This document shows positions 1 through 64,000 of a stretch of DNA of 64,000 bases, one piece after another. Every line of letters starts with the position of its first letter. Within the stretch, counting starts at the first letter, position 1. Source of the stretch: Panorpa germanica (taxonomy: Eukaryota; Arthropoda; Insecta; Mecoptera; Panorpidae); assembly GCA_963678705.1 (NCBI GenBank), contig OY783211.1, positions 11,732,603 to 11,796,602 of the forward strand. Direction: 5' to 3'. A program made the position numbers and the translations under genes. The notes beneath the pieces are model-generated. The model had not been told where the DNA came from, did no database searches, and was given only the letters and a program-made list of their open reading frames with translations.

Positions 1-1399
1 CAACCTCTTCATCATCTACCTCCATCTTATTACAAATTAATATATAATAAGTGAATTAGATGTTAAATTTTATGCAGTTACCTAGTTACTTCTCCTTACA
101 AGTTAAATTTATTTTAGCCATTGTTTTGACAGAACAACCTGAAGTTGAAAATGATGCTTCTGGTAAAACTAAAATCCCTGGAAATGGTTTCAATGACATC
201 TATAGGCGACACTATTAAATATTAAATCGAAGAATTAAACCATTGGTAGGACTTATAAAAAAGTAGTATTTATTGCCACTCTTCAAATATCGTTTCTATT
301 TAAACAACATTATTTGAACGCATTGCAAATAAATTAAAACAATACAGAAAATTTAAGTTATGGATATTACATAATTGATTAAAAATTATTATGTTTACGT
401 AACGTACTATCCAGTATTAGATTATCTTCCCGTTTTATATTGTCACACATTTTATTTTATCCAGTGTAAATTTATATAATCGCAGATTCGATTTAATTAT
501 TCATCTCTACACAGATTCTTTTATATCGAGTGTTAATTTTAGGGTGTAGTTTGGTTTTTCTTTTGCCGAAGCCGATATATTTTAGAGAAATAAAATAAGA
601 AAGATTTAACTAGTTTTTAGATTATTTGAAATTAATAACGGCGCACTGCGTGCGTACATACGTAATTGTACCTAGTTTTGTTACATTATACCTACTTTTG
701 TTACATTGCAGTGGACAGCATCGCCATATTTCTCAACAATTTGGTATATAGTAACCCTTATCAACTTCATACTACATATGGATGAATATCCGACAATACT
801 TTTGCTTCCGATTGCCTCTAGTGAAATACCTTAATCAAATGTTACGTTAAAATGAATTTTTATAAATATGGCATACACTTTTTACATAACCTAAAATATT
901 TTTTTATATAAAATGTACCGCATTAACGAGTAATAGCTATTGAACTAGCATTGAAATTATAACCTATAATATTTAATTATTTTTAGATTGTTTTTAAAAC
1001 CTTTTTCAAAGATAAAATTAGTTTTAAAAAGTGTGACTAATAAAACCGCACCTATATTTGGTAATTAGGACACTGAAATCAAATTCAAACATTTTGATAA
1101 ATTTTTCATTTTGATGTGCTAACAATTAAATAAAGGAAATGAATATCATTAAAGAGATATAGGTGTTTCAAATAGGTTAGAAAGTAGCTTAATGAATGAC
1201 AGGCGCTACAACTGGGTCTGCCTAATGCCTGTATCTATTTGATTAATTGATTTACGCCACAAATATATTTAACGTAAAGAAAATATTGTTATTTAATGAT
1301 TAAATATACTTTTGCACGAAAGTGTATTTAATTTGTAATTAGTGGTTTGGTTAATGAAGTGCCTGTAACTGTTCACCTGTCAAAAAATATCTAGTTCTT
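1..1399. other. Gene-free AT-rich sequence
   Basis: No supported coding frame on either strand. Scattered ACGTAA-type words occur, but no element with recognisable ends. Confidence 0.7.
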
Positions 1400-1604
1400 A
1401 TGAGCTTGTGTCCTATGTCTTAATTTCTATAAAAGTGTACTATATATTGATAAACTGAGTTACTAGAACCTCAAATGTTCAATTATTTTTTAACAACTCC
1501 TTATATGTTAAGAGATATTAACAATTAAAAAAGTCATTTTGTCTCTTTAATTATTAAAGGGATTCAACGTTGAAGAAAATTCCAAATGCATGTGACATCA
1601 CAAC
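1400..1604 (-). mobile_element. Right part of the 584-bp TA-flanked element, inverted
   Basis: Read on the minus strand, it runs from GTTGTGATGTCACATGCATT to ACATAGGACACAAGCTCAT and follows 59365-59545 nearly base for base. Confidence 0.8.
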
Positions 1605-2937
1605 AAATAAAATAATACAGTTTTTAATGTGGTTTAAAGTTTCTTTTAAATAATGCAAATGTCAAAAATATAAGATACATAAAGAAATTTCAAGTATATA
1701 AAAGTTCAGTTTTAGAAAAAGGTTCATGAATTTAATAAATTTCTAAAAACATTAAATGTTTTAAAGCGCCTGATCCTCACGTTAATACTATAACACATAG
1801 ATTTACATAATGTGTACTTCAAAATAACGAATTGCTTCAATCCAATTTAATGTTTTATGTTTCTCAGGCTTATGACTTTATGGACATTTAAAAATAGATA
1901 GATTAGATTTCCTGATGTAGCTATGTTCGTTCTGCTATAAAATAAAGAACTGTGTCATTACATTTTAGATATCTACGATTTTCTGGCATTTATACAAATT
2001 ATGTAGGTTAAAACTATAACAGTATTACACTCACACGATGTAAAAACAAGAACGCAGAACTGCATCGTAGAAAGAGACCTTACCATATTGTTAATCTGAA
2101 TTAATGCATGATTTTAACAAAAAAACAATTCAAAATAAAAGCACTAAAAAGGAATCTGCTAACCATCTAAACCGGAAATATTGTATGTTGACATGGACCA
2201 CTTAAAATTGCATCACATCACATTTTACAAGACTAAAAACAGACGTTTATTTTAAAATATGTTCTAAGAAAAGTAATAGACCTAGTTATATGCTGGTTTA
2301 TATATATTTCAGCATTTTCAACCACTTTGTCTAATAAATTCACGCTTTTTGATCTACACAAGCAATTTATTCAAATTATATATATTTGTAAGTTAAAATC
2401 AACTTCGCCGGTCTGCAGGTGTGTTTCTAATTTATTTTCGCGATATGCTTCAGCAATTCGTTGTAAAGTAAGGGCTGAGGGTGGTTCGGTTCTGCTTGTG
2501 ATAACAGCAAATGCATTCAATGAACGAACGCGTGTTCTAACGTCAGTCAATATAGCTTTTTTTCATTTCCTGATATAATTATAACAAATTACATTTAATA
2601 AATTATTCAAATTACCATAAAAAATAAAATTAAAATGTTTATAACCAAATAAATTGATAGGTCATTAAATCTCGTAATTGAAGCGTGCCGGTGTATAAGC
2701 ATAAAATATGCGTACTAGAACCCTTTTTACGGCACAAACCAGAGGCGAATTGAGGACGCAATATATTTTCTAGGGCGTCTTATATTTCTGAATTTGATTG
2801 TTGTTTCATTTCATTTATGTGCGAGGGTAAATCAGTGACTTTTTGAATTTCCCGCGCAGCTCTCGCCACTGACCTGTATTAATAGACAACTCTCAAATTT
2901 TCAGCAAACTGCATCATTTAGCTGTGTTTGACTTAGA
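1605..2937. other. Gene-free AT-rich sequence
   Basis: The only frame of note (83 codons at 2327-2578) has no protein features and no plausible splice context. Nothing else seen. Confidence 0.65.
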
Positions 2938-3081
2938 GCATATATATATGGAGAGTAAATGCTGGACCTGAAAGTGTGTCCAAAATGTGTGCGAAAGAGA
3001 AAGGTATATGTTCCTATTTTAATCTATAGGAAACATAGGCTATTCACACTCCATATATATATATATATATATATATATGCT
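2938..3081 (+). mobile_element. Short inverted-repeat element with AT-dinucleotide ends
   Basis: Left end AGCATATATATATGGAG and right end CTCCATATATATATATGCT are inverted repeats bounding about 144 bp. The right end has grown into a (TA)n run at about 3050-3078. The core (TGCTGGACCTGAAAGTGTGT onward) recurs at 21114-21205. Confidence 0.65.
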
Positions 3082-3139
3082 ATAAATTAGACTACAAACT
3101 GCTACTCCATCCAGCATATTCTCCAGATTTAGCCTCTTA

Positions 3140-3400
3140 CCCAGTAAACATTTTGGAGCATTTTGGAGTCACTTTGACATCATATTGGAGATGCGTATGA
3201 TTTTTTTGTCATGAAAGAGTTCATTTATAGTTCAGTTTCTCACAATCGTTCATATGAAATGTCTGTTTTATCGGCTACAGATGACGGAACCACTCCACCT
3301 GTCGGATACAAATGAAGATAAAGTTGATGCGAACTATAATTGAAGTGAAATAGTGATAGAAACGTCACAAAACAGGACACTTCACTAAATGTTTACTGGG
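3140..3400 (+). mobile_element. Short inverted-repeat element, CCCAGTAAACATTT family, copy 1
   Basis: 261-bp non-coding element with perfect termini CCCAGTAAACATTT and AAATGTTTACTGGG. It is flanked by TTA on both sides (3137-3139 and 3401-3403), a possible 3-bp target duplication. It is nearly identical to the copy at 14639. There is no open frame, so it is non-autonomous. The superfamily is unassigned; a TTA target would suit PIF/Harbinger. Confidence 0.85.
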
Positions 3401-4401
3401 TTACGACTCTTTCCTGTTTGCAAACCTGAAGAAATGGCTTAGCATTAAGAGATTTGGATCAAACAAATATGTCATCACTGAAACAAACGCCTATTGTAAG
3501 GGTCTTGATAAAACCTATTAATTGGAAGGGATATAAAAATGGGAAAAACGCTGGACTAAATGTTTCGAGCGTAAAGAAGACTATGTTGATAAATAAAGTG
3601 CTTTTTTGCCGAAAAATATATTTTTTATTGAGAAATAAAGCGCTATTTCAAAATAAAAGTCACTAACTTATCAAACTATCCTCGTATTTGCTTTTACGGC
3701 ATTTTTACATTTATTTTATATTTTATTTCTGATTACCAAAGCTTAAAAAGGAGAACTACCTTAATACAGTCGCTGTAAAGACTTAATTTTTTAATATAAT
3801 GCAAAGTAATATGACACCATTTCGAACAACATTTTTACATTAGTTTACCACCGAATAATTTATTATAAAAATCATTTTTAAAACATGATCCAGACTCCAG
3901 ACTTTATGATTTATAAAAGTTCTTCGTTTTTTTTTTAAACCTCGTCTCAAATTCAAGAAATACCGGAAATTTAACCGACATTATAGTACAGTCATTTGCA
4001 AAGAATATTAGAACACCCTTACTTATTTTAATATATAAATGTTTAGTGCAATATGTCTGACTGACCTGCAATATTTAGGGGTAAAACCACCAAAAACACC
4101 CTAAAAACACTTCCGTAATGCATTTACACTGTTAATTTTTTTGTTAGATAAATTGTCTCTTATTTTAAAAGTTAAGTTAGGTTAGTTGATATGTAATTTG
4201 TAGCGATTGGTTTTTCGTAAGATCTCTATTGTAAAATCAACCTTTATGTCTGATACGATAACAGGTTGGATCAACCGAACCAGTTTTAAAGACACACAAT
4301 TCATGTGTGTATAAAAGTAAATTGAAGTAACGTTTAATTTTTCTTGAAACTATTATTAAGCGCTTTAGGCCATTAAGTTATTTTTGAGACGATCAAATAT
4401 A

Positions 4402-4641
4402 CCCAGTAAACATTTTGGAGTCACTTTGCCACCATATTAAAGATGCGTTTGATGTTTTTTTATTTACAGTTTAATTTCTCACAGTCTTTCATATGAAATA
4501 TCTATTTTATCCGCTACAAATGGTGAAACTACCTTATGTGTGGGAATGCAAATGAAGATAAAGTTGATACTAACTATAATTGAACTGCAATAGTGATAGA
4601 AACGTCACAAAACAGGACACTTCACTAAATTGTTAAGCGGG
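4402..4641 (+). mobile_element. CCCAGTAAACATTT family, copy 2 (older)
   Basis: Same internal order as copy 1, but without the doubled ATTTTGGAG segment and with a decayed right end (AATTGTTAAGCGGG). Substitutions are scattered throughout. Same orientation as the other three copies. Confidence 0.8.
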
Positions 4642-4984
4642 TGACCTGCAAGCAAATTCTGATTACATTTTAAATTTGACAGAATGGTTTGCTTATACTT
4701 ACAGATTCAGATCTGCAGTTCAGATTTTGCTGTATACACTTACGATAATCGGACAGTTCGTCTGAATCAGAAACTAATTGCAGATCCGATTTGATCGTGT
4801 AAAACCCTAAAATTTTAAAATGTATCGTCAGGAAAAACAGATTAATCAAGAAACTTAGTGTTGTCTACAAGAGACCTACAGTCCTCACGAAGGTAAAATT
4901 TTGATGTTACATTTCCACAAAATAAAAAGAAGCCTGGCTTTTATATTTGCCCAGAGCTGTCGGGCAGGTTGTCCGGCACTCCAT

Positions 4985-5590
4985 CAATGGCGTAGCTAGG
5001 TAACCAAGGGCCCCGGTGCAAAAAAATAATCTGGGCCCCTAACTAAACTGTTTAGGTTTTTCAAGTCAGATATAAATATATATATAAATACTTTAAAGGT
5101 ACAAAGCTATTAGTTTATCATCAGTTCTTTATCGTGCACTGCATAGCACAGCAAAACTACTTACTAGATGTATGTGTATTGCGCTCTAAGACTCTAAGTA
5201 CAATCCTGCAGCTACTTTTGCTTCAGCTTAATCTCAACATAAACAACTCTAGAATGCGTACCTCTGCCTGAGAGAATTACGTAATAGACTTAGACCCTTG
5301 CCTGGTCCATGCTTCCCCCCTCCCTCATGTTCAGCGATAAATTTATACAGAAGTGAGTATAAAATACACTCTCAATAAAAAAAATTCATTCCTATTTAGA
5401 ATTTTTGTTATTGTTTATGTTTTTGTTATAAAAGTTTTGTAAGCATTATCGGGAATAACTATTTACTAAGAGTATTACTTCACTGTGAAACCGTTAAAAT
5501 ATAAATATAAGTTATAAAAGTCCGAGGGCCCCCTGAGCTTGGGGGCCCCGGTGCACTGCACCGACTCGCCCATACCTAGCTACGCCAGTG
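4985..5590. mobile_element. hAT-like non-autonomous element, 606 bp
   Basis: Ends CAATGGCGTAGCTAGGTA and TACCTAGCTACGCCAGTG form an inverted repeat of 17 out of 18. Eight-base flanks CACTCCAT (4977-4984) and CTCTCCAT (5591-5598) match at 7 of 8, as expected for an hAT target duplication. Subterminal GC-rich blocks (GGGCCCC) contrast with the AT-rich surroundings. No transposase frame. Confidence 0.82.
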
Positions 5591-5598
5591 CTCTCCAT

Positions 5599-7778
5599 GC
5601 ACTTATATTATTAACAGAATAAAACATTTTTTGAGAATGTTGTAAATATTGAAATTATAATTAACAGTGTGACAAAGCATTGAACCATATCGTACATTTG
5701 TTACATTTGAAAAAATTCATAATTCTAAAATTCAGTTTCCCTTATTTTTAATAATTTTCAACCCCTCATAAAAACATTCTCAATTACCGGAAATCGACAC
5801 ACCAGCTATAACGCATGCGCACACGCGTTCCAAATAGTAAATTCATGATATCCTTTTTAATTTTTTTCATTTTTGTTGTTTAGAAAAAAATATTTTATAC
5901 TAAGACAACGTTCAACTTTTTCATATATATACATTTTAGAAATACAAATTACAGCTGCTATAAAGAAATGTTATAAATTAGAATAAATTAATTTTATTGA
6001 CTTTTATAATGTTCCAGTGGTATGCGAATTTGCAATTTAAAACGGCCCACGCCAATTATTTTATAAAAATCTATTTCCCAGTAAGATGGTAGCACTATAC
6101 TCAATTACTCTGCCAAATTTGAGCAAGATCGTTAAATCTGTTTGTTTACAGCAGTTATGAAATTATTAGCACCGACTGTTAACTTACTATAAACTCCAGT
6201 TACTGTTTTAACACACCTCATAAATGTTCTTATCTGTTTCTATGGTTTTGTTTTATGTAGACTAATTTACTGGTATATTATTTATAGATGGAATAAACAA
6301 ATCCAAATTTTATGAAAAAGTTGGTCAAATCCGCATACAAAAATGAAATAGTTCTTATTTGATCTTTCCTTATGAATGGACTAATCTTACGCTAATCTTA
6401 AGATCGTTACTCGATCGGAATTTAAATTCTCTTATTTGGGCAAACCTTATATGTATCTGATTAGGACCTTGTCGGGCATGTCCCAGTCAGGCTATAGATT
6501 ATAGATATAATCTATAGATTATAATCTCATGAATATAGTAGTGGAGTCTTATATGGTATTTCCTTATGAGTAACTTATTAGGACTCTGTCGGGCTTGTCC
6601 CGATCAAGCTAATTTCATGATTACCCGGGGACTTACATTAGATTTCCTTTGTAAGGCCAGCCTTGTAAGTACCTGACTAGTACCTCTTGTCATGCAAGTT
6701 TTAATACGCCACGCCTTCCAAGCCTAATGCAACTCTGACATAATTTCTACTCCGGGTTAATTGTTAAGTGAGGTGAATTGTTTTTGGGTATATCGGATAT
6801 AGTCCAAATCACGATAGCTCGGCGGCGAGTTATACTTAAAAGAGGTTATAGGAGCGGTATAAATCTATAATACGATAATGAATTTTATCTTATTCGTTTC
6901 TATATACATTATAGAAAAATAAGTGAGTCAGTGCTTTTTAGTTATATCGGCAGTTTATACCCCACAACTTGTTTTAAGTATGAGTCGCCGCCGAACTCTC
7001 GTAATTGGAACTATACAACATATTTAGAAAATTCGATGTATTGCTTGGATGGGATTATATTTTATATACAACATAGAATACCGTCCATTAAGATGATTTA
7101 TGTGGGTACAATTTCACCAAAGATATTAAATAAAATATAAATATTCTTATCAATTATTAAGATCATTAATTAGTGAAATAATTAAAATATTTGTTAAAAG
7201 AAATATAAGTCATTGTGTGTTCTATATGAAAGAGGTCTTCTCTCTCTACTTAAAGTCTTTATTACTACAGCAACCCCTTACAGTGAGATTTGAAGGGTTG
7301 AAAATCGCAATAGGTGGTAAATGACTTCCAAAATACTTCTGTAGATAGTTTTGCGGTAGGTCCGAACATCTAAAGTATAAATTATATTTTATACAATTAA
7401 ATATTATAGCCAAGTTATTTAATATTAAGTTAAACAGATGTATCTTTAAATCCATAATAAAATAAAAAGCATAGATAGATTAATAAGCTATGAGTTGGGT
7501 ATAATGTATATCTAATATATATCTTGCTCGGCTCAATTCATTGCTGATAAAAATTCGTATGAAAAAATATTAATAAATTATGTCCGACTTTGGTATAATG
7601 CTAATGGAGACATGACTCCTTTCAGACATATATTTTCTGCCATGGTTTCATAATAGAATAAATAGCAATATGTGTGCACATAAATATATCTGACTCGTTT
7701 ACTCTCATCTTTCTTGCTTACTCATCAAAAGATATTAACCAAAAACTTGATTGAAGTGTGCGATAAATTGTCTCACGG
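5599..7778. other. Gene-free stretch between repeats
   Basis: Apart from the degenerate repeat near 6.5 kb, nothing is recognisable. The short frames at 6931 and 7246 look like chance. Confidence 0.6.
6469..6690 (+). repeat. Degenerate 100-107 bp repeat with GATTAGG and TGTCGGGC motifs
   Basis: GATTAGGACCTTGTCGGGCA (6469), TATTAGGACTCTGTCGGGCT (6576) and a worn GACTAGTACCTCTTGTCATG (6675) are each preceded by CCTTATGAGTA-like sequence. An isolated relative lies at about 8556-8590. A near-palindrome (CTATAGATTATAG and its complement) is at 6492-6517. Confidence 0.45.
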
Positions 7779-8030
7779 CCCAGTAAACATTTTGGAGTCA
7801 CTTTGACATCATATTGGAGATGCGTATGATTTTTTTGTCATGAAAGAGTTCATTTATAGTTCAGTTTCTCACAATTCTTCATATGAAATGTCTCTTTTAT
7901 CGGCTACAGATGACAGAACCACTCCACCTGTCGGAATACAAATGAAGATAAAGTTGTTGCGAACTATAATTGAAGTGAAATAGTGATAGAAACATCACAA
8001 AAAAGGGCACTTCACCAAATGTTTACTGGG
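7779..8030 (+). mobile_element. CCCAGTAAACATTT family, copy 3
   Basis: Both termini are intact (CCCAGTAAACATTT and AAATGTTTACTGGG). The interior is very close to copies 1 and 4 with a few substitutions. No convincing target duplication is visible. Confidence 0.85.
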
Positions 8031-8893
8031 GGGTTTTACGACAAAGACAAGAGTGTCTTCAGATAAATGCGTCTCCTTCATTAAAGCTAAATCTAGAAAT
8101 CATTGAAATCAGTAAAAAAAACAATTACAGTTTTATGTTTATACAAAATATATTTATTTCTTATAAAAATAATATTCACTTTATTTACAAAAAATATCTC
8201 CATTTTATTTTTATCCATTTCACATGAATTTTAAATATTCTTAAGTACCTAAATTTATAAATAAAACTATTAATCCAAAATTAACAATTATATAAATAAC
8301 TATTTGACTTATAATTATTATAAATACTTAATTCTAATTAAAAGTTAATTATTAACAATTTTAAAAACGAAATCAGTAACATGATAATTTTATAAAGTTG
8401 GTTACACTGTGAGAAAACGCAGAAAAAAATACTATAAGACAAAAGTTCCTGTAGCATCAAATAAAAATTGTTATGTTCATAGTAATTTTTATAATTTACA
8501 TAGGAATTTTTGTCCTAGAATTTAGAAGTAAGGAATGTAACTTAGTTGGATAAGCCTTATGAGTACCCGATTAGGGCACTGTCGGGTTAGTGCTAGTAAT
8601 ACATGCTTTAACAACGCATAATCAATGCCTGATGCATCGTGTGCATTACTTCTACTCGAGTATCTGTAATGCCTTATTCTTCCTTTTCTGTCCAAGTAGA
8701 AATATTTTCAAAAAAACATATTCTTAAATATTTGATACGTTAAAAAATATTCAGATATTTTTAGATTATTTAACCCAAGTAACAAATATTTGTGAACCAA
8801 ATTATACACATGTAAACTTCATGTTACTGCTATATACAATTTTATAAATAGAAAGGCACCTGTTCTTTATTATCAGTGAGTAAGAAATACAAT

Positions 8894-9145
8894 CCGCTAA
8901 ACACAAAATGTTTGTATTACCTTAAGTAATTGTAACACTTTACTTAAATGAAACCTAATCATATTTTATTTAAAAAGATTTTAATTTTAACGTAATAGTC
9001 TTTTTAAATTTGCAATAATTCAAAAAAATATATATTTTGATTCTAGCACCAATCAAATAAGTTACAGAATATTATATATTTGGTAACATTTTTTACGTAA
9101 AATATTACTTTTTGAATGTTAAATACACGCAACTGTGTTTAGCGG
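8894..9145. mobile_element. Inverted-repeat element with CCGCTAAACACA ends
   Basis: CCGCTAAACACA at 8894-8905 and TGTGTTTAGCGG at 9134-9145 are perfect 12-bp inverted repeats bounding 252 bp of AT-rich sequence. The right end (ACACGCAACTGTGTTTAGCG) recurs with small changes at about 37412-37434 and 44016-44040, which suggests solitary ends or decayed copies. Confidence 0.6.
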
Positions 9146-10127
9146 GTATATGCTGTATAAATATCGGAAATGGAAATAGTTAAAACGCTTAAAGAAGCGT
9201 CTCCACCAACGCAAAATTTCACTACTTTTAATAACACTATTTAGAATAACTATTTATTTAATTTATCTAATTTTTTTCCATTATCATTTACGTAAAATAA
9301 TAATTGAAAGAAATTTTATGTTATGTTGATTTTATATTCGTACTTAAAGTATAAAATGTCATATGTTACGTAACATTTACGTCTAAGCGCATATGCATAT
9401 TCGATCGAATAGTAAAATATATTTGGTGGTTCGATGTCAAAGTGACGTTTAACGAAATATATTTCCTGCTTACACAAAATTATATAAGCTTTCATTAATT
9501 AGATCTTAAATATAAACATATTTAGGTATATATACTTCAAGTACGAAATAAATATAAATTTGACATGTATGTATTATGTACAAACGCAAGATATGCGTAA
9601 AAAAGTAGGGTTAGAATTTCATATTTTACGAAACATCTAAATAAATTAATATATTATAACTAATAATTACATTTTCTTAATACATTTGAAGGCAATCGAT
9701 GTCTTAAAGGGTAGGTAGTCTTATATCATCTGAAACAAAAAGAAAACAAAGAATTATTATTCATATTCTTAAAACTAGACGTCTGTCATATACTCGTACA
9801 TAGTTCAACAATAAAGACACAGAGGGCCAGAGAGACAGCCATGTGTTTAGCACACGACAGACTTTGCGACATTTTTTTTAAGGTTAGCAGCTGTGAGGCG
9901 CGCGTACTGACCTGTGGAACCTATTCAAGCATCTTGAGACCGTTGGAACATTATTTTTATCTTCAAACCTTGACATTGAACAGTAGTTTTATCCTATTTT
10001 GCATATGTTAGGGCTTAAAGAATGATGTTTCGAAGGAGATAGACTTATCTTTTATAAGACGTAGTAACGTACAATGTTAAACAATTAAGTTACGTAACAT
10101 TGGTAACTTGTAATATTGTAAATATAG

Positions 10128-10510
10128 AATGGGCTTGTGTCCTCATTTTTAGTGGTCGATTTTTCAATTGTTGATTTGTTGACGTGTCAATTTTTTTAAA
10201 TATCTAAATGTTGACGGAGATATAGCAATTAAAAATTTGAATTGTAGTTTTAGCGGTAGTAATAGTCGGCCATATTTGTATGATGTGAAATGCATTTTAA
10301 CGTCAGTTATTTGTTGAGTAGGTCAGTGCTGTGGTAATGTGTTGTAGGTGTTGGTAGTCAAAAAATCAAGTCAAGTCAAAGAATAATAAGTTTTTATTTT
10401 ATTAAACCCTGCTAAGGCAGACATAATATTGGAATTAATTGGAATTTTATTGTTTCTTGAAACAGCTGTAAATAATATTTGATATTTTGATATATAAATA
10501 CACATAACAG
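10128..10510 (+). mobile_element. Left part of the 584-bp TA-flanked element
   Basis: From AATGGGCTTGTGTCCTCATT through TTGATATATAAATACA it follows 58968-59355 closely, with a few small indels. It breaks off before the right module. Confidence 0.8.
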
Positions 10511-12496
10511 AGGCATCCATAAGCGCGCTCATAAGCGCGTTACGATACGAGTATATGAACGAATTTTTTTTTGTAATAAAACATTTTCATGAAAAAATTG
10601 GTTTCTCCTATTTTTCCATTATCTAACTATATATTATATTATTTACAAAGATAATAGGTAAATAAATATATATTTTTAAGAGTGTGAATCATAACTCTTC
10701 GAACGAACATTGCTATCTTGTGACATTTTAACGCCTGATTGATATACTACAAAACATACTTAAATATAATTATTGTACACATAATTAAATAGTAAAATAT
10801 TTCATTTCTCATAAAAATTCAATTGCAATTATTGTTTTTTTAAAAACAAATTAATACAATTTAAATTAATTTAGAATCTATAAAAGACAAACTTAATTTT
10901 TTAAATATTTTTAAATCATTTTTGTATTTTGACAGTGTATTATAGATTGATGCAAAACATTTCTGGTTCTAGCATCATTCTGCTTGTACTTGTACAGCGG
11001 AAATAGCTAAATTTAAAAAAAGACATGTGTTTATGTTTTTGTAAGTGCAGAAAAGTTTTAAACATAATCTTAAGTGGCTTCTTTATAATCTTAGAAATCA
11101 TAAGCGATTTTCAAGTAGCGGCAATGATTTAACTTAGAATATTATTTACCCTAATTCAACATACAAAATCTCGTATATAAGTATGTATAAAATCACATTC
11201 TAAACAATATGTTCTAGCTAAGCTTGTCATAATATTTAAGCATAAATTAGAATTTATATTTTTTTAACTTCTAACAATGTTCAATGATTTGGATGTAATA
11301 GATTTGTATAATTTGTTGGATTTGATTTAAGGTCTTAATACATTCCAATAGGCTTCTTCTATCGGCACTAGGTGTATCTCATTTAATTCTTATTTATGTT
11401 TTTGATTACTTTATTATAAGTTTTACGATGATAAAATGTGTTGATATAAAATAAATTATGATTTGGATTATATCAGTGAGTTATTTAATAAGAAATGAAG
11501 AAATATAAATATTAATAAATACAGTCCTTAATATCGTAGATGTCAGCAAGGCCGACATTAAGCAAGAAGCGGTTGCTTTAGAGCGCGATTGAGTTGTCAA
11601 CCATGTCTTATGGCTTGTGAACCACGACTTAATTTCTATAAAACTGTATTATACCTCAAATCTTTTACAAATTATTTGTAATAAGTATTTATTTTAATAA
11701 TTAAAGCGCTCCAAAGTAACAAAACCTAAATTTGTCTACATCGAGTTATTTGCCTTTTTTTTTATGCAATAGAGATGTATACGAGTAAGAGTGTGATATA
11801 TCATTTATCACAAACAGCTGGTAGTGCATCCCATGAAGTGTTATATTATGTTTGGTATAAAAAAAAAATAATCTCGATTATTTATTTTTTCTGTGACGTC
11901 ATACGCAGATCTAACAAATTTCATCTATATTTCTGTAAATTTTTGCTATTGAAATAAAGAGAAATGCCAGTATATATATATATAAACCTATATTTCTATA
12001 CCCTATCAAAAAATTTAAAAAAGCACCCCTAAAAATGAGTTCGCAAGTACATTTATAAACATTTAGTTCCCAGGACCACAATTGCATAATTCCTTTTTAG
12101 TTATTTATAATATTATAGAAGATGTTACAAAATTAAGAAAACATTTTTATCTCTGTACATATTATAAAAGAGAATTGGTGATTGTTGCAATGAGTATATG
12201 TACTAACAGGTTATCTATAAATTACGTAACACAAATTGTCTCAGTGCTGTCAGTCATTTGAATGAAAAACAGTAGGTGCTTATGTTGGATGTCGAATTAG
12301 ATGTGACGTCACGAAGCTTATGGCTACTCCTTCACCCTTGTCACAGCTTCTAGAACCTCTCACTCCCTCTTTACGTAATTAATGGATGACTCCTAAGGTA
12401 ATGTAGGTGTTCAAATTAACGCCTAAGCGACGAGATGTTTACACTGGATGGAAATGTAGAACAAAAAGATTTTGCAGAAAGATTGTATATTTTATA
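10511..12496. other. Gene-free AT-rich sequence
   Basis: Contains an old remnant of the TA-flanked element at about 11610-11690 (minus) and CRE-like TGACGTCA words at about 11894 and 12304. No coding signal. Confidence 0.6.
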
Positions 12497-12652
12497 CAGT
12501 GGCGTAGCTACCGCCGTATCAATGATACGGGGCCCCGGGCTACAAGGGCTCCAAATTTGCACTTTGTTCCTTTTGTGAAAAATCTTTACCCATCATTTGG
12601 GCCCCCCAACAAATTTTGATACGGGGCCCGTCTAATGCACGCTACGCCACTG
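12497..12652. mobile_element. hAT-like non-autonomous element, 156 bp
   Basis: Perfect termini CAGTGGCGTAGC and GCTACGCCACTG. Eight-base flanks ATTTTATA and ATATTATA match at 7 of 8. The interior carries GTATCAATGATAC and GGGGCCCC-type palindromes shared, in inverse orientation, with the element at 24980. Confidence 0.87.
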
Positions 12653-13682
12653 ATATTATATAAACTTATACTGGGTGGAATTAAGTTTTAAGGACAAAAT
12701 TTCTATGTGCCCATGAAAAGTCTATACGTGACGCTTGTTTGTTTATTTTTAGGCCAGTGCGTTTAAATATCTAATTGTCGCAAAATAGCGGCCCATAAAA
12801 GGTAATCTTACTCCAGTAGACACGCTTCTTAAGATGTCTTCGAGTAATACATATAACATTATCTAAAGTGACAGTTCTCTAGTAAAAAAGGCATTATAAA
12901 TTAAGTAGTAATAAAAAAATATTTATATAAATAAATTTTATGAATGAATTTGAACAAAAAATAAAAAAAAAATTATTAATAAAATATTTTGTATAGGTTT
13001 TAGTCGTTTAGCGTTTAATATTTGTATAAAAAGTATCAGGCTCAATGCCTCAAACGTATGGTATACAGTTCTTATAAAGTAGTCATGTTTACAGTTTACC
13101 TTTATTGTACATTATCATGATATTTAAATATTTAGATGTCTGTGAAAGATACGAGAAGTTAAGAGATATAAGAGGACCGCGGACCGCCCATAAAAAAATA
13201 TCTCCTGCCGGCTACAAAAAATATTATTCAAAAAAATTATGAGCTAAAGTGACACTGTTGTCATCAAGAATTTGAGTCTTTGAAAGGAGGAAGATGGAGA
13301 AATTAATATTCGTGATAAAATAAATAATGTTTCTTATAAAAGTTGTTCTTTAAAGTTCAATGAGACCTAAGAACAGAGTATAGAGTTAAAAACGTATTTC
13401 AATAGATGCACAGGACAAGAATACTGCATTTAAATTTTACACCAAACTTAGAAATTTAATAAAATTATAACAGCTTTAAGTAAAGGTATTGTCGAAATCA
13501 AACTTTATCCGCCAAACACATAACAAAGCATCTTGTTACGTAACAATGTTACCTAATTTACAAAGTTTTGTGAGCTGTTTACTACTTTTTGAAAAACAAA
13601 GCTACGCTTTTTCGCATTAGCATAGTCGTACTCAGAGATGTGCACAAATAATTTTCAAAAATATTTAAATATAAAATAGAGT

Positions 13683-13758
13683 AGGCTCCCAGAGCAGTTT
13701 CGTTTGAAAACAGTTTGCGATCTGCATATTTTGAAAAAAAAAACTACTCTGGGAGCTG
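13683..13758. repeat. Fold-back sequence, 17-bp arms
   Basis: GGCTCCCAGAGCAGTTT near 13684 and AAACTACTCTGGGAGCT near 13741 are inverted repeats around about 40 bases. They abut the direct repeat that begins at 13758. Confidence 0.75.
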
Positions 13759-14075
13759 TACATGGTTTCACTAAATTGCAATTTTTGATGAAAATAAGAA
13801 TAAGTTAAGGCTGAAATTTTGTAATTACCTAAGCGACATATTAGTTAATCTATTTATAAAAAAATTATTTCATGAAATAATGAGATTTTTTAGATTTTTA
13901 AGCTTCTTATGAGTTGCCGCACAGATATGGGGCCGAACTGTCATTGTACATGGTTTCACTAAATTGCAATTTCTGAAGAAAATAAGAATAAGTTACGGCT
14001 GAAATTTTGTAATTACCTAAGAGACATATTAGTTAACCTATTTATAAAAAAAAAATTTCATTAAATAATGAGGTG
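13758..14075 (+). repeat. Direct duplication, 188-bp spacing
   Basis: GTACATGGTTTCACTAAATT starts both copies (13758 and 13946). About 130 bp are alike, through GAAATTTTGTAATTACCTAA and GACATATTAGTTAA, with scattered differences. Confidence 0.85.
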
Positions 14076-14638
14076 TTAGATGTTCGTTTGCGTTTTATTT
14101 TCCTGTATTAAAACAGCAATATAAGACACTAATTGGTGAATTTATATATTATATAATAATATTTAAGTTACTTAATACATCTACAGTCTATTATCACTTA
14201 AATATTTGCTTAAATGTTCCGATTAGGCATGTAATTTAAAGTTCGATTTAACACCGAATTAATTTTGATTTACCCACTAGTCCAAATCGACTGCTATCGA
14301 ATCGGCTGCGTACTTCACCGACGTTTAAATACTTTAAAAAACTATTTGTGTACATCTTTGGTTGTACTTATAAAATTTCTACGAACACCTTTTTAAAGAT
14401 TATAAATCAGTTTTTTTATTTACAATTTGCAAGGCTTCCTAAGACCTCGGTTTTCCACCGTTAATATTCTATGATTATGTTATGGTTAATATTTTCTATA
14501 GTTTTTTCTCTCACGATCTGTTGTCTATGAAATTAAATACACAAAGCAGATCGCTGTCGTTCTGTAAATATACTGAACTATTACTAAATACCGACTTCTT
14601 CGATACAGTGGTGTATTGATAAACATTAAAGTAAAAAT

Positions 14639-14900
14639 CCCAGTAAACATTTTGGAACATTTTGGAGTCACTTTGACATCATATTGGAGATGCGTATGAT
14701 TTTTTTGTCATGAAAGAGTTCATTTATAGTTCAGTTTCTCACAATCGTTCATATGAAATGTCTGTTTTATCGGCTACAGATGACGGAACCACTCCGCCTG
14801 TCGGAATACAAATGAAGATAAAGTTGATGCGAACTATAATTGAAGTGAAATAGTGATAGAAACGTCACAAAACAGGACACTTCACTAAATGTTTACTGGG
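14639..14900 (+). mobile_element. CCCAGTAAACATTT family, copy 4
   Basis: 262 bp with perfect terminal inverted repeats, differing from copy 1 at only a handful of positions over the whole length. AT lies on each side, but a longer target duplication is not clear. Confidence 0.87.
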
Positions 14901-15769
14901 ATACATACACACAATATATTTATATATAGTATATTCATATACTCGTATACTATATGTAAGAGTACCACCAACAATAGCGGACATAAATAAGCAATACTTT
15001 AAGATAATGTTATGTAGACTAGAAAGGAAGCAAGAAAAAAACTTAATTTGTAAAAGCATCTAGCGATATTGTGTAAGGTTATGTTTTAATATTTAAAGGT
15101 TCTCCATTCCTATAGTACTCATAGTCAGTGAAGGGCCAGGCAAGCCAGGCCAGACTATATTCATCTTTTAAAACACAAAAGAATGCAAAACAAAACTTAC
15201 TCAGTGTTTCTTCCGGACCGGAGTCCGCGTATATGGTAGAGACTACCTATGCCTACCCATTGCCATCGCTATTAGGCTACCTACATATAAAACATATACC
15301 TGTAGTGAGCGTGTTTTGTACCTATGTCATTCATAAAGCTTGTGCTTCTAGTTTTTATATCAAACACATACATGGATAAATCTAATGTGTGATTTTATAT
15401 GATTTGCTTATGTATTTGTGTGTGTGTGTATAATAAACCATTTCTATTATAATTTATTGAGAAAGAAAAATTCAGACCTTTTTGATTCTGCAGACTATTA
15501 GGGGTTAGAAGGTTCAAGTTTATAACAGGGTCGGATTTATAATTATTTAAATATCTTTAAATATAAAATCAATATTTAAGTATTTGACATAGTAGAATTT
15601 CTAAAACGAATTGAAATGAAACTTGATATTCTTCACATAGTCATTTTTATTGGCGTACGTTATTGGACAACGTATTTCCGATGCTGAATCCTATCACCGA
15701 TGACTTTCTAATATGATGGTAGCTTTTATGATGTCGTGGCCTTATATATGTGGAACTCACAGCTGCCTA

Positions 15770-15890
15770 ATTGGTTTATAAATATGTATGTACAAGTTGA
15801 TAACAATCAAATACAGAAAATATGAATCTCTGGTTTGGAAATCGAACCCAAAGCATCAATAGTCTCGAACATTGTGTCGTTCAATAATTA
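15770..15890 (-). mobile_element. tRNA-related SINE-like fragment
   Basis: On the minus strand GATGCTTTGGGTTCGATTTC carries a pol III B-box-like GGTTCGA. It is followed by CCAGAGATT...ATTTTCTG, which resembles the 25.4-kb fragment. No clear A box. Confidence 0.4.
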
Positions 15891-16867
15891 TATTTAATTT
15901 TCATTAGATTTTCTTAACTCTTCTTCACAGCAAAGTAATTCTTAATAATAACTAAGAATTAGTAGGTAAGTGATTTTTAAGTTGTGATAAAACGCCTGAT
16001 TGTAGACAACAATAACAACAGTACAATTTTCCAACAATATTATTAATTACCATTCTAAAAAAATACCGTGGTCAAATCTGGAACAGCAATGACATTTTGG
16101 TGAATATGTTGGTCTATCGCAAATTCTCGGAGATCTGTTAACAAATACATCGCGGTTCCGATCTAAATCTTACAAATGCGACTCTGCATTTGACAATGGG
16201 ACATTTTAAAACTAACAACAAAACTTTGAAAACTTCTTTTGATAAAACGACAATAATAAAAGAAATTCTAAAGTTTGACATTACTAAAAAAAAAATTAAT
16301 TGAAAAAAAAATTCTATTAGAAGGAACCTTGATTTCTGTTTAGTTAGGTGCGGAGATTCAGTTTATAGTATAAAAGAAGAAGAAGTAATTGCAAGTTATC
16401 CCACGGCGACATCACCCGTAGGGATTCCATTACGAATTGGCTAGGCTTCGTTAGAAATCAATTTCTTCTTAAAGATTTTTATTTATAGTTTGATGCACGT
16501 TTAAGATTCACTGGTTCACTAATCAGTTGTTTATTTTTTAAATCGGAAATGGGATATTTACTGTAACGAGGTCTTCTTTTATAGGAAAGGACCCGTTATC
16601 CTTTGTAGTTTCAGAGATACATCGATGACAACAACAGAGAGCAAAGGATTGAATTTCTGACAATTTAAACACGTGCTTTTAAGTTACACTTCCTTACAAA
16701 TATAACCCGTTACAAAGAGAATTAATAATTTGGTTTTATGTAGAATAAAACAGAAATGTTCCACAGGGCAGGTGAAAACATATTTTAAATTAATTAATGC
16801 TAGGAAAGTAAATTTACTATAGCTAAATTCTCTTCTTCTTTCTTACGGTGATTTTAACTACTGGGTC

Positions 16868-17472
16868 AGAACCCCTTATAAAATCCAAAATAGTTAAGAT
16901 ATTTTAAATTTCTTAACGCAGTTCGTCTTCTTAAATATAAATTGATATAACTGCATCAAAAATATTAAAAAATCAATAATTTCTCTTTTTGAAAAAAGTC
17001 CATGAATGTTAAGAACCCCTTATAAAATCTAAAATACTTAAGATATTTCAAATTTTTTAACGCAGTTCTTCTTCTTAAACTTAAATGTATATAACTGCAT
17101 CGAAAAATATTAAAAAATCAATAATTTTTCTTTTTGAAAAAAGTCCATGAATTTTTAGAACTCCTTATAAAATCCAAAATAGTTCAGATATATAAAATTA
17201 TTTAACGCAGTTCGTCTTCTTAAACATAAATGGATATAACTGCATCAAAAAAAAATAAAAAAACAATAAATTTAATTTTTGAAAAAAAAGTCCATGAATT
17301 TTTAAAACCCCTTATAAAATAAAAAATAGTTAAGATATCTCAAATATTTTAACGCAGTTCGTCTTCTTAAATATAAATGGATATAACTGCGTCAAATAAT
17401 ATTAAGAAATCAGTAATTTTTTTGATTCAACAAAAAGTCCATGAATTTTTAGAACTTCTTATAAAATCAAAG
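16868..17472. repeat. Tandem array, unit 144-147 bp, about 4.2 copies
   Basis: Units start at 16868, 17012, 17157, 17304 and 17451 (partial). Each contains CTTATAAAATC, then AACGCAGTTCGTCTTCTTAA, then GGATATAACTGCATCAAA, then AAAAAGTCCATGAAT. The copies differ mainly in A-run lengths. No coding potential. This is a short satellite-like array. Confidence 0.92.
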
Positions 17473-19689
17473 ATATACATATATGTATGACGCAACCCTA
17501 TCAGCACTTCTGCATCTAACTGTATTTACTCGTCCTGTCAATACCTTTTAATCCCTTTTTTGATATAGATATATTAATAACAGCATAATATTTAATAACC
17601 ACCAGCTGCATTTTAGGATCAGTTTCCAATATAATGATAATGAATGCATAATTTCATCTCAAATCTCAATACGCCTTCAGCAAAACCTTGCAATTCCCAA
17701 AACCGGAGCACCGTTAGATATTAATACATAACGCAAATTATAATAAATTTGTATTCAATTTTATGCTACGATTGTATACTCCCCTTTTTATTAAACACTT
17801 TACTAAAAGTAGGGCAAAAAACGGTAAATATATTTCTATAAAATAAAGGACAAAAGAATCCATCAATCGGATCTATTTCCTATATAATTCAAGCATATAA
17901 CTGTTGATACCGTTGTAACAGTACCAAAAATACAAACAAATTTGCAAAAAATTACATTTTCTACAAAAAATAAAAAGGACACTATACCATATGACACATA
18001 ACGTATTTTTCGGTATTTACGGAAAAAAATATAATAAAGGTTGCTTCCAAAAACAGGTAAAAATGATTCTCTAAAAGTGTTTTCTCACAATATTCATTTT
18101 TAAAGGGTCCAGATTACAAAGTTTTAAAAGTTCAAATCTTTATTTGACCTTTTCGAATATACTAGCATGTTATGTACGTTGTTAATTCTTTAAAATAACG
18201 GTCATCCCTTTCTGTTGAGGGTTGTTTTGGGAACTTTAAATAAATATTCATTATTAACTCATCATTTTTTTAACGGTCGTTTATTTAAATATTGGATTTA
18301 AACCTGATTTTGTTCGTGTATTTTTACGTCATTCAATAAAATTGTTGGTACTTGTTTTTTTTAATTAAATGTTTGACCAGAACATCATTTCAATAGTTTA
18401 ACTACATTAGCTTAAAATAAAGTTAAAGTAATAAATAAATAATAAGCTAAAACACATTTTTTGGTGCACATATCTATGGTTTAGTTTATTAGTCAGACAA
18501 CTTCGATTATTGAGATTTGAAATAACGACGAAATCAATTTTTAAAGGGTTTAAGAAAAATGGGCTAAATCGCAAGTGCATGCATTCACTGATGAATGTCA
18601 TCCAATTTTTGATTTATTGCTAATTTGCATTGAGGTGCTCTACTTTAGGAGCAGTGTACTTCAATATCTAGCAGATATAACTGAGTCTTCTTTTCAGTTT
18701 ATTAATAACTGCTTTTATCTTAGGACCCATTGGTAAGAAGATATTACAATTAAACGTTTTAGGCGTAATTTTTTGAAGATGAATGATCAAACTTGAGGCT
18801 GATAAACAAAATATTCGGAATCTGCATAAGTCAGAAAAGAATATTTACCAGTTTTTTTTAATTCAATCTCGATTTTGAATTTTAATTCAATAATGAAACT
18901 GGAGACGAACCAAAACAAGTGACTTTGACTAAAAATATCAGAGCTACTCTAACTCTTTCTCTCTCTCTATCTCCCATTAACTATCCTCCAAATTTATCTT
19001 ATGATATACCATTATGTATATTGGAACAAAAACACAACTAATACTGCTTTAAAATTCAAGTCACAAAAACTAGTGCATTTCTTTCAACCCTTAAAAGCCT
19101 AAATTAAAATATGTACATTTATAATAAGGGAGAAAGAATAAATAAATCATAAAATCGAGTTTAAACCTAACAGTCATTTTAAAGAGGCTTCTTTTTAACC
19201 CGTAGTTCGTAGTAAGGGTCGCGACTGTGCTCAACGTTAGCGCATGCGCGCATAATAACAATTTAGATTAATTTACGTTGAATTTAAATTAAGAAAATTT
19301 CTATGCAGAATACGTACGTAATTCAAGTTCAGCTAAACCTTTTTTTTGTGCGCTAAATTTAAATTTTAAATTATAATATTATGTGTAAATTTATTTCACA
19401 ACCCTTTTTTGAATTTCATTTAATGTAGGGTAAATAACTGTAACTCATTAATTATAAAAGAAAATATGAATTGTAGATCATAGGACGTGCATAAATAGTT
19501 AAATAGTTGGTCATGGGATGTAAAAAGAGTCATAAAGAGAGGCTGGTTTGATCTAGAAAGGACTGGGGGAGATCCTGCTGTTCAAGGTGAAATAGAAAGC
19601 TCAAATTTGTTTAATGATAAACTCATTTAGAAAGGTAGACGAGTTTTCTACACTTATTTTATTATATTTAAATTTGTTTGAAGTGTTGC
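17473..19689. other. Gene-free AT-rich sequence
   Basis: No repeat family from elsewhere in the window recognised and no credible frame. A pyrimidine-rich run of CTCTCT type lies near 18955. Confidence 0.6.
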
Positions 19690-20000
19690 CCTTTAAACAC
19701 AAAACGTAAACTCATGTATTATTTAATGTAATTTCTTTCAAGTAATGTTACGTTCTCTTATTTACTGAAGTTTAACATAATTTTGTTACATTATCCTTAA
19801 ATAAATGTAAGACATATTAAAAATCTTTGATTAATATATTTGTTTAATGTGAATCGTTATATAACTTTGCATAAAAAGCTTTATTAACATCAGAAAACGT
19901 AAATTTATGTCAAAAGATAATTTTTGTTATGTAACGTGACATTATATTAACCTAGAAGAGGTTATGTAACACGTAAATGTTAAATCACGTTAAATATTTG
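19690..20000 (+). repeat. Dispersed repeat, also at 30190-30420
   Basis: Shared blocks in order: CTTTAAACA(C/T)AAAA, GATGTATTATTTA-like, AACGTAAATTTAT-like, AAAAGATAA, TTTTGTTATGTAAC and AACACGTAAA. The copies are well diverged, and the 30-kb copy lacks part of the centre. Confidence 0.6.
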
Positions 20001-20262
20001 TAACTGCGTAGTTTAAGATAAGTAGTTTTGAAATTATTAATTGTTAATAAACAACTTTATCAAAATTGTAGATACCACTAATTTGAGTTTAAAATGAACT
20101 TAAATATACAATTGGTAAGTTCACTTACTCTCAGAAACTGTGATAGTGACATGTCTAAACATTTAGGAAAGCTGTCTTAATAAAACGAGGGGGGCGGATG
20201 TGAGGGATCTAATCTAAAACGACTTCAAAAAAGAAATAAAAACAAGACAAGTTTTAAATGTG

Positions 20263-20288
20263 TGACGTCACTGTAGGGGGGGGGGGGG
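20263..20288. other. CRE-like palindrome followed by a run of 13 G
   Basis: TGACGTCA at 20263-20270, then five bases (CTGTA), then 13 consecutive G. A CREB-type site is possible but there is no adjacent promoter. A second long G run (11 G) is at 36929-36939. Confidence 0.4.
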
Positions 20289-21113
20289 CTCCACAATGTG
20301 TGACTAGACGTGACAGTGGACTGGAAGAGTTAAAGAGATTCATTGAATTTATGTGACGTAAATTATGGATAGATATCTCGAACGATCTCAGTGTGATAAG
20401 AATTAGTCAAGATTATTTGCAAACAGTTTGTCACAAATGTTAAAACTATTATTTTTCATTTGAGTGTTATCTATTTCACGTCAGTTATCAAAAGAGCAGA
20501 TCGCATAAATTGTTCTGGAGAGAGAGAGAGAGGGCGGTCAAGAAAGCCACAAGGAAGAGCGCAAGTGTCATACGCAACATAAAAGACAGTAAGTGTGAGT
20601 ATTGCATCAAAAGTAAAAAAAAGAGAATATATATTTTTTTTAAATTTATTACACAGATGCATAAAAACCGACAGATGTGGATGAACTGACGAAGACTGTT
20701 GTATGCAACGTGCAGCGGGCTCAGTTGCACCTGAACCATGTGCAGTTGAGCGGTGATGTTAATTTTCCACCTGTAGATCATGAAGAAATGAAATAAAAGA
20801 TAAAAAATAAACCGTATCCATTTCTTGATAATTAATTCACTAAATTTTATCTTTTTATTGATATTTTAAAATATAATTCATGTACGTACTTGTTATGTGG
20901 AACATTCGAATTAACCGCGTTTTATTGGATGATTGGATTGGCTAAACCGGAAGCTTTGTATACGTCATGCAGTACTGCGGAAAATGTATATCTTTATGAA
21001 GAGAGACTTATATATAAATGATACATAATTGTGCCTTCATGTTATTTAATCTTCATTTCAATTTTATATATTTAAAATAACAATAAAACCTAGTAAGAGC
21101 AGTATACTCTTAG

Positions 21114-21205
21114 AGCATATATATATATATATGGAGAGAGAATGCTGGACCTGAAAGTGTGTCCAAAATGTGTGCGAAAGAGAAAGGTATATGTTCCTAT
21201 TTGTT
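21114..21205 (+). mobile_element. Truncated second copy of the AT-ended element
   Basis: Begins AGCATATATATATATATATGG and follows the 2938 copy almost base for base through GTATATGTTCCTATTT, then diverges. The right half is missing. Confidence 0.65.
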
Positions 21206-21693
21206 CTCTATCTGCATGCGTTGAAATCCTTAAAAAACCCATAGAAACTAAATAGAACAATAAATTGACCTTCACAATAAAAATTCAAAATTTACATCAA
21301 TAAGAAAGTGATTCCCAACATAATTCTGGGCTCACGTTCATTAGGTTTGTTGTATGATCGGTAAATTAATTAAATATATGATCTCGTAATCAATATTAAT
21401 CGCAACGCAAAATAGCGCACGTACTCCTATTCATTACTGACCACTTAATTAAATTATATTCCCATATACGAGTATAATAAGGTAAAGCAAGTAAGCATTA
21501 AGTGTTATTATATTTTTTTAATGTTGGTAGACGTGCAAATATGTCCGCTGCTAACAACATAAAACGATGAAATATTTAAAAAGTTTTTAAACAAATGAAA
21601 TAGTTTTGTTTTTATATAATTGTTATTGCGATTGATTCACTCTGCTACTCAGCACTCGGCACTTTGTTGCTTTGAGGTTTTGCGACATTTAGC

Positions 21694-21890
21694 CAGTGCC
21701 GTATTTAGAGGTGTGGAGGCTCTGGGGCAACGAAGGAACGGAGACCCCTAATTATATTCCGAATAAAAAGAAAAGAATATTCCGTCTAGTCTTTAAAAAA
21801 TTTATTGCTTTTATCTCTATTGTGGGGGCCCCTCTATTGTGGAGGCCCCGGGGCAATAGCCACGCCTGCCCTCCCTCAAATGTGGGCCTG
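21694..21890. mobile_element. hAT-like non-autonomous element, 197 bp, perfect 8-bp target duplication
   Basis: CATTTAGC occurs exactly at 21686-21693 and 21891-21898. The element starts CAGTGCCGTATTTAGAGG and its other end, read inward, is CAGGCCCACATTTGAGGG, an imperfect inverted repeat. GC-rich arms include GGGGGCCCC. The 71-codon frame running through it is not a gene. Confidence 0.85.
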
Positions 21891-21898
21891 CATTTAGC

Positions 21899-23068
21899 CA
21901 TTCGTCTGTAGCTTTGTCAGTTTGTAGCTGGCGGTGTAGTCGAGTCTTTTAAAGAATTTTTCTTGTCAATATAAATTTCACATTTCCTAAAATGGTGATA
22001 TGTCAATCAGAATTGTACCACGATTTTTCTACTTGGAAGATGAAATGCTTTTGATAATGTGTGACACGGGAAAGTTGCACAAGAAAATATGGCAACTCCG
22101 TGGGAACTGCTCAGGAGATAACGAATTTGTGACAGGACTGTCTTCAGATCATTATGTCTTTAGCGTAAAAAGTTGAGACAACATTATATGCACATTGAAT
22201 AAATAGAGGCAGCACTAACAATCTTGTGTTAAAACATTATAAAGATAACAAAAAATGCAAATAGATTTCCGAAATCTTGGATAATTTGAATTGTGTCACC
22301 AATGCCACGACATCAGCTATGCTTTTACATCTCAGTACATATTTACACTTCTAGCAAGAATTTTATTGACTGGGTTAAATTTTATAACTAATTACAACGA
22401 ACCTAAATAAAAGCATGTATGTATTTAACTATAGTTATTAAAAAGTATTGTCCTTCCAAAGACCTAAGGCTGACACCAGCATGATCTAGTTACTGTAATT
22501 ATCGGCTCCAATAAAACAATTTTAAAAACGGAACGAACCCGAGCCCGTCAGAGCAAACAGTCAGAGAAGAGTTTGATGAGTTCTTTTTTAATAAGAATGA
22601 TGTCATTTCGTTAACAAGCATGTACACTCGAAATAAAAGCAGGCGTCCTTTGAATTGAAAACAATAAATAGTAATCCCTAATTGTGTGGGGAATAAGAGA
22701 GTAACCTTCAAGTTCAAATTGATTGTGGTTGAACTGTTAAATTAATTTATCGCTTGTTAATAATATAACATCAATTTGGGATGACAACATTTGTAAGGTC
22801 AATATAATTTGAACTCTGTGATTTCAATTTTTCAAAAGTTATTTCCTGGTTAATTTGTGGTAGTGCTACCACTCACAAATTTTAAATAAACCTAGAAAAC
22901 ACCTATCCAACCAGAGATCAGGGAGGAAAAATTCAGAAGTGGGAGCATCGCTTATTAGCAACCATCTGTTCAATAGAAGAAGATAAAAGATGAACAAATT
23001 GAAAGATATTTAAGATAAAATAAAAGATACTTACAGTATTTACAAAATTTCTATTAACTCCAAGCATT
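21899..23068. other. 3' side of the proneural gene
   Basis: No second gene. On the minus strand a near-perfect splice donor core (GTAAGTAT) lies about 35 bases past the stop codon, and a candidate AATAAA (TTTATT on plus) is near 22362. Either could shape the 3' UTR, but neither is proven. Confidence 0.4.
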
Positions 23069-24247
23069 TCACGTTTGTAAAGTTTGTTCTTGTTTCCACC
23101 AATTCATAACATCCATCATTTCATTTGGATCTTGCGTAATAATGGTATTTTCAATGTTATCTTCCAACATCATATCATCAACATCATCCATCTCTTTCTT
23201 TAGCATTATTTGTCCCGTAAAGCAAGGTGCTTCCATTTCATTTTTCAGCATAATTTGTCTCTTGTAGCACTGTATATCTATATCATCATTTAATATAATT
23301 TGTCTCACAGCTTCACCATCTTCTCCAGCAGTAATAGTCTGCACAGCATGTTCTGGAGATTCAGTCTTCAGCATAATTTGACCGGTGAAACAATGATTGT
23401 TACCCTCCCTATCTTCTAGTACACTTTGTTCAATTTCTTCTGATTCTTCTTTCAACATTATTTGCCCAGTGTAACAATGTGAATCTAATGTGTTAATATA
23501 TTTATTTATATGTGTGTTTTCCAGATTTATTGGAGACATCGATTGTTCACTATAATCATCAGATATCGATGCATCGATAATGTACCCAAAGTTTTGCCCG
23601 ATCATGTTATCACTTAGTAAAATCTGCGTTTGCTCCGGCCTAAGATTTTCATCGTTCTCATACCCAGTGGGACTAATTATTTGGTAGGTGTGCGTTGTAG
23701 GTATGTGTTCGTACTGTTGCATCGTTGGGGATGTGGAAGGATTTGAATAATCATCATCTTCCATCGGAGGACTCTGTTGGTAATCCACATAGGAACTCTC
23801 CGTGCTAGGATAGTTGTACGATGTATTTTCATTACCTTCTAAGCCATCCGATAATAAATATTCTAAACTTCTTATATATTCAACTGCCATTCTTAATGTT
23901 TCGACTTTAGATAGTTTCTTGCTGCCTCCTCTTCCGCTATTCTCGAAAGCTGCTGCAATCTCTGCAGGGATATGTTGTCTAAGCGTTGCAAAGCCATCAT
24001 TGACCAACTTCACACGGTTCCTTTCACGAGCATTTCGCCGAGCTACTGCCATTGGTTGCGTTTTTGTCTTGCGTTCTTTTTGGACATTATTTGCTACTAT
24101 TGCGGGTTTATCACTTGCTGGCGCGGGCAGAATTTTTTGCTTTTTCCTCATAATGATTATTTCACGTTTGTCGTTGTTGTTAACGTTTAAAGACGGTTGT
24201 AAAATGTTTAATTTGTTGTTATAATTCACAATACTTAACGTAGCCAT
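23069..24247 (-). CDS. Achaete-scute family bHLH proneural transcription factor, single exon, with C-terminal GQIMLK repeats
   Basis: Predicted nuclear DNA-binding protein of 392 residues. Seen: basic region at about 69-80 ([12 protein letters not shown]), helix 1 to about 94 ([13 protein letters not shown]), a loop with a Gly/Ser stretch, and helix 2 at about 111-132 ([20 protein letters not shown]). This is the achaete-scute signature. The last 17 residues ([13 protein letters not shown] then TLQT) resemble the acidic/aromatic C-terminal motif of the family. The open frame has no intron, as is usual for these genes. The ATG context (AACA before ATGG) is good, and this start gives the longest frame. 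Known of the family: heterodimers with Daughterless/E proteins bind E-boxes and specify neural precursors. Odd: residues 257-355 hold five repeats built on C-(F/Y)-T-G-Q-I-M-L-K. Helix 1 begins LVND, where I recall QVNN being common. I leave the symbol blank because achaete, scute, asense or ASH orthology cannot be settled by eye. The long frame on the other strand is a shadow. Confidence 0.95.
23183..23479 (-). repeat. Five-copy protein repeat in the proneural gene (GQIMLK-x-E units)
   Basis: Coding repeat, residues 257-355. Units are at 257-271 ([15 protein letters not shown]), 285-299 ([15 protein letters not shown]), 315-324 ([10 protein letters not shown]), 326-340 ([15 protein letters not shown]) and 341-355 ([15 protein letters not shown]). 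Lysines 266, 294, 335 and 350 each sit in L-K-x-E, the Psi-K-x-E sumoylation consensus, with acidic residues following. The third unit has Asn320 in place of the lysine. Units four and five are immediately adjacent with a 15-residue period; the others are spaced 26-28 residues apart. Confidence 0.9.
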
Positions 24248-24510
24248 TGTTAGAATGTTTTAAACCACTTTTATTACAACTAGAGAGCTTAGTTTTAGTT
24301 TGCAACTAGTTTTAAGTATGAGGTAACTTCACGACGACACAGCTGTTTATAAAACAAAGAGTTTGTTTTTAATAATTGACTTTATTACACTGAAGAACCC
24401 TCATGTGTTTCAATGGCGGTTTCTTGAGAACATGGCTAGCACATGTCTTTCTTTATGCTGGCAGTTTTATGCTGATACTCTCTTTTTATCCATACACCTT
24501 TATAACCTGA
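24248..24510 (-). promoter_or_regulatory. Candidate promoter or 5' UTR of the proneural gene
   Basis: Read on the minus strand, a TATA-like TTTTATAAAC directly precedes an E-box CAGCTG at about 24338-24352, roughly 95 bases upstream of the ATG. A TATA promoter with E-boxes would suit an autoregulated proneural gene. A competing reading is that this is the last 5' UTR exon. A good acceptor (pyrimidine-rich TTTAATATTTCAG) ends at 24507, and a strong donor (ATG then GTAAGTG) lies at about 26138 on the same strand, giving a 1.63-kb intron. RNA evidence is not available. Confidence 0.35.
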
Positions 24511-24979
24511 AATATTAAATATAATAAGTTAAAAATATGCTACCAACATTATATGTATGTTAATTCTGTATTATTAAATCTATTATTGATTAAGATTTTT
24601 ACTTAATCAATTTCCGATGTTAAAAAATAGAATAGTAAAGATTACAAATTAAAAAAAAAAGAATGTTATTTTCCTTAAATCAGACCATGCAAGATTATAC
24701 CTTAAATCTAAATAAGCTCGTAACTTGAACTCTTTATTATTATTAAAAAGTAAAAAAACTACACCGAATGTGTTGTTGTTAATGACAGTTAAGTTGTTTC
24801 GATCGAATAGTAAAAAAAAGCAACGTAAACTAAAAGGAAATGCCAACATAGTATATCATGACGAACTTCACAAAATAAATATATATTCAATTTTCATTGG
24901 AAGCAAGTATTACGTGTTAAGTTAGAAGCCATTCGTGGTAAAAATATTTCATAAGGAACCGTTTTATTATATTAACAGT

Positions 24980-25258
24980 CAGTAAAGTAGCGTGCCTTAG
25001 AGGGGGCCCGTATCAAAATTTGTTGGGGGGCCCAAGAGATGGGTAAAGATTTTTCACAAAAGGAACAAAAACGCTCGCATTGAATTAAAATAATTATATA
25101 TTGATTATACCTTATTACTTACAATTAATAGTCGTAATACAATTAAGTGTGGGCTAAGATAACATTGTACGCATTTTTGCTTACATACGTTTGGGGCCCC
25201 TGTAGCCCGGGGCCGCCGTATCATTGATACGGCAGATACGGCGGAAGTTACGCCACTG
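24980..25258. mobile_element. hAT-like non-autonomous element, 279 bp, same family as 12497 in opposite orientation
   Basis: Left end CAGTAAAGTAGCGTGC is a worn form of CAGTGGCGTAGC; the right end is GTTACGCCACTG. Flanks TTAACAGT (24972-24979) and TTAACATT (25259-25266) match at 7 of 8. Both subterminal regions match the 12497 element, but the centre is about 120 bp longer. It sits upstream of the proneural gene, inside the possible 5' UTR intron. Confidence 0.82.
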
Positions 25259-25359
25259 TTAACATTGGGTTACATTTAATTTAATTTTAAGTAAATTTTA
25301 AGTTAACTGCAATCAATGTATAAAATATTCTTACTTATAAACGCGTTTTTAATGGGTAT

Positions 25360-25442
25360 ATGTATAACTTGAGACTACACTCAGAAATTTTAACTCTGGT
25401 TCAAAATCGAACCCGTCAAGCATAAATGCTCTCATCCTAACG
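25360..25442 (-). mobile_element. tRNA-related SINE-like fragment
   Basis: Minus strand: GGATGAGAGCATTTATGC, then GGGTTCGATTTTGAACCAGAG and AAAATTTCTGAG. Shares the B-box and following block with the 15.8-kb fragment. Confidence 0.4.
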
Positions 25443-25544
25443 GATATATATTTGAAAAGATAATAAAAATGTAATATTAATGTGAGTTTGTTTACTAAGG
25501 TTGTTATACGATAAATAGACGTTAATTACTAAATATAAAAAATG

Positions 25545-25604
25545 AAAGTAAAAGGTTACATTAATATAATGGAACACATAATATTAATGTAACCTTTTTA
25601 CTTT
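25545..25604. repeat. Near-perfect 23-bp stem with 13-base loop
   Basis: Left arm 25545-25567 and right arm 25581-25604 pair completely except for one extra T; the arms carry AAAGGTTACATTAATAT and its complement. It could be a miniature fold-back element or a pre-miRNA-like hairpin. Nothing in the sequence decides between them. Confidence 0.8.
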
Positions 25605-28600
25605 AATTTAAGTATATAAGGTATTTAAAACAATCTTAAGTAAAATAAAAATGATTAGGAAAAATGATCAAGACAAAATTAAAGAGGTCTCTTTTTATAA
25701 TATTAATTCTTTCCTATTCGTATACACAAAAGTATTTCTGTAACATTTATGTAGTATAAACGTTTACATATACAAATTACGTACAGTGGTATATACAAAT
25801 CGTAATAAACTTGGAAATAAAAATACTACAATAATAAAAAAACTCAAAAATATTTTTTTTTAATACAAGAAAAAAGAACCGCGAAAATGAATTGTACGGT
25901 AATAATTAATGCTCATTAAAAACTATTTGGAAAAGTAAGAGCGTTTGCAGAATGTTGAGGTAACTGTATGTCTTAAATAAATTGTAATCTATATTTAAGG
26001 GTTAAAACAAAGTACATTTCCAAAAATAAAATAAATTCTTAATTTCGAAGGTGTAAAACTAATCACAAACAATAATATTTAATTAATAAAAATAATAATT
26101 GATAATATTCAATACATAAATATTTGTTTACACTTACCATTTGGGTTTTATATTCCACAAATCACTAATTCAAAACACAATATACCATACGCATCTTACA
26201 ATTCAAACTACGCACTACAAAATGACACTTCGTCCACTTGAAACAGTGACTAATTAATAGATTAAAATACTTAAAAACACATCTAGGCTAGTGACAGCGT
26301 TGTTAGGTTGGTAGTTCATACGAGTACGTCGCGTGCCTAACGTCAAATGAACTTTTATTCCGCAAAAAGTCGAAATATTAACAACAGAAAATGTCTCCGC
26401 CTATTTTATATAATACATAATATGAATTATAATTCAAAAGAAGTGGTGGGGAACTTTTTATAATACATTTTCAGTTTTTCGGGTTGATTATTCCAATTTG
26501 AAGGGTACGCAATGTGTTTTAGTCTATAGTTTATTTGATGGGGGGTATAGAGAGGTAAGAGGGTTGTGAATTGTACCATATGTTTCACATTTATACGTTA
26601 AAAATAGCCAATGAATTTGTAAGATATTTTAATAGAATCATTCTGCGAGTATACTAGTATACATTTTATTATTATGTACTACTTATGCCTTTATAGCCAA
26701 AGGTGTATACATACATATAAGTATACTACTTATAATTTACGTAAAAGAAACTTTAAAATATCCTAAAACACAATTTCATAGAAGGAAATACTATATAAGT
26801 AAATAAATAATAAACTAGTATATATCTATAAATATTTACTTTCATACAATCCACCTTATCTCACAATTTCCAATCTAAAGGTATTGAAGGCTGCGGAACC
26901 GAAAGATGAACAGTCAAATGTATTATTGAACAAAATTATAATGATAGTGTTGCAGAGAGCAGAAGAAATTGTAGCATTTCCACTAAAAAATTACAGAAAA
27001 AATAGAAATACATATTAACCATATTTTCGATTGCTTTGTTCACATGCCACTAAAACAATTCTATCTATGAATTCGAAAACAATTGTATTTATTCACAGTT
27101 AATTTTCGAAGAGTGGCAGCTTTAAAGCCCACTCGATGATTGTCAGTGAGTTGTCACAGAAAGCTCTAGTTGTTACAGCATACACCTTTCCTCCTGTTTC
27201 TCTTCTCTTACATGTTTCACACGATACATCTAATCTGTTTGACGTGACGCTTACCTTATCACTACATTCACATTGATACTTTTTTATTTTGTAAGAATGT
27301 GGCATACGTTATAATTTGGTAGGTACAATAAGTAAGAACTATGCTAATATTAAAAACTATTAAGCTGTAAATTTACTAGAAAAACATGCGTCTGAGCTAC
27401 CACAACATTTTCAATTGTCATTCATTGATACAGCCGTCACTGGACGACTATTTATCATCTAGGTTAATTTACATTGATACTAGGTTTAATTCCTGCAATA
27501 GCATATATTTATTGTAAAACTGTAAATCAATGTTAACAAACGATCATAGTTTAAAATACATAATTTAAAATTCAACATGCCCAAATGAAATAGAAAGTAA
27601 AATGAACAACTTCAATGCTCTTTTCATATGGGAACAACTTCACGTATGTGTTAGTGCTGTGTATTTATACTATAACTTGATACACACAAATACATAAGCC
27701 TAGCTCGTGCCAAAGTAGTTGTTTGTCATTGTTATTATTATAGTTTTCAATAAACTATAATTACTATAATATTAAATGTGACAATAATTACAGACAGTTG
27801 TATTAATCAAACAACCCGAACAACATCCTGTTTCTATATCCAGGAGTCCTTGTTCCTGTGACGTATGGGCAGTCCTGGATCCATATGACTCCTTTCATTA
27901 ACTGACCTAACGTATTTTAAATAATGCGAAATATTCAAAACACACGACTTTCCGCTCTGACTCTGTTCAGAGTTCACTATATGAGCCGTCAGAATTTATT
28001 CATACTAAAATTCTTTCTTTTTTAACTTCTTGTATTTAATGTGACATATTGATGTTGTCTCTTTCATACTTTTTCAGACAACAACTGAAATTGGTGGAGA
28101 TCCCTATCCTACACAATTCGCTATCTGAGCTTGAATTGATCTTCGAAGTAACAGTGTTACAAATTCTGTTATCGCCTTACCAACGAGGTGAAGTTTCTGC
28201 TTTAATGTTTATCATAATCCTCAGTTCATATGTCCGTTCTCATTTTATAATTTATACGTCAGTAGATCAAAGTAACTCCTTCCTTTCATACGGATATTTT
28301 ATGTTTCACAGCTTTGTTCGAATACGTGCAGCACCCGTATAAAAAAAAGGCGCCACTTTGTTTTACAGACGTATGAATAAAAGGGCATATAACCTTAGAA
28401 TGTTTGCACAATATTAGTGTATTGATAAACATTAAAACATAAACTTGTTATAATTTGAACAAGATATATATCGGAAGATATGTCCGAAGTAGTCGGTGCA
28501 ACAGTGAGAGAACACATTTGTATGACTGTGCTCGCTATATGCCCTACCACTGTTGCTTTCTTCTCTTCTATGTATCATATCTGCATCTAGCATCATAATG

Positions 28601-29049
28601 CGATGATGCGAGTTATTTGGACCTGTGTATACTTATTCCTATAAGCTACTTTACATTGGCATACTACACATGAAGATGATTAACACAGAAGTTAATTTCC
28701 TTAAGTTGTCCGTGTGTTTTTCGATTCCATATGTTGCTAAGTATATATCTGAATAGTTCTCAAATAGCGATTTGATGTTTCACGTGTTCTTAAGAAAAAA
28801 CACATATTATAAGTCACCGAAAACCATTAGTCCACACATGCGGATATGAAGTTTTGCTCGTGGTCGTACGAAGTCGCTGCATAGTGTGACCATATGTTGA
28901 AAATACATGTGTCAGTACAGTCAAAATAAAATTAATATTAGTTTGTCTTTCTTATTAGATATATTCATAATATTAGCCTCTTATAAAGTTATAAATTATG
29001 GTTTATTGTTGTTGTATTATGTGAAATGGGTGAATTGAAGCTGGAGAAG
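25605..29049. other. Largely gene-free stretch upstream of the proneural gene
   Basis: Holds the possible upstream exon donor at 26138 (minus) and a 68-codon Cys-containing minus-strand frame (27099-27305) that I could not identify. Proneural enhancers would be expected somewhere here in insects, but I cannot point to one. Confidence 0.45.
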
Positions 29050-29575
29050 AGTGATGAGATACGAAATGGAAGGTGGTAAAGCAGACAGCCAGATACTGGG
29101 AATAATATGTAAGGAGTTTAGGAAAGAAGGTGAGACTGGGGAGACGAAAAGATGGAAAGAGTACTATGAAAGCAATAGATTGGCAGTAGAAGAGGCAGAG
29201 AGAAGAACAGAATAGGGAAGAAGTGTGAAGGTGAGGTTGAGGGAAAGGGATGAAGAGATACTCTGATAGGAAAGGAACAAAAGAATATTAGAGAGGGAAA
29301 AAGGGAGGGAGAAAAAAAAACACAAGACATACAAGGAGAATAGCGAGATTCAGAATGGATGGGATGATCTGTGAAGGTATGGGAAAATGGAACGTTGGAA
29401 CGAACATGGGAAGAATGCGAGTGAATTAAGAGTGAAAAGAAAGATAGAGGAATTGTTGAGAGGAGCAAAGAAAGAAGGAGGTGGATAGCAAAGGTACAGA
29501 GAAGAAGGTATGAGAAAGGGGAAAGGGACCGAAACATGGAAGAGTAGTAAGCAATAAGAGATAGAGATGAGACTG
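29050..29575 (+). pseudogene. Degraded LINE ORF2 C-terminal fragment, same type as the 45-kb copy
   Basis: Plus-strand frames read KEYYESNRLAVEEAERRTE then a stop, matching KEYFERNGMAIEEAERRRE of the 45-kb element. After a frameshift they read ENGTLERTWEECE and RRRWIAKVQRRR, matching DETLEHIKFECKE and KRWMAEIVRRKG. Several stops and frame changes and a missing middle segment show an old, decayed insertion. The 139-codon frame on the minus strand here is a shadow of this A/G-rich coding relic. GC-richer sequence to about 29790, ending in AATAAA, may be its 3' UTR. Confidence 0.75.
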
Positions 29576-30189
29576 TATGATATACATAAAACTAATAGAG
29601 ATTATAACTTTGAACATTTCTTATGTTTCCATTATATTGCTTCATGTGTGAATGAGGTGGTTTTATTTGTGGTTTAACTTTCACATTATGAATTATCCCC
29701 TACGAAGGCCGAGGCCCCTGTGAACCGGTTTCGCCTAGATGTAAGTTAATACCAGCTCTGCGGCTCTGTGTTTTACATTACGATAAATAAACAATCTAAA
29801 ATTCTCTGAAATAAATATAAGTTTAGTATACCTTATGAATATAAACATAATTAAATCGGCGGTTGTGTGGATTGTTAATTACAATCAACGCGAGTATAAT
29901 TGCCATCTACTTAATTGTTATAGTGTTTTAAAATCTAATTAAAACAATTTATTTGAAGTAAAAATATATTATAATGGATCTGGTAATCAACTGGTATTTT
30001 TTTTATAAATAAATTTAATCAACTGGTCTCAGTCTATACTAGTTCTGATTAATGGCGTACTCGAAATATATATGCTAGGTTAAATAAAGAGCCTATATAT
30101 TTACATCCACAGCGTTGCGAAATAATAGTTGTAGTAGTACCGTCCTTCAATTTCAATTTTTTTTATATTGCGCTTGATAACAAAGTTAT

Positions 30190-30420
30190 ATATTACCTTT
30201 TAAACATAAAATGGAAACTGATGTATTATTTACTGTATTATTTTTTTCAATTTAAAAAAAAATCATAATTGGAAGTTAAAAAATCACAATTTTGCATAAT
30301 TTTAAATTTGTTAAACGTCAGAAAATGTAAATTTATTTTAAAAGATAACTTTTGTTATGTAACCTAACATTATAATAATCTAAAAATATCAAGTAACACG
30401 TAAACTTTTTCATGTTTTAT
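30190..30420 (+). repeat. Dispersed repeat, second copy
   Basis: Partner of 19690-20000: CCTTTTAAACATAAAATGGA through TAACACGTAAACTTT. No gene. Confidence 0.6.
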
Positions 30421-33400
30421 TTACTTTATTATTATATTATTTACTTTACTAATATGTGAAATTTACCAAGGAGCCTGTAAAAAAGTTTGTAAAGCCAAAA
30501 TTAAGTAAACAAAATAGTTAATTTTTAATTGTTAATTAAGAAGAATTGTTTAGTTAGTTTAATTTCTAATCATTAAAAGAAACTGTAGACGGCACAGTTG
30601 CCGAGAGCACCTACGGTTGGACCAGCGCTATATTATCTGGGTTGGCTTGTTATTAGAATAAAACGTACATATTGCACTTATTATCATAAAATTTATTATC
30701 AGCGGTATAGGTCAAATATCGCACAACTTCATGCAAAACTGTATTAACTAAAAAAAAGGGGGTATTAAGTAATGTAGATTAACATATTGTCGTTACCATG
30801 GGCGTCCTCAGAATTACTTTCAGTGGGGTCCATCTATATCAGGGAGGTTTATGTTCAGTGTTTGGAAAAGCGTAGAAGAGGACACTGATTTTGTTGACAA
30901 GGTACTGAAAAAATATAAGCATCAATTTCGACCCCTTAAGTTTTAATTCAAACACAATTTAAATAATAGAAATTTTATTTCTCTTAATCATATTCAATCG
31001 CACCCACATACACGTGGTCCACGTGGTACATGTGATTAGATAGAAGTTTAGCGTCTTCTTTTTTGAATAGACAAGGTGATAAGAAGTCAGCAACGAATCT
31101 ATTTCAAAATGGCTTTAAGTACTATCTTAATGCACCCTTATACCTTTGCCATAATATAAAATAATATTTTTTTACACACACATAGATAGATGAAGGTAGG
31201 GAGGGGGGTAATCGGGAACCACTATAGCTAGTTTACAAAAGTTTAGTTGGAGCAGATGTTAAACTAAACCGGTGTGTAGAAACACACATGTATATATCTT
31301 ACTCATTTTAATTAATAAACTATAATATGTTGAAAAGGGATAGAGATATAAGCTAAGGGTATGAGAGATAAGTATGTCAGGCACACTTTGTCCACGCGAC
31401 AGAAATACATATATAGTATTTTTAAATGTGTGCGTTATAATGGTTTTTATATAGGTATATCATATGTATTGCAATTTCAATTAAAAGCAGATTGCGCAAA
31501 CCTTCGATTCATGGATATATTTTGATTTCGCAAAATTTGAATTTGTCTAATTTAGAAAATATAGGTTTTTGAAAAATCGGCTAAACATAATTCGTCTAAA
31601 ATAGAGATCTGATTATTTTGAAAACACGTTTCCAAAGTAAAAAATAGAAATATATTCTAGTACATACAATTAAGATTATCTTTCCCATAAATGAGTAATT
31701 AAGAAAACCGTTGATCTAGCCACTAAAAAATAACTTGTATCAATAGATTAACTGGTTTTTACTTAAGCCGTAAAGTTATAATTACTGGCGTTAATTATGC
31801 GAGATTGTAATATACAGTGCAGATGCACTTCTCGTAAGACGCAAGGACCTAAGTTGGCGTCGGATTCAACATCCAATTTAATCTGATTAAAAGTCTACAT
31901 TTCTGATTCTACGTTTTTTTTTAAATCTCATTCCTAAAATCAATTATCTTTCTTGTCAAATCTCCGTTGACGGCCTTTACTCATTTTGGCGCCGCACTTC
32001 TCCTGATACTTACTCTACCCATGCTGCTCAAACAGAGTCGCAATTATTTCTTCTTATAATCTGCCTAAAATTTTATATTGTGGTTATTATAAATTGTTAT
32101 ATTTTTTTAAATATTTTAAATAATGAAACATTATTTATTTAATGAGTTTAACAGTTCATTTATTTTTATATAATGTTCTCCTATTTTTCGTACTATAGTC
32201 CCACTATTGACATAATTGTAACTTAAACTGCAGGAGTCCATAACTCTTTGAATAGAGATGTAAAAAGACCCTGTTACAGCACTGGTTACAGTTGTAAATC
32301 TGTTCAATAAGTTTACTAATTACTAAAGTCCAACAAACAACAACACCGACTAATTAGTGTACATCTAGTTTTTCTGATTTGTCTGTATTTACACTTTTAG
32401 TGGTTTTACGTTATTGCTACCATTTACTCGTTCAAGTATAAATCTACCAATAAATTTAAAACGTCCGCCAAGCTGGCGTAGAGCTGAAAAGAACATAAAC
32501 AAATAAATCATTTGCAGCTAAATAATTGCAACTTCAAGCAATTACAGTGATTTATAAGGATAAGAACATTAACAGAAAAAAACAACGTTTCTATAAGTGT
32601 AATTCTACAACAATAAACAAATATAAAAATGAATACATTTTAATATTAAACATTTCATTTAATATAATATTTTTAATCAAATGTGTTGTTTAGTTAATTT
32701 ATTTAGTATTTGTTTTCGTTTTCTTTTGATTAATAAAAAGATTTATTAAGTTATTAAAATCATAAATAGATAGATATTTTTTGAATTGTTAGAGTGAAAA
32801 AATAATTGTCGTTTTGTATCTTAAGAAATAACAGTTTCAGGCAAAAACTTAATTCCTTTTAGATAAAATATTAGTAGGTTCTGTTTAGGTAAAATTTGAC
32901 CAGCAAAAACATTTTGTGTTTAGTGAGTTACTTGTATTTCGTACTGGTCTTGCTGGATGCATTTTGCAACATTTTACATATAACTCAAAAACTTACACTT
33001 AGTTTCAATAGAAACATAAAGTCTTCAAACTATCAAATGAGGAAGAATAATACATTTTAATAATAAGTATAGCACGCGTACTACCATTTAACAATCCCTG
33101 TCCCATAAAATAGGGTAAGACCTATTTGCACAACAATGAAAAATAGTGGAACAGCATTAGAAGTGTGTAAACTTGAAAAATAACCTTCTAGATTTAAAAT
33201 CCAACCGTTATGCAATCATAACAACATTAGAATATGCAGTTTTGGACTAGACTAAAATACGTGCATAAATATAAAGATTTTAGTAAAATGTATCTAGGTA
33301 TAATACTCTACGTTTATAATGTGATGACCTTAGTTGTTTATGTATTGTGGTCTTTTTGTTTGGATAAGTTATGCACATTCAAATGTATTCGCAGAATCTT

Positions 33401-33711
33401 TAAATGTATTTAATTTCTAAAATACGTGCCAAATTAGATTTTTTGATATGCGCTTTTTAATCCCCTGTATACATAATTTAGTATATATACCTATTATTTC
33501 TTTGTTTGATTTAATTTTATTAATAGGTATAGTTACCCCGTTTGGCTAGCTTAATTCCAAAAAAATTAGCCGACCCCTTATATAGTACACAGCGCTATTA
33601 GTCCAATCGAATTCACAGGCGAATATGAGCTCTCTCACTGCAACCGTTTTCTTGCGACGCTTTTAGTAGGGTGTTGTCACATTAGCACATTTTATCATGA
33701 GAGTAAATTTC
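30421..33711. other. Gene-free AT-rich sequence
   Basis: No frame, RNA gene or clear element recognised in about 3.3 kb. Confidence 0.6.
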
Positions 33712-33853
33712 TATTTTAAAATTTATTAATACACCACTGTTTTTCATTTATAATATGATTCAGACTTCTAAAGTGTGGAGAGGATATTGATATGTATATA
33801 ATAAGCACTTGTATTACCCATAGTACGCTGCTATATTGATAAACATTAAAGTA
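33712..33853. mobile_element. Small inverted-repeat element, 142 bp
   Basis: The 28-base arms at 33712-33739 and 33826-33853 are inverted repeats with about seven mismatches. The terminal motif TATTGATAAACATTAAA also occurs at about 14613 and 28423, and in shortened form near 59650. Confidence 0.45.
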
Positions 33854-34059
33854 TAGATGATTCATCTTATGGTAAAGTGTATTTATTAATACGACTACAC
33901 CTCTTGAAAAAGTTGGCGTGACAAACAGTCGGTTTCAGTGTAAAAGAGGTTTACATTCACATAAAGACGCTCTCACATTGTAGACTACTACTTATGATGA
34001 CGACTTTTTCAGTAAGGTGTATTCCAGTTAAGTATAAGCATGAATGAGAATGAACCGAG

Positions 34060-34345
34060 GGTTCATCTGTACTTTACTGTCAGCTCTGTATGTTTATATT
34101 GTTTTTCAGTCTCACCGTTCCACCAAATAATGGAATAATAAGCACAAACGATAACGTTGGCACTGTTTAAGTTATTTACAGGTATCTGTGCTTCTATGAT
34201 CGTTCGGAACTCTATGATATCACATAGATCCCCTTGCGTCCACTCATGGTAAAGTGTGCTAGTTGCTCTGGGGATCGAACCTGAAGGCAAAGCAGTGTAG
34301 CATCAATTCTGTCGCCTACAGTGTCGCCTCTAACGTTATTAGAAA
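34060..34345 (-). mobile_element. tRNA-related SINE-like fragment
   Basis: Minus strand reads GGCGACAGAATTGATGC, then TTCAGGTTCGATCCCCAGAG (B-box), followed by about 200 bases of non-tRNA body. The 75-codon frame within it is incidental. Confidence 0.45.
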
Positions 34346-35038
34346 TGTTGTTTTTTACGGGCTATTGGTTCTACAGTTCAGTCGGGCATTAAAAACATAA
34401 AACTTGGCATAATTAATGACATAAATTGTCTGTCTAAACATTGAAGTTATTTACCTTTTCAACCATTTACTATAAACGACTTCCATTTATTGATTTTGTT
34501 TAAAAATATCAAATATAGTAAAAAGTAAATATTGTAAAAACAGAAAATCAAACATTTTTTAAACAAAGTAACTTAAATCTCATAATCAAATATCCGGCAT
34601 GTCATATTGTTTGTTGTCTTTTTGTCATTTGCTGGATTCATCTCTTGCCGTTCTCTGTTTGCACAAAAAGAAGCCGAAGAAGAAGTAACAGCCGCAAGAT
34701 GACATAAATTTGAGTTGTTACTTGTGTCAATACATTTATATGTTTTTTACCTGTCGTTTACAGAAAAAAATCTTGTCTTTTGTTAAAAGTTTAATTTATT
34801 GGTTACCTTTTTCTACTCAATCAATAATTTATTGCCTATGTTCAATAAACGGACGCGGATACGTACGGTTGCATTACACCTTTTCCCGCTATTTCATAAT
34901 TAATTTCAAGATAGTTTATTCTTCTTGTTGTTAGGTATGTCACAGTAAATGCTACTTTACATAAAAGAGTTTATCGATATCTTATGTATTATTTATGCAA
35001 AATGTTTTATATTGCATTTGTTATTTCTCAGCTGGAAA

Positions 35039-35400
35039 ATTGTCTTAAAATGCAAGTTTCGCATTTTATAGCTAATCACAGGCTAATTCTAAGGTTCAGT
35101 TTCTACTTCTTATATAAAAATTATCTTGCAATGCAAATTTAACAGTTGCTACAAGCTCATTCCATGATTCATTTTCTACCTCTATAAAAATAAGGTATTA
35201 TATTTTTTATAAATGAAGAAAGTGGAATTTTTTGGAAAATTTTCTTGCAGTGCACTTTCACACTTGATAGCTTGTTATAAGCTATTCCAAGATACGTTTT
35301 ACAGTTCTTATATAAAAAATTATCTTGTAGTACAAGTTATATATTTGCTATATAACTGCAAGCTACTTAAAGTGTTACCTTTCCTTCTTACGTGCCACCT
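35039..35400 (+). repeat. Diverged tandem repeat, 80-bp unit, four copies
   Basis: Units begin at 35039, 35119, 35238 and 35318 with AATT(G/A)TCTTGCA(G/A)TGCAA-like sequence, followed by a TAGCT...CAAGCT block, ATTCCA(T/A)GAT, TTCTAC and TCTTATATAAAA. An insertion of about 40 bases lies between units two and three. The two short frames crossing it are not convincing genes. Confidence 0.7.
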
Positions 35401-36278
35401 CTCGATTTACTTAAGACGGTTGAGACAGACCACCGCGGTTCACTTTCATAAATTGTTCACATAACCTAAAATTCTTGAACCCGAAAAAGTCAAATGTAAA
35501 ATGGGACTGCAATTTGAACTACAAATGATTCAATAAGTTAAACGTTGGACCAGTGATGATGCTATTCCTGAACAACTACATAATTTTTTAATTCTTTTCC
35601 AAGTAACCAACCCCTCCCAAAAACAAACTTGTATTTTATTACAGATATTCGAGAATCATTTTATTACTCGATATATTTTCTTTAATCTTTAAAAATTATA
35701 AATAAATAAAGGCTTATTTCATAAATCCGACAGATTTCCATTGGATCCTTCTCTACGTTCTCTCAATTGACAGTTACTTTTATGTAATATAATATTTGCC
35801 AATCATAATTTAAGATCAGTTGATTTATATATATACTATATATTTTATATCCTATTTTTTAATCCCTAGCTTTCTATTTAAAAGCATCCCCTTTTTAAAA
35901 ACACTAAATTTAATCCTTTTTCTATATACAGGCATTCCTTGTATCGTAAGGGTTGTTTTTATTATTCGTAGACCGAACACAATTCATCTCCCCGAGCACT
36001 GGGTTTGTTAACCCTTCAAGGGATTCCATTACAGCTCTGGGCATTTTTCTACTAACCAAAAAATACATGACGAATTTTACCTGATAACAAAATCTGGTTC
36101 ATTTGATTCGTACAATAAATTGCGGTTCACGTGAGTAATTAAAAGAATGGTTTAAGGTTGGATGATGACGTTTCTCATGGTAGATAATGGCTGGAATGTA
36201 TTAGAAAAGAATGAGGTTATATCAAAGGAAAATAGGATTGAATTATCATATCTCTTGAATCTATCCTTGCAAGGTAAA

Positions 36279-36430
36279 AGATTGTCTTACAGTTCAAGTT
36301 TTAAACTTGCTTGCCATGAGTTAATTCTTTCGTTCATTGTCTAAATTTCATATAAAAATTGTCTTGCAGTGCAAACTTTGCTAGCTTACTACAACCTAAT
36401 AACATTGCATGACATTTTCTACCTTGCAAA
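36279..36430 (+). repeat. Two more units of the 80-bp repeat
   Basis: Units start at 36279 (GATTGTCTTACAGTTCAAG) and 36357 (AATTGTCTTGCAGTGCAAAC). They share the TATATAAAA junction and the ACATTTTCTACC tail with the array at 35 kb, from which they are separated by about 880 bases. Confidence 0.65.
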
Positions 36431-36625
36431 TTTAAAATAAAATCTATTGATCACTAGATTTTTAATTATTGTCGGAGTAAGTTTTTCTTTTAATATTCAT
36501 TAAAAACTTGTATTTTTGAACTATAAAAATAATGAAGTTACCAATGTATGGACTATATCTACTGCTATGTAATTAGGTAAACATACACTAGAAGTATCTA
36601 TGACATGGAGTGTTGGTACAAAGTT

Positions 36626-36702
36626 GCAAATCGATTGTCATTTTAGTACACTGTTGTCATCTGTATCTAACTATATAACCATGAAGTAATGTTTCACCTT
36701 AA
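36626..36702 (-). repeat. 77-bp repeat, inverted relative to 53575-53651
   Basis: From GCAAATCGATTGTCATTTTA to AATGTTTCACCTTAA. Read on the minus strand, it differs from the 53.6-kb copy at only about four positions. Confidence 0.85.
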
Positions 36703-36939
36703 ATACATTTGTTATTTTTATCCTCTTCTTGTTCTGATACAACTGACGCAGATATTTTGATGCCCCATATCTTCCTGGTCGTGATGCCGTTTAACATACT
36801 TGGGTTAATTCGAACCGTACTACTTTCTTTACCGTTTCTTTCTTGCACCTTTTTATCTTTACGCAGTTTTGGACTAATTTACTGCACAGTTTAACTACCA
36901 CCACAGTACGGGTGACAAGAGGGGCTAAGGGGGGGGGGG

Positions 36940-38799
36940 GTGGCTAAAGTCGTCAATGTCGTTTTTAATGTTTCGTAAGGTTCAGAGTGATAAATGCTGA
37001 TTGTACATTTAAATTTATTGTAAAAATCTTCATGAATATTATCAAAATATAAAAAACTCATTTAAATGTAAAATAAAAATAAAATTAAAATGGACAAAAC
37101 AATGTTTGGTGTTATCAATTAAAGAACTGCGATTGTAGGTGAACAGCGAATGAACAATTAGTCATTTCCTAAATAAAGAACAACATCCGTGAGCTATATT
37201 TCTTTAAAAAGGTTTCTTTTCTCTTCTCTTTACTGAAATTAATATTGAGAAGCAAATTATTATTAATCTAACTATTTTAAAAGCCTTTTATATAAAACTA
37301 TTTTAAAGTATGTTAAACGCAAAAGGATAGGTTAGATAGAGGTAGAGAACGTTGTATATTAGGTAAAATCATATATGAATAGGTAATTTTTGTTATGTTA
37401 AATAAACCTTAAATACACGTAACTGTGTTTAGCAGGTTATTAATTAAATTAACAAAAGTTATCTCGATTTTTGACACTAGTTGTCATCTCTGTTATTCTA
37501 CAAAACCCAAAAGAGATACAAAAATGGAATGAACATTTATGTAGAAACTGTGGTTAGTGGGGTCGTTATATAGAAACATTTTTGTTAATGAATAGAGAAT
37601 GTAACAAATTAATTCATGATTGCTTTTATAGAATTGCGTAACTTTATGAACCCTCTAGAAATTATATTGTTGTCAGGCAATTCGCAGCAATCATCTTACA
37701 TCGGTGGTTTGCTAAAAGTATTATTTGACTGTGCGGTCTCAACCTGTAATCACTACCTAACTACAAACAGTTATTAGCGGTATTTTACGACACTAAACAC
37801 CTTTAAACAGTTGCCCAAAAATATTAATTTTTATTAATAATCTTTTACCCATCGTAATAATAAAATTGTACATTAAATGTATTTGGGTTTTTAAACGTAA
37901 ATGTTTTTGAGGTACCATATGAATACTTTTGATAGCACTACTTACATATTAAAGTTTTATTCAATTATTAATAAATTATTATTGTTAATTACAAATTACG
38001 TGACATTCATACAAAGTCTTGAGTTTGAGGACCACACACGATCTCGAATTATTCTTACTGTGTGCTTCTTAATGACCGAAATATTGGTTTTAAGCGCCTT
38101 TTTAAACAAATTATTGCAATTATTATTAATACAGGGTGTTTAAATGAGGCAATACTTTATTTTTAATGCGTCACTTTTGTTTTTTGCTTATATTTGACAG
38201 GTGTGTAGAGAACGTGCTTATAATTATTATTACATACGTTTTGTATCCTAATTTACTTTATTTTTTGGAGAAAAATAAATGGAACTTACGAACTTAGGTC
38301 ATAATTGTTTTTGTTTCTTACTTTTTCATATCAGTGAGTAATATAAGACCGGCATGTCATTAAAGGTAATCACTAATTAGTATTCATTAGCGATTTAGTC
38401 AACCGAAATGCTGACTGGGCCACACACTGTTGCTTTTCTTAAATACACATACGTAAAACCGTCTATATAAAATAGCGTGCGTGTATGTTGAGTCACTGAT
38501 ACCCCCACCACTTGCTTAAATGCGTGGGAACCGAACACTCTTTATTAGATATCTATTAGGAATAATGCATAAGCGTATTAATTGTATGTTACATTTCTAC
38601 TGGACTAAACTTCAATGGCTAAACAATAGGCTGATAATATTTGTGATAAGTCGACGAGGTTTTTGTGTTTTTTTAATCGTAGTATTTAGAAGGTAGATAA
38701 TAGGCTTAGCCTTTTATTAAATTTGTTTCGTAATCTGGTCGGTAAATGAATCAAAAGAACTAATTTCGTTAGCAATTCAGTTAGTGACGACATAGTTAT
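36940..38799. other. Gene-free sequence with element ends
   Basis: A solitary ACTGTGTTTAGCAGG end near 37420 and a TACAGGGTGTTTAAAT-type terminal motif near 38131. The 80-codon frame at 37901 shows no protein features. Confidence 0.5.
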
Positions 38800-38990
38800 A
38801 GACGACAGTTATGCTTTCTTCGGGTTCGATCCCCGGAAGTGCGACATATTTTTGGGTTTGGTTATTATTAAAATAAAATAGATTATATGTTAACGTAATC
38901 TTGATAACCTATTAGGCAGCGATGTAGCTCACTATGAGAGCATGGCAATAATAAAGCAGTCAACGTAGTCGGATGTCAAATGAAGACCAA
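38800..38990 (+). mobile_element. tRNA-like fragments (T-arm, then a 5'-half-like segment)
   Basis: CGGGTTCGATCCCCGG at 38821-38836 can fold as a T-arm. About 80 bases on, GGCAGCGATGTAGCTCACTATG with GAGAGC after it (38915-38942) resembles a tRNA D-arm/A box. The order (B box before A box) means this is not one tRNA gene; two SINE-like pieces are likelier. Confidence 0.4.
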
Positions 38991-39204
38991 TATTAAATAA
39001 AGTAAAAAGAAATAGATTGAATTCTTTGGCTAGTGACGGCCTTATGCGTTCCAGCCTTAAGATTCATAGAATGAATTTGTTACTTTCTCCTTTACCATTG
39101 TTATGACAGCGTCTTAGCATGGCATGCCTGCAAAGAAAATTTGCTGAAAAATTTCCGTCAAGTATTTATTTTTGATATACCACAGGATATTCATATTGTT
39201 TTGA

Positions 39205-39603
39205 TATTTATTTAGATTTCAGGTTCTCGTTTAAGCATTCCTTTTCACATTTGTGTTTTAATTTAAGTTTAGTTAATTTAGTTGGTGCGTATGTATCGTT
39301 AGTAATATAAATTTTGACTGTTCGACAAAATTGTATGTCAAATAATTAAAATTGCTATTTTTAATAACAATTAGTAATAGAAATTGTTTTCACTTTTATA
39401 TTTTTCAAAAACTGACATTGAACCTCTTTGAAAAATAAATCCTAGTGCATTTTGACATCTTGTCACATTTTGGTGGTTATAATATAATATAATATAATAA
39501 AATGGTACTGTGAATGACTACGCGTATTGTTATATGCTAAACAATTTAAATTAAATACAAAATACAAAATAAAGTTAAAGCAGTGAGTAGGAATGATACT
39601 TTA
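39205..39603 (+). repeat. Dispersed direct repeat, copy A
   Basis: Matches 42772-43213 in the same orientation through TAACAATTAGTAATAGAAAT, ACTGACATTGAAC, TTGTCACATTTTGG, AATGACTACGC and TACAAAATACAAAATAAA. It is diverged by substitutions and indels. It contains a short (TATAA)n run at about 39479. Confidence 0.8.
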
Positions 39604-39839
39604 GTCTAAAAGATTGCCATATTTATCCAGTGAATTTGTTATTCTCTTTAATTTCGGACCACTAGACTAAAGTTCTGCCAGTTACCCAATTGTGAGTACC
39701 ATGTCTAGGCTAGAATTGCATTGTATTGTATTTATTGTAATGCTTATTGCCGTTATGCCTTACTTATGGCTTTAGTGTTTACAAAATCATTATCTCTATT
39801 TCTGTTATCTACTTCTTGTACTTTTTCTCTATACGTTTT

Positions 39840-40055
39840 GGTCCCTTGCTTTGCTATATTATTCCCTCTTCCCTCTACTTCCGTCATCCATCTTTTTCTC
39901 TCACTCTATTCTAGTAACGGTTCTTCAACTTCTTTACTCTTACTCCTTCATACTGTTTATCTTCCTCCCCGCATATAACGCATAGTTTCTCTTCCTCCTC
40001 ATTCCAATACTTGGTTCTTCTCTGTTCATTGAGAATGAGATTTACCATTGTAACA
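39840..40055 (-). pseudogene. Degraded LINE ORF2 3' fragment
   Basis: Minus strand reads NEQRRTKYWNEEEEKLCVIC followed by GEED, which matches the region just before and within the CCHC knuckle of the 45-kb LINE (GNRYWEKSEERKCRMCGAED). A second frame downstream reads ERKRWMTEVEGRG, matching EGKRWMAEIVRRKG. It is frameshifted and short. The plus-strand frame at 39721-39978 is its shadow. Confidence 0.7.
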
Positions 40056-41491
40056 AATATTTCACTAAAGTACATTTCTTTAAGAAATAAATGAAGTATG
40101 GCACCAAAAGAAGAGCTCTTTCCTGATAAGTACGTCACTGTGCAACCAGTACACTTGTACTACAAGTATTTAGTTTGGTAATTGATGAACACCTGTTAAC
40201 ACCTCACATGTCACGTACTGGTATTACCTTCAACTAACTGAATCTTTCAGTTCCAGTAAAGCAATAATTGCATAGTATCACTATAATATTTTTAATTGAC
40301 GAACATTTCAACTCATTTACAATCTCCATTACAGTTTTATGTTAATAACCAGTTAAGTTCCATAATGGTTTATTTCATGGGAACCATTGAAGCACAGGAA
40401 GTGTTGAAAGCCGTCAGTCGAGAGACGTCACAGCAGGAGTTCCAGATTCTGGATTCTGGAAGCTGAGTTTATCGCGAGATGTGATGCTCCAGGCGCCAGA
40501 TAAGACGGGATTTTTATTTTTATTTTAATACTTTCTTATAAACTGTAGATTATATTTCATAATCAGTGCCTTCGTAAGGGTTTTTATCATTTTTTTAAAT
40601 GAAAATATTCATCAGTAGTATTTAAATTTTATTATCAAATAAATTATATTTTTAAAAGTTTTTAGATAAAATATAAATTCAGAAGCGACATCAGGAGATA
40701 TGGATATCTATCTACCCTTAACGTTATCAACCCTTGTCGTTGACATTTTAGTTATTTATGCGTAGGCTTCAACGGAGGAAACCATCTGGTGGGTGGTTAT
40801 AGAAAAACAATAGAAAAAAACACATAAAAAAGATCTGTCATACTTTCAAAAATGTTATTAATTTTTTTTATTTTGTAGCCTAATAAACCCTTAATTTTTT
40901 AAGTTTATAATGTTGGTTCTAACCATAAAGATGCACTGGGTTTTATTTAAAATTACCTGTTACGTAAATGATTTTACCTAATGTACAATGTTTTGTAACC
41001 TATTTTACTGCTTTTTGAAAAATGAAATATAAAACGTCTTTAACATACTTTTTAAGTATTATAAAACTTTAGAAACTCCTTTTTAAAAAATGTTCAAAAA
41101 TGTAACATTAAATTTACTATCCAAGCTTGCATAAACCTTGCAGAACCTAATTCTAACATAAGAAATGAACCTTGTAGTTCGCTTGTAAGCAAGCCAGTGT
41201 GTCTACCCTGAAGTTCACACATGTTCGTTTATAGCACCATACTGTAGCAGCAAAATGTATTCAAACAAACAAGATTTGATACATTATTAAAATGTTAAAA
41301 ATCAGTTTTAATTCAAATAGATTTTAAATTTTATTTAAGTGTAATGTAATATTTACATTACATTTGAAAGATTAACTCATTAAATCTGGCAACAACCCGT
41401 AACTTTAATCATGACGTTCAATTTACAAAAATATTATAGCTAGCCTTATACATTGTTAAGCCCTAATCCCATTCACTGTTTTGATATTTAA

Positions 41492-42380
41492 TCTATACTA
41501 ATATTATAAAGCGACAGAGTTTGTTTGTTTGAACGCGCTAATCTCCGAAACTACTGGTTCGAATTGAATAATTCTTTTTGTGTTGGATAGTCCAGTTATC
41601 GAGGAAGGCTATAGGCTATATAACATCACGCTACGACCAATAGGAGCAAAGATATAGTGGTAAATGTGTAAAAAACGGGAGAAATATTATAAAGCGACAG
41701 AGTTTGTTTGTTTGAACGCGCTAATCTCCGAAACTACTGGTTCGAATTAAATAATTCTTTTTGTGTTGGATAGTCCAGTTATCGAGGAAGGCTATAGGCT
41801 ATATAACATCACGCTACGACCAATAGGAGCAAAGATATAGTGGTAAATGTGTAAAAAACGGGAGAAATTATTTCATCTTTGAAGCATTCCGTTGCGTGCG
41901 CCGTGAAAACGGTTCAAGATACACAAAAAATATGTACAAAAGAATAATAGCTCTTTTAATGATCTAAAAAACAGTCCGCGATAGTATATGTCTATCTTTT
42001 AAGATTAACTCACAAAAACCGTTTTTATGGTATTTCAACAAAAAACTTTAAAGATTACAATGATAAATAACTCCCAGACAAAACCAACTCGCTCTCTGCG
42101 CTGGCCGGCGCGGCGGGAGAGAGGCGGTGCTTGCGGGCAAGCCGGGAGGGGGGTGTAGCTCAACGAGATACCATGCCGCGCGGGTCACTCGCGCGGTCGG
42201 CTCCCTACTGAACGGTTGAATGCAGCGCTAATTTGTTTATGCGATATAATTATCATCGTAATATTACTTTTTAAACACAGTTTCATTTTGTAGTTGTTTT
42301 CTATATAGTAGGTACTTTATTTGTTTTAGGATAGTATTTAGTTACACAATAATAACACTTTTTTGTTTTTATGTAGATTA
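41492..42380 (+). mobile_element. Helitron-like element with a tandemly duplicated 5' segment
   Basis: Starts after an A with TCTATACTAATATTATAAAG, the kind of 5' end seen on insect non-autonomous Helitrons. A 183-bp segment (41500-41682) is repeated head-to-tail at 41683-41865 with about one difference. Downstream is a GC-rich block at about 42090-42215, including CTGGCCGGCGCGGCGGGAG. The 3' end with CTRR is not identified, so the right boundary is arbitrary. Family membership is from memory of the 5' motif. Confidence 0.6.
41500..41865 (+). repeat. Recent 183-bp tandem duplication
   Basis: Two adjacent copies of the segment from AATATTATAAAGCGACAG to AAAACGGGAG, differing at GAATTGAATAA versus GAATTAAATAA. 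The near identity indicates a young duplication, or an assembly artefact. Confidence 0.9.
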
Positions 42381-42750
42381 TCTTATCTTAATATATATAA
42401 ATTACGTGTCACTGTGTTGTCCGCTATGGACTCCTAAACTACTTAACCGATTTTAATGAAATTTGTACACCGTGTGCAGTTTGACCCAACTTGAAAGATA
42501 GGATAGCTTACATCTCAATTTATTTACCTTATTGCTAATTATTTGTCTATTAATTATCTGTATATGACATATGACATATATATGACTTCGGGCGACGATG
42601 ATGGCGACATCTGTTGACTAGATTGAGTAAATATTCTGTTGAGTAAATCGAAATCTGTTGACTAGATTGAGTAAATATTCAATAGATGGCGCTATGTAAT
42701 GTAATATGACAAAAACTTTAGTCACAGCAACGCGTGGCCGGGACAGCTAG
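42381..42750 (+). mobile_element. Short non-autonomous Helitron
   Basis: Begins TCTTATCTTAATATATATAA after an A and ends GGCCGGGACAGCTAG before a T, which fits Helitron insertion between A and T and a CTRR 3' end. The 3' part is GC-rich, but the expected hairpin is not obvious. An internal duplication, TCTGTTGACTAGATTGAG, occurs at about 42606 and 42653. No Rep/helicase frame. Confidence 0.78.
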
Positions 42751-42771
42751 TTTTTAATAAATGTTTTTATC

Positions 42772-43213
42772 TAGATTTCAGGTTTTCAGAATAGGCATTA
42801 CCTGTCGTGGTTTAATTTGAGTTTAGTTAGAGCGCATGCGCCATTAGTGATATAAATTTTGACAAAATTGAATGTGGAATAATTGAAATTGCTGTTTTTA
42901 ATAACAATTAGTAATAGAAATTGTTTTTACTTCTTTATTTTTCACAAACTGACATTGAACTTCTTTTAAAAATAAATCTTACTACATTTTGACTGATTGT
43001 CACATTTTGGAGGATTTATGATCATATAGTTTTTTTAATTTAGAAACATTGGACCTTGTAATGTTTTAAAAAAAAAACAAAGACAACGTAAGTTAAATTC
43101 TAGATTAAAAATGGTACAACAAATGACTACGCATATTACCATATGCTTTACAATTTAAATTAAATACAAAATACAAAATAAAATTAAGACAGTGAGTTGG
43201 AATGATACTTTAA
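42772..43213 (+). repeat. Dispersed direct repeat, copy B
   Basis: Second copy of the 39.2-kb repeat, beginning just after the Helitron that ends at 42750. Slightly longer because of an A/T-rich insertion near 43030-43110. Confidence 0.8.
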
Positions 43214-43277
43214 TGTTTACTGTGATCTATTTGTTTACTTCACAAAAAATGAATCTGAATCAAAAAATGAAATTAGC

Positions 43278-43315
43278 TTGAAGAAGAAGAGGAAGAAGAA
43301 GAGAAGAAGAAGAAT
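43278..43315 (+). repeat. GAA-rich microsatellite
   Basis: Imperfect (GAA)n with GGA interruptions, about 38 bp. Other simple runs in the window: (TA)n at about 3050-3078, (AG)n at about 20518-20533, (GCCGC)n at 49256-49274. Confidence 0.85.
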
Positions 43316-44676
43316 TAGAATGTCGATGATTTTATAAGAATAATGCAGAGCTAATGACGTTTTTTAGTAACGGTATGTTGAAAAAATGATGTATTTTCTT
43401 TTGATAATAAAAAATTAATTATTACCCAGAGTTCCTCTACGGCATTTATGTAGTCAACTGCCTTCTATAACTCAAGCCACTCCACCACTTTGTTCTATTA
43501 GGTACATCCACTAAGTGACATTTTACTTTAAGTAAACACAAAGTAATTTGATATTTTTGATGATTGTTCTACCGGCTAGTAACGCTACACAACTTAATAG
43601 ACTTTAAGTGTTTGACTTTAAATGTACAAAAATAAAATCTTTTGTAAAATTTAGACAAAAAATATTTATATAATATTATTCTAGTTTGGGGATGAGTAAT
43701 GGTTTAAAAATAAGGGAAGTTTAAAAAAATATTTATGTGTAAATATAGAAGACATCCTGTTTTTAAACAAACTACCGTGTGACTTATACACTTATGATAT
43801 TTTAAATAGACGTTTATTAATTTTATTTGATTTAAATTATGATTTTTGTTTAATTTATAAAAAATATTTTATGTGACTGCAATAGTGGAAGAGACAACGA
43901 ACTTTTTAAAGGGTAGTAAACGTATAACGTTGTTAACTTGCAAAACATATGAATCAATTCGAGAAAAACACAACGAGAATTATCTAGAAGGACTATTCTT
44001 TACTTTGAATTAACCTTAAACACATGCAACTGTGTTTAGCAGGTATTGCTGTTTTCTAAATAATCTAAAACTTTTGAATACCTTTGGTTACTTTGTGCGA
44101 TATTTGAACTATTTCTATACACGATTTTGCAGCCAATATTTTATCAATTTTTGCCCTCATTTTCATATAAAACCGATAACAATTAATTTTTGTAAACAAT
44201 AGACTCGTAGTTACTATATCTTTTTTTGACTTTGGAATGTTTTTGGTTTTGTGTTTACGGGAAATACATTTCTTAGTCAAGTAAGGCTACATTCTTAGAC
44301 ACATTCTGCTCTTAAAATGAATGTATTAACAATATAGGATACGGTGTTACTATATGTGAGTACAGGGTGTTCAAAATAAACTGGGTGTTTTAAAAATTAG
44401 GGATAATTAATTATGAATTAAAGAAAACTTTGTGCAGAATTCTTCTACAACTTATATTGCCAACTACAATGTTGTGTATTTAGATATGCCGATTCTAAAA
44501 TAGATAACTAGTGAAAATTCTGTTAATTATATAGTAAGACTAATACACTGTTAAAAATGTTCTTAAATTTAATACAAATTAATAGACCAAGGCATATAAA
44601 AAAAGAAGTACTGGGTATATTATTTTGAATTTATTAAAATTAATATAATGTCACAAAACCATTCTATTAAAATTTA

Positions 44677-44685
44677 TTGTATGTT
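44677..44685. repeat. Left target-site duplication of the LINE insertion
   Basis: TTGTATGTT, repeated exactly at 45781-45789 beyond the 5'-truncated end. The boundary with the poly(T) run is ambiguous by one or two T. Confidence 0.75.
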
Positions 44686-45780
44686 TTTTTTTTTATATAT
44701 TAATTGTGTATGCCTTTCGGCTTTACAATCTACAGTATTATATTTCTAATACATTTCATTCCTATATACATTCCAAACTTAAAACTAAACTTAAAATAAA
44801 CTTAAAATCTTCTCGACTTTTACTACTTCCAAAAGTGCTTTCTGCTTCTTCTTCTTTTGACCCTCACTATTATTCTCCACCATCTTATTTATTCTCCTGT
44901 TTTTCCTTTCCTTCTTACTATTTCCGCCATCCACCTCTTTCCTTCACTGCCTCCCTTTAATAGCTGGCCAATATTCCTTTCGCTTGCTACTTTTTCCTTA
45001 CACTCAAACTTAATGTGCTCCAGTGTTTCGTCCTCCGCTCCACACATTCTACACTTTCTTTCCTCACTCTTTTCCCAGTATCTGTTTCCTTTTTCCTCAT
45101 TTCCCAATCTAAACCTTGCTGTTCTTCTTATGTGTTTTATGTCTTTTTCTATAAGGTACTGAGGCACATTATTTTCCCATAACCTCTTATATCTTTTATT
45201 GTAGTTACTTTTTTCTATTTTTCCCATTCTCTCCTGCTGCTGTGTCTCCTTATCCCTTCTCCTTAGCTCCTCTGCCACACTTGCGCCACCTTCTCTTCTC
45301 CTCTCTGCCTCCTCGATCGCCATTCCATTCCTTTCAAAGTATTCTTTTCTCTTTTTTGGACCTCCTCCCCCCCCATTCTTTATGTAATCCTCTCTTATTT
45401 TCTTTAAGATTTTGCTTTCCGCTCTGTTCAATTTCTCCTCGTATTTTACCGCTCTTTCCCCTGTTTTAATTCGTATCTTATCCCTCTTTAGCTCCTCCAT
45501 CACCATGTATCCTGGCGTGCACCTGTTCAGCCCTAGTACCCATTTCATGTATCTCACCTGTATTCTTTCCAACTTTTCTTGTTCCTTCCACCCCCAAACC
45601 TCTGCTCCATACGACATCATACTGGCTATCAGTCTCTCATATATCCATATTCTCTTTTGTATGTCCCCCCCAAATACCTTTTCCCCTAGTCCCCATACCC
45701 GTCGCATTGCTTGCTCTGCCTTCTTTGCCACCTCCCTTATATGCGCCTCTTCTCCATTATTCTTTTTAAAAGTGTAGAAG
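44686..45780 (-). mobile_element. 5'-truncated non-LTR retrotransposon (LINE) with poly(A) tail and target-site duplication
   Basis: Minus-strand frame from about 45771 to 44889 is the C-terminal part of an insect LINE ORF2: it begins TFKKNNGEEAHIREVAKKAEQ, continues with MMSYGAEVWGWKEQEKLE and TPGYMVMEELKRDKIR, and ends with a CCHC-type knuckle, C-x2-C-x8-H-x4-C (CRMCGAEDETLEHIKFEC), stopping at 44889. A 3' UTR of about 190 bases runs to a poly(A) run, seen as poly(T) at 44686-44694. The nine bases TTGTATGTT flank both ends (44677-44685 and 45781-45789). The reverse transcriptase and endonuclease domains are absent, so the insertion is dead on arrival. The surviving frame has no stops, which suggests a fairly young insertion. 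Confidence 0.9.
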
Positions 45781-45789
45781 TTGTATGTT

Positions 45790-48700
45790 ATGAAAACTAT
45801 TATACGGATTCTGAATCCTTTACGAAATACGAAATGATAAAATTTTAAAAATAAATTCGTAAAATGGTTAATTACAAGTTTGAAATAGAAGTCCCCCCAG
45901 ATTCACAAGACCTAACAGATTTCTAAGCATCAATAGCCACAATTAACGTAATTTATGGTTGTACAAGCTACTAACAATCGTTTTCCAATGATTCCTTACA
46001 TCCAACCCTTTCGGTAATATACAAGACATCACCAACCTTGATAGGAGGTCCTCCCTGATGATACACAAATATTTAAACCATCTAAGACATATTTAGATAC
46101 AAAATAATTAACTTTCTTAGGTTATCATTAAGTCTTAATTAGATCAAATCATACTTATCTTTAAATCTTAACGTATCTGATAATTTACAACACTTTACAG
46201 GCATTAACATTGAGTTACAAGTCTATTGGATATTATAACCTTACTGTGTTCATTGTATGCAATAAAACGAAGGAAAAAAACATGAATTCCGAAATGTCTA
46301 TAAGTTGTGTTCTGGTAAGATTTACAAATGTAATCCCGGGTTGAAACATTGAAACATTGTTCTTGTTTTGGAACGAGGGAACGGAAATATCTATTGTGGT
46401 TAACTGTGATAGAACTATAAGAGTCTCTTAATTAGACAATTTGACAATTAATGTATTTCTAGAAAATGTCACCTTATTTAGTTTCAAAATTGTAACAGAC
46501 AGGTATGGTACAAATCTTCGAAAAAAATTGTGTGGTATTTCGATTTAAGATGAGAACACGATTATTGAAGAAGGCATGTTAGTTATTTTAGAGAATTCTA
46601 GTTAAATAAATATCTATCTCTTCAATGGTGCTGTTATTAGAAACAAGCTTAAACTATTTAACGGATTTAAAAGCTACTCAGTATTTGGATTTCATTCGAG
46701 TTTAATTTATATTTATAAAAGAGTTCGTTCAGATTTCGCTACTTTATACGAAATGTCTCGGTAATATGTTCTTTATCTTTCGAACCAGGGCAAGAACTTG
46801 ACAGTGGCGCTCCGAATTTTTCGAATTTTTCTTTTCTTTTTTTATTGGTGAAAAAAAAGGTATCCATTCCATCCATTTCTTAAGCACCCCCCTTCCCACA
46901 TTCCCCCATCCCCACCTTCCCCCTTCCCGCCCTCCCCCTTCCCCTTCTCACCTTCCCCCTTCCCACCTTTCCCAGTGCTACGTCTTGTCAAATTGTGGAC
47001 CCACAAATTTGGATATATATATATATTTTTTGGTCTTACTTTTTATTTTCTTTGCAAATTGAATTTTAAATTATGTGTTACGTCATGAAAGTTAACTTCT
47101 CCACTTCCCCCCTCTTGTCACCTTCTGTCACACTATGTGACTTCATCCTATATGTGTGATGTAATAAGTTATAGCATATTTTGTACTATCCTCATAATGT
47201 AAATTGTATATGTATATAAGCAACATTTGATTTGGTTACGGACTCGGTAATGATGCCTGTTAGACCATTCCGCAATACTGTCGTTTCGAAGCATACGACA
47301 CTGAACAGTGGACGCTTACCTTTAGTCAGAGGCATCATTGTACATGACATTAGAAACCAATATTTGAGCTAACAGGTTCGTGCATTATTACCACCTTTAT
47401 ATAGAACAAAGTGTCGTTTACATTTATTTATTATAACTGTTGAACATATTGTAGTAGCTATAATCATAAAACAATAGTGGACATTTATTAAACAAAGAAA
47501 CAAGAACACGTACCACAACACGACATAAGACAGAGATCGCTATCTTTTGCGGTAAAACGACACCGACACCGACACTGACATTGGACAACCTGCAATTCGA
47601 GCATTTGCCGTTCACTAGTGATTTACTGAACTCCCTGTGTAAAAAAAGGTACAAAAAGAAATGACAAAAATGTTAAACTTTGTCAATATTGCCACATTAC
47701 AGGTGTAGACGAACAAAATCATTAAAAGAATCAAATTTCTTAAAAATATATCGATAATTGGCTTTGTTTTGAAATAACAGTATTATTTCTCTCTCTCTTT
47801 CTCTTTCTATTTATCTCATAGACAGAAATGCTACTGTAACCAATAATATTTTCTTTAGATAATTAAAATCACGTTATTTTAAGATATAGTCCAGGTCCAC
47901 CTTGTCAGATGTTTAGTTTATTAAGTAAAACGTCGAAAACAGCAATGGTACGATATAGTATAGTCATCAAATGTGCTATTATTCGGCAAAGCAGACCTTG
48001 AAATACATCTTAGTTGTTGCCACAGTAGACCTGAATATATATTAACATGTTGAAACATTAAAATATAATTTTCTTACTAGAAATAACTTTAAAATCAGCA
48101 TTGAAGAATAATATGCTTTACTGTTAGTGGGTTGTATATTGTTCATATGATGTGATCTTGCATTAATAATAACCTAAATCTTCTATTCAATACATCACAG
48201 ATTTTCGAAAGACAATCTCCCCGGGGTGTATTTTATATTGTTAAAAAGTTAACGAAATCAAATAAAATAAATAGCCCCCGTAAAATTGTTTCTAGCTTCC
48301 AACAAAACAAAAAAAGGAACATCTTAAAAAACAATTAAACATTTAAATTACAACTCAGGATCCTTAATAACGTTAAGGGTGGTTTTTGGATTGTATTTAT
48401 GACACAAATAAAATGTCAAATATTTAGCAAAAAACCATTCAAAATATACAATGACATTTATTTCAACACTGTCAAAAAATGCTTCTTGTTTTTAATTTAT
48501 AGGTAATTATAAATTTATCTTAAAGTTAAATCTTCGAGGGTTATTATAAAATATATAGGGGTTTAATATTATTTAGTAGTAGGGGATGCTAACGAACATT
48601 GATCTAAGTCCTTGTAATCCAGTAAACGAGCTGTTTAAATCGACTCTGCGAGTACTACATCCGCTAATTTGAAATAGTGTTCTAGTTGATGTCATAAAAG

Positions 48701-50181
48701 CTCCAGTGTTTTGAAAAAATTCGCAATTTGGTAAAATTAAATAAAATTACCCCAAAAATGCTTTTTTCGTGCACAACTCAAAAACTTTAAAAGATTTTTT
48801 TTAAATTCACGACGGAAAATTTTAGAATTCTTTATGGAAAAACTATTATGAAAAGCACGTATTAATTTCAACAGGGTTATTTAATTATTTAGGACTCATT
48901 TTAATTAGTTCAATATTTCTTGTTTCTTTTCAAATAAGTTGTTTCAGTTTCCAATGGAGTGCACTTTACCATTCCATATTTCTCTACAGTGACACCGAGA
49001 AGCTAATTCAAATCAGCTATCCGTTATACGAAATCAAAAAGTAACAAAACATAATTAATAAACTGGACTATTTATTATCCAAACTGTTGAAGCAGGTAAT
49101 TAAGTACGTTGCGTCCATCTGCTGGTCAATGGGTTAACTAACCTGACAGACTGCATCAATCAGAAAGTGGGAGGTAGCTCGTAATTCATGCGACTTGCGA
49201 CATTTCCACCAACAAGGTTGCCAACATATTTCAGTGTCAGACGGCAAAGCACTACGCCGCGCCGCGCCGCGCCGTTCTGACTTTTACGCGCGCCATCATT
49301 ATTTAATGTGATTTTTTTTTCAATTTATTTTTAATATTCACATGAACGCGTGTCCGCATTGCACTGAGCGATTCTGGATTTATTTGCCGGAGGACAAATT
49401 TCAGTTAAACTTGAATAACAATATATTTAAGTAAGAGTATGTGTGTTCACTGTAGACTACCATCATTATACAGGGTACAGATTAAGTTGAGTACATTCAG
49501 TATTTCCAGTAGTAATTTTGAGCCATTGGATGGATTAGATTTCATAATTAGGTCTCGTGGAAGAAATGAAACAAAACTTTTTTAGGTCTCTATCGCGAAA
49601 TTTTACTTATTGAATCTAGTCAAAGAGTTATCTTTTTTTGGAGTGACACAAACTCTTTATAATTTTCTTTCAGGTTCCACGCGAAAACAATGTGCCTCTG
49701 AACTATCTTTTTTGAGGTAGTTTTCTTAATTTTCGACTGATATAAATTTTAATATACATATGCATATTGATGTTTTTATTTTTTTTCCCACTCACTGAGT
49801 TTTAGTGTTAATTTAAGGTTTTAACCTAAAATATAAGTTCCAGTTTGTGAAATATAAAGAAATTAAATTAATTATATAAAATACAATCATTTATATTAAA
49901 TTATTTCAAAATAATATATATTACTGACGCATGGCGCATGATTTCACAAGTTCAAAATGACACTTAAGGTTGAAACGTTGAATTAGAACTAAAAATAGTT
50001 AGTGGGAATGGGGTTTAAGTTGACGGTAATAAAGCTATATCAAATTTGAAATCCAGTTTTGCTGTATATTTTAGATATGCATAATACATCACTCATCCAG
50101 CTATTAGTAGTAAATGACGTATCACACACACTATGCACACTCGTATGCGTCTCTGTTATATAAAAAGATGGCAAATCGTGG
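45790..50181. other. Gene-free stretch
   Basis: Besides the C-rich and (GCCGC)n tracts, a TACAGGG motif near 49468 resembles DNA-transposon ends seen at 38.1 and 44.4 kb. The 76-codon minus frame at 47424 is not convincing. Confidence 0.5.
46885..46973. repeat. C-rich homopyrimidine tract, 89 bp
   Basis: CCCCCTTCCC-type units interrupted by a few A, G and T. It is strongly strand-asymmetric within AT-rich DNA. A low-complexity tract with triplex-forming potential; no gene. Confidence 0.9.
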
Positions 50182-50378
50182 AGGTGACGTCCCATGCTTT
50201 GGAATTTTCTATAACTTTGAATCCCTTTAATAACTAAAGAGACAAAATGATTTTGTCTAGTTGTTAATATCTCCTAAAATATAAAGAGTTATAAAAAAAT
50301 AATTGGACATTTGAGATTCTGTCAACTTTATCAATATATAGTTCCGTTTTATAGAAATTCATGGTTCACAAGCCCATT
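50182..50378 (+). mobile_element. Right part of the TA-flanked element, diverged copy
   Basis: From GTGACGTCCCATGCTTTGGA to TTCACAAGCCCATT. Same order of blocks as 59365-59550 but with more substitutions. A further shorter remnant (minus strand) lies at about 11610-11690. Confidence 0.7.
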
Positions 50379-51252
50379 GTATCTAGTTTTAAAACCACTC
50401 ACACAAGAGTTAGGTAGTGGTAAGTTGCATGTTAGCTCATACGCAAACCAATCAAACACTTCTCAGGATTTGCTTGTCTCAGTAGATTACATTTTGACAT
50501 TGATTACAGTTTCACTTTGAAAAAAACAATTTTAAATAGTGGAATAAAAACCGTGGTACTAAGAAGCCCGTGAAGTATCAATAAAAAAAAAATTAAAAAA
50601 TAGTGGAATGCTTTTTGAACACTCTGTAATTGTATAAAATATACCCTAAGGAGATTTACACGATGTAAGAGATTTACAAATACAAGAGTTGTCGTCATAT
50701 GGAGTATGAAAGAAAAAGTTTCAAAAGCCGCGGTTGGCAGAAGCTAATTATTATTTTAAAAAGTTCAGTAATTAAGTTACTATTTAAAAATCTTTTTTTC
50801 TTTTTTAGTGTTTTTATAGTTTGTTGGTATAAATGATATTATGTAAAAATATTAAATTGCTAATTAAGCAGCCTTTGCAAGATATTATTGTATTTTAATT
50901 ATTACTGCAATTTGAATAGAAGAATATAATCGTTTATTATATAAATAGATTTAAATAAACATTATATATATTTTTTAAATAAATGCATATATAAAAAGTA
51001 ATTATAAAAAAAAATGTAGAAAAAGTCTCAATGGTGTTACTAAGATCATAATTTTAAAGGTGAAGCGAATCTCGCATTTGGAACGAACTTGAAAAAAATG
51101 AACCCTCTACCAACTGTTAAATATTAATTTAAAGTACTTGCGATCATCTATTAATAATTATTTATAAAAATTGTATTTCCATTAAAAATACTATCGGATC
51201 TTACCCGAGTCGAAATTTTAGATCTATTCTGATTCTAAAATGGATCGTTGCT

Positions 51253-51361
51253 CCTCCTTTCATCCTGAAAACAGTAAAGTGAACCTCGTCTCATCCTAAA
51301 CGTTATTATATAACCCTCGTCTCATCCTCAATGAAATCCATGATCCTCGTCTTATTTTAAG
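51253..51361 (+). repeat. Minisatellite, 31-bp unit, four copies
   Basis: CCTCGTCTCATCCTAAA-like units start at 51253, 51284, 51315 and 51345. A fifth weak unit (CCTGATTTAAACCTGAA) may follow at 51376. Confidence 0.75.
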
Positions 51362-52275
51362 TCAAACTGTGTAAACCTGATTTAAACCTGAAATAGTCAA
51401 AAGGAATGCCTATATGCTATATAGAACACATCTGTTACGCTTCTCTTAAATGAACTACTACAAACTCTTGATTAAATTGAATGGATGCGTAAATCTCATG
51501 CAACTTTCTCTGATTGATTAGGAATTGTATGTAATTAGTAAATTTCGATTGGAGTCAATTAATTTTATTTTTAATTGAATGTAGGACAGGTGTACGACCA
51601 TGCATCCTCGAAGTACGCCACTACTCACATCAGGTTTGATTACATTAGGTACTTCAGGTACATCAAGTGCAACACGTTGTAATATCTCTACAGTGGTGGT
51701 CAACCTTTTATATACCATGATCAATTTCTTACATACAATATTTATCAGAGCATATAAATATTATTTAAATATTACTATTAAAGAACATGTTTGTAATGCG
51801 TAATATGTGCCACAGGTTGGCCATATGTGCTCTATTTTGTACTTGCTTTATAGTAGGTATATTTTTACCAGTCGAATCACATGCAATTTTCGTGGAAACC
51901 GGTCACATTTTTTATTGATATAAATATACACATTACCATCAGTGAATCAAACAGTTTGGTCAATAAGTTTTCCATTGGAATATTAACATACTTACCACTT
52001 ATACTATACAAATTGGATTGCAGCTGATATTGAATCATTTCTTTTTAACTTTTATGTAACATATTGTGAAATTTCTATTTTTTATTTTGTCTTATTTTGT
52101 TTTTTTTGTATTGTTTTTTAAAAATCAAATAACTGCTTAACCTCAAGTTGCATTTTCATTGCAATTTTATTTGCCAATATTAGCAAACAATTAAATATCA
52201 TTGTAGTCCAATTCATGACGCATGACGTCAGAGAAAATGGTACAAAATAAAGCCTTTTAGAGTACATGTAAAGTT

Positions 52276-52674
52276 ATGATTTATCTTGAAGCTTACTCCT
52301 TGCCTAATGCGACAGCATCTCTTGTATGCGTCTCGGACCGGCCTCTAATTGAAATGGAAATGTATAGAATTTTTCAACAAGAACCTTGTTTTTTAAAACA
52401 AAATAAAACAAGGAACTTGGATGAAAATGATTCAAATGTTTATTGTATTAGAAAGAGTAAGGTTTTGCAAATATCCATCACGACCACGCTGATAGATGAT
52501 GATTTTTTATATGAATTTTTTCAAGCATATCCAGCTGCATCTTCGTGTTACAGTGACACGAGCAAAGGCTTCTCAACAATCTCTCTTGGATTTTCAGAAA
52601 CCAGACAAATGAAAATGGGCTTTGTTTGGATAGTGGATTTTTATTATGTTAATGCGATTTTCGAGCGAAGTTGA
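52276..52674 (+). CDS. Orphan open reading frame, 132 codons, function unknown
   Basis: I do not recognise this protein. It is a single uninterrupted frame from ATG to TGA in a region where frames above 100 codons are rare. Features seen: mixed composition without the Asn/Lys/Ile bias typical of chance frames here, an acidic stretch (LIDDDFLYEFF), several cysteines, no signal peptide and no clear membrane helix. The start context (AAAGTTATG) is weak. It lies 1.5 kb upstream of the Skp1-like relic. In 64 kb of AT-rich DNA one frame this long can occur by chance, so this is a candidate only. Confidence 0.25.
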   Translation: MIYLEAYSLPNATASLVCVSDRPLIEMEMYRIFQQEPCFLKQNKTRNLDENDSNVYCIRKSKVLQISITTTLIDDDFLYEFFQAYPAASSCYSDTSKGFSTISLGFSETRQMKMGFVWIVDFYYVNAIFERS

Positions 52675-53574
52675 ATTCATTGTAACAATTGCCAAACTAT
52701 GTACTACTAATATGTCAAAAAACTAAATGTAAAAACTGTCATGTTGTTGGCGTTGCCCCTATTGAAAAAAACAAAGTTCTTGTTGAAAACCCTATACTTT
52801 TAATGATTATAAGTAAGTAAATATTGTATTTAAATTTGTGTACTTTATTTCCACACCGACACAAAATTAACATATTTATATCATTTGAATATTTGCGTAT
52901 TAAGCTCTGAACAATATCTGTAAAAAAATATTTACAAAGTGTGTCTCTCGCTGACAAAACTTGATCATGATGTACAGTGTTCTTATTTTAAATAAACGTG
53001 TATAATTTTAAATGATACACTACTGTCCACGACACCGTTAAATTGCCAATATTTAATGAGCGGCTTTGGAAAAAGTGTTTTCTAAATTATAGACTTCACT
53101 TTTTATTAATACTCTTAAACTTTAATTCACTTGCTATTTTGTAATTTGATGAAATCGAAAACTAGTTTTAAAATATGTAAATTTTATAATGAATGACACA
53201 ATTAACGTCTGGAAGAATTACAGATGTATGAAGTATACGTATAAATAAGTGAACAGTTTACTTCTGGAGGTATTGAATGGTAAAATGTTCAGCGCTTCGA
53301 AAGGAGACATTTGAGATTTCTTAACATACGCCGTAAAATCAAAATTTGAGTTTTAGAAATTTTATTCTCAATACTTAGATAATACGATTCCAATACTCGG
53401 ATAATTCATAAATACAACCAAATAAAATTATAATGCTAATAAAATTATAAGCTTGCCAAATATCGCTGCAATGTATTCAACTTGAATACAATTTTCGTTA
53501 TCTAAATCTAAATATTGTATTGCTAATGAACTGAACGATCGATATATCTATGCGTCGTTTTTTTTAAATTTATG

Positions 53575-53651
53575 TTAAGGTGAAACATTACTTCATGGTT
53601 ATATAGTTAGATATAGATGGCGACAGTGTACTAAAATGACAATCGATTTGC
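53575..53651 (+). repeat. 77-bp repeat, partner of 36626-36702
   Basis: Begins TTAAGGTGAAACATTACTTC and ends ACAATCGATTTGC. No inverted termini are visible in the 77 bp. Both copies lack coding frames. Confidence 0.85.
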
Positions 53652-54128
53652 TGATGTTTTCAAATATAACAACGTTAATAACTTTGCACACGATTGAGCT
53701 ATTTAAACTATAAGTATAAACGTTTAGACTAAAACGGCATAATTTGAAAATAATAATGAAATTCATAATAAAAATCAATATAATTATTTTCTATTGTTTA
53801 TCTCAAAATATTACTAGCTGGAACATAACACTGTAACCATTTCTCTCAAGGTGACATAAATAACGGTTTCAATTACTTAAGCGAATTACTTAAAAAACCA
53901 CAACAACTCAAGTACACCAAAGAACTGAAATCTGAATATTTCGAGTCACGCATGATGTTTGCTAATATCAAAATATTACTTTCCAAATTTCAGTACTTGT
54001 TGTAAACATAACACTTTATTTTTTGTGTCATTATTTTGTGGTACACATTGTTACATGCGATGTGGTAATTATGAAACAATGTAATGAAGATAAAATTACT
54101 GAAATTTAAGTATTGTCATTCAACTATA

Positions 54129-54350
54129 CAGCTTCTGAAATTGTTGCTTGATGAATTTGATCGCCTATATTATGAAATCAATCGATAAAACGTTGAGAAA
54201 GTGTACTCTTTAAGAAGAAGTTCATCAAAATGAAGAAAACCTTGCCACTTCGACAGGAGTATACTTGAATTGGAAACTAAATCATTTTTCTCATTTTATT
54301 ATAAAATTAATATCCTATTCTTGTTAGAGTTTGACTAAAATATATATTCG
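54129..54350 (+). pseudogene. Decayed Skp1-like gene 3' part and flank
   Basis: From about 54256 to 54350 the sequence closely follows the end and 3' flank of the Skp1-like gene at 58629-58712: both read through TATACTTGAATTGGAAACTAA (or CATACTTGA...), then the AGAGTTTGACTAAAATATAT block. Upstream, broken frames recall the Skp1 C-terminus: LKLLLDEF near 54129, LRKCTL after a stop, EEVHQNEEN, and LRQEYT followed by a stop where the intact copy has IRQKHT and a stop. There are in-frame stops and at least one frame change. I read this as an old tandem duplicate; only the flank similarity is strong. Confidence 0.55.
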
Positions 54351-54724
54351 TTATATTTTTTGCTTTATTTATAACTTCATTATAATTTTCACTTGTGCTC
54401 TGTTATCTGCTTCGAACCTGAGTAAAACTGTTATCAGCATTAAAAAAATTATTTGTCAAAAAGCGTATATCAAACAGTGTAATAATTTAAGCAGACGATT
54501 TAGATATAGAAAGAACTTTAAAAAGTAAAAAAAAACTAAAAGAATATATGTACTCTTAAATACAATTGAGCCTCTTTTTATAAGAGATTTGATTATAGAT
54601 AACAATTTAATTAATCAAAGGATTCTTTTAATTAAATCACTAATTAAAAATATTAAATCTTCATTAAAATTAGCTTTATAGTTCAATTAATTTATTTTTA
54701 GAATATAATTCACATACTCATATG

Positions 54725-54875
54725 CAGTGGCGTAGTATACCATCTTTTCTCCTTTTTTAGTTGAGTTCTCCTTTTTAATCGTATTTGCTTCTTACTTAGT
54801 TTTCGTTTGTTTTCGCACCGATGGATATAGGCCTGAAGCGGCTCTTTCAGTTCCTCCACAGATAATACGCCACTG
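54725..54875. mobile_element. hAT-like non-autonomous element, 151 bp
   Basis: Termini CAGTGGCGTAGTATA and ATAATACGCCACTG. Eight-base flanks CTCATATG and CTCATGCG match at 6 of 8. The ends resemble the 12497 family but the interior differs, so it is a separate subfamily. Confidence 0.78.
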
Positions 54876-55334
54876 CTCATGCGTGCTGATATCTGCGGGT
54901 CTCTTGTAAGCAGTCCTTACAAATATGGTAATGAATTCTGGTAGTAATCAAACATACGCCGATAGCTGATTGTCGATTCTTTTGGGAAATTGATTGACAT
55001 GTGTTCACAATTATGATTCGAAAGTACAATATAATTACAGGGCTCTCAGTAATGTACATATTTACTAGCCGGTATTAATTTAATGAAAAAAAGTTGGCAA
55101 AAGGTCAAATACAGTGTTGCAAATAATGTAACATGTTTATATAACAATATTATGAGATGAGACCCGTAAATCGGTTGCGGACTCGATTTGACTTTTACAT
55201 TAGATTAATAGAGCTTGTAATTCATTTACCGTAGACATTATCTCACTTGGACAAAACTCAATCTAAATAAAGGAAAGAGAAATTGTTTTCATTCACGCCT
55301 TTATATAACAATAATATAGACTGTATTAATTTAA

Positions 55335-55970
55335 GGGGTTATATACAGTTAGAATTAAAAAAGAAATTTCTTTTTGTTTCATTTTCGTAATGTACATATA
55401 TTTAAGTACACACACAGGAAATTTCAAGTCAATCCGATGATTGTTTTCGAAGTTATGTAAGTTCAAAAAAAAATTGAATGCTTTTGAAACTTGAAATGAG
55501 TTTTTCTGTAAACTGTGTTTTTAAAGTCGGCGATCAAGATTTCGCAGAAACGGATGAACCGATCTGTCTTAAATTTTTAAAACAAGCTTTTTAAGTATAT
55601 TTCTTAGTAATTATTTAAAGGTTTTTTCTCACCGATAAATATATATTTTTTTTATAAACAATTAAAGGTCAAAATTTTGGCCAAAAATCGATTTCTTTTT
55701 TCGAGAAGCCGCCATTTTGTCAAAACAAAATTATTTTGCTTATTCCTTCGATTAATTACTAGATTATACATTACTTTACCGAAAAAAGAGAGGAGCTCCT
55801 GGAGATCAGCTATAGCAGCTTGAGAATTACTATTTTTACAAATACAAAAATGTTAAAATACCGTTAAAGGTTACCATAATATACCTACAAATTTTTACAT
55901 TAATACATTTAAAAGTCTTTTTATGAAAATTTATTAAAAAAATCACTTTTTTGGGCCTAATAACTGTATA
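55335..55970. mobile_element. Possible TTAA-flanked DNA element relic
   Basis: TTAA precedes GGGGTTATATACAGTTAG on the left, and CTAATAACTGTATAG near 55958 is an approximate inverted match of the same motif. The interior is non-coding, with the imperfect inverted and purine-rich blocks typical of decayed DNA transposons. The right end is worn and has no TTAA, so this is tentative. Confidence 0.4.
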
Positions 55971-57958
55971 GAATGCAATAACATCATTTAGCATAAGATT
56001 TGAATACATATCAATGGCATTTATTTCACATTTTGGGTATTTAATAGATCACATCAAGTAGACTAACTCGAATCCATCCAAAAAGTCGACGTCACAAGTA
56101 GTTGGATGCGGTGTGAGACAGGTCTAAGACTTTCAACGTGAGCATTAAAGATGTACTAATGATTTAAATGAGCTAAAGATCCGAGAAGCACTTCCTCCCA
56201 TTTAGGGGAGGCACACACAGAGATCTAGAGATCAACATAACGAAGACCACACAGACTAAGTAATTATTAGTTTATTTTCAAATTGACAACAAACAAAAAA
56301 TATATCTACTTAAAAACTCATTTCTCTAAATGTTAATCATCTCCGTTTGGAGATGTCAAAACTTTTGGAAGGTTCCAATGTAATTACAGACAAGAAAAAA
56401 AGGTGGCGTTGTGAACGTTGTGTATTGCCTCTCGATATTTAATTATTATTAAATTAGTGTTGAGTTTAGTTTTATTTAAATTTATTTAAATGACATAAAC
56501 AGGTTGTTTTTTCATTTTGTGGTAAAGTATCCTTCTTACTCACTGTTTTAAATTGAAATTACTGTTTTAAAGTTATGTTTAAACCTTAAAGCCCCATTCC
56601 CACTAGTTTTAATTTTAGGTTTTAATGTTAAATGTAAGTTCAGCTTGTGAAATTTAAAGACAAATATTAATTATATACAAAACAATAATTTATGTGATAG
56701 CTGTTATTTGATCAACATAGTACAATATTAATTTTTATCTTTATTTAACAGAAATTATTATATTCAATATAATTATTTTTATTTTCCGCAAGCCAAAAAT
56801 TAATATTACTTATGGCAGATTGTAGGTTATAAACACTGTCAGTACTATTAAGTTTTATATTATAGTTTGAAAAGTTTCTGTTCTGCAACTAAATTATAAA
56901 AGTTAAAACTAAAACAGTAGATGAGAATGAAGCTTAGGAATGGTAGAAATTAATTATTTGAGTTATAAAATCCGTTCTAATTATCAAATATTGTAAATGA
57001 ACCAAGAGAGAAAGCGACACTACATTTTTTGTGGTGCTTGTATAGTTAGTTTTTTTTTAATATAGTTCTCGGGCTCATAGCCATTTATCGCCCCCAACAC
57101 TGTTCTGCTTCTTCTTATATTTTATATCCAGACAACAAGAACGATCTATTCATGGCCACTGCTGTTATAAATTTCGGTTTCTCAATCCAAAAGGCAAAAG
57201 GCTCAGTTACAAAGATAGCTGATCTCAGTTATTTTCTCAGTAGATCCCATCTCCTTAAGTACCTTTGATGCAAACCATGCGGACCTGCCTTCTCTTAAAC
57301 AATTAATTTTTATTACGTTTTTGGAATATTTACACCTCGAATAATTTCCTCGATGAGTGCCATTACTTCTCGGTTATCACTTGACTTAAAACATTAAGTC
57401 TTATTAGTAAACAGGAGGCGATGCCAGGAGGTCTCGCCCTCTCCCTCGTCTCCCAGTCATATTCCCGTTTGCGTAATTCATCATAATAATTAGTGTGTCT
57501 GAAACTCAAAAAACAGTTAACAGTGAGTTAAGTAAAAAAGTACACTAAAATTACGATAATTACTTGCAGCTCTTTTTTTTTTTTTACTGTGGTTGCAAAT
57601 GTTTAGGGCACTGACACATTGATGAAACTTGCTGCGTGAAATTGTGACTTCTGGTATAGTGTAAGTATCCTGTGTTCTATTAAAAGAATACTTGCGGTAC
57701 ACATTACTTCAGAACCATATATTGTGTAGGCACTATGTTATTTTTTAGCATGCCTATGTTATTTTTGAGAGAAAAGAATATCTGCAACAGAATTCATTCT
57801 TATCTTCAATTTTGTTTGTTTCTGATTTGTAGAAGGTTAGATTCGATAATGGTACTGTGGCGCTACATACGGTATTTCGCTCAAGTTTTTATCTGGTTAA
57901 AATATGAAGTTAATTTCACACTGCAATGTTATTGCTGGGTGAACAGGCAAATTATAAA
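55971..57958. other. Region upstream of the Skp1-like gene
   Basis: No other gene recognised. The promoter should lie in the last several hundred bases, but no clear TATA or initiator stands out. Confidence 0.45.
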
Positions 57959-58088
57959 GTGAGTTTTAAAATACTCTGTGAAATATACATATTAAAACTA
58001 ATTCAAGGTAACGATATTTTATCCACATAATTTAATTAATATTTTCAGCAAGTGAATCTAATTATGAAGTTTATTTCTTGTGCTACAG
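57959..58088 (+). other. Candidate 5' UTR intron of the Skp1-like gene
   Basis: A consensus donor (AAA then GTGAGT) at 57959 and an acceptor (TTTCTTGTGCTACAG) ending at 58088 would remove 130 bases and place the start codon at the first base of the next exon. This is inferred from splice consensus only. The 75-codon frame ending near the donor (57735-57962) has no recognisable protein features and is more likely leader or chance. Confidence 0.35.
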
Positions 58089-58639
58089 ATGGTAATGATT
58101 AAACTAGAAAGTAATGAAGGCAAAATTTTCAAAGTTGATGAAGAAATCATGAAATGTTCCACAATCATAACATATTTGTTAGGTGAATTGGACTTGGATG
58201 ACTTGGAAGATGTTATTCCTCTTCCAAATATTAGTTCTAACATCTTAAAGAAGGTACTGAATTGATTTTCACTTGTTCTTATTTTATGTATAAAATGTTA
58301 GCCATTATTTAATGATTTAATTGTTGTCAGGTGATCAAATGGGCTATACATGATAACGATGATGATTCATCTTCTTCTGGGCAGATAATACAAGGAGTAA
58401 ACTCAGATAATTATATTTCACCTTGGGAGGCTAATTTCTTTTTTGATAGTTCTGGTGTTCTGCTTGAATTGATTCTGGCGGGCCAATATTTGGGCATTCA
58501 AAGATTGTTCGACGAAGGATGCAAAATGGCTGCAATATGGATACACGATAGAGAACCAGATGAAATTAGGTCAATATTTGAATTAAATGATGACATCCCA
58601 CCGGAAGAGCAACAAGAAATTCGACAAAAGCATACTTGA
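58089..58639 (+). CDS. Divergent Skp1-like SCF ubiquitin ligase adaptor, two exons
   Basis: Exon 1 is 58089-58253 and exon 2 is 58331-58639, separated by a 77-bp phase-0 intron (GTACTG to TTGTTGTCAG). The spliced protein has 157 residues. Seen: an N-terminal Skp1/POZ fold opening with MVMIKLESNEGKIFKVDEE, the PLPN then ILKKVIKW block spanning the splice junction (44-59), an acidic and Ser-rich insert (63-82), then PWEANFF (86-92), LLELILAGQYLGI (99-111) and the helix ending in PDEIRSIF (131-138). Known of the family: Skp1 bridges Cullin-1 to F-box proteins. Odd: it ends IRQKHT, where typical Skp1 runs on to an Asn-x-Trp-Cys-Glu-Glu-Lys end, so the last F-box-contacting helix is shortened. The ATG follows TTTCTTGTGCTACAG, itself a good splice acceptor, which suggests a 5' UTR intron. 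It is likely a diverged paralogue rather than the housekeeping copy. Confidence 0.88.
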
Positions 58640-58966
58640 ATTGGAAACTAAATCACTTTTCTTAATTTATTATAAAATGAATGTATCCTATTCTTTTTAG
58701 AGTTTGACTAAAATATATATTTATTATTATTTATAAAATTCATTGTTACAAAAACTATTGTTATATATTTTTATTAGTTATTTGTTTATATATTTTGATT
58801 TGTTTTAAATTAAACCATTCAAATGACCTTGAACGCAGATCTGTGGGTCTTTGTATAGGATACATTTTTGTTTAGAAACCTTCTAATTTGAGTCAGAAAG
58901 TTATTTAAATAATGCTGCCACCTATTGATTGCTCGTTTAACTAGATTACATGTACAGTTAGAAACA

Positions 58967-59550
58967 TAATGGGTTTGTGTCCTCATTTTTTAGTGGTCGA
59001 TTTTTCAATTGTTGATTGAAATTGATGTTAATAACTGTGTATTGGCGTGTTTATTTGATTAAATATCTAAATATTGATGGAGATATAGCAATTACAAGTT
59101 TGAATTGTAGTTTTAGCGCCAGAAATGGTCGGCCATATTTTTATGACGTGAAATGCATTTTAACGTCAGTTATTTGTTGAGTAGGTCAGTGCTGTGGTAA
59201 TGTTTTGTAGCTGTTGGTACTCAAATAATCAAGTTAAGTCAAAGAATAATAGCTTTTTATGTTATTTAACCCTGCTAAGGCAGACATACTATTGAAATTT
59301 TATTGTTCATTGACATAGTTGTAAATAATATTTGATATTTTGATATATAAATACATATAGCAGCGATTGTGATGTCACATGCATTTGGAATGTCTACAAC
59401 GTTGAATCCCTTTAATAATTAAAGAGACAAAATGACTTTTTTAATTGTTAAGGAGTTATTAAAAAATAATTGAACATTTGAGGTTCTAGTAACCCACTTT
59501 ATATATAGTACACTTTTATAGAAATTAAGGCATAGGACACAAGCCCATTA
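58967..59550. mobile_element. TA-flanked inverted-repeat element, 584 bp
   Basis: Ends TAATGGGTTTGTGTCCT and AGGACACAAGCCCATTA are inverted repeats with one mismatch. The outer TA on each side suggests a Tc1/mariner-type target. The left part (to about 59362) matches 10128-10510; the right part (from about 59365) matches 1400-1604 (inverted), 50182-50378 and a remnant at 11610. No transposase frame. Confidence 0.8.
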
Positions 59551-62500
59551 TCACATTATGACTATCAAAGTGTGAAAACGTGATACACTAGTTTGTGAAT
59601 ATATTTTACTCTATTTCAAAAGAGATCATTGATCAACAAACATCTATATTGATAAACATCTAGATATTTATGAAACATAAAGCGAATCATATCAGTAGCG
59701 TTGTATCAGATTAAAACTAGGATTCCTCATATTTGAGTATACTTGTCATTATCAAATATTTCTAGCTAAGTTTTTGCTGTTACTGAAATATAACTAGTCA
59801 TGTGTAACATTTGGTAGTGTCCATGAAGAAGAAAATGAACATGTAGAAAGAATTTCATGATATTTAATTTTTCGATTATAAAACAAAGTTCTTGAAAAGT
59901 GTGTGCATGGCCTTAAAGTTATGTTTTTTTTGTGCTGCTTATGAAGCATTACAAAAAGTTCAAATAGGCGTTTACTGTGGAATTGTTATAGTGTTGAACA
60001 CACAGCAAGTTTCGGCAAGTGTGGTAACCATATATTTAAGTGACCCTACTTAGCAGTTGGATTTGTTAAATATTCTACTTATGTTAACGGTTATGACGCC
60101 ACTTTTGTAAATTTCAAAACAATGAATTAAGCTGGATTTCGTATATGCTTTTTAATGAAAAAAAAAAATACCATTCAAGCAAAGTGTTATTTGCGCTGCG
60201 GTTGCATCTCATTAAATAGCAATGCTTTATCAACATAAAAAATTCAGATTTTTCTATTGTTTTGAAAATTACAAAAATAACTTGTAAAGTGATGGTCGAA
60301 TTGTCATTAAATTTTGACACATATCATATGAAGTTTGTTACTATTTAAAAATCATATAGATTTATCAATATTGGCACTATCTACATGTCATTCTAGGAAC
60401 TTATAAACTGATGTGCTAGCTAGGAAATTATGTGACAAATGAACAGATTGCGGAGAGACATTCTCCCTTGGCACCAGTGCCTAATCTATCGGTATTACTC
60501 AACTAATCATCGTTTTTTCAATAATTAAAAAAAAATCTTAATAGTTCAAATTAAGAATATCTTTTCTATGCAGCTACACATCTCATTTCTTTTTTTTAGA
60601 ATAAAAGCAATAAATAAAAAAAAAAAAAATCTAATTTATACGAATAGATATCCATTATTAAAAATTAAAAGGAATCAATTACGGATTGTAAGACAACAGC
60701 GCTCCGTTAAAATCCGCCAAATCATCGCCTGATGATGGAATGTACCACTTCTGACATCTCGGACGCGACGCGACGAACCGAAAGATGAAACATTGATTTG
60801 ATTTACATTGATGTTTGGCAGAGAACAACAAAAACAAAGGCTTCCGATATGTTTTTGTTTAAAACAAAAACCATAATTAATTCATGATGATGATAACTTT
60901 ATTGAGAAGGGTGAAATCAATTTAGAACTTGTCTATTTAGTTATGTGAGGTTTACTAATGTACAGGCGAACCTATCCAGATCAAGTATAGTCCGGATAAC
61001 AGATAATCCGGATATGTAAAACTAAAGAAAAGGAATGCAGAAAGAGAATAGAAACCTTGTGCAAAGTGTTGTTATTCAATACTGATTTTAAGAAATGACA
61101 GGAAAATCATTATCACACCCTTTTTATTGTAAAAACATTACTAATTGTCGATTTTCGTAAAGAATTCTTATAGTAACATGCTCTTACATTCATCTAAAGG
61201 TCTAGACATCATTACGAGTATAGAGTTTGCAGAGAAATCTAAAGATTAATAGTATTTAAATTATGGTATAAATAGTTTTAAAATGTGTAATGATTGTTTT
61301 TCATTTTTGTCCAAATATTTTTTTTTTTTATATTATATACGTCATAGCCATTTCCAGCCATCAAACAATTTTTATATATATTTAACATTTTATAATTCTA
61401 TTTTACAAATTTCTAAAGATTTAAATAATTCACTAATTAATTTTGAATCACTTAACAAAAATTTAGTATTAACAGAAAAACTTTTAATCACATCTAATAT
61501 TTCACCATTGAATTTTGATCTTTCTAAACCGAATATTCTTAAAGTTTTGGAAAATAAATCCGAATAAGTGAGGTTATATTGTATTGGAAGCCGTACATTG
61601 TATACACTTCTGCCTTAGGGAAGCCTGGCTATACGGTACTGCAAATTGGACCACAAAAACTGTAAATAATTTTAAAAGAGGCTCCGGCCCAAACATAGGC
61701 TCCAAAAAATGGTTTAGATACAACTGATTTTACGTGTGTGCTAAAAAAAAGTGTCCTATGTTGAATAGAGCTCTACATCACCATCAGTATTGGTACGTTG
61801 TTGTACAAAGTACTGTTTTTTTTTTTAATGTCCTATAACACCTTTATTCACTCAGTTTTTTATATGATCTCGAAGTATAACTTTAATATATACGACTTTC
61901 TTAAGCAAATAACATTAAAAACACATATTTGTCCACTTGTTCATGCCTGTTACTTAAACTATCGATCAATAATAACAAACTACTATAAAAATTGAATTTA
62001 TAATTTCTGTTTAAATATCAATATTTTTCAAAACTACTAAAAATCATTTTAACTGCTTCTTAAATGTTGTAATATTTTTAAAAACTAATAAAATAATTAA
62101 AAATATGTTATCTGACGTTTAAAAAGCAGCTTCCTAATTCACAGCGCGACATTTTTTTGTAGGCCTTCTTTTTATTAAAGGAATGTTATAAAAAGTAACC
62201 AATGAACCAAAATTTTACAATTATTTAAACATTTTGTGGTATTTTAAGATTTTAAATGTTCACTCGTCATAAAATATTTATGTTTTCAAATATAATATTT
62301 ATTATCATTTGGAGTGAGTTGAGGTGTTGCCAACCTTTTTTTAGAAGGGTTTATTAGATAAATATTATTGATCTGTGATTTGTTGTTGGAATGGAATGCA
62401 AATGCACATCGGCTAGGGCTTTTACAATTTCCACAGCTAGTTATTGTAAGTACTGGTCCTTTATGTTGTTTTTTCGTAAATTATTTTCTTAGTTGTTGAT

Positions 62501-63829
62501 TATTAAAAAAAACTTGAGGAACAACAAATCCTCCACTCCCGCATGGCCTCACTGGTGCTCGTTATAAAGCATGAGCATCGGCTAGAGCATTTACACTTTA
62601 TATTTATGTCCAACTACAGTAGGCGTGTTTCTACAGGTGGACAATCTGGTGTATTTAATTTATTGATAGTTATTGTCATTATTGTGTATGTTGGTCAAAG
62701 AAAAAAATCTTAGGAATAAATTCTAGTTTTTCAATGGACTAATTTTGCTGACGTAATAGGACGGGTAAGGACTGCAAGGTCAGGGATTTACTGGTGACTG
62801 GTAATAATTATTGAGTCACGAGACCGAGACATTAAAATCTTTCAATCGTAACATTTACGTAGTAGATGCGTTTAGAGGTAAACATTACGTAAATTTGGTT
62901 ACTTATAAAAATGATTCTATATCTCTGATTTTTATTTAATTATTTTAATAACTACATCTATCTCAGTCTATCCAATCACAATATATCCTTGACGATTATC
63001 GCCGTCTCTGTCACTCCACTCGTAATAACGTCTGACGTTTATATCTTTTTTGGTTCCCTTGCCACACAATTCGGTAAAGTAATATCTGTCAACAGGTATA
63101 TTTTAAAATATTTTTTTAAAATATTAAAGGAGTCGTTTGTAAAGATATGTACTTTATGAAATATGGATAATTTAATAAATGTTTAAAAAGACAAAAACAA
63201 AATGAAAATTATATACAAAAATGTATTTTAAAATGTCAAAAGAAATCAGCGGGTGATTTAGTTACACCAGGGCGTTGTCGTTGACGTAACCCGTTGGACT
63301 TTCGTGAACGTAATATTGTTGTTTATTTTATTACCTCGTGTAATGAACCTACAGCGTTGTTTAGTAAATGCTGCATTTTATACCATTTAAAGTGCAACTT
63401 TTACTGGATTTACAAGAGCAGTTTTCTACGCCGGAAAAGCTGTCGTTTAACTAGTCGTAACATTTCAAAACTAGTCGTTTTTGTACATTATTTGGAGAAG
63501 GTTTTTAAGAAAATAGTAAAAAAATTACTTGCTAACACTTAATTATACAAATAAATAAATTTATATTAACACTTACTATAACTAACAATTATTAATTATG
63601 TACACAAATTGTCTAAGCGATTTACGACCGGCGTACAAAATTTCCCGTGAAAATACAGTATTACGCACAGTGTGAAGGTCGCGATTTGTACAATTTCTTA
63701 AGTCATGAATACAATTCCGATATCTACACTTTTATAAAAATAATTTTAAGACGATATTTTATAATAATAATAGAAGTGAAATAAATTACGCAGCCTTGTA
63801 GAAATAAATAGTGAGGGAACAGTGGACGA
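59551..63829. other. Gene-free AT-rich sequence
   Basis: Frames at 61283 (94 codons), 61798 and 63294 are Asn/Phe/Ile-rich and unremarkable. TTTACGTA words cluster at about 62851-62892. Nothing else supported. Confidence 0.5.
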
Positions 63830-63900
63830 AAGCATTGCTGCCAGGGTTCGATATCCAGACCAACGGAGCTCTTACTTAGCTTCTACTCAAAATCTATTGA
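63830..63900 (+). mobile_element. tRNA-related SINE-like fragment
   Basis: GCATTGCTGCCAGGGTTCGA at about 63835 contains a B-box-like GGGTTCGATATCC, followed by CAGACCAACGGAGCTC. Spacing is similar to the 34-kb fragment. The rest of the element is not recognisable before the window ends. Confidence 0.35.
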
Positions 63901-64000
63901 ATCTAGTCATAATTGAACAGAGTTTTTGGGGGTCTACATTAAGACGAGGCTTGGGCGCACCGCCCCCTCTTCCTCGGTACACTTCTCACTTTACTATCAC

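Follow-up and report, generated by a model that had tools for sequence, protein, structure and literature searches.

Synergy-control SUMO sites of steroid receptors are described in passages of PMC3373386 as limiting cooperative activation, and in the glucocorticoid receptor N-terminus more than one consensus SUMO site lies outside the DNA-binding domain, as is the case for the scorpionfly sites reported here. The receptor sites are not described in those passages as copies of a longer repeated peptide. In contrast, the scorpionfly array consists of four 11-residue copies that share an upstream Cys, an aromatic residue and a Gln. The hydrophobic-cluster SUMOylation motif, reportedly described by Matic in 2010 and cited in PMC3395311, resembles the scorpionfly units in that hydrophobic residues stand directly before Lys-x-Glu, but the scorpionfly sites, predicted from sequence, form a serial array. 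Within the achaete-scute family, the Drosophila Ase, Ac, Sc and L'sc sequences used in our comparisons are provisional versions that did not come from a database. What we take to be the Drosophila Asense tail also carries several Psi-K-x-E sites; however, its three sites (FIKDE, VIKQE and FKKE) are scattered, and the repeated C-[YF]-x-x-Q-I-M-L unit is absent. Three sites were reached by 2 of 20,000 shuffles of this provisional tail, which is taken as a lead only. Drosophila Scute presumably has one site, LKFE. The proneural proteins ASH, Scute and L'sc share with the array protein the family and the C-terminal motif, whereas the ASH of the scorpionfly genome contains neither the QIMLK unit nor any Psi-K-x-E site.

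The array gene was found in Panorpa germanica, in a window of 64,000 nucleotides (C8:11732603-11796602) of a genome searched over 464,208,970 bases; positions without prefix are those of the window. An intact single-exon ORF of 392 aa of the achaete-scute family occupies positions 23069-24247 on the minus strand (C8:11755674), with one full-length match in the genome. Its bHLH domain (residues 69-129, 23861-24043, minus strand) is of the achaete-scute type, as attested by matches to Pfam HLH (PF00010, 8.6e-18) and, over residues 62-134, to human ASCL1 in the PDB (1.1e-16). The C-terminal achaete-scute motif (residues 376-385, 23093-23122, minus strand) is comparable to ..EELLDVISWWQQQ in the ASH of the same genome, where the comparison sequence reads EELLDVISWW. 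The first-pass annotation had claimed five related units in the tail, with Lys266, Lys294, Lys335 and Lys350 in four of them and Asn320 in the third, and this is what the translation of the intact frame contains. The array covers residues 257-355 (23183-23479, minus strand) and is in frame upstream of the C-terminal motif, so it is very likely translated. Four of the five units have the form C-[YF]-x-x-Q-I-M-L-K-x-E: unit 1 (residues 258-268, K266; 23444-23476), unit 2 (residues 286-296, K294; 23360-23392), unit 4 (residues 327-337, K335; 23237-23269) and unit 5 (residues 342-352, K350; 23192-23224), all on the minus strand and delimited by self-comparison, motif and codon analysis. Unit 3 (residues 312-322; 23282-23314, minus strand), recognized by self-comparison and codon analysis, has Asn320 in place of Lys; it keeps Q-I-x-L and is without Cys, aromatic residue, Lys and Glu. 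The best 12-residue ungapped pairs within the tail scored 58, 52 and 51, against a best score of 38 in 300 shuffles, so that the array itself, in an intact coding frame, is real. Inspection of the sequence further upstream suggested TQILLSDN (Q208; QILLSDN, residues 208-214, 23606-23626, minus strand) as a possible sixth, very degenerate Lys-less unit, which may be due to chance. A hint of zf-C2H2_11 at residues 342-350 (0.003, below its own cut-off) was taken as chance.

The array gene had been presented as proneural. A whole-genome search with the window protein returned, besides the protein itself, a single further strong match: a 246-aa single-exon ORF located 155 kb away (C8:11911325-11912017, minus strand), which matches the window protein at 45% over residues 10-210, ends with PEDEELLDVISWWQQQ and contains SPTPS. 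Judged by its sequence, this ORF is the canonical proneural ASH, and the proneural label is not supported for the array gene, which looks like asense. The two genes are linked, on the same strand and both single-exon, as described for insects in passages of PMC6283939. The ancestral insect complement is given there as one ASH and one asense, the four Drosophila genes being intronless and in one orientation; in the presence of a separate canonical ASH, the array gene is thus asense by exclusion. The bHLH comparisons with the provisional Drosophila sequences were consistent with this assignment, although the margins were small. Identity of the window bHLH was 53/69 to Ase, slightly above that to the ASH of the same genome (51/69), and 44-45/69 to Ac, Sc and L'sc. 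Querying the genome with the provisional Ase bHLH returned the window gene first, although narrowly (93.6 versus 91.2 bits; 79% versus 74% to ASH), whereas the provisional L'sc bHLH returned ASH first (102.5 versus 91.7 bits). In a seven-sequence tree a split at 96.4/85 set ASH and Ac/Sc/L'sc apart from the outgroup, Ase and the window gene; a window-Ase pair as such had no support.

The gapped alignment of the whole tail to provisional Ase was poor, its score being reached by 43 of 1000 shuffles, and the window tail aligned better to the tail of its own ASH (0 of 1000) and to that of provisional Scute (3 of 1000). The best ungapped segment between the window tail and provisional Ase scored 47, a value reached by 3 of 300 shuffles; it holds QYxxIPxTxTYQ, and within it residues 178-191 (23675-23716, minus strand) resemble QYIRIPGTNTYQLL of provisional Drosophila Asense. 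Searching the genome with the provisional Asense tail stretch gave no match and missed the window gene too, an empty answer that is uninformative. At the C-terminal motif, MMDVMNWWK of the window protein matches MIDAIDWWE of provisional Drosophila Ase without gaps. Drosophila Ase, as we take it to be, ends with MIDAIDWW, and it is therefore doubtful that asense proteins can be told by the absence of this motif. They are described in passages of PMC2315653 as being without the C-terminal motif of 16-17 residues, and the array protein, contrary to that description, has it. Major facilitator superfamily genes are named in passages of PMC6283939 as 3' neighbours of asense in other insects; with 9 of 382 candidates scored, none of the 11 major facilitator matches was near C8:11.7-11.9 Mb. 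Altogether we consider the array gene very probably to be asense, an assignment that leans in part on the provisional Drosophila sequences.

We compared the units with the SUMO motif definitions given in passages of PMC3395311. The pattern [IVL]KxE is present in four of the five units, and the strict hydrophobic-cluster form IMLKxE, the cluster being taken as the three residues before KxE, is found in all four Lys units. The 258-residue tail contains [VIL]KxE four times, which was reached in 1 of 20,000 shuffles (mean 0.15), and the looser [VILMF]Kx[DE] also four times (8 of 20,000 shuffles, mean 0.38). As the four copies are not independent, the question of chance applies to a single ancestral site, and a site of the strict hydrophobic-cluster form appeared at least once in 1127 of 100,000 shuffles. 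Seven of the 11 columns (C, Q, I, M, L, K and E) are invariant across the four Lys units and the aromatic residue is Y or F, while the x of L-K-x-E (E, T, N and K) is the only position of the 11 that differs in every Lys unit. Invariant Lys and Glu with a free x are what a Psi-K-x-E site predicts, and to this extent the SUMO-consensus reading proposed from the first inspection of the sequence was supported. Cys and Gln are, however, equally invariant, and their strict conservation may reflect the alternative raised at the same time, another binding partner. The statement that acidic residues follow the sites applied to units 1 and 5, where 4 and 5 of the 10 residues behind KxE are acidic, and was weak for units 2 and 4, with 1 in 10 each. 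In one ungapped segment the LKKE of unit 5 stands opposite the FKKE of provisional Drosophila Asense; this segment scores 30, less than the best segments of shuffles do on average (33.9), and is weak alone. The 392 residues contained no match to the SUMO-interacting motifs SIMa, SIMb, SIMr and V/I-x-V/I-V/I, and none to a phosphorylation-dependent or inverted SUMO pattern. An array of SUMO-interacting motifs, with the Lys-less units binding SUMO, was rejected as no such pattern matched.

Silent and replacement differences were pooled over the six pairs of Lys units, with 11 codons per unit. Silent differences per site (pS) reached 0.887, whereas replacement differences (pN) were 0.128; this dN/dS-type check, suggested along with the original description of the repeats, points to purifying selection between the copies. 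Different codons were used in 27 of the 44 identical-residue pairs, 22.4 being expected under independent codon choice. Identity between Lys units was 0.70-0.76 and fell to 0.25-0.58 in the 24 bases on each side of them. Neutral evolution from a star was also simulated at seven mutation levels, with 1500 runs per level. In no run did the observed number of varying third-base columns (9) occur together with 7 invariant residues; the lowest level often gave the invariance alone (0.61), but with far too little silent change. Saturated silent sites together with low amino-acid change indicate that the units are old and kept by purifying selection. Divergence is much greater for the Lys-less unit (pN of 0.40-0.51 over 11 codons). 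A recent in-frame tandem duplication by slippage, without function, would fit the spacing of exactly 15 codons between units 3, 4 and 5 (Q316, Q331 and Q346). No tandem array was however found at the DNA level at a score of at least 30, the best 45-nt copies matching at 29 of 45 bases, and the peptide was kept while silent sites became saturated. We therefore regard such a duplication as extremely improbable, and it was rejected on the silent saturation and the absent DNA-level array.

The main rival to a SUMO-acceptor array is a repeated docking peptide, C-[YF]-x-x-Q-I-M-L(-K-x-E), that would bind a co-factor several times without any SUMO, Lys and Glu being part of the contact surface and multivalency providing avidity for a co-activator or co-repressor. 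Conservation extending over 11 residues, in which Cys, Gln, Ile, Met and Leu vary no more than Lys and Glu do, agrees with this possibility, as does the joint absence from unit 3 of Cys, aromatic residue, Lys and Glu while Q-I-x-L is kept. All four Cys of the 392-aa protein occupy the same position, one per Lys unit (23192-23476, minus strand), an arrangement that also speaks for docking and for which the SUMO reading gives no explanation. On the other hand, the position that always differs is precisely x in Psi-K-x-E, which would be a coincidence if the motif were a generic docking one. Two co-factor motifs were looked for: LxxLL was present only inside the bHLH, and WRPW was absent. We regard pure docking as possible but doubtful. 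The units could also make up an activation domain, acidic and hydrophobic, or a degron, in which Q-I-M-L clusters recruit general co-activators or turnover machinery and the presence of Lys and Glu has no bearing. Fly Scute presumably recruits co-activators or turnover machinery through its C-terminal part, and residues 256-392 of the array protein are 22% acidic with a net charge of -20. The tail is also without a confident fold in a single-sequence structure model, but this model was poor everywhere: mean pLDDT was 35, zero residues reached 70, bHLH included, and it placed strands at residues 186-189 and 208-211 and in the first two units, leaving units 3-5 without any. For these reasons no use was made of it. 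Activation domains tolerate sequence change, whereas 7 of the 11 columns are invariant here over saturated silent sites, and we consider this explanation unlikely.

Back-translated into DNA, C[YF]TGQIMLK had 3 exact matches in the genome, all inside the array gene. When up to 3 mismatches were allowed, 34 matches were obtained (4 in the array gene) versus 33 for the reversed control pattern, and QIMLKxE, with Phe also allowed at Leu, gave 12 (4 in the array gene) versus 12 for the control. Nine outside matches were examined (the best 2 of 30 for C[YF]TGQIMLK and 7 of 8 for QIMLKxE), and all lay in frames of 14-62 residues; the eighth outside QIMLKxE match (L043) has a stop codon within the matched bases, and the 28 remaining outside C[YF]TGQIMLK matches all carry 3 mismatches. 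A general domain common to other genes is thus unsupported, matches outside the array gene being no more numerous than those of the control pattern. No relative was found in the viral and prokaryotic contigs scanned. A text search of papers for GQIMLK gave no occurrence, and among the matches listed for achaete-scute, asense or proneural with SUMO, and for repeated SUMO sites, the unit is described nowhere in the text displayed. For asense, SUMO and Drosophila combined, titles and abstract beginnings contain no report of Asense sumoylation, and the main text of PMC10621995, on Asense, is without the word 'sumo'.

The SUMO pathway itself is described in passages of PMC12108614, according to which Drosophila has a single SUMO gene and the pathway is active in neural stem cells, on Warts. 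In the scorpionfly genome, the same exon pair, judged by eye to encode SUMO, was seen at two loci (L064, C3:15397500-15399700, and L066, C5:19000-21800), and a divergent SUMO-like single frame ending with ..ESQSGGEM was seen at L061 (C4:4808800-4809600, minus strand).

Several other genes were noticed around the array gene. The window holds a divergent Skp1-like exon at 58316-58636 (plus strand; PF01466, 2.3e-9), a stronger Skp1 match lies about 70 kb away on the opposite side of the array gene (L046, 9156-9774, plus strand), and L049 contains a frame that is Skp1-like by eye (2362-2637, minus strand); Skp1 also occurs on the 3' side, and these frames suggest a possible expansion of the Skp1 family around the array gene. 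The 3' side also carries a bHLH split by an intron, by eye SREBP (L020, about 4526-5270), a mitochondrial carrier (Mito_carr) and a SET-domain frame (L046, 165-1298, and L047, 3155-4150). A 272-aa open frame of the window (44889-45707, minus strand), with a weak match below cut-off to a reverse-transcriptase zinc-binding domain (PF13966), is probably a retroelement remnant.

The explanation that we favour is an array of several SUMO acceptor sites in asense that expanded within the lineage, to which we give a probability of about 50%. An ancestral hydrophobic-cluster SUMO acceptor peptide near the asense C-terminus would have been copied within the coding tail long ago, with four of the five copies retained as acceptors and the Lys-less third copy representing a decayed unit. 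Ubc9 would read I-M-L-K-x-E in the acidic tail; the latter is probably disordered, although a model with a mean pLDDT of 35 is too poor to show this. Much as with synergy-control motifs, up to four SUMO moieties may then put a graded brake on the activation exerted by several Asense/Daughterless dimers at clustered E-boxes, so that the strength or duration of neural-precursor gene activity would be set by SUMO. Both sumoylation of the tail and its function as a brake are predictions made from the protein sequence. Ubc9 recognition does not require the Cys, the Gln or the aromatic residue; with Cys and Gln conserved as strictly as Lys and Glu, the unit holds more than a SUMO site alone. Acceptor and docking functions could both be true, each unit combining an acceptor with an extension that binds an E3 or a co-factor. 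More tentatively, Asense might have been SUMO-regulated before the split of flies and scorpionflies, a serial array having arisen in the scorpionfly line from a single ancestral Psi-K-K-E site some 35 residues upstream of the C-terminal WW motif; this would form a SUMO rheostat in which each 11-residue unit joins the acceptor to E2/E3 recognition.

The reassignment of the gene means that the array belongs to a likely neural-precursor gene and not to a proneural gene. If the SUMO reading is true, the array would be a natural dose series of SUMO sites within one neural-precursor factor. SUMO tuning of insect asense-class factors would become testable, as would the route by which an array arises from one regulatory site and is retained.
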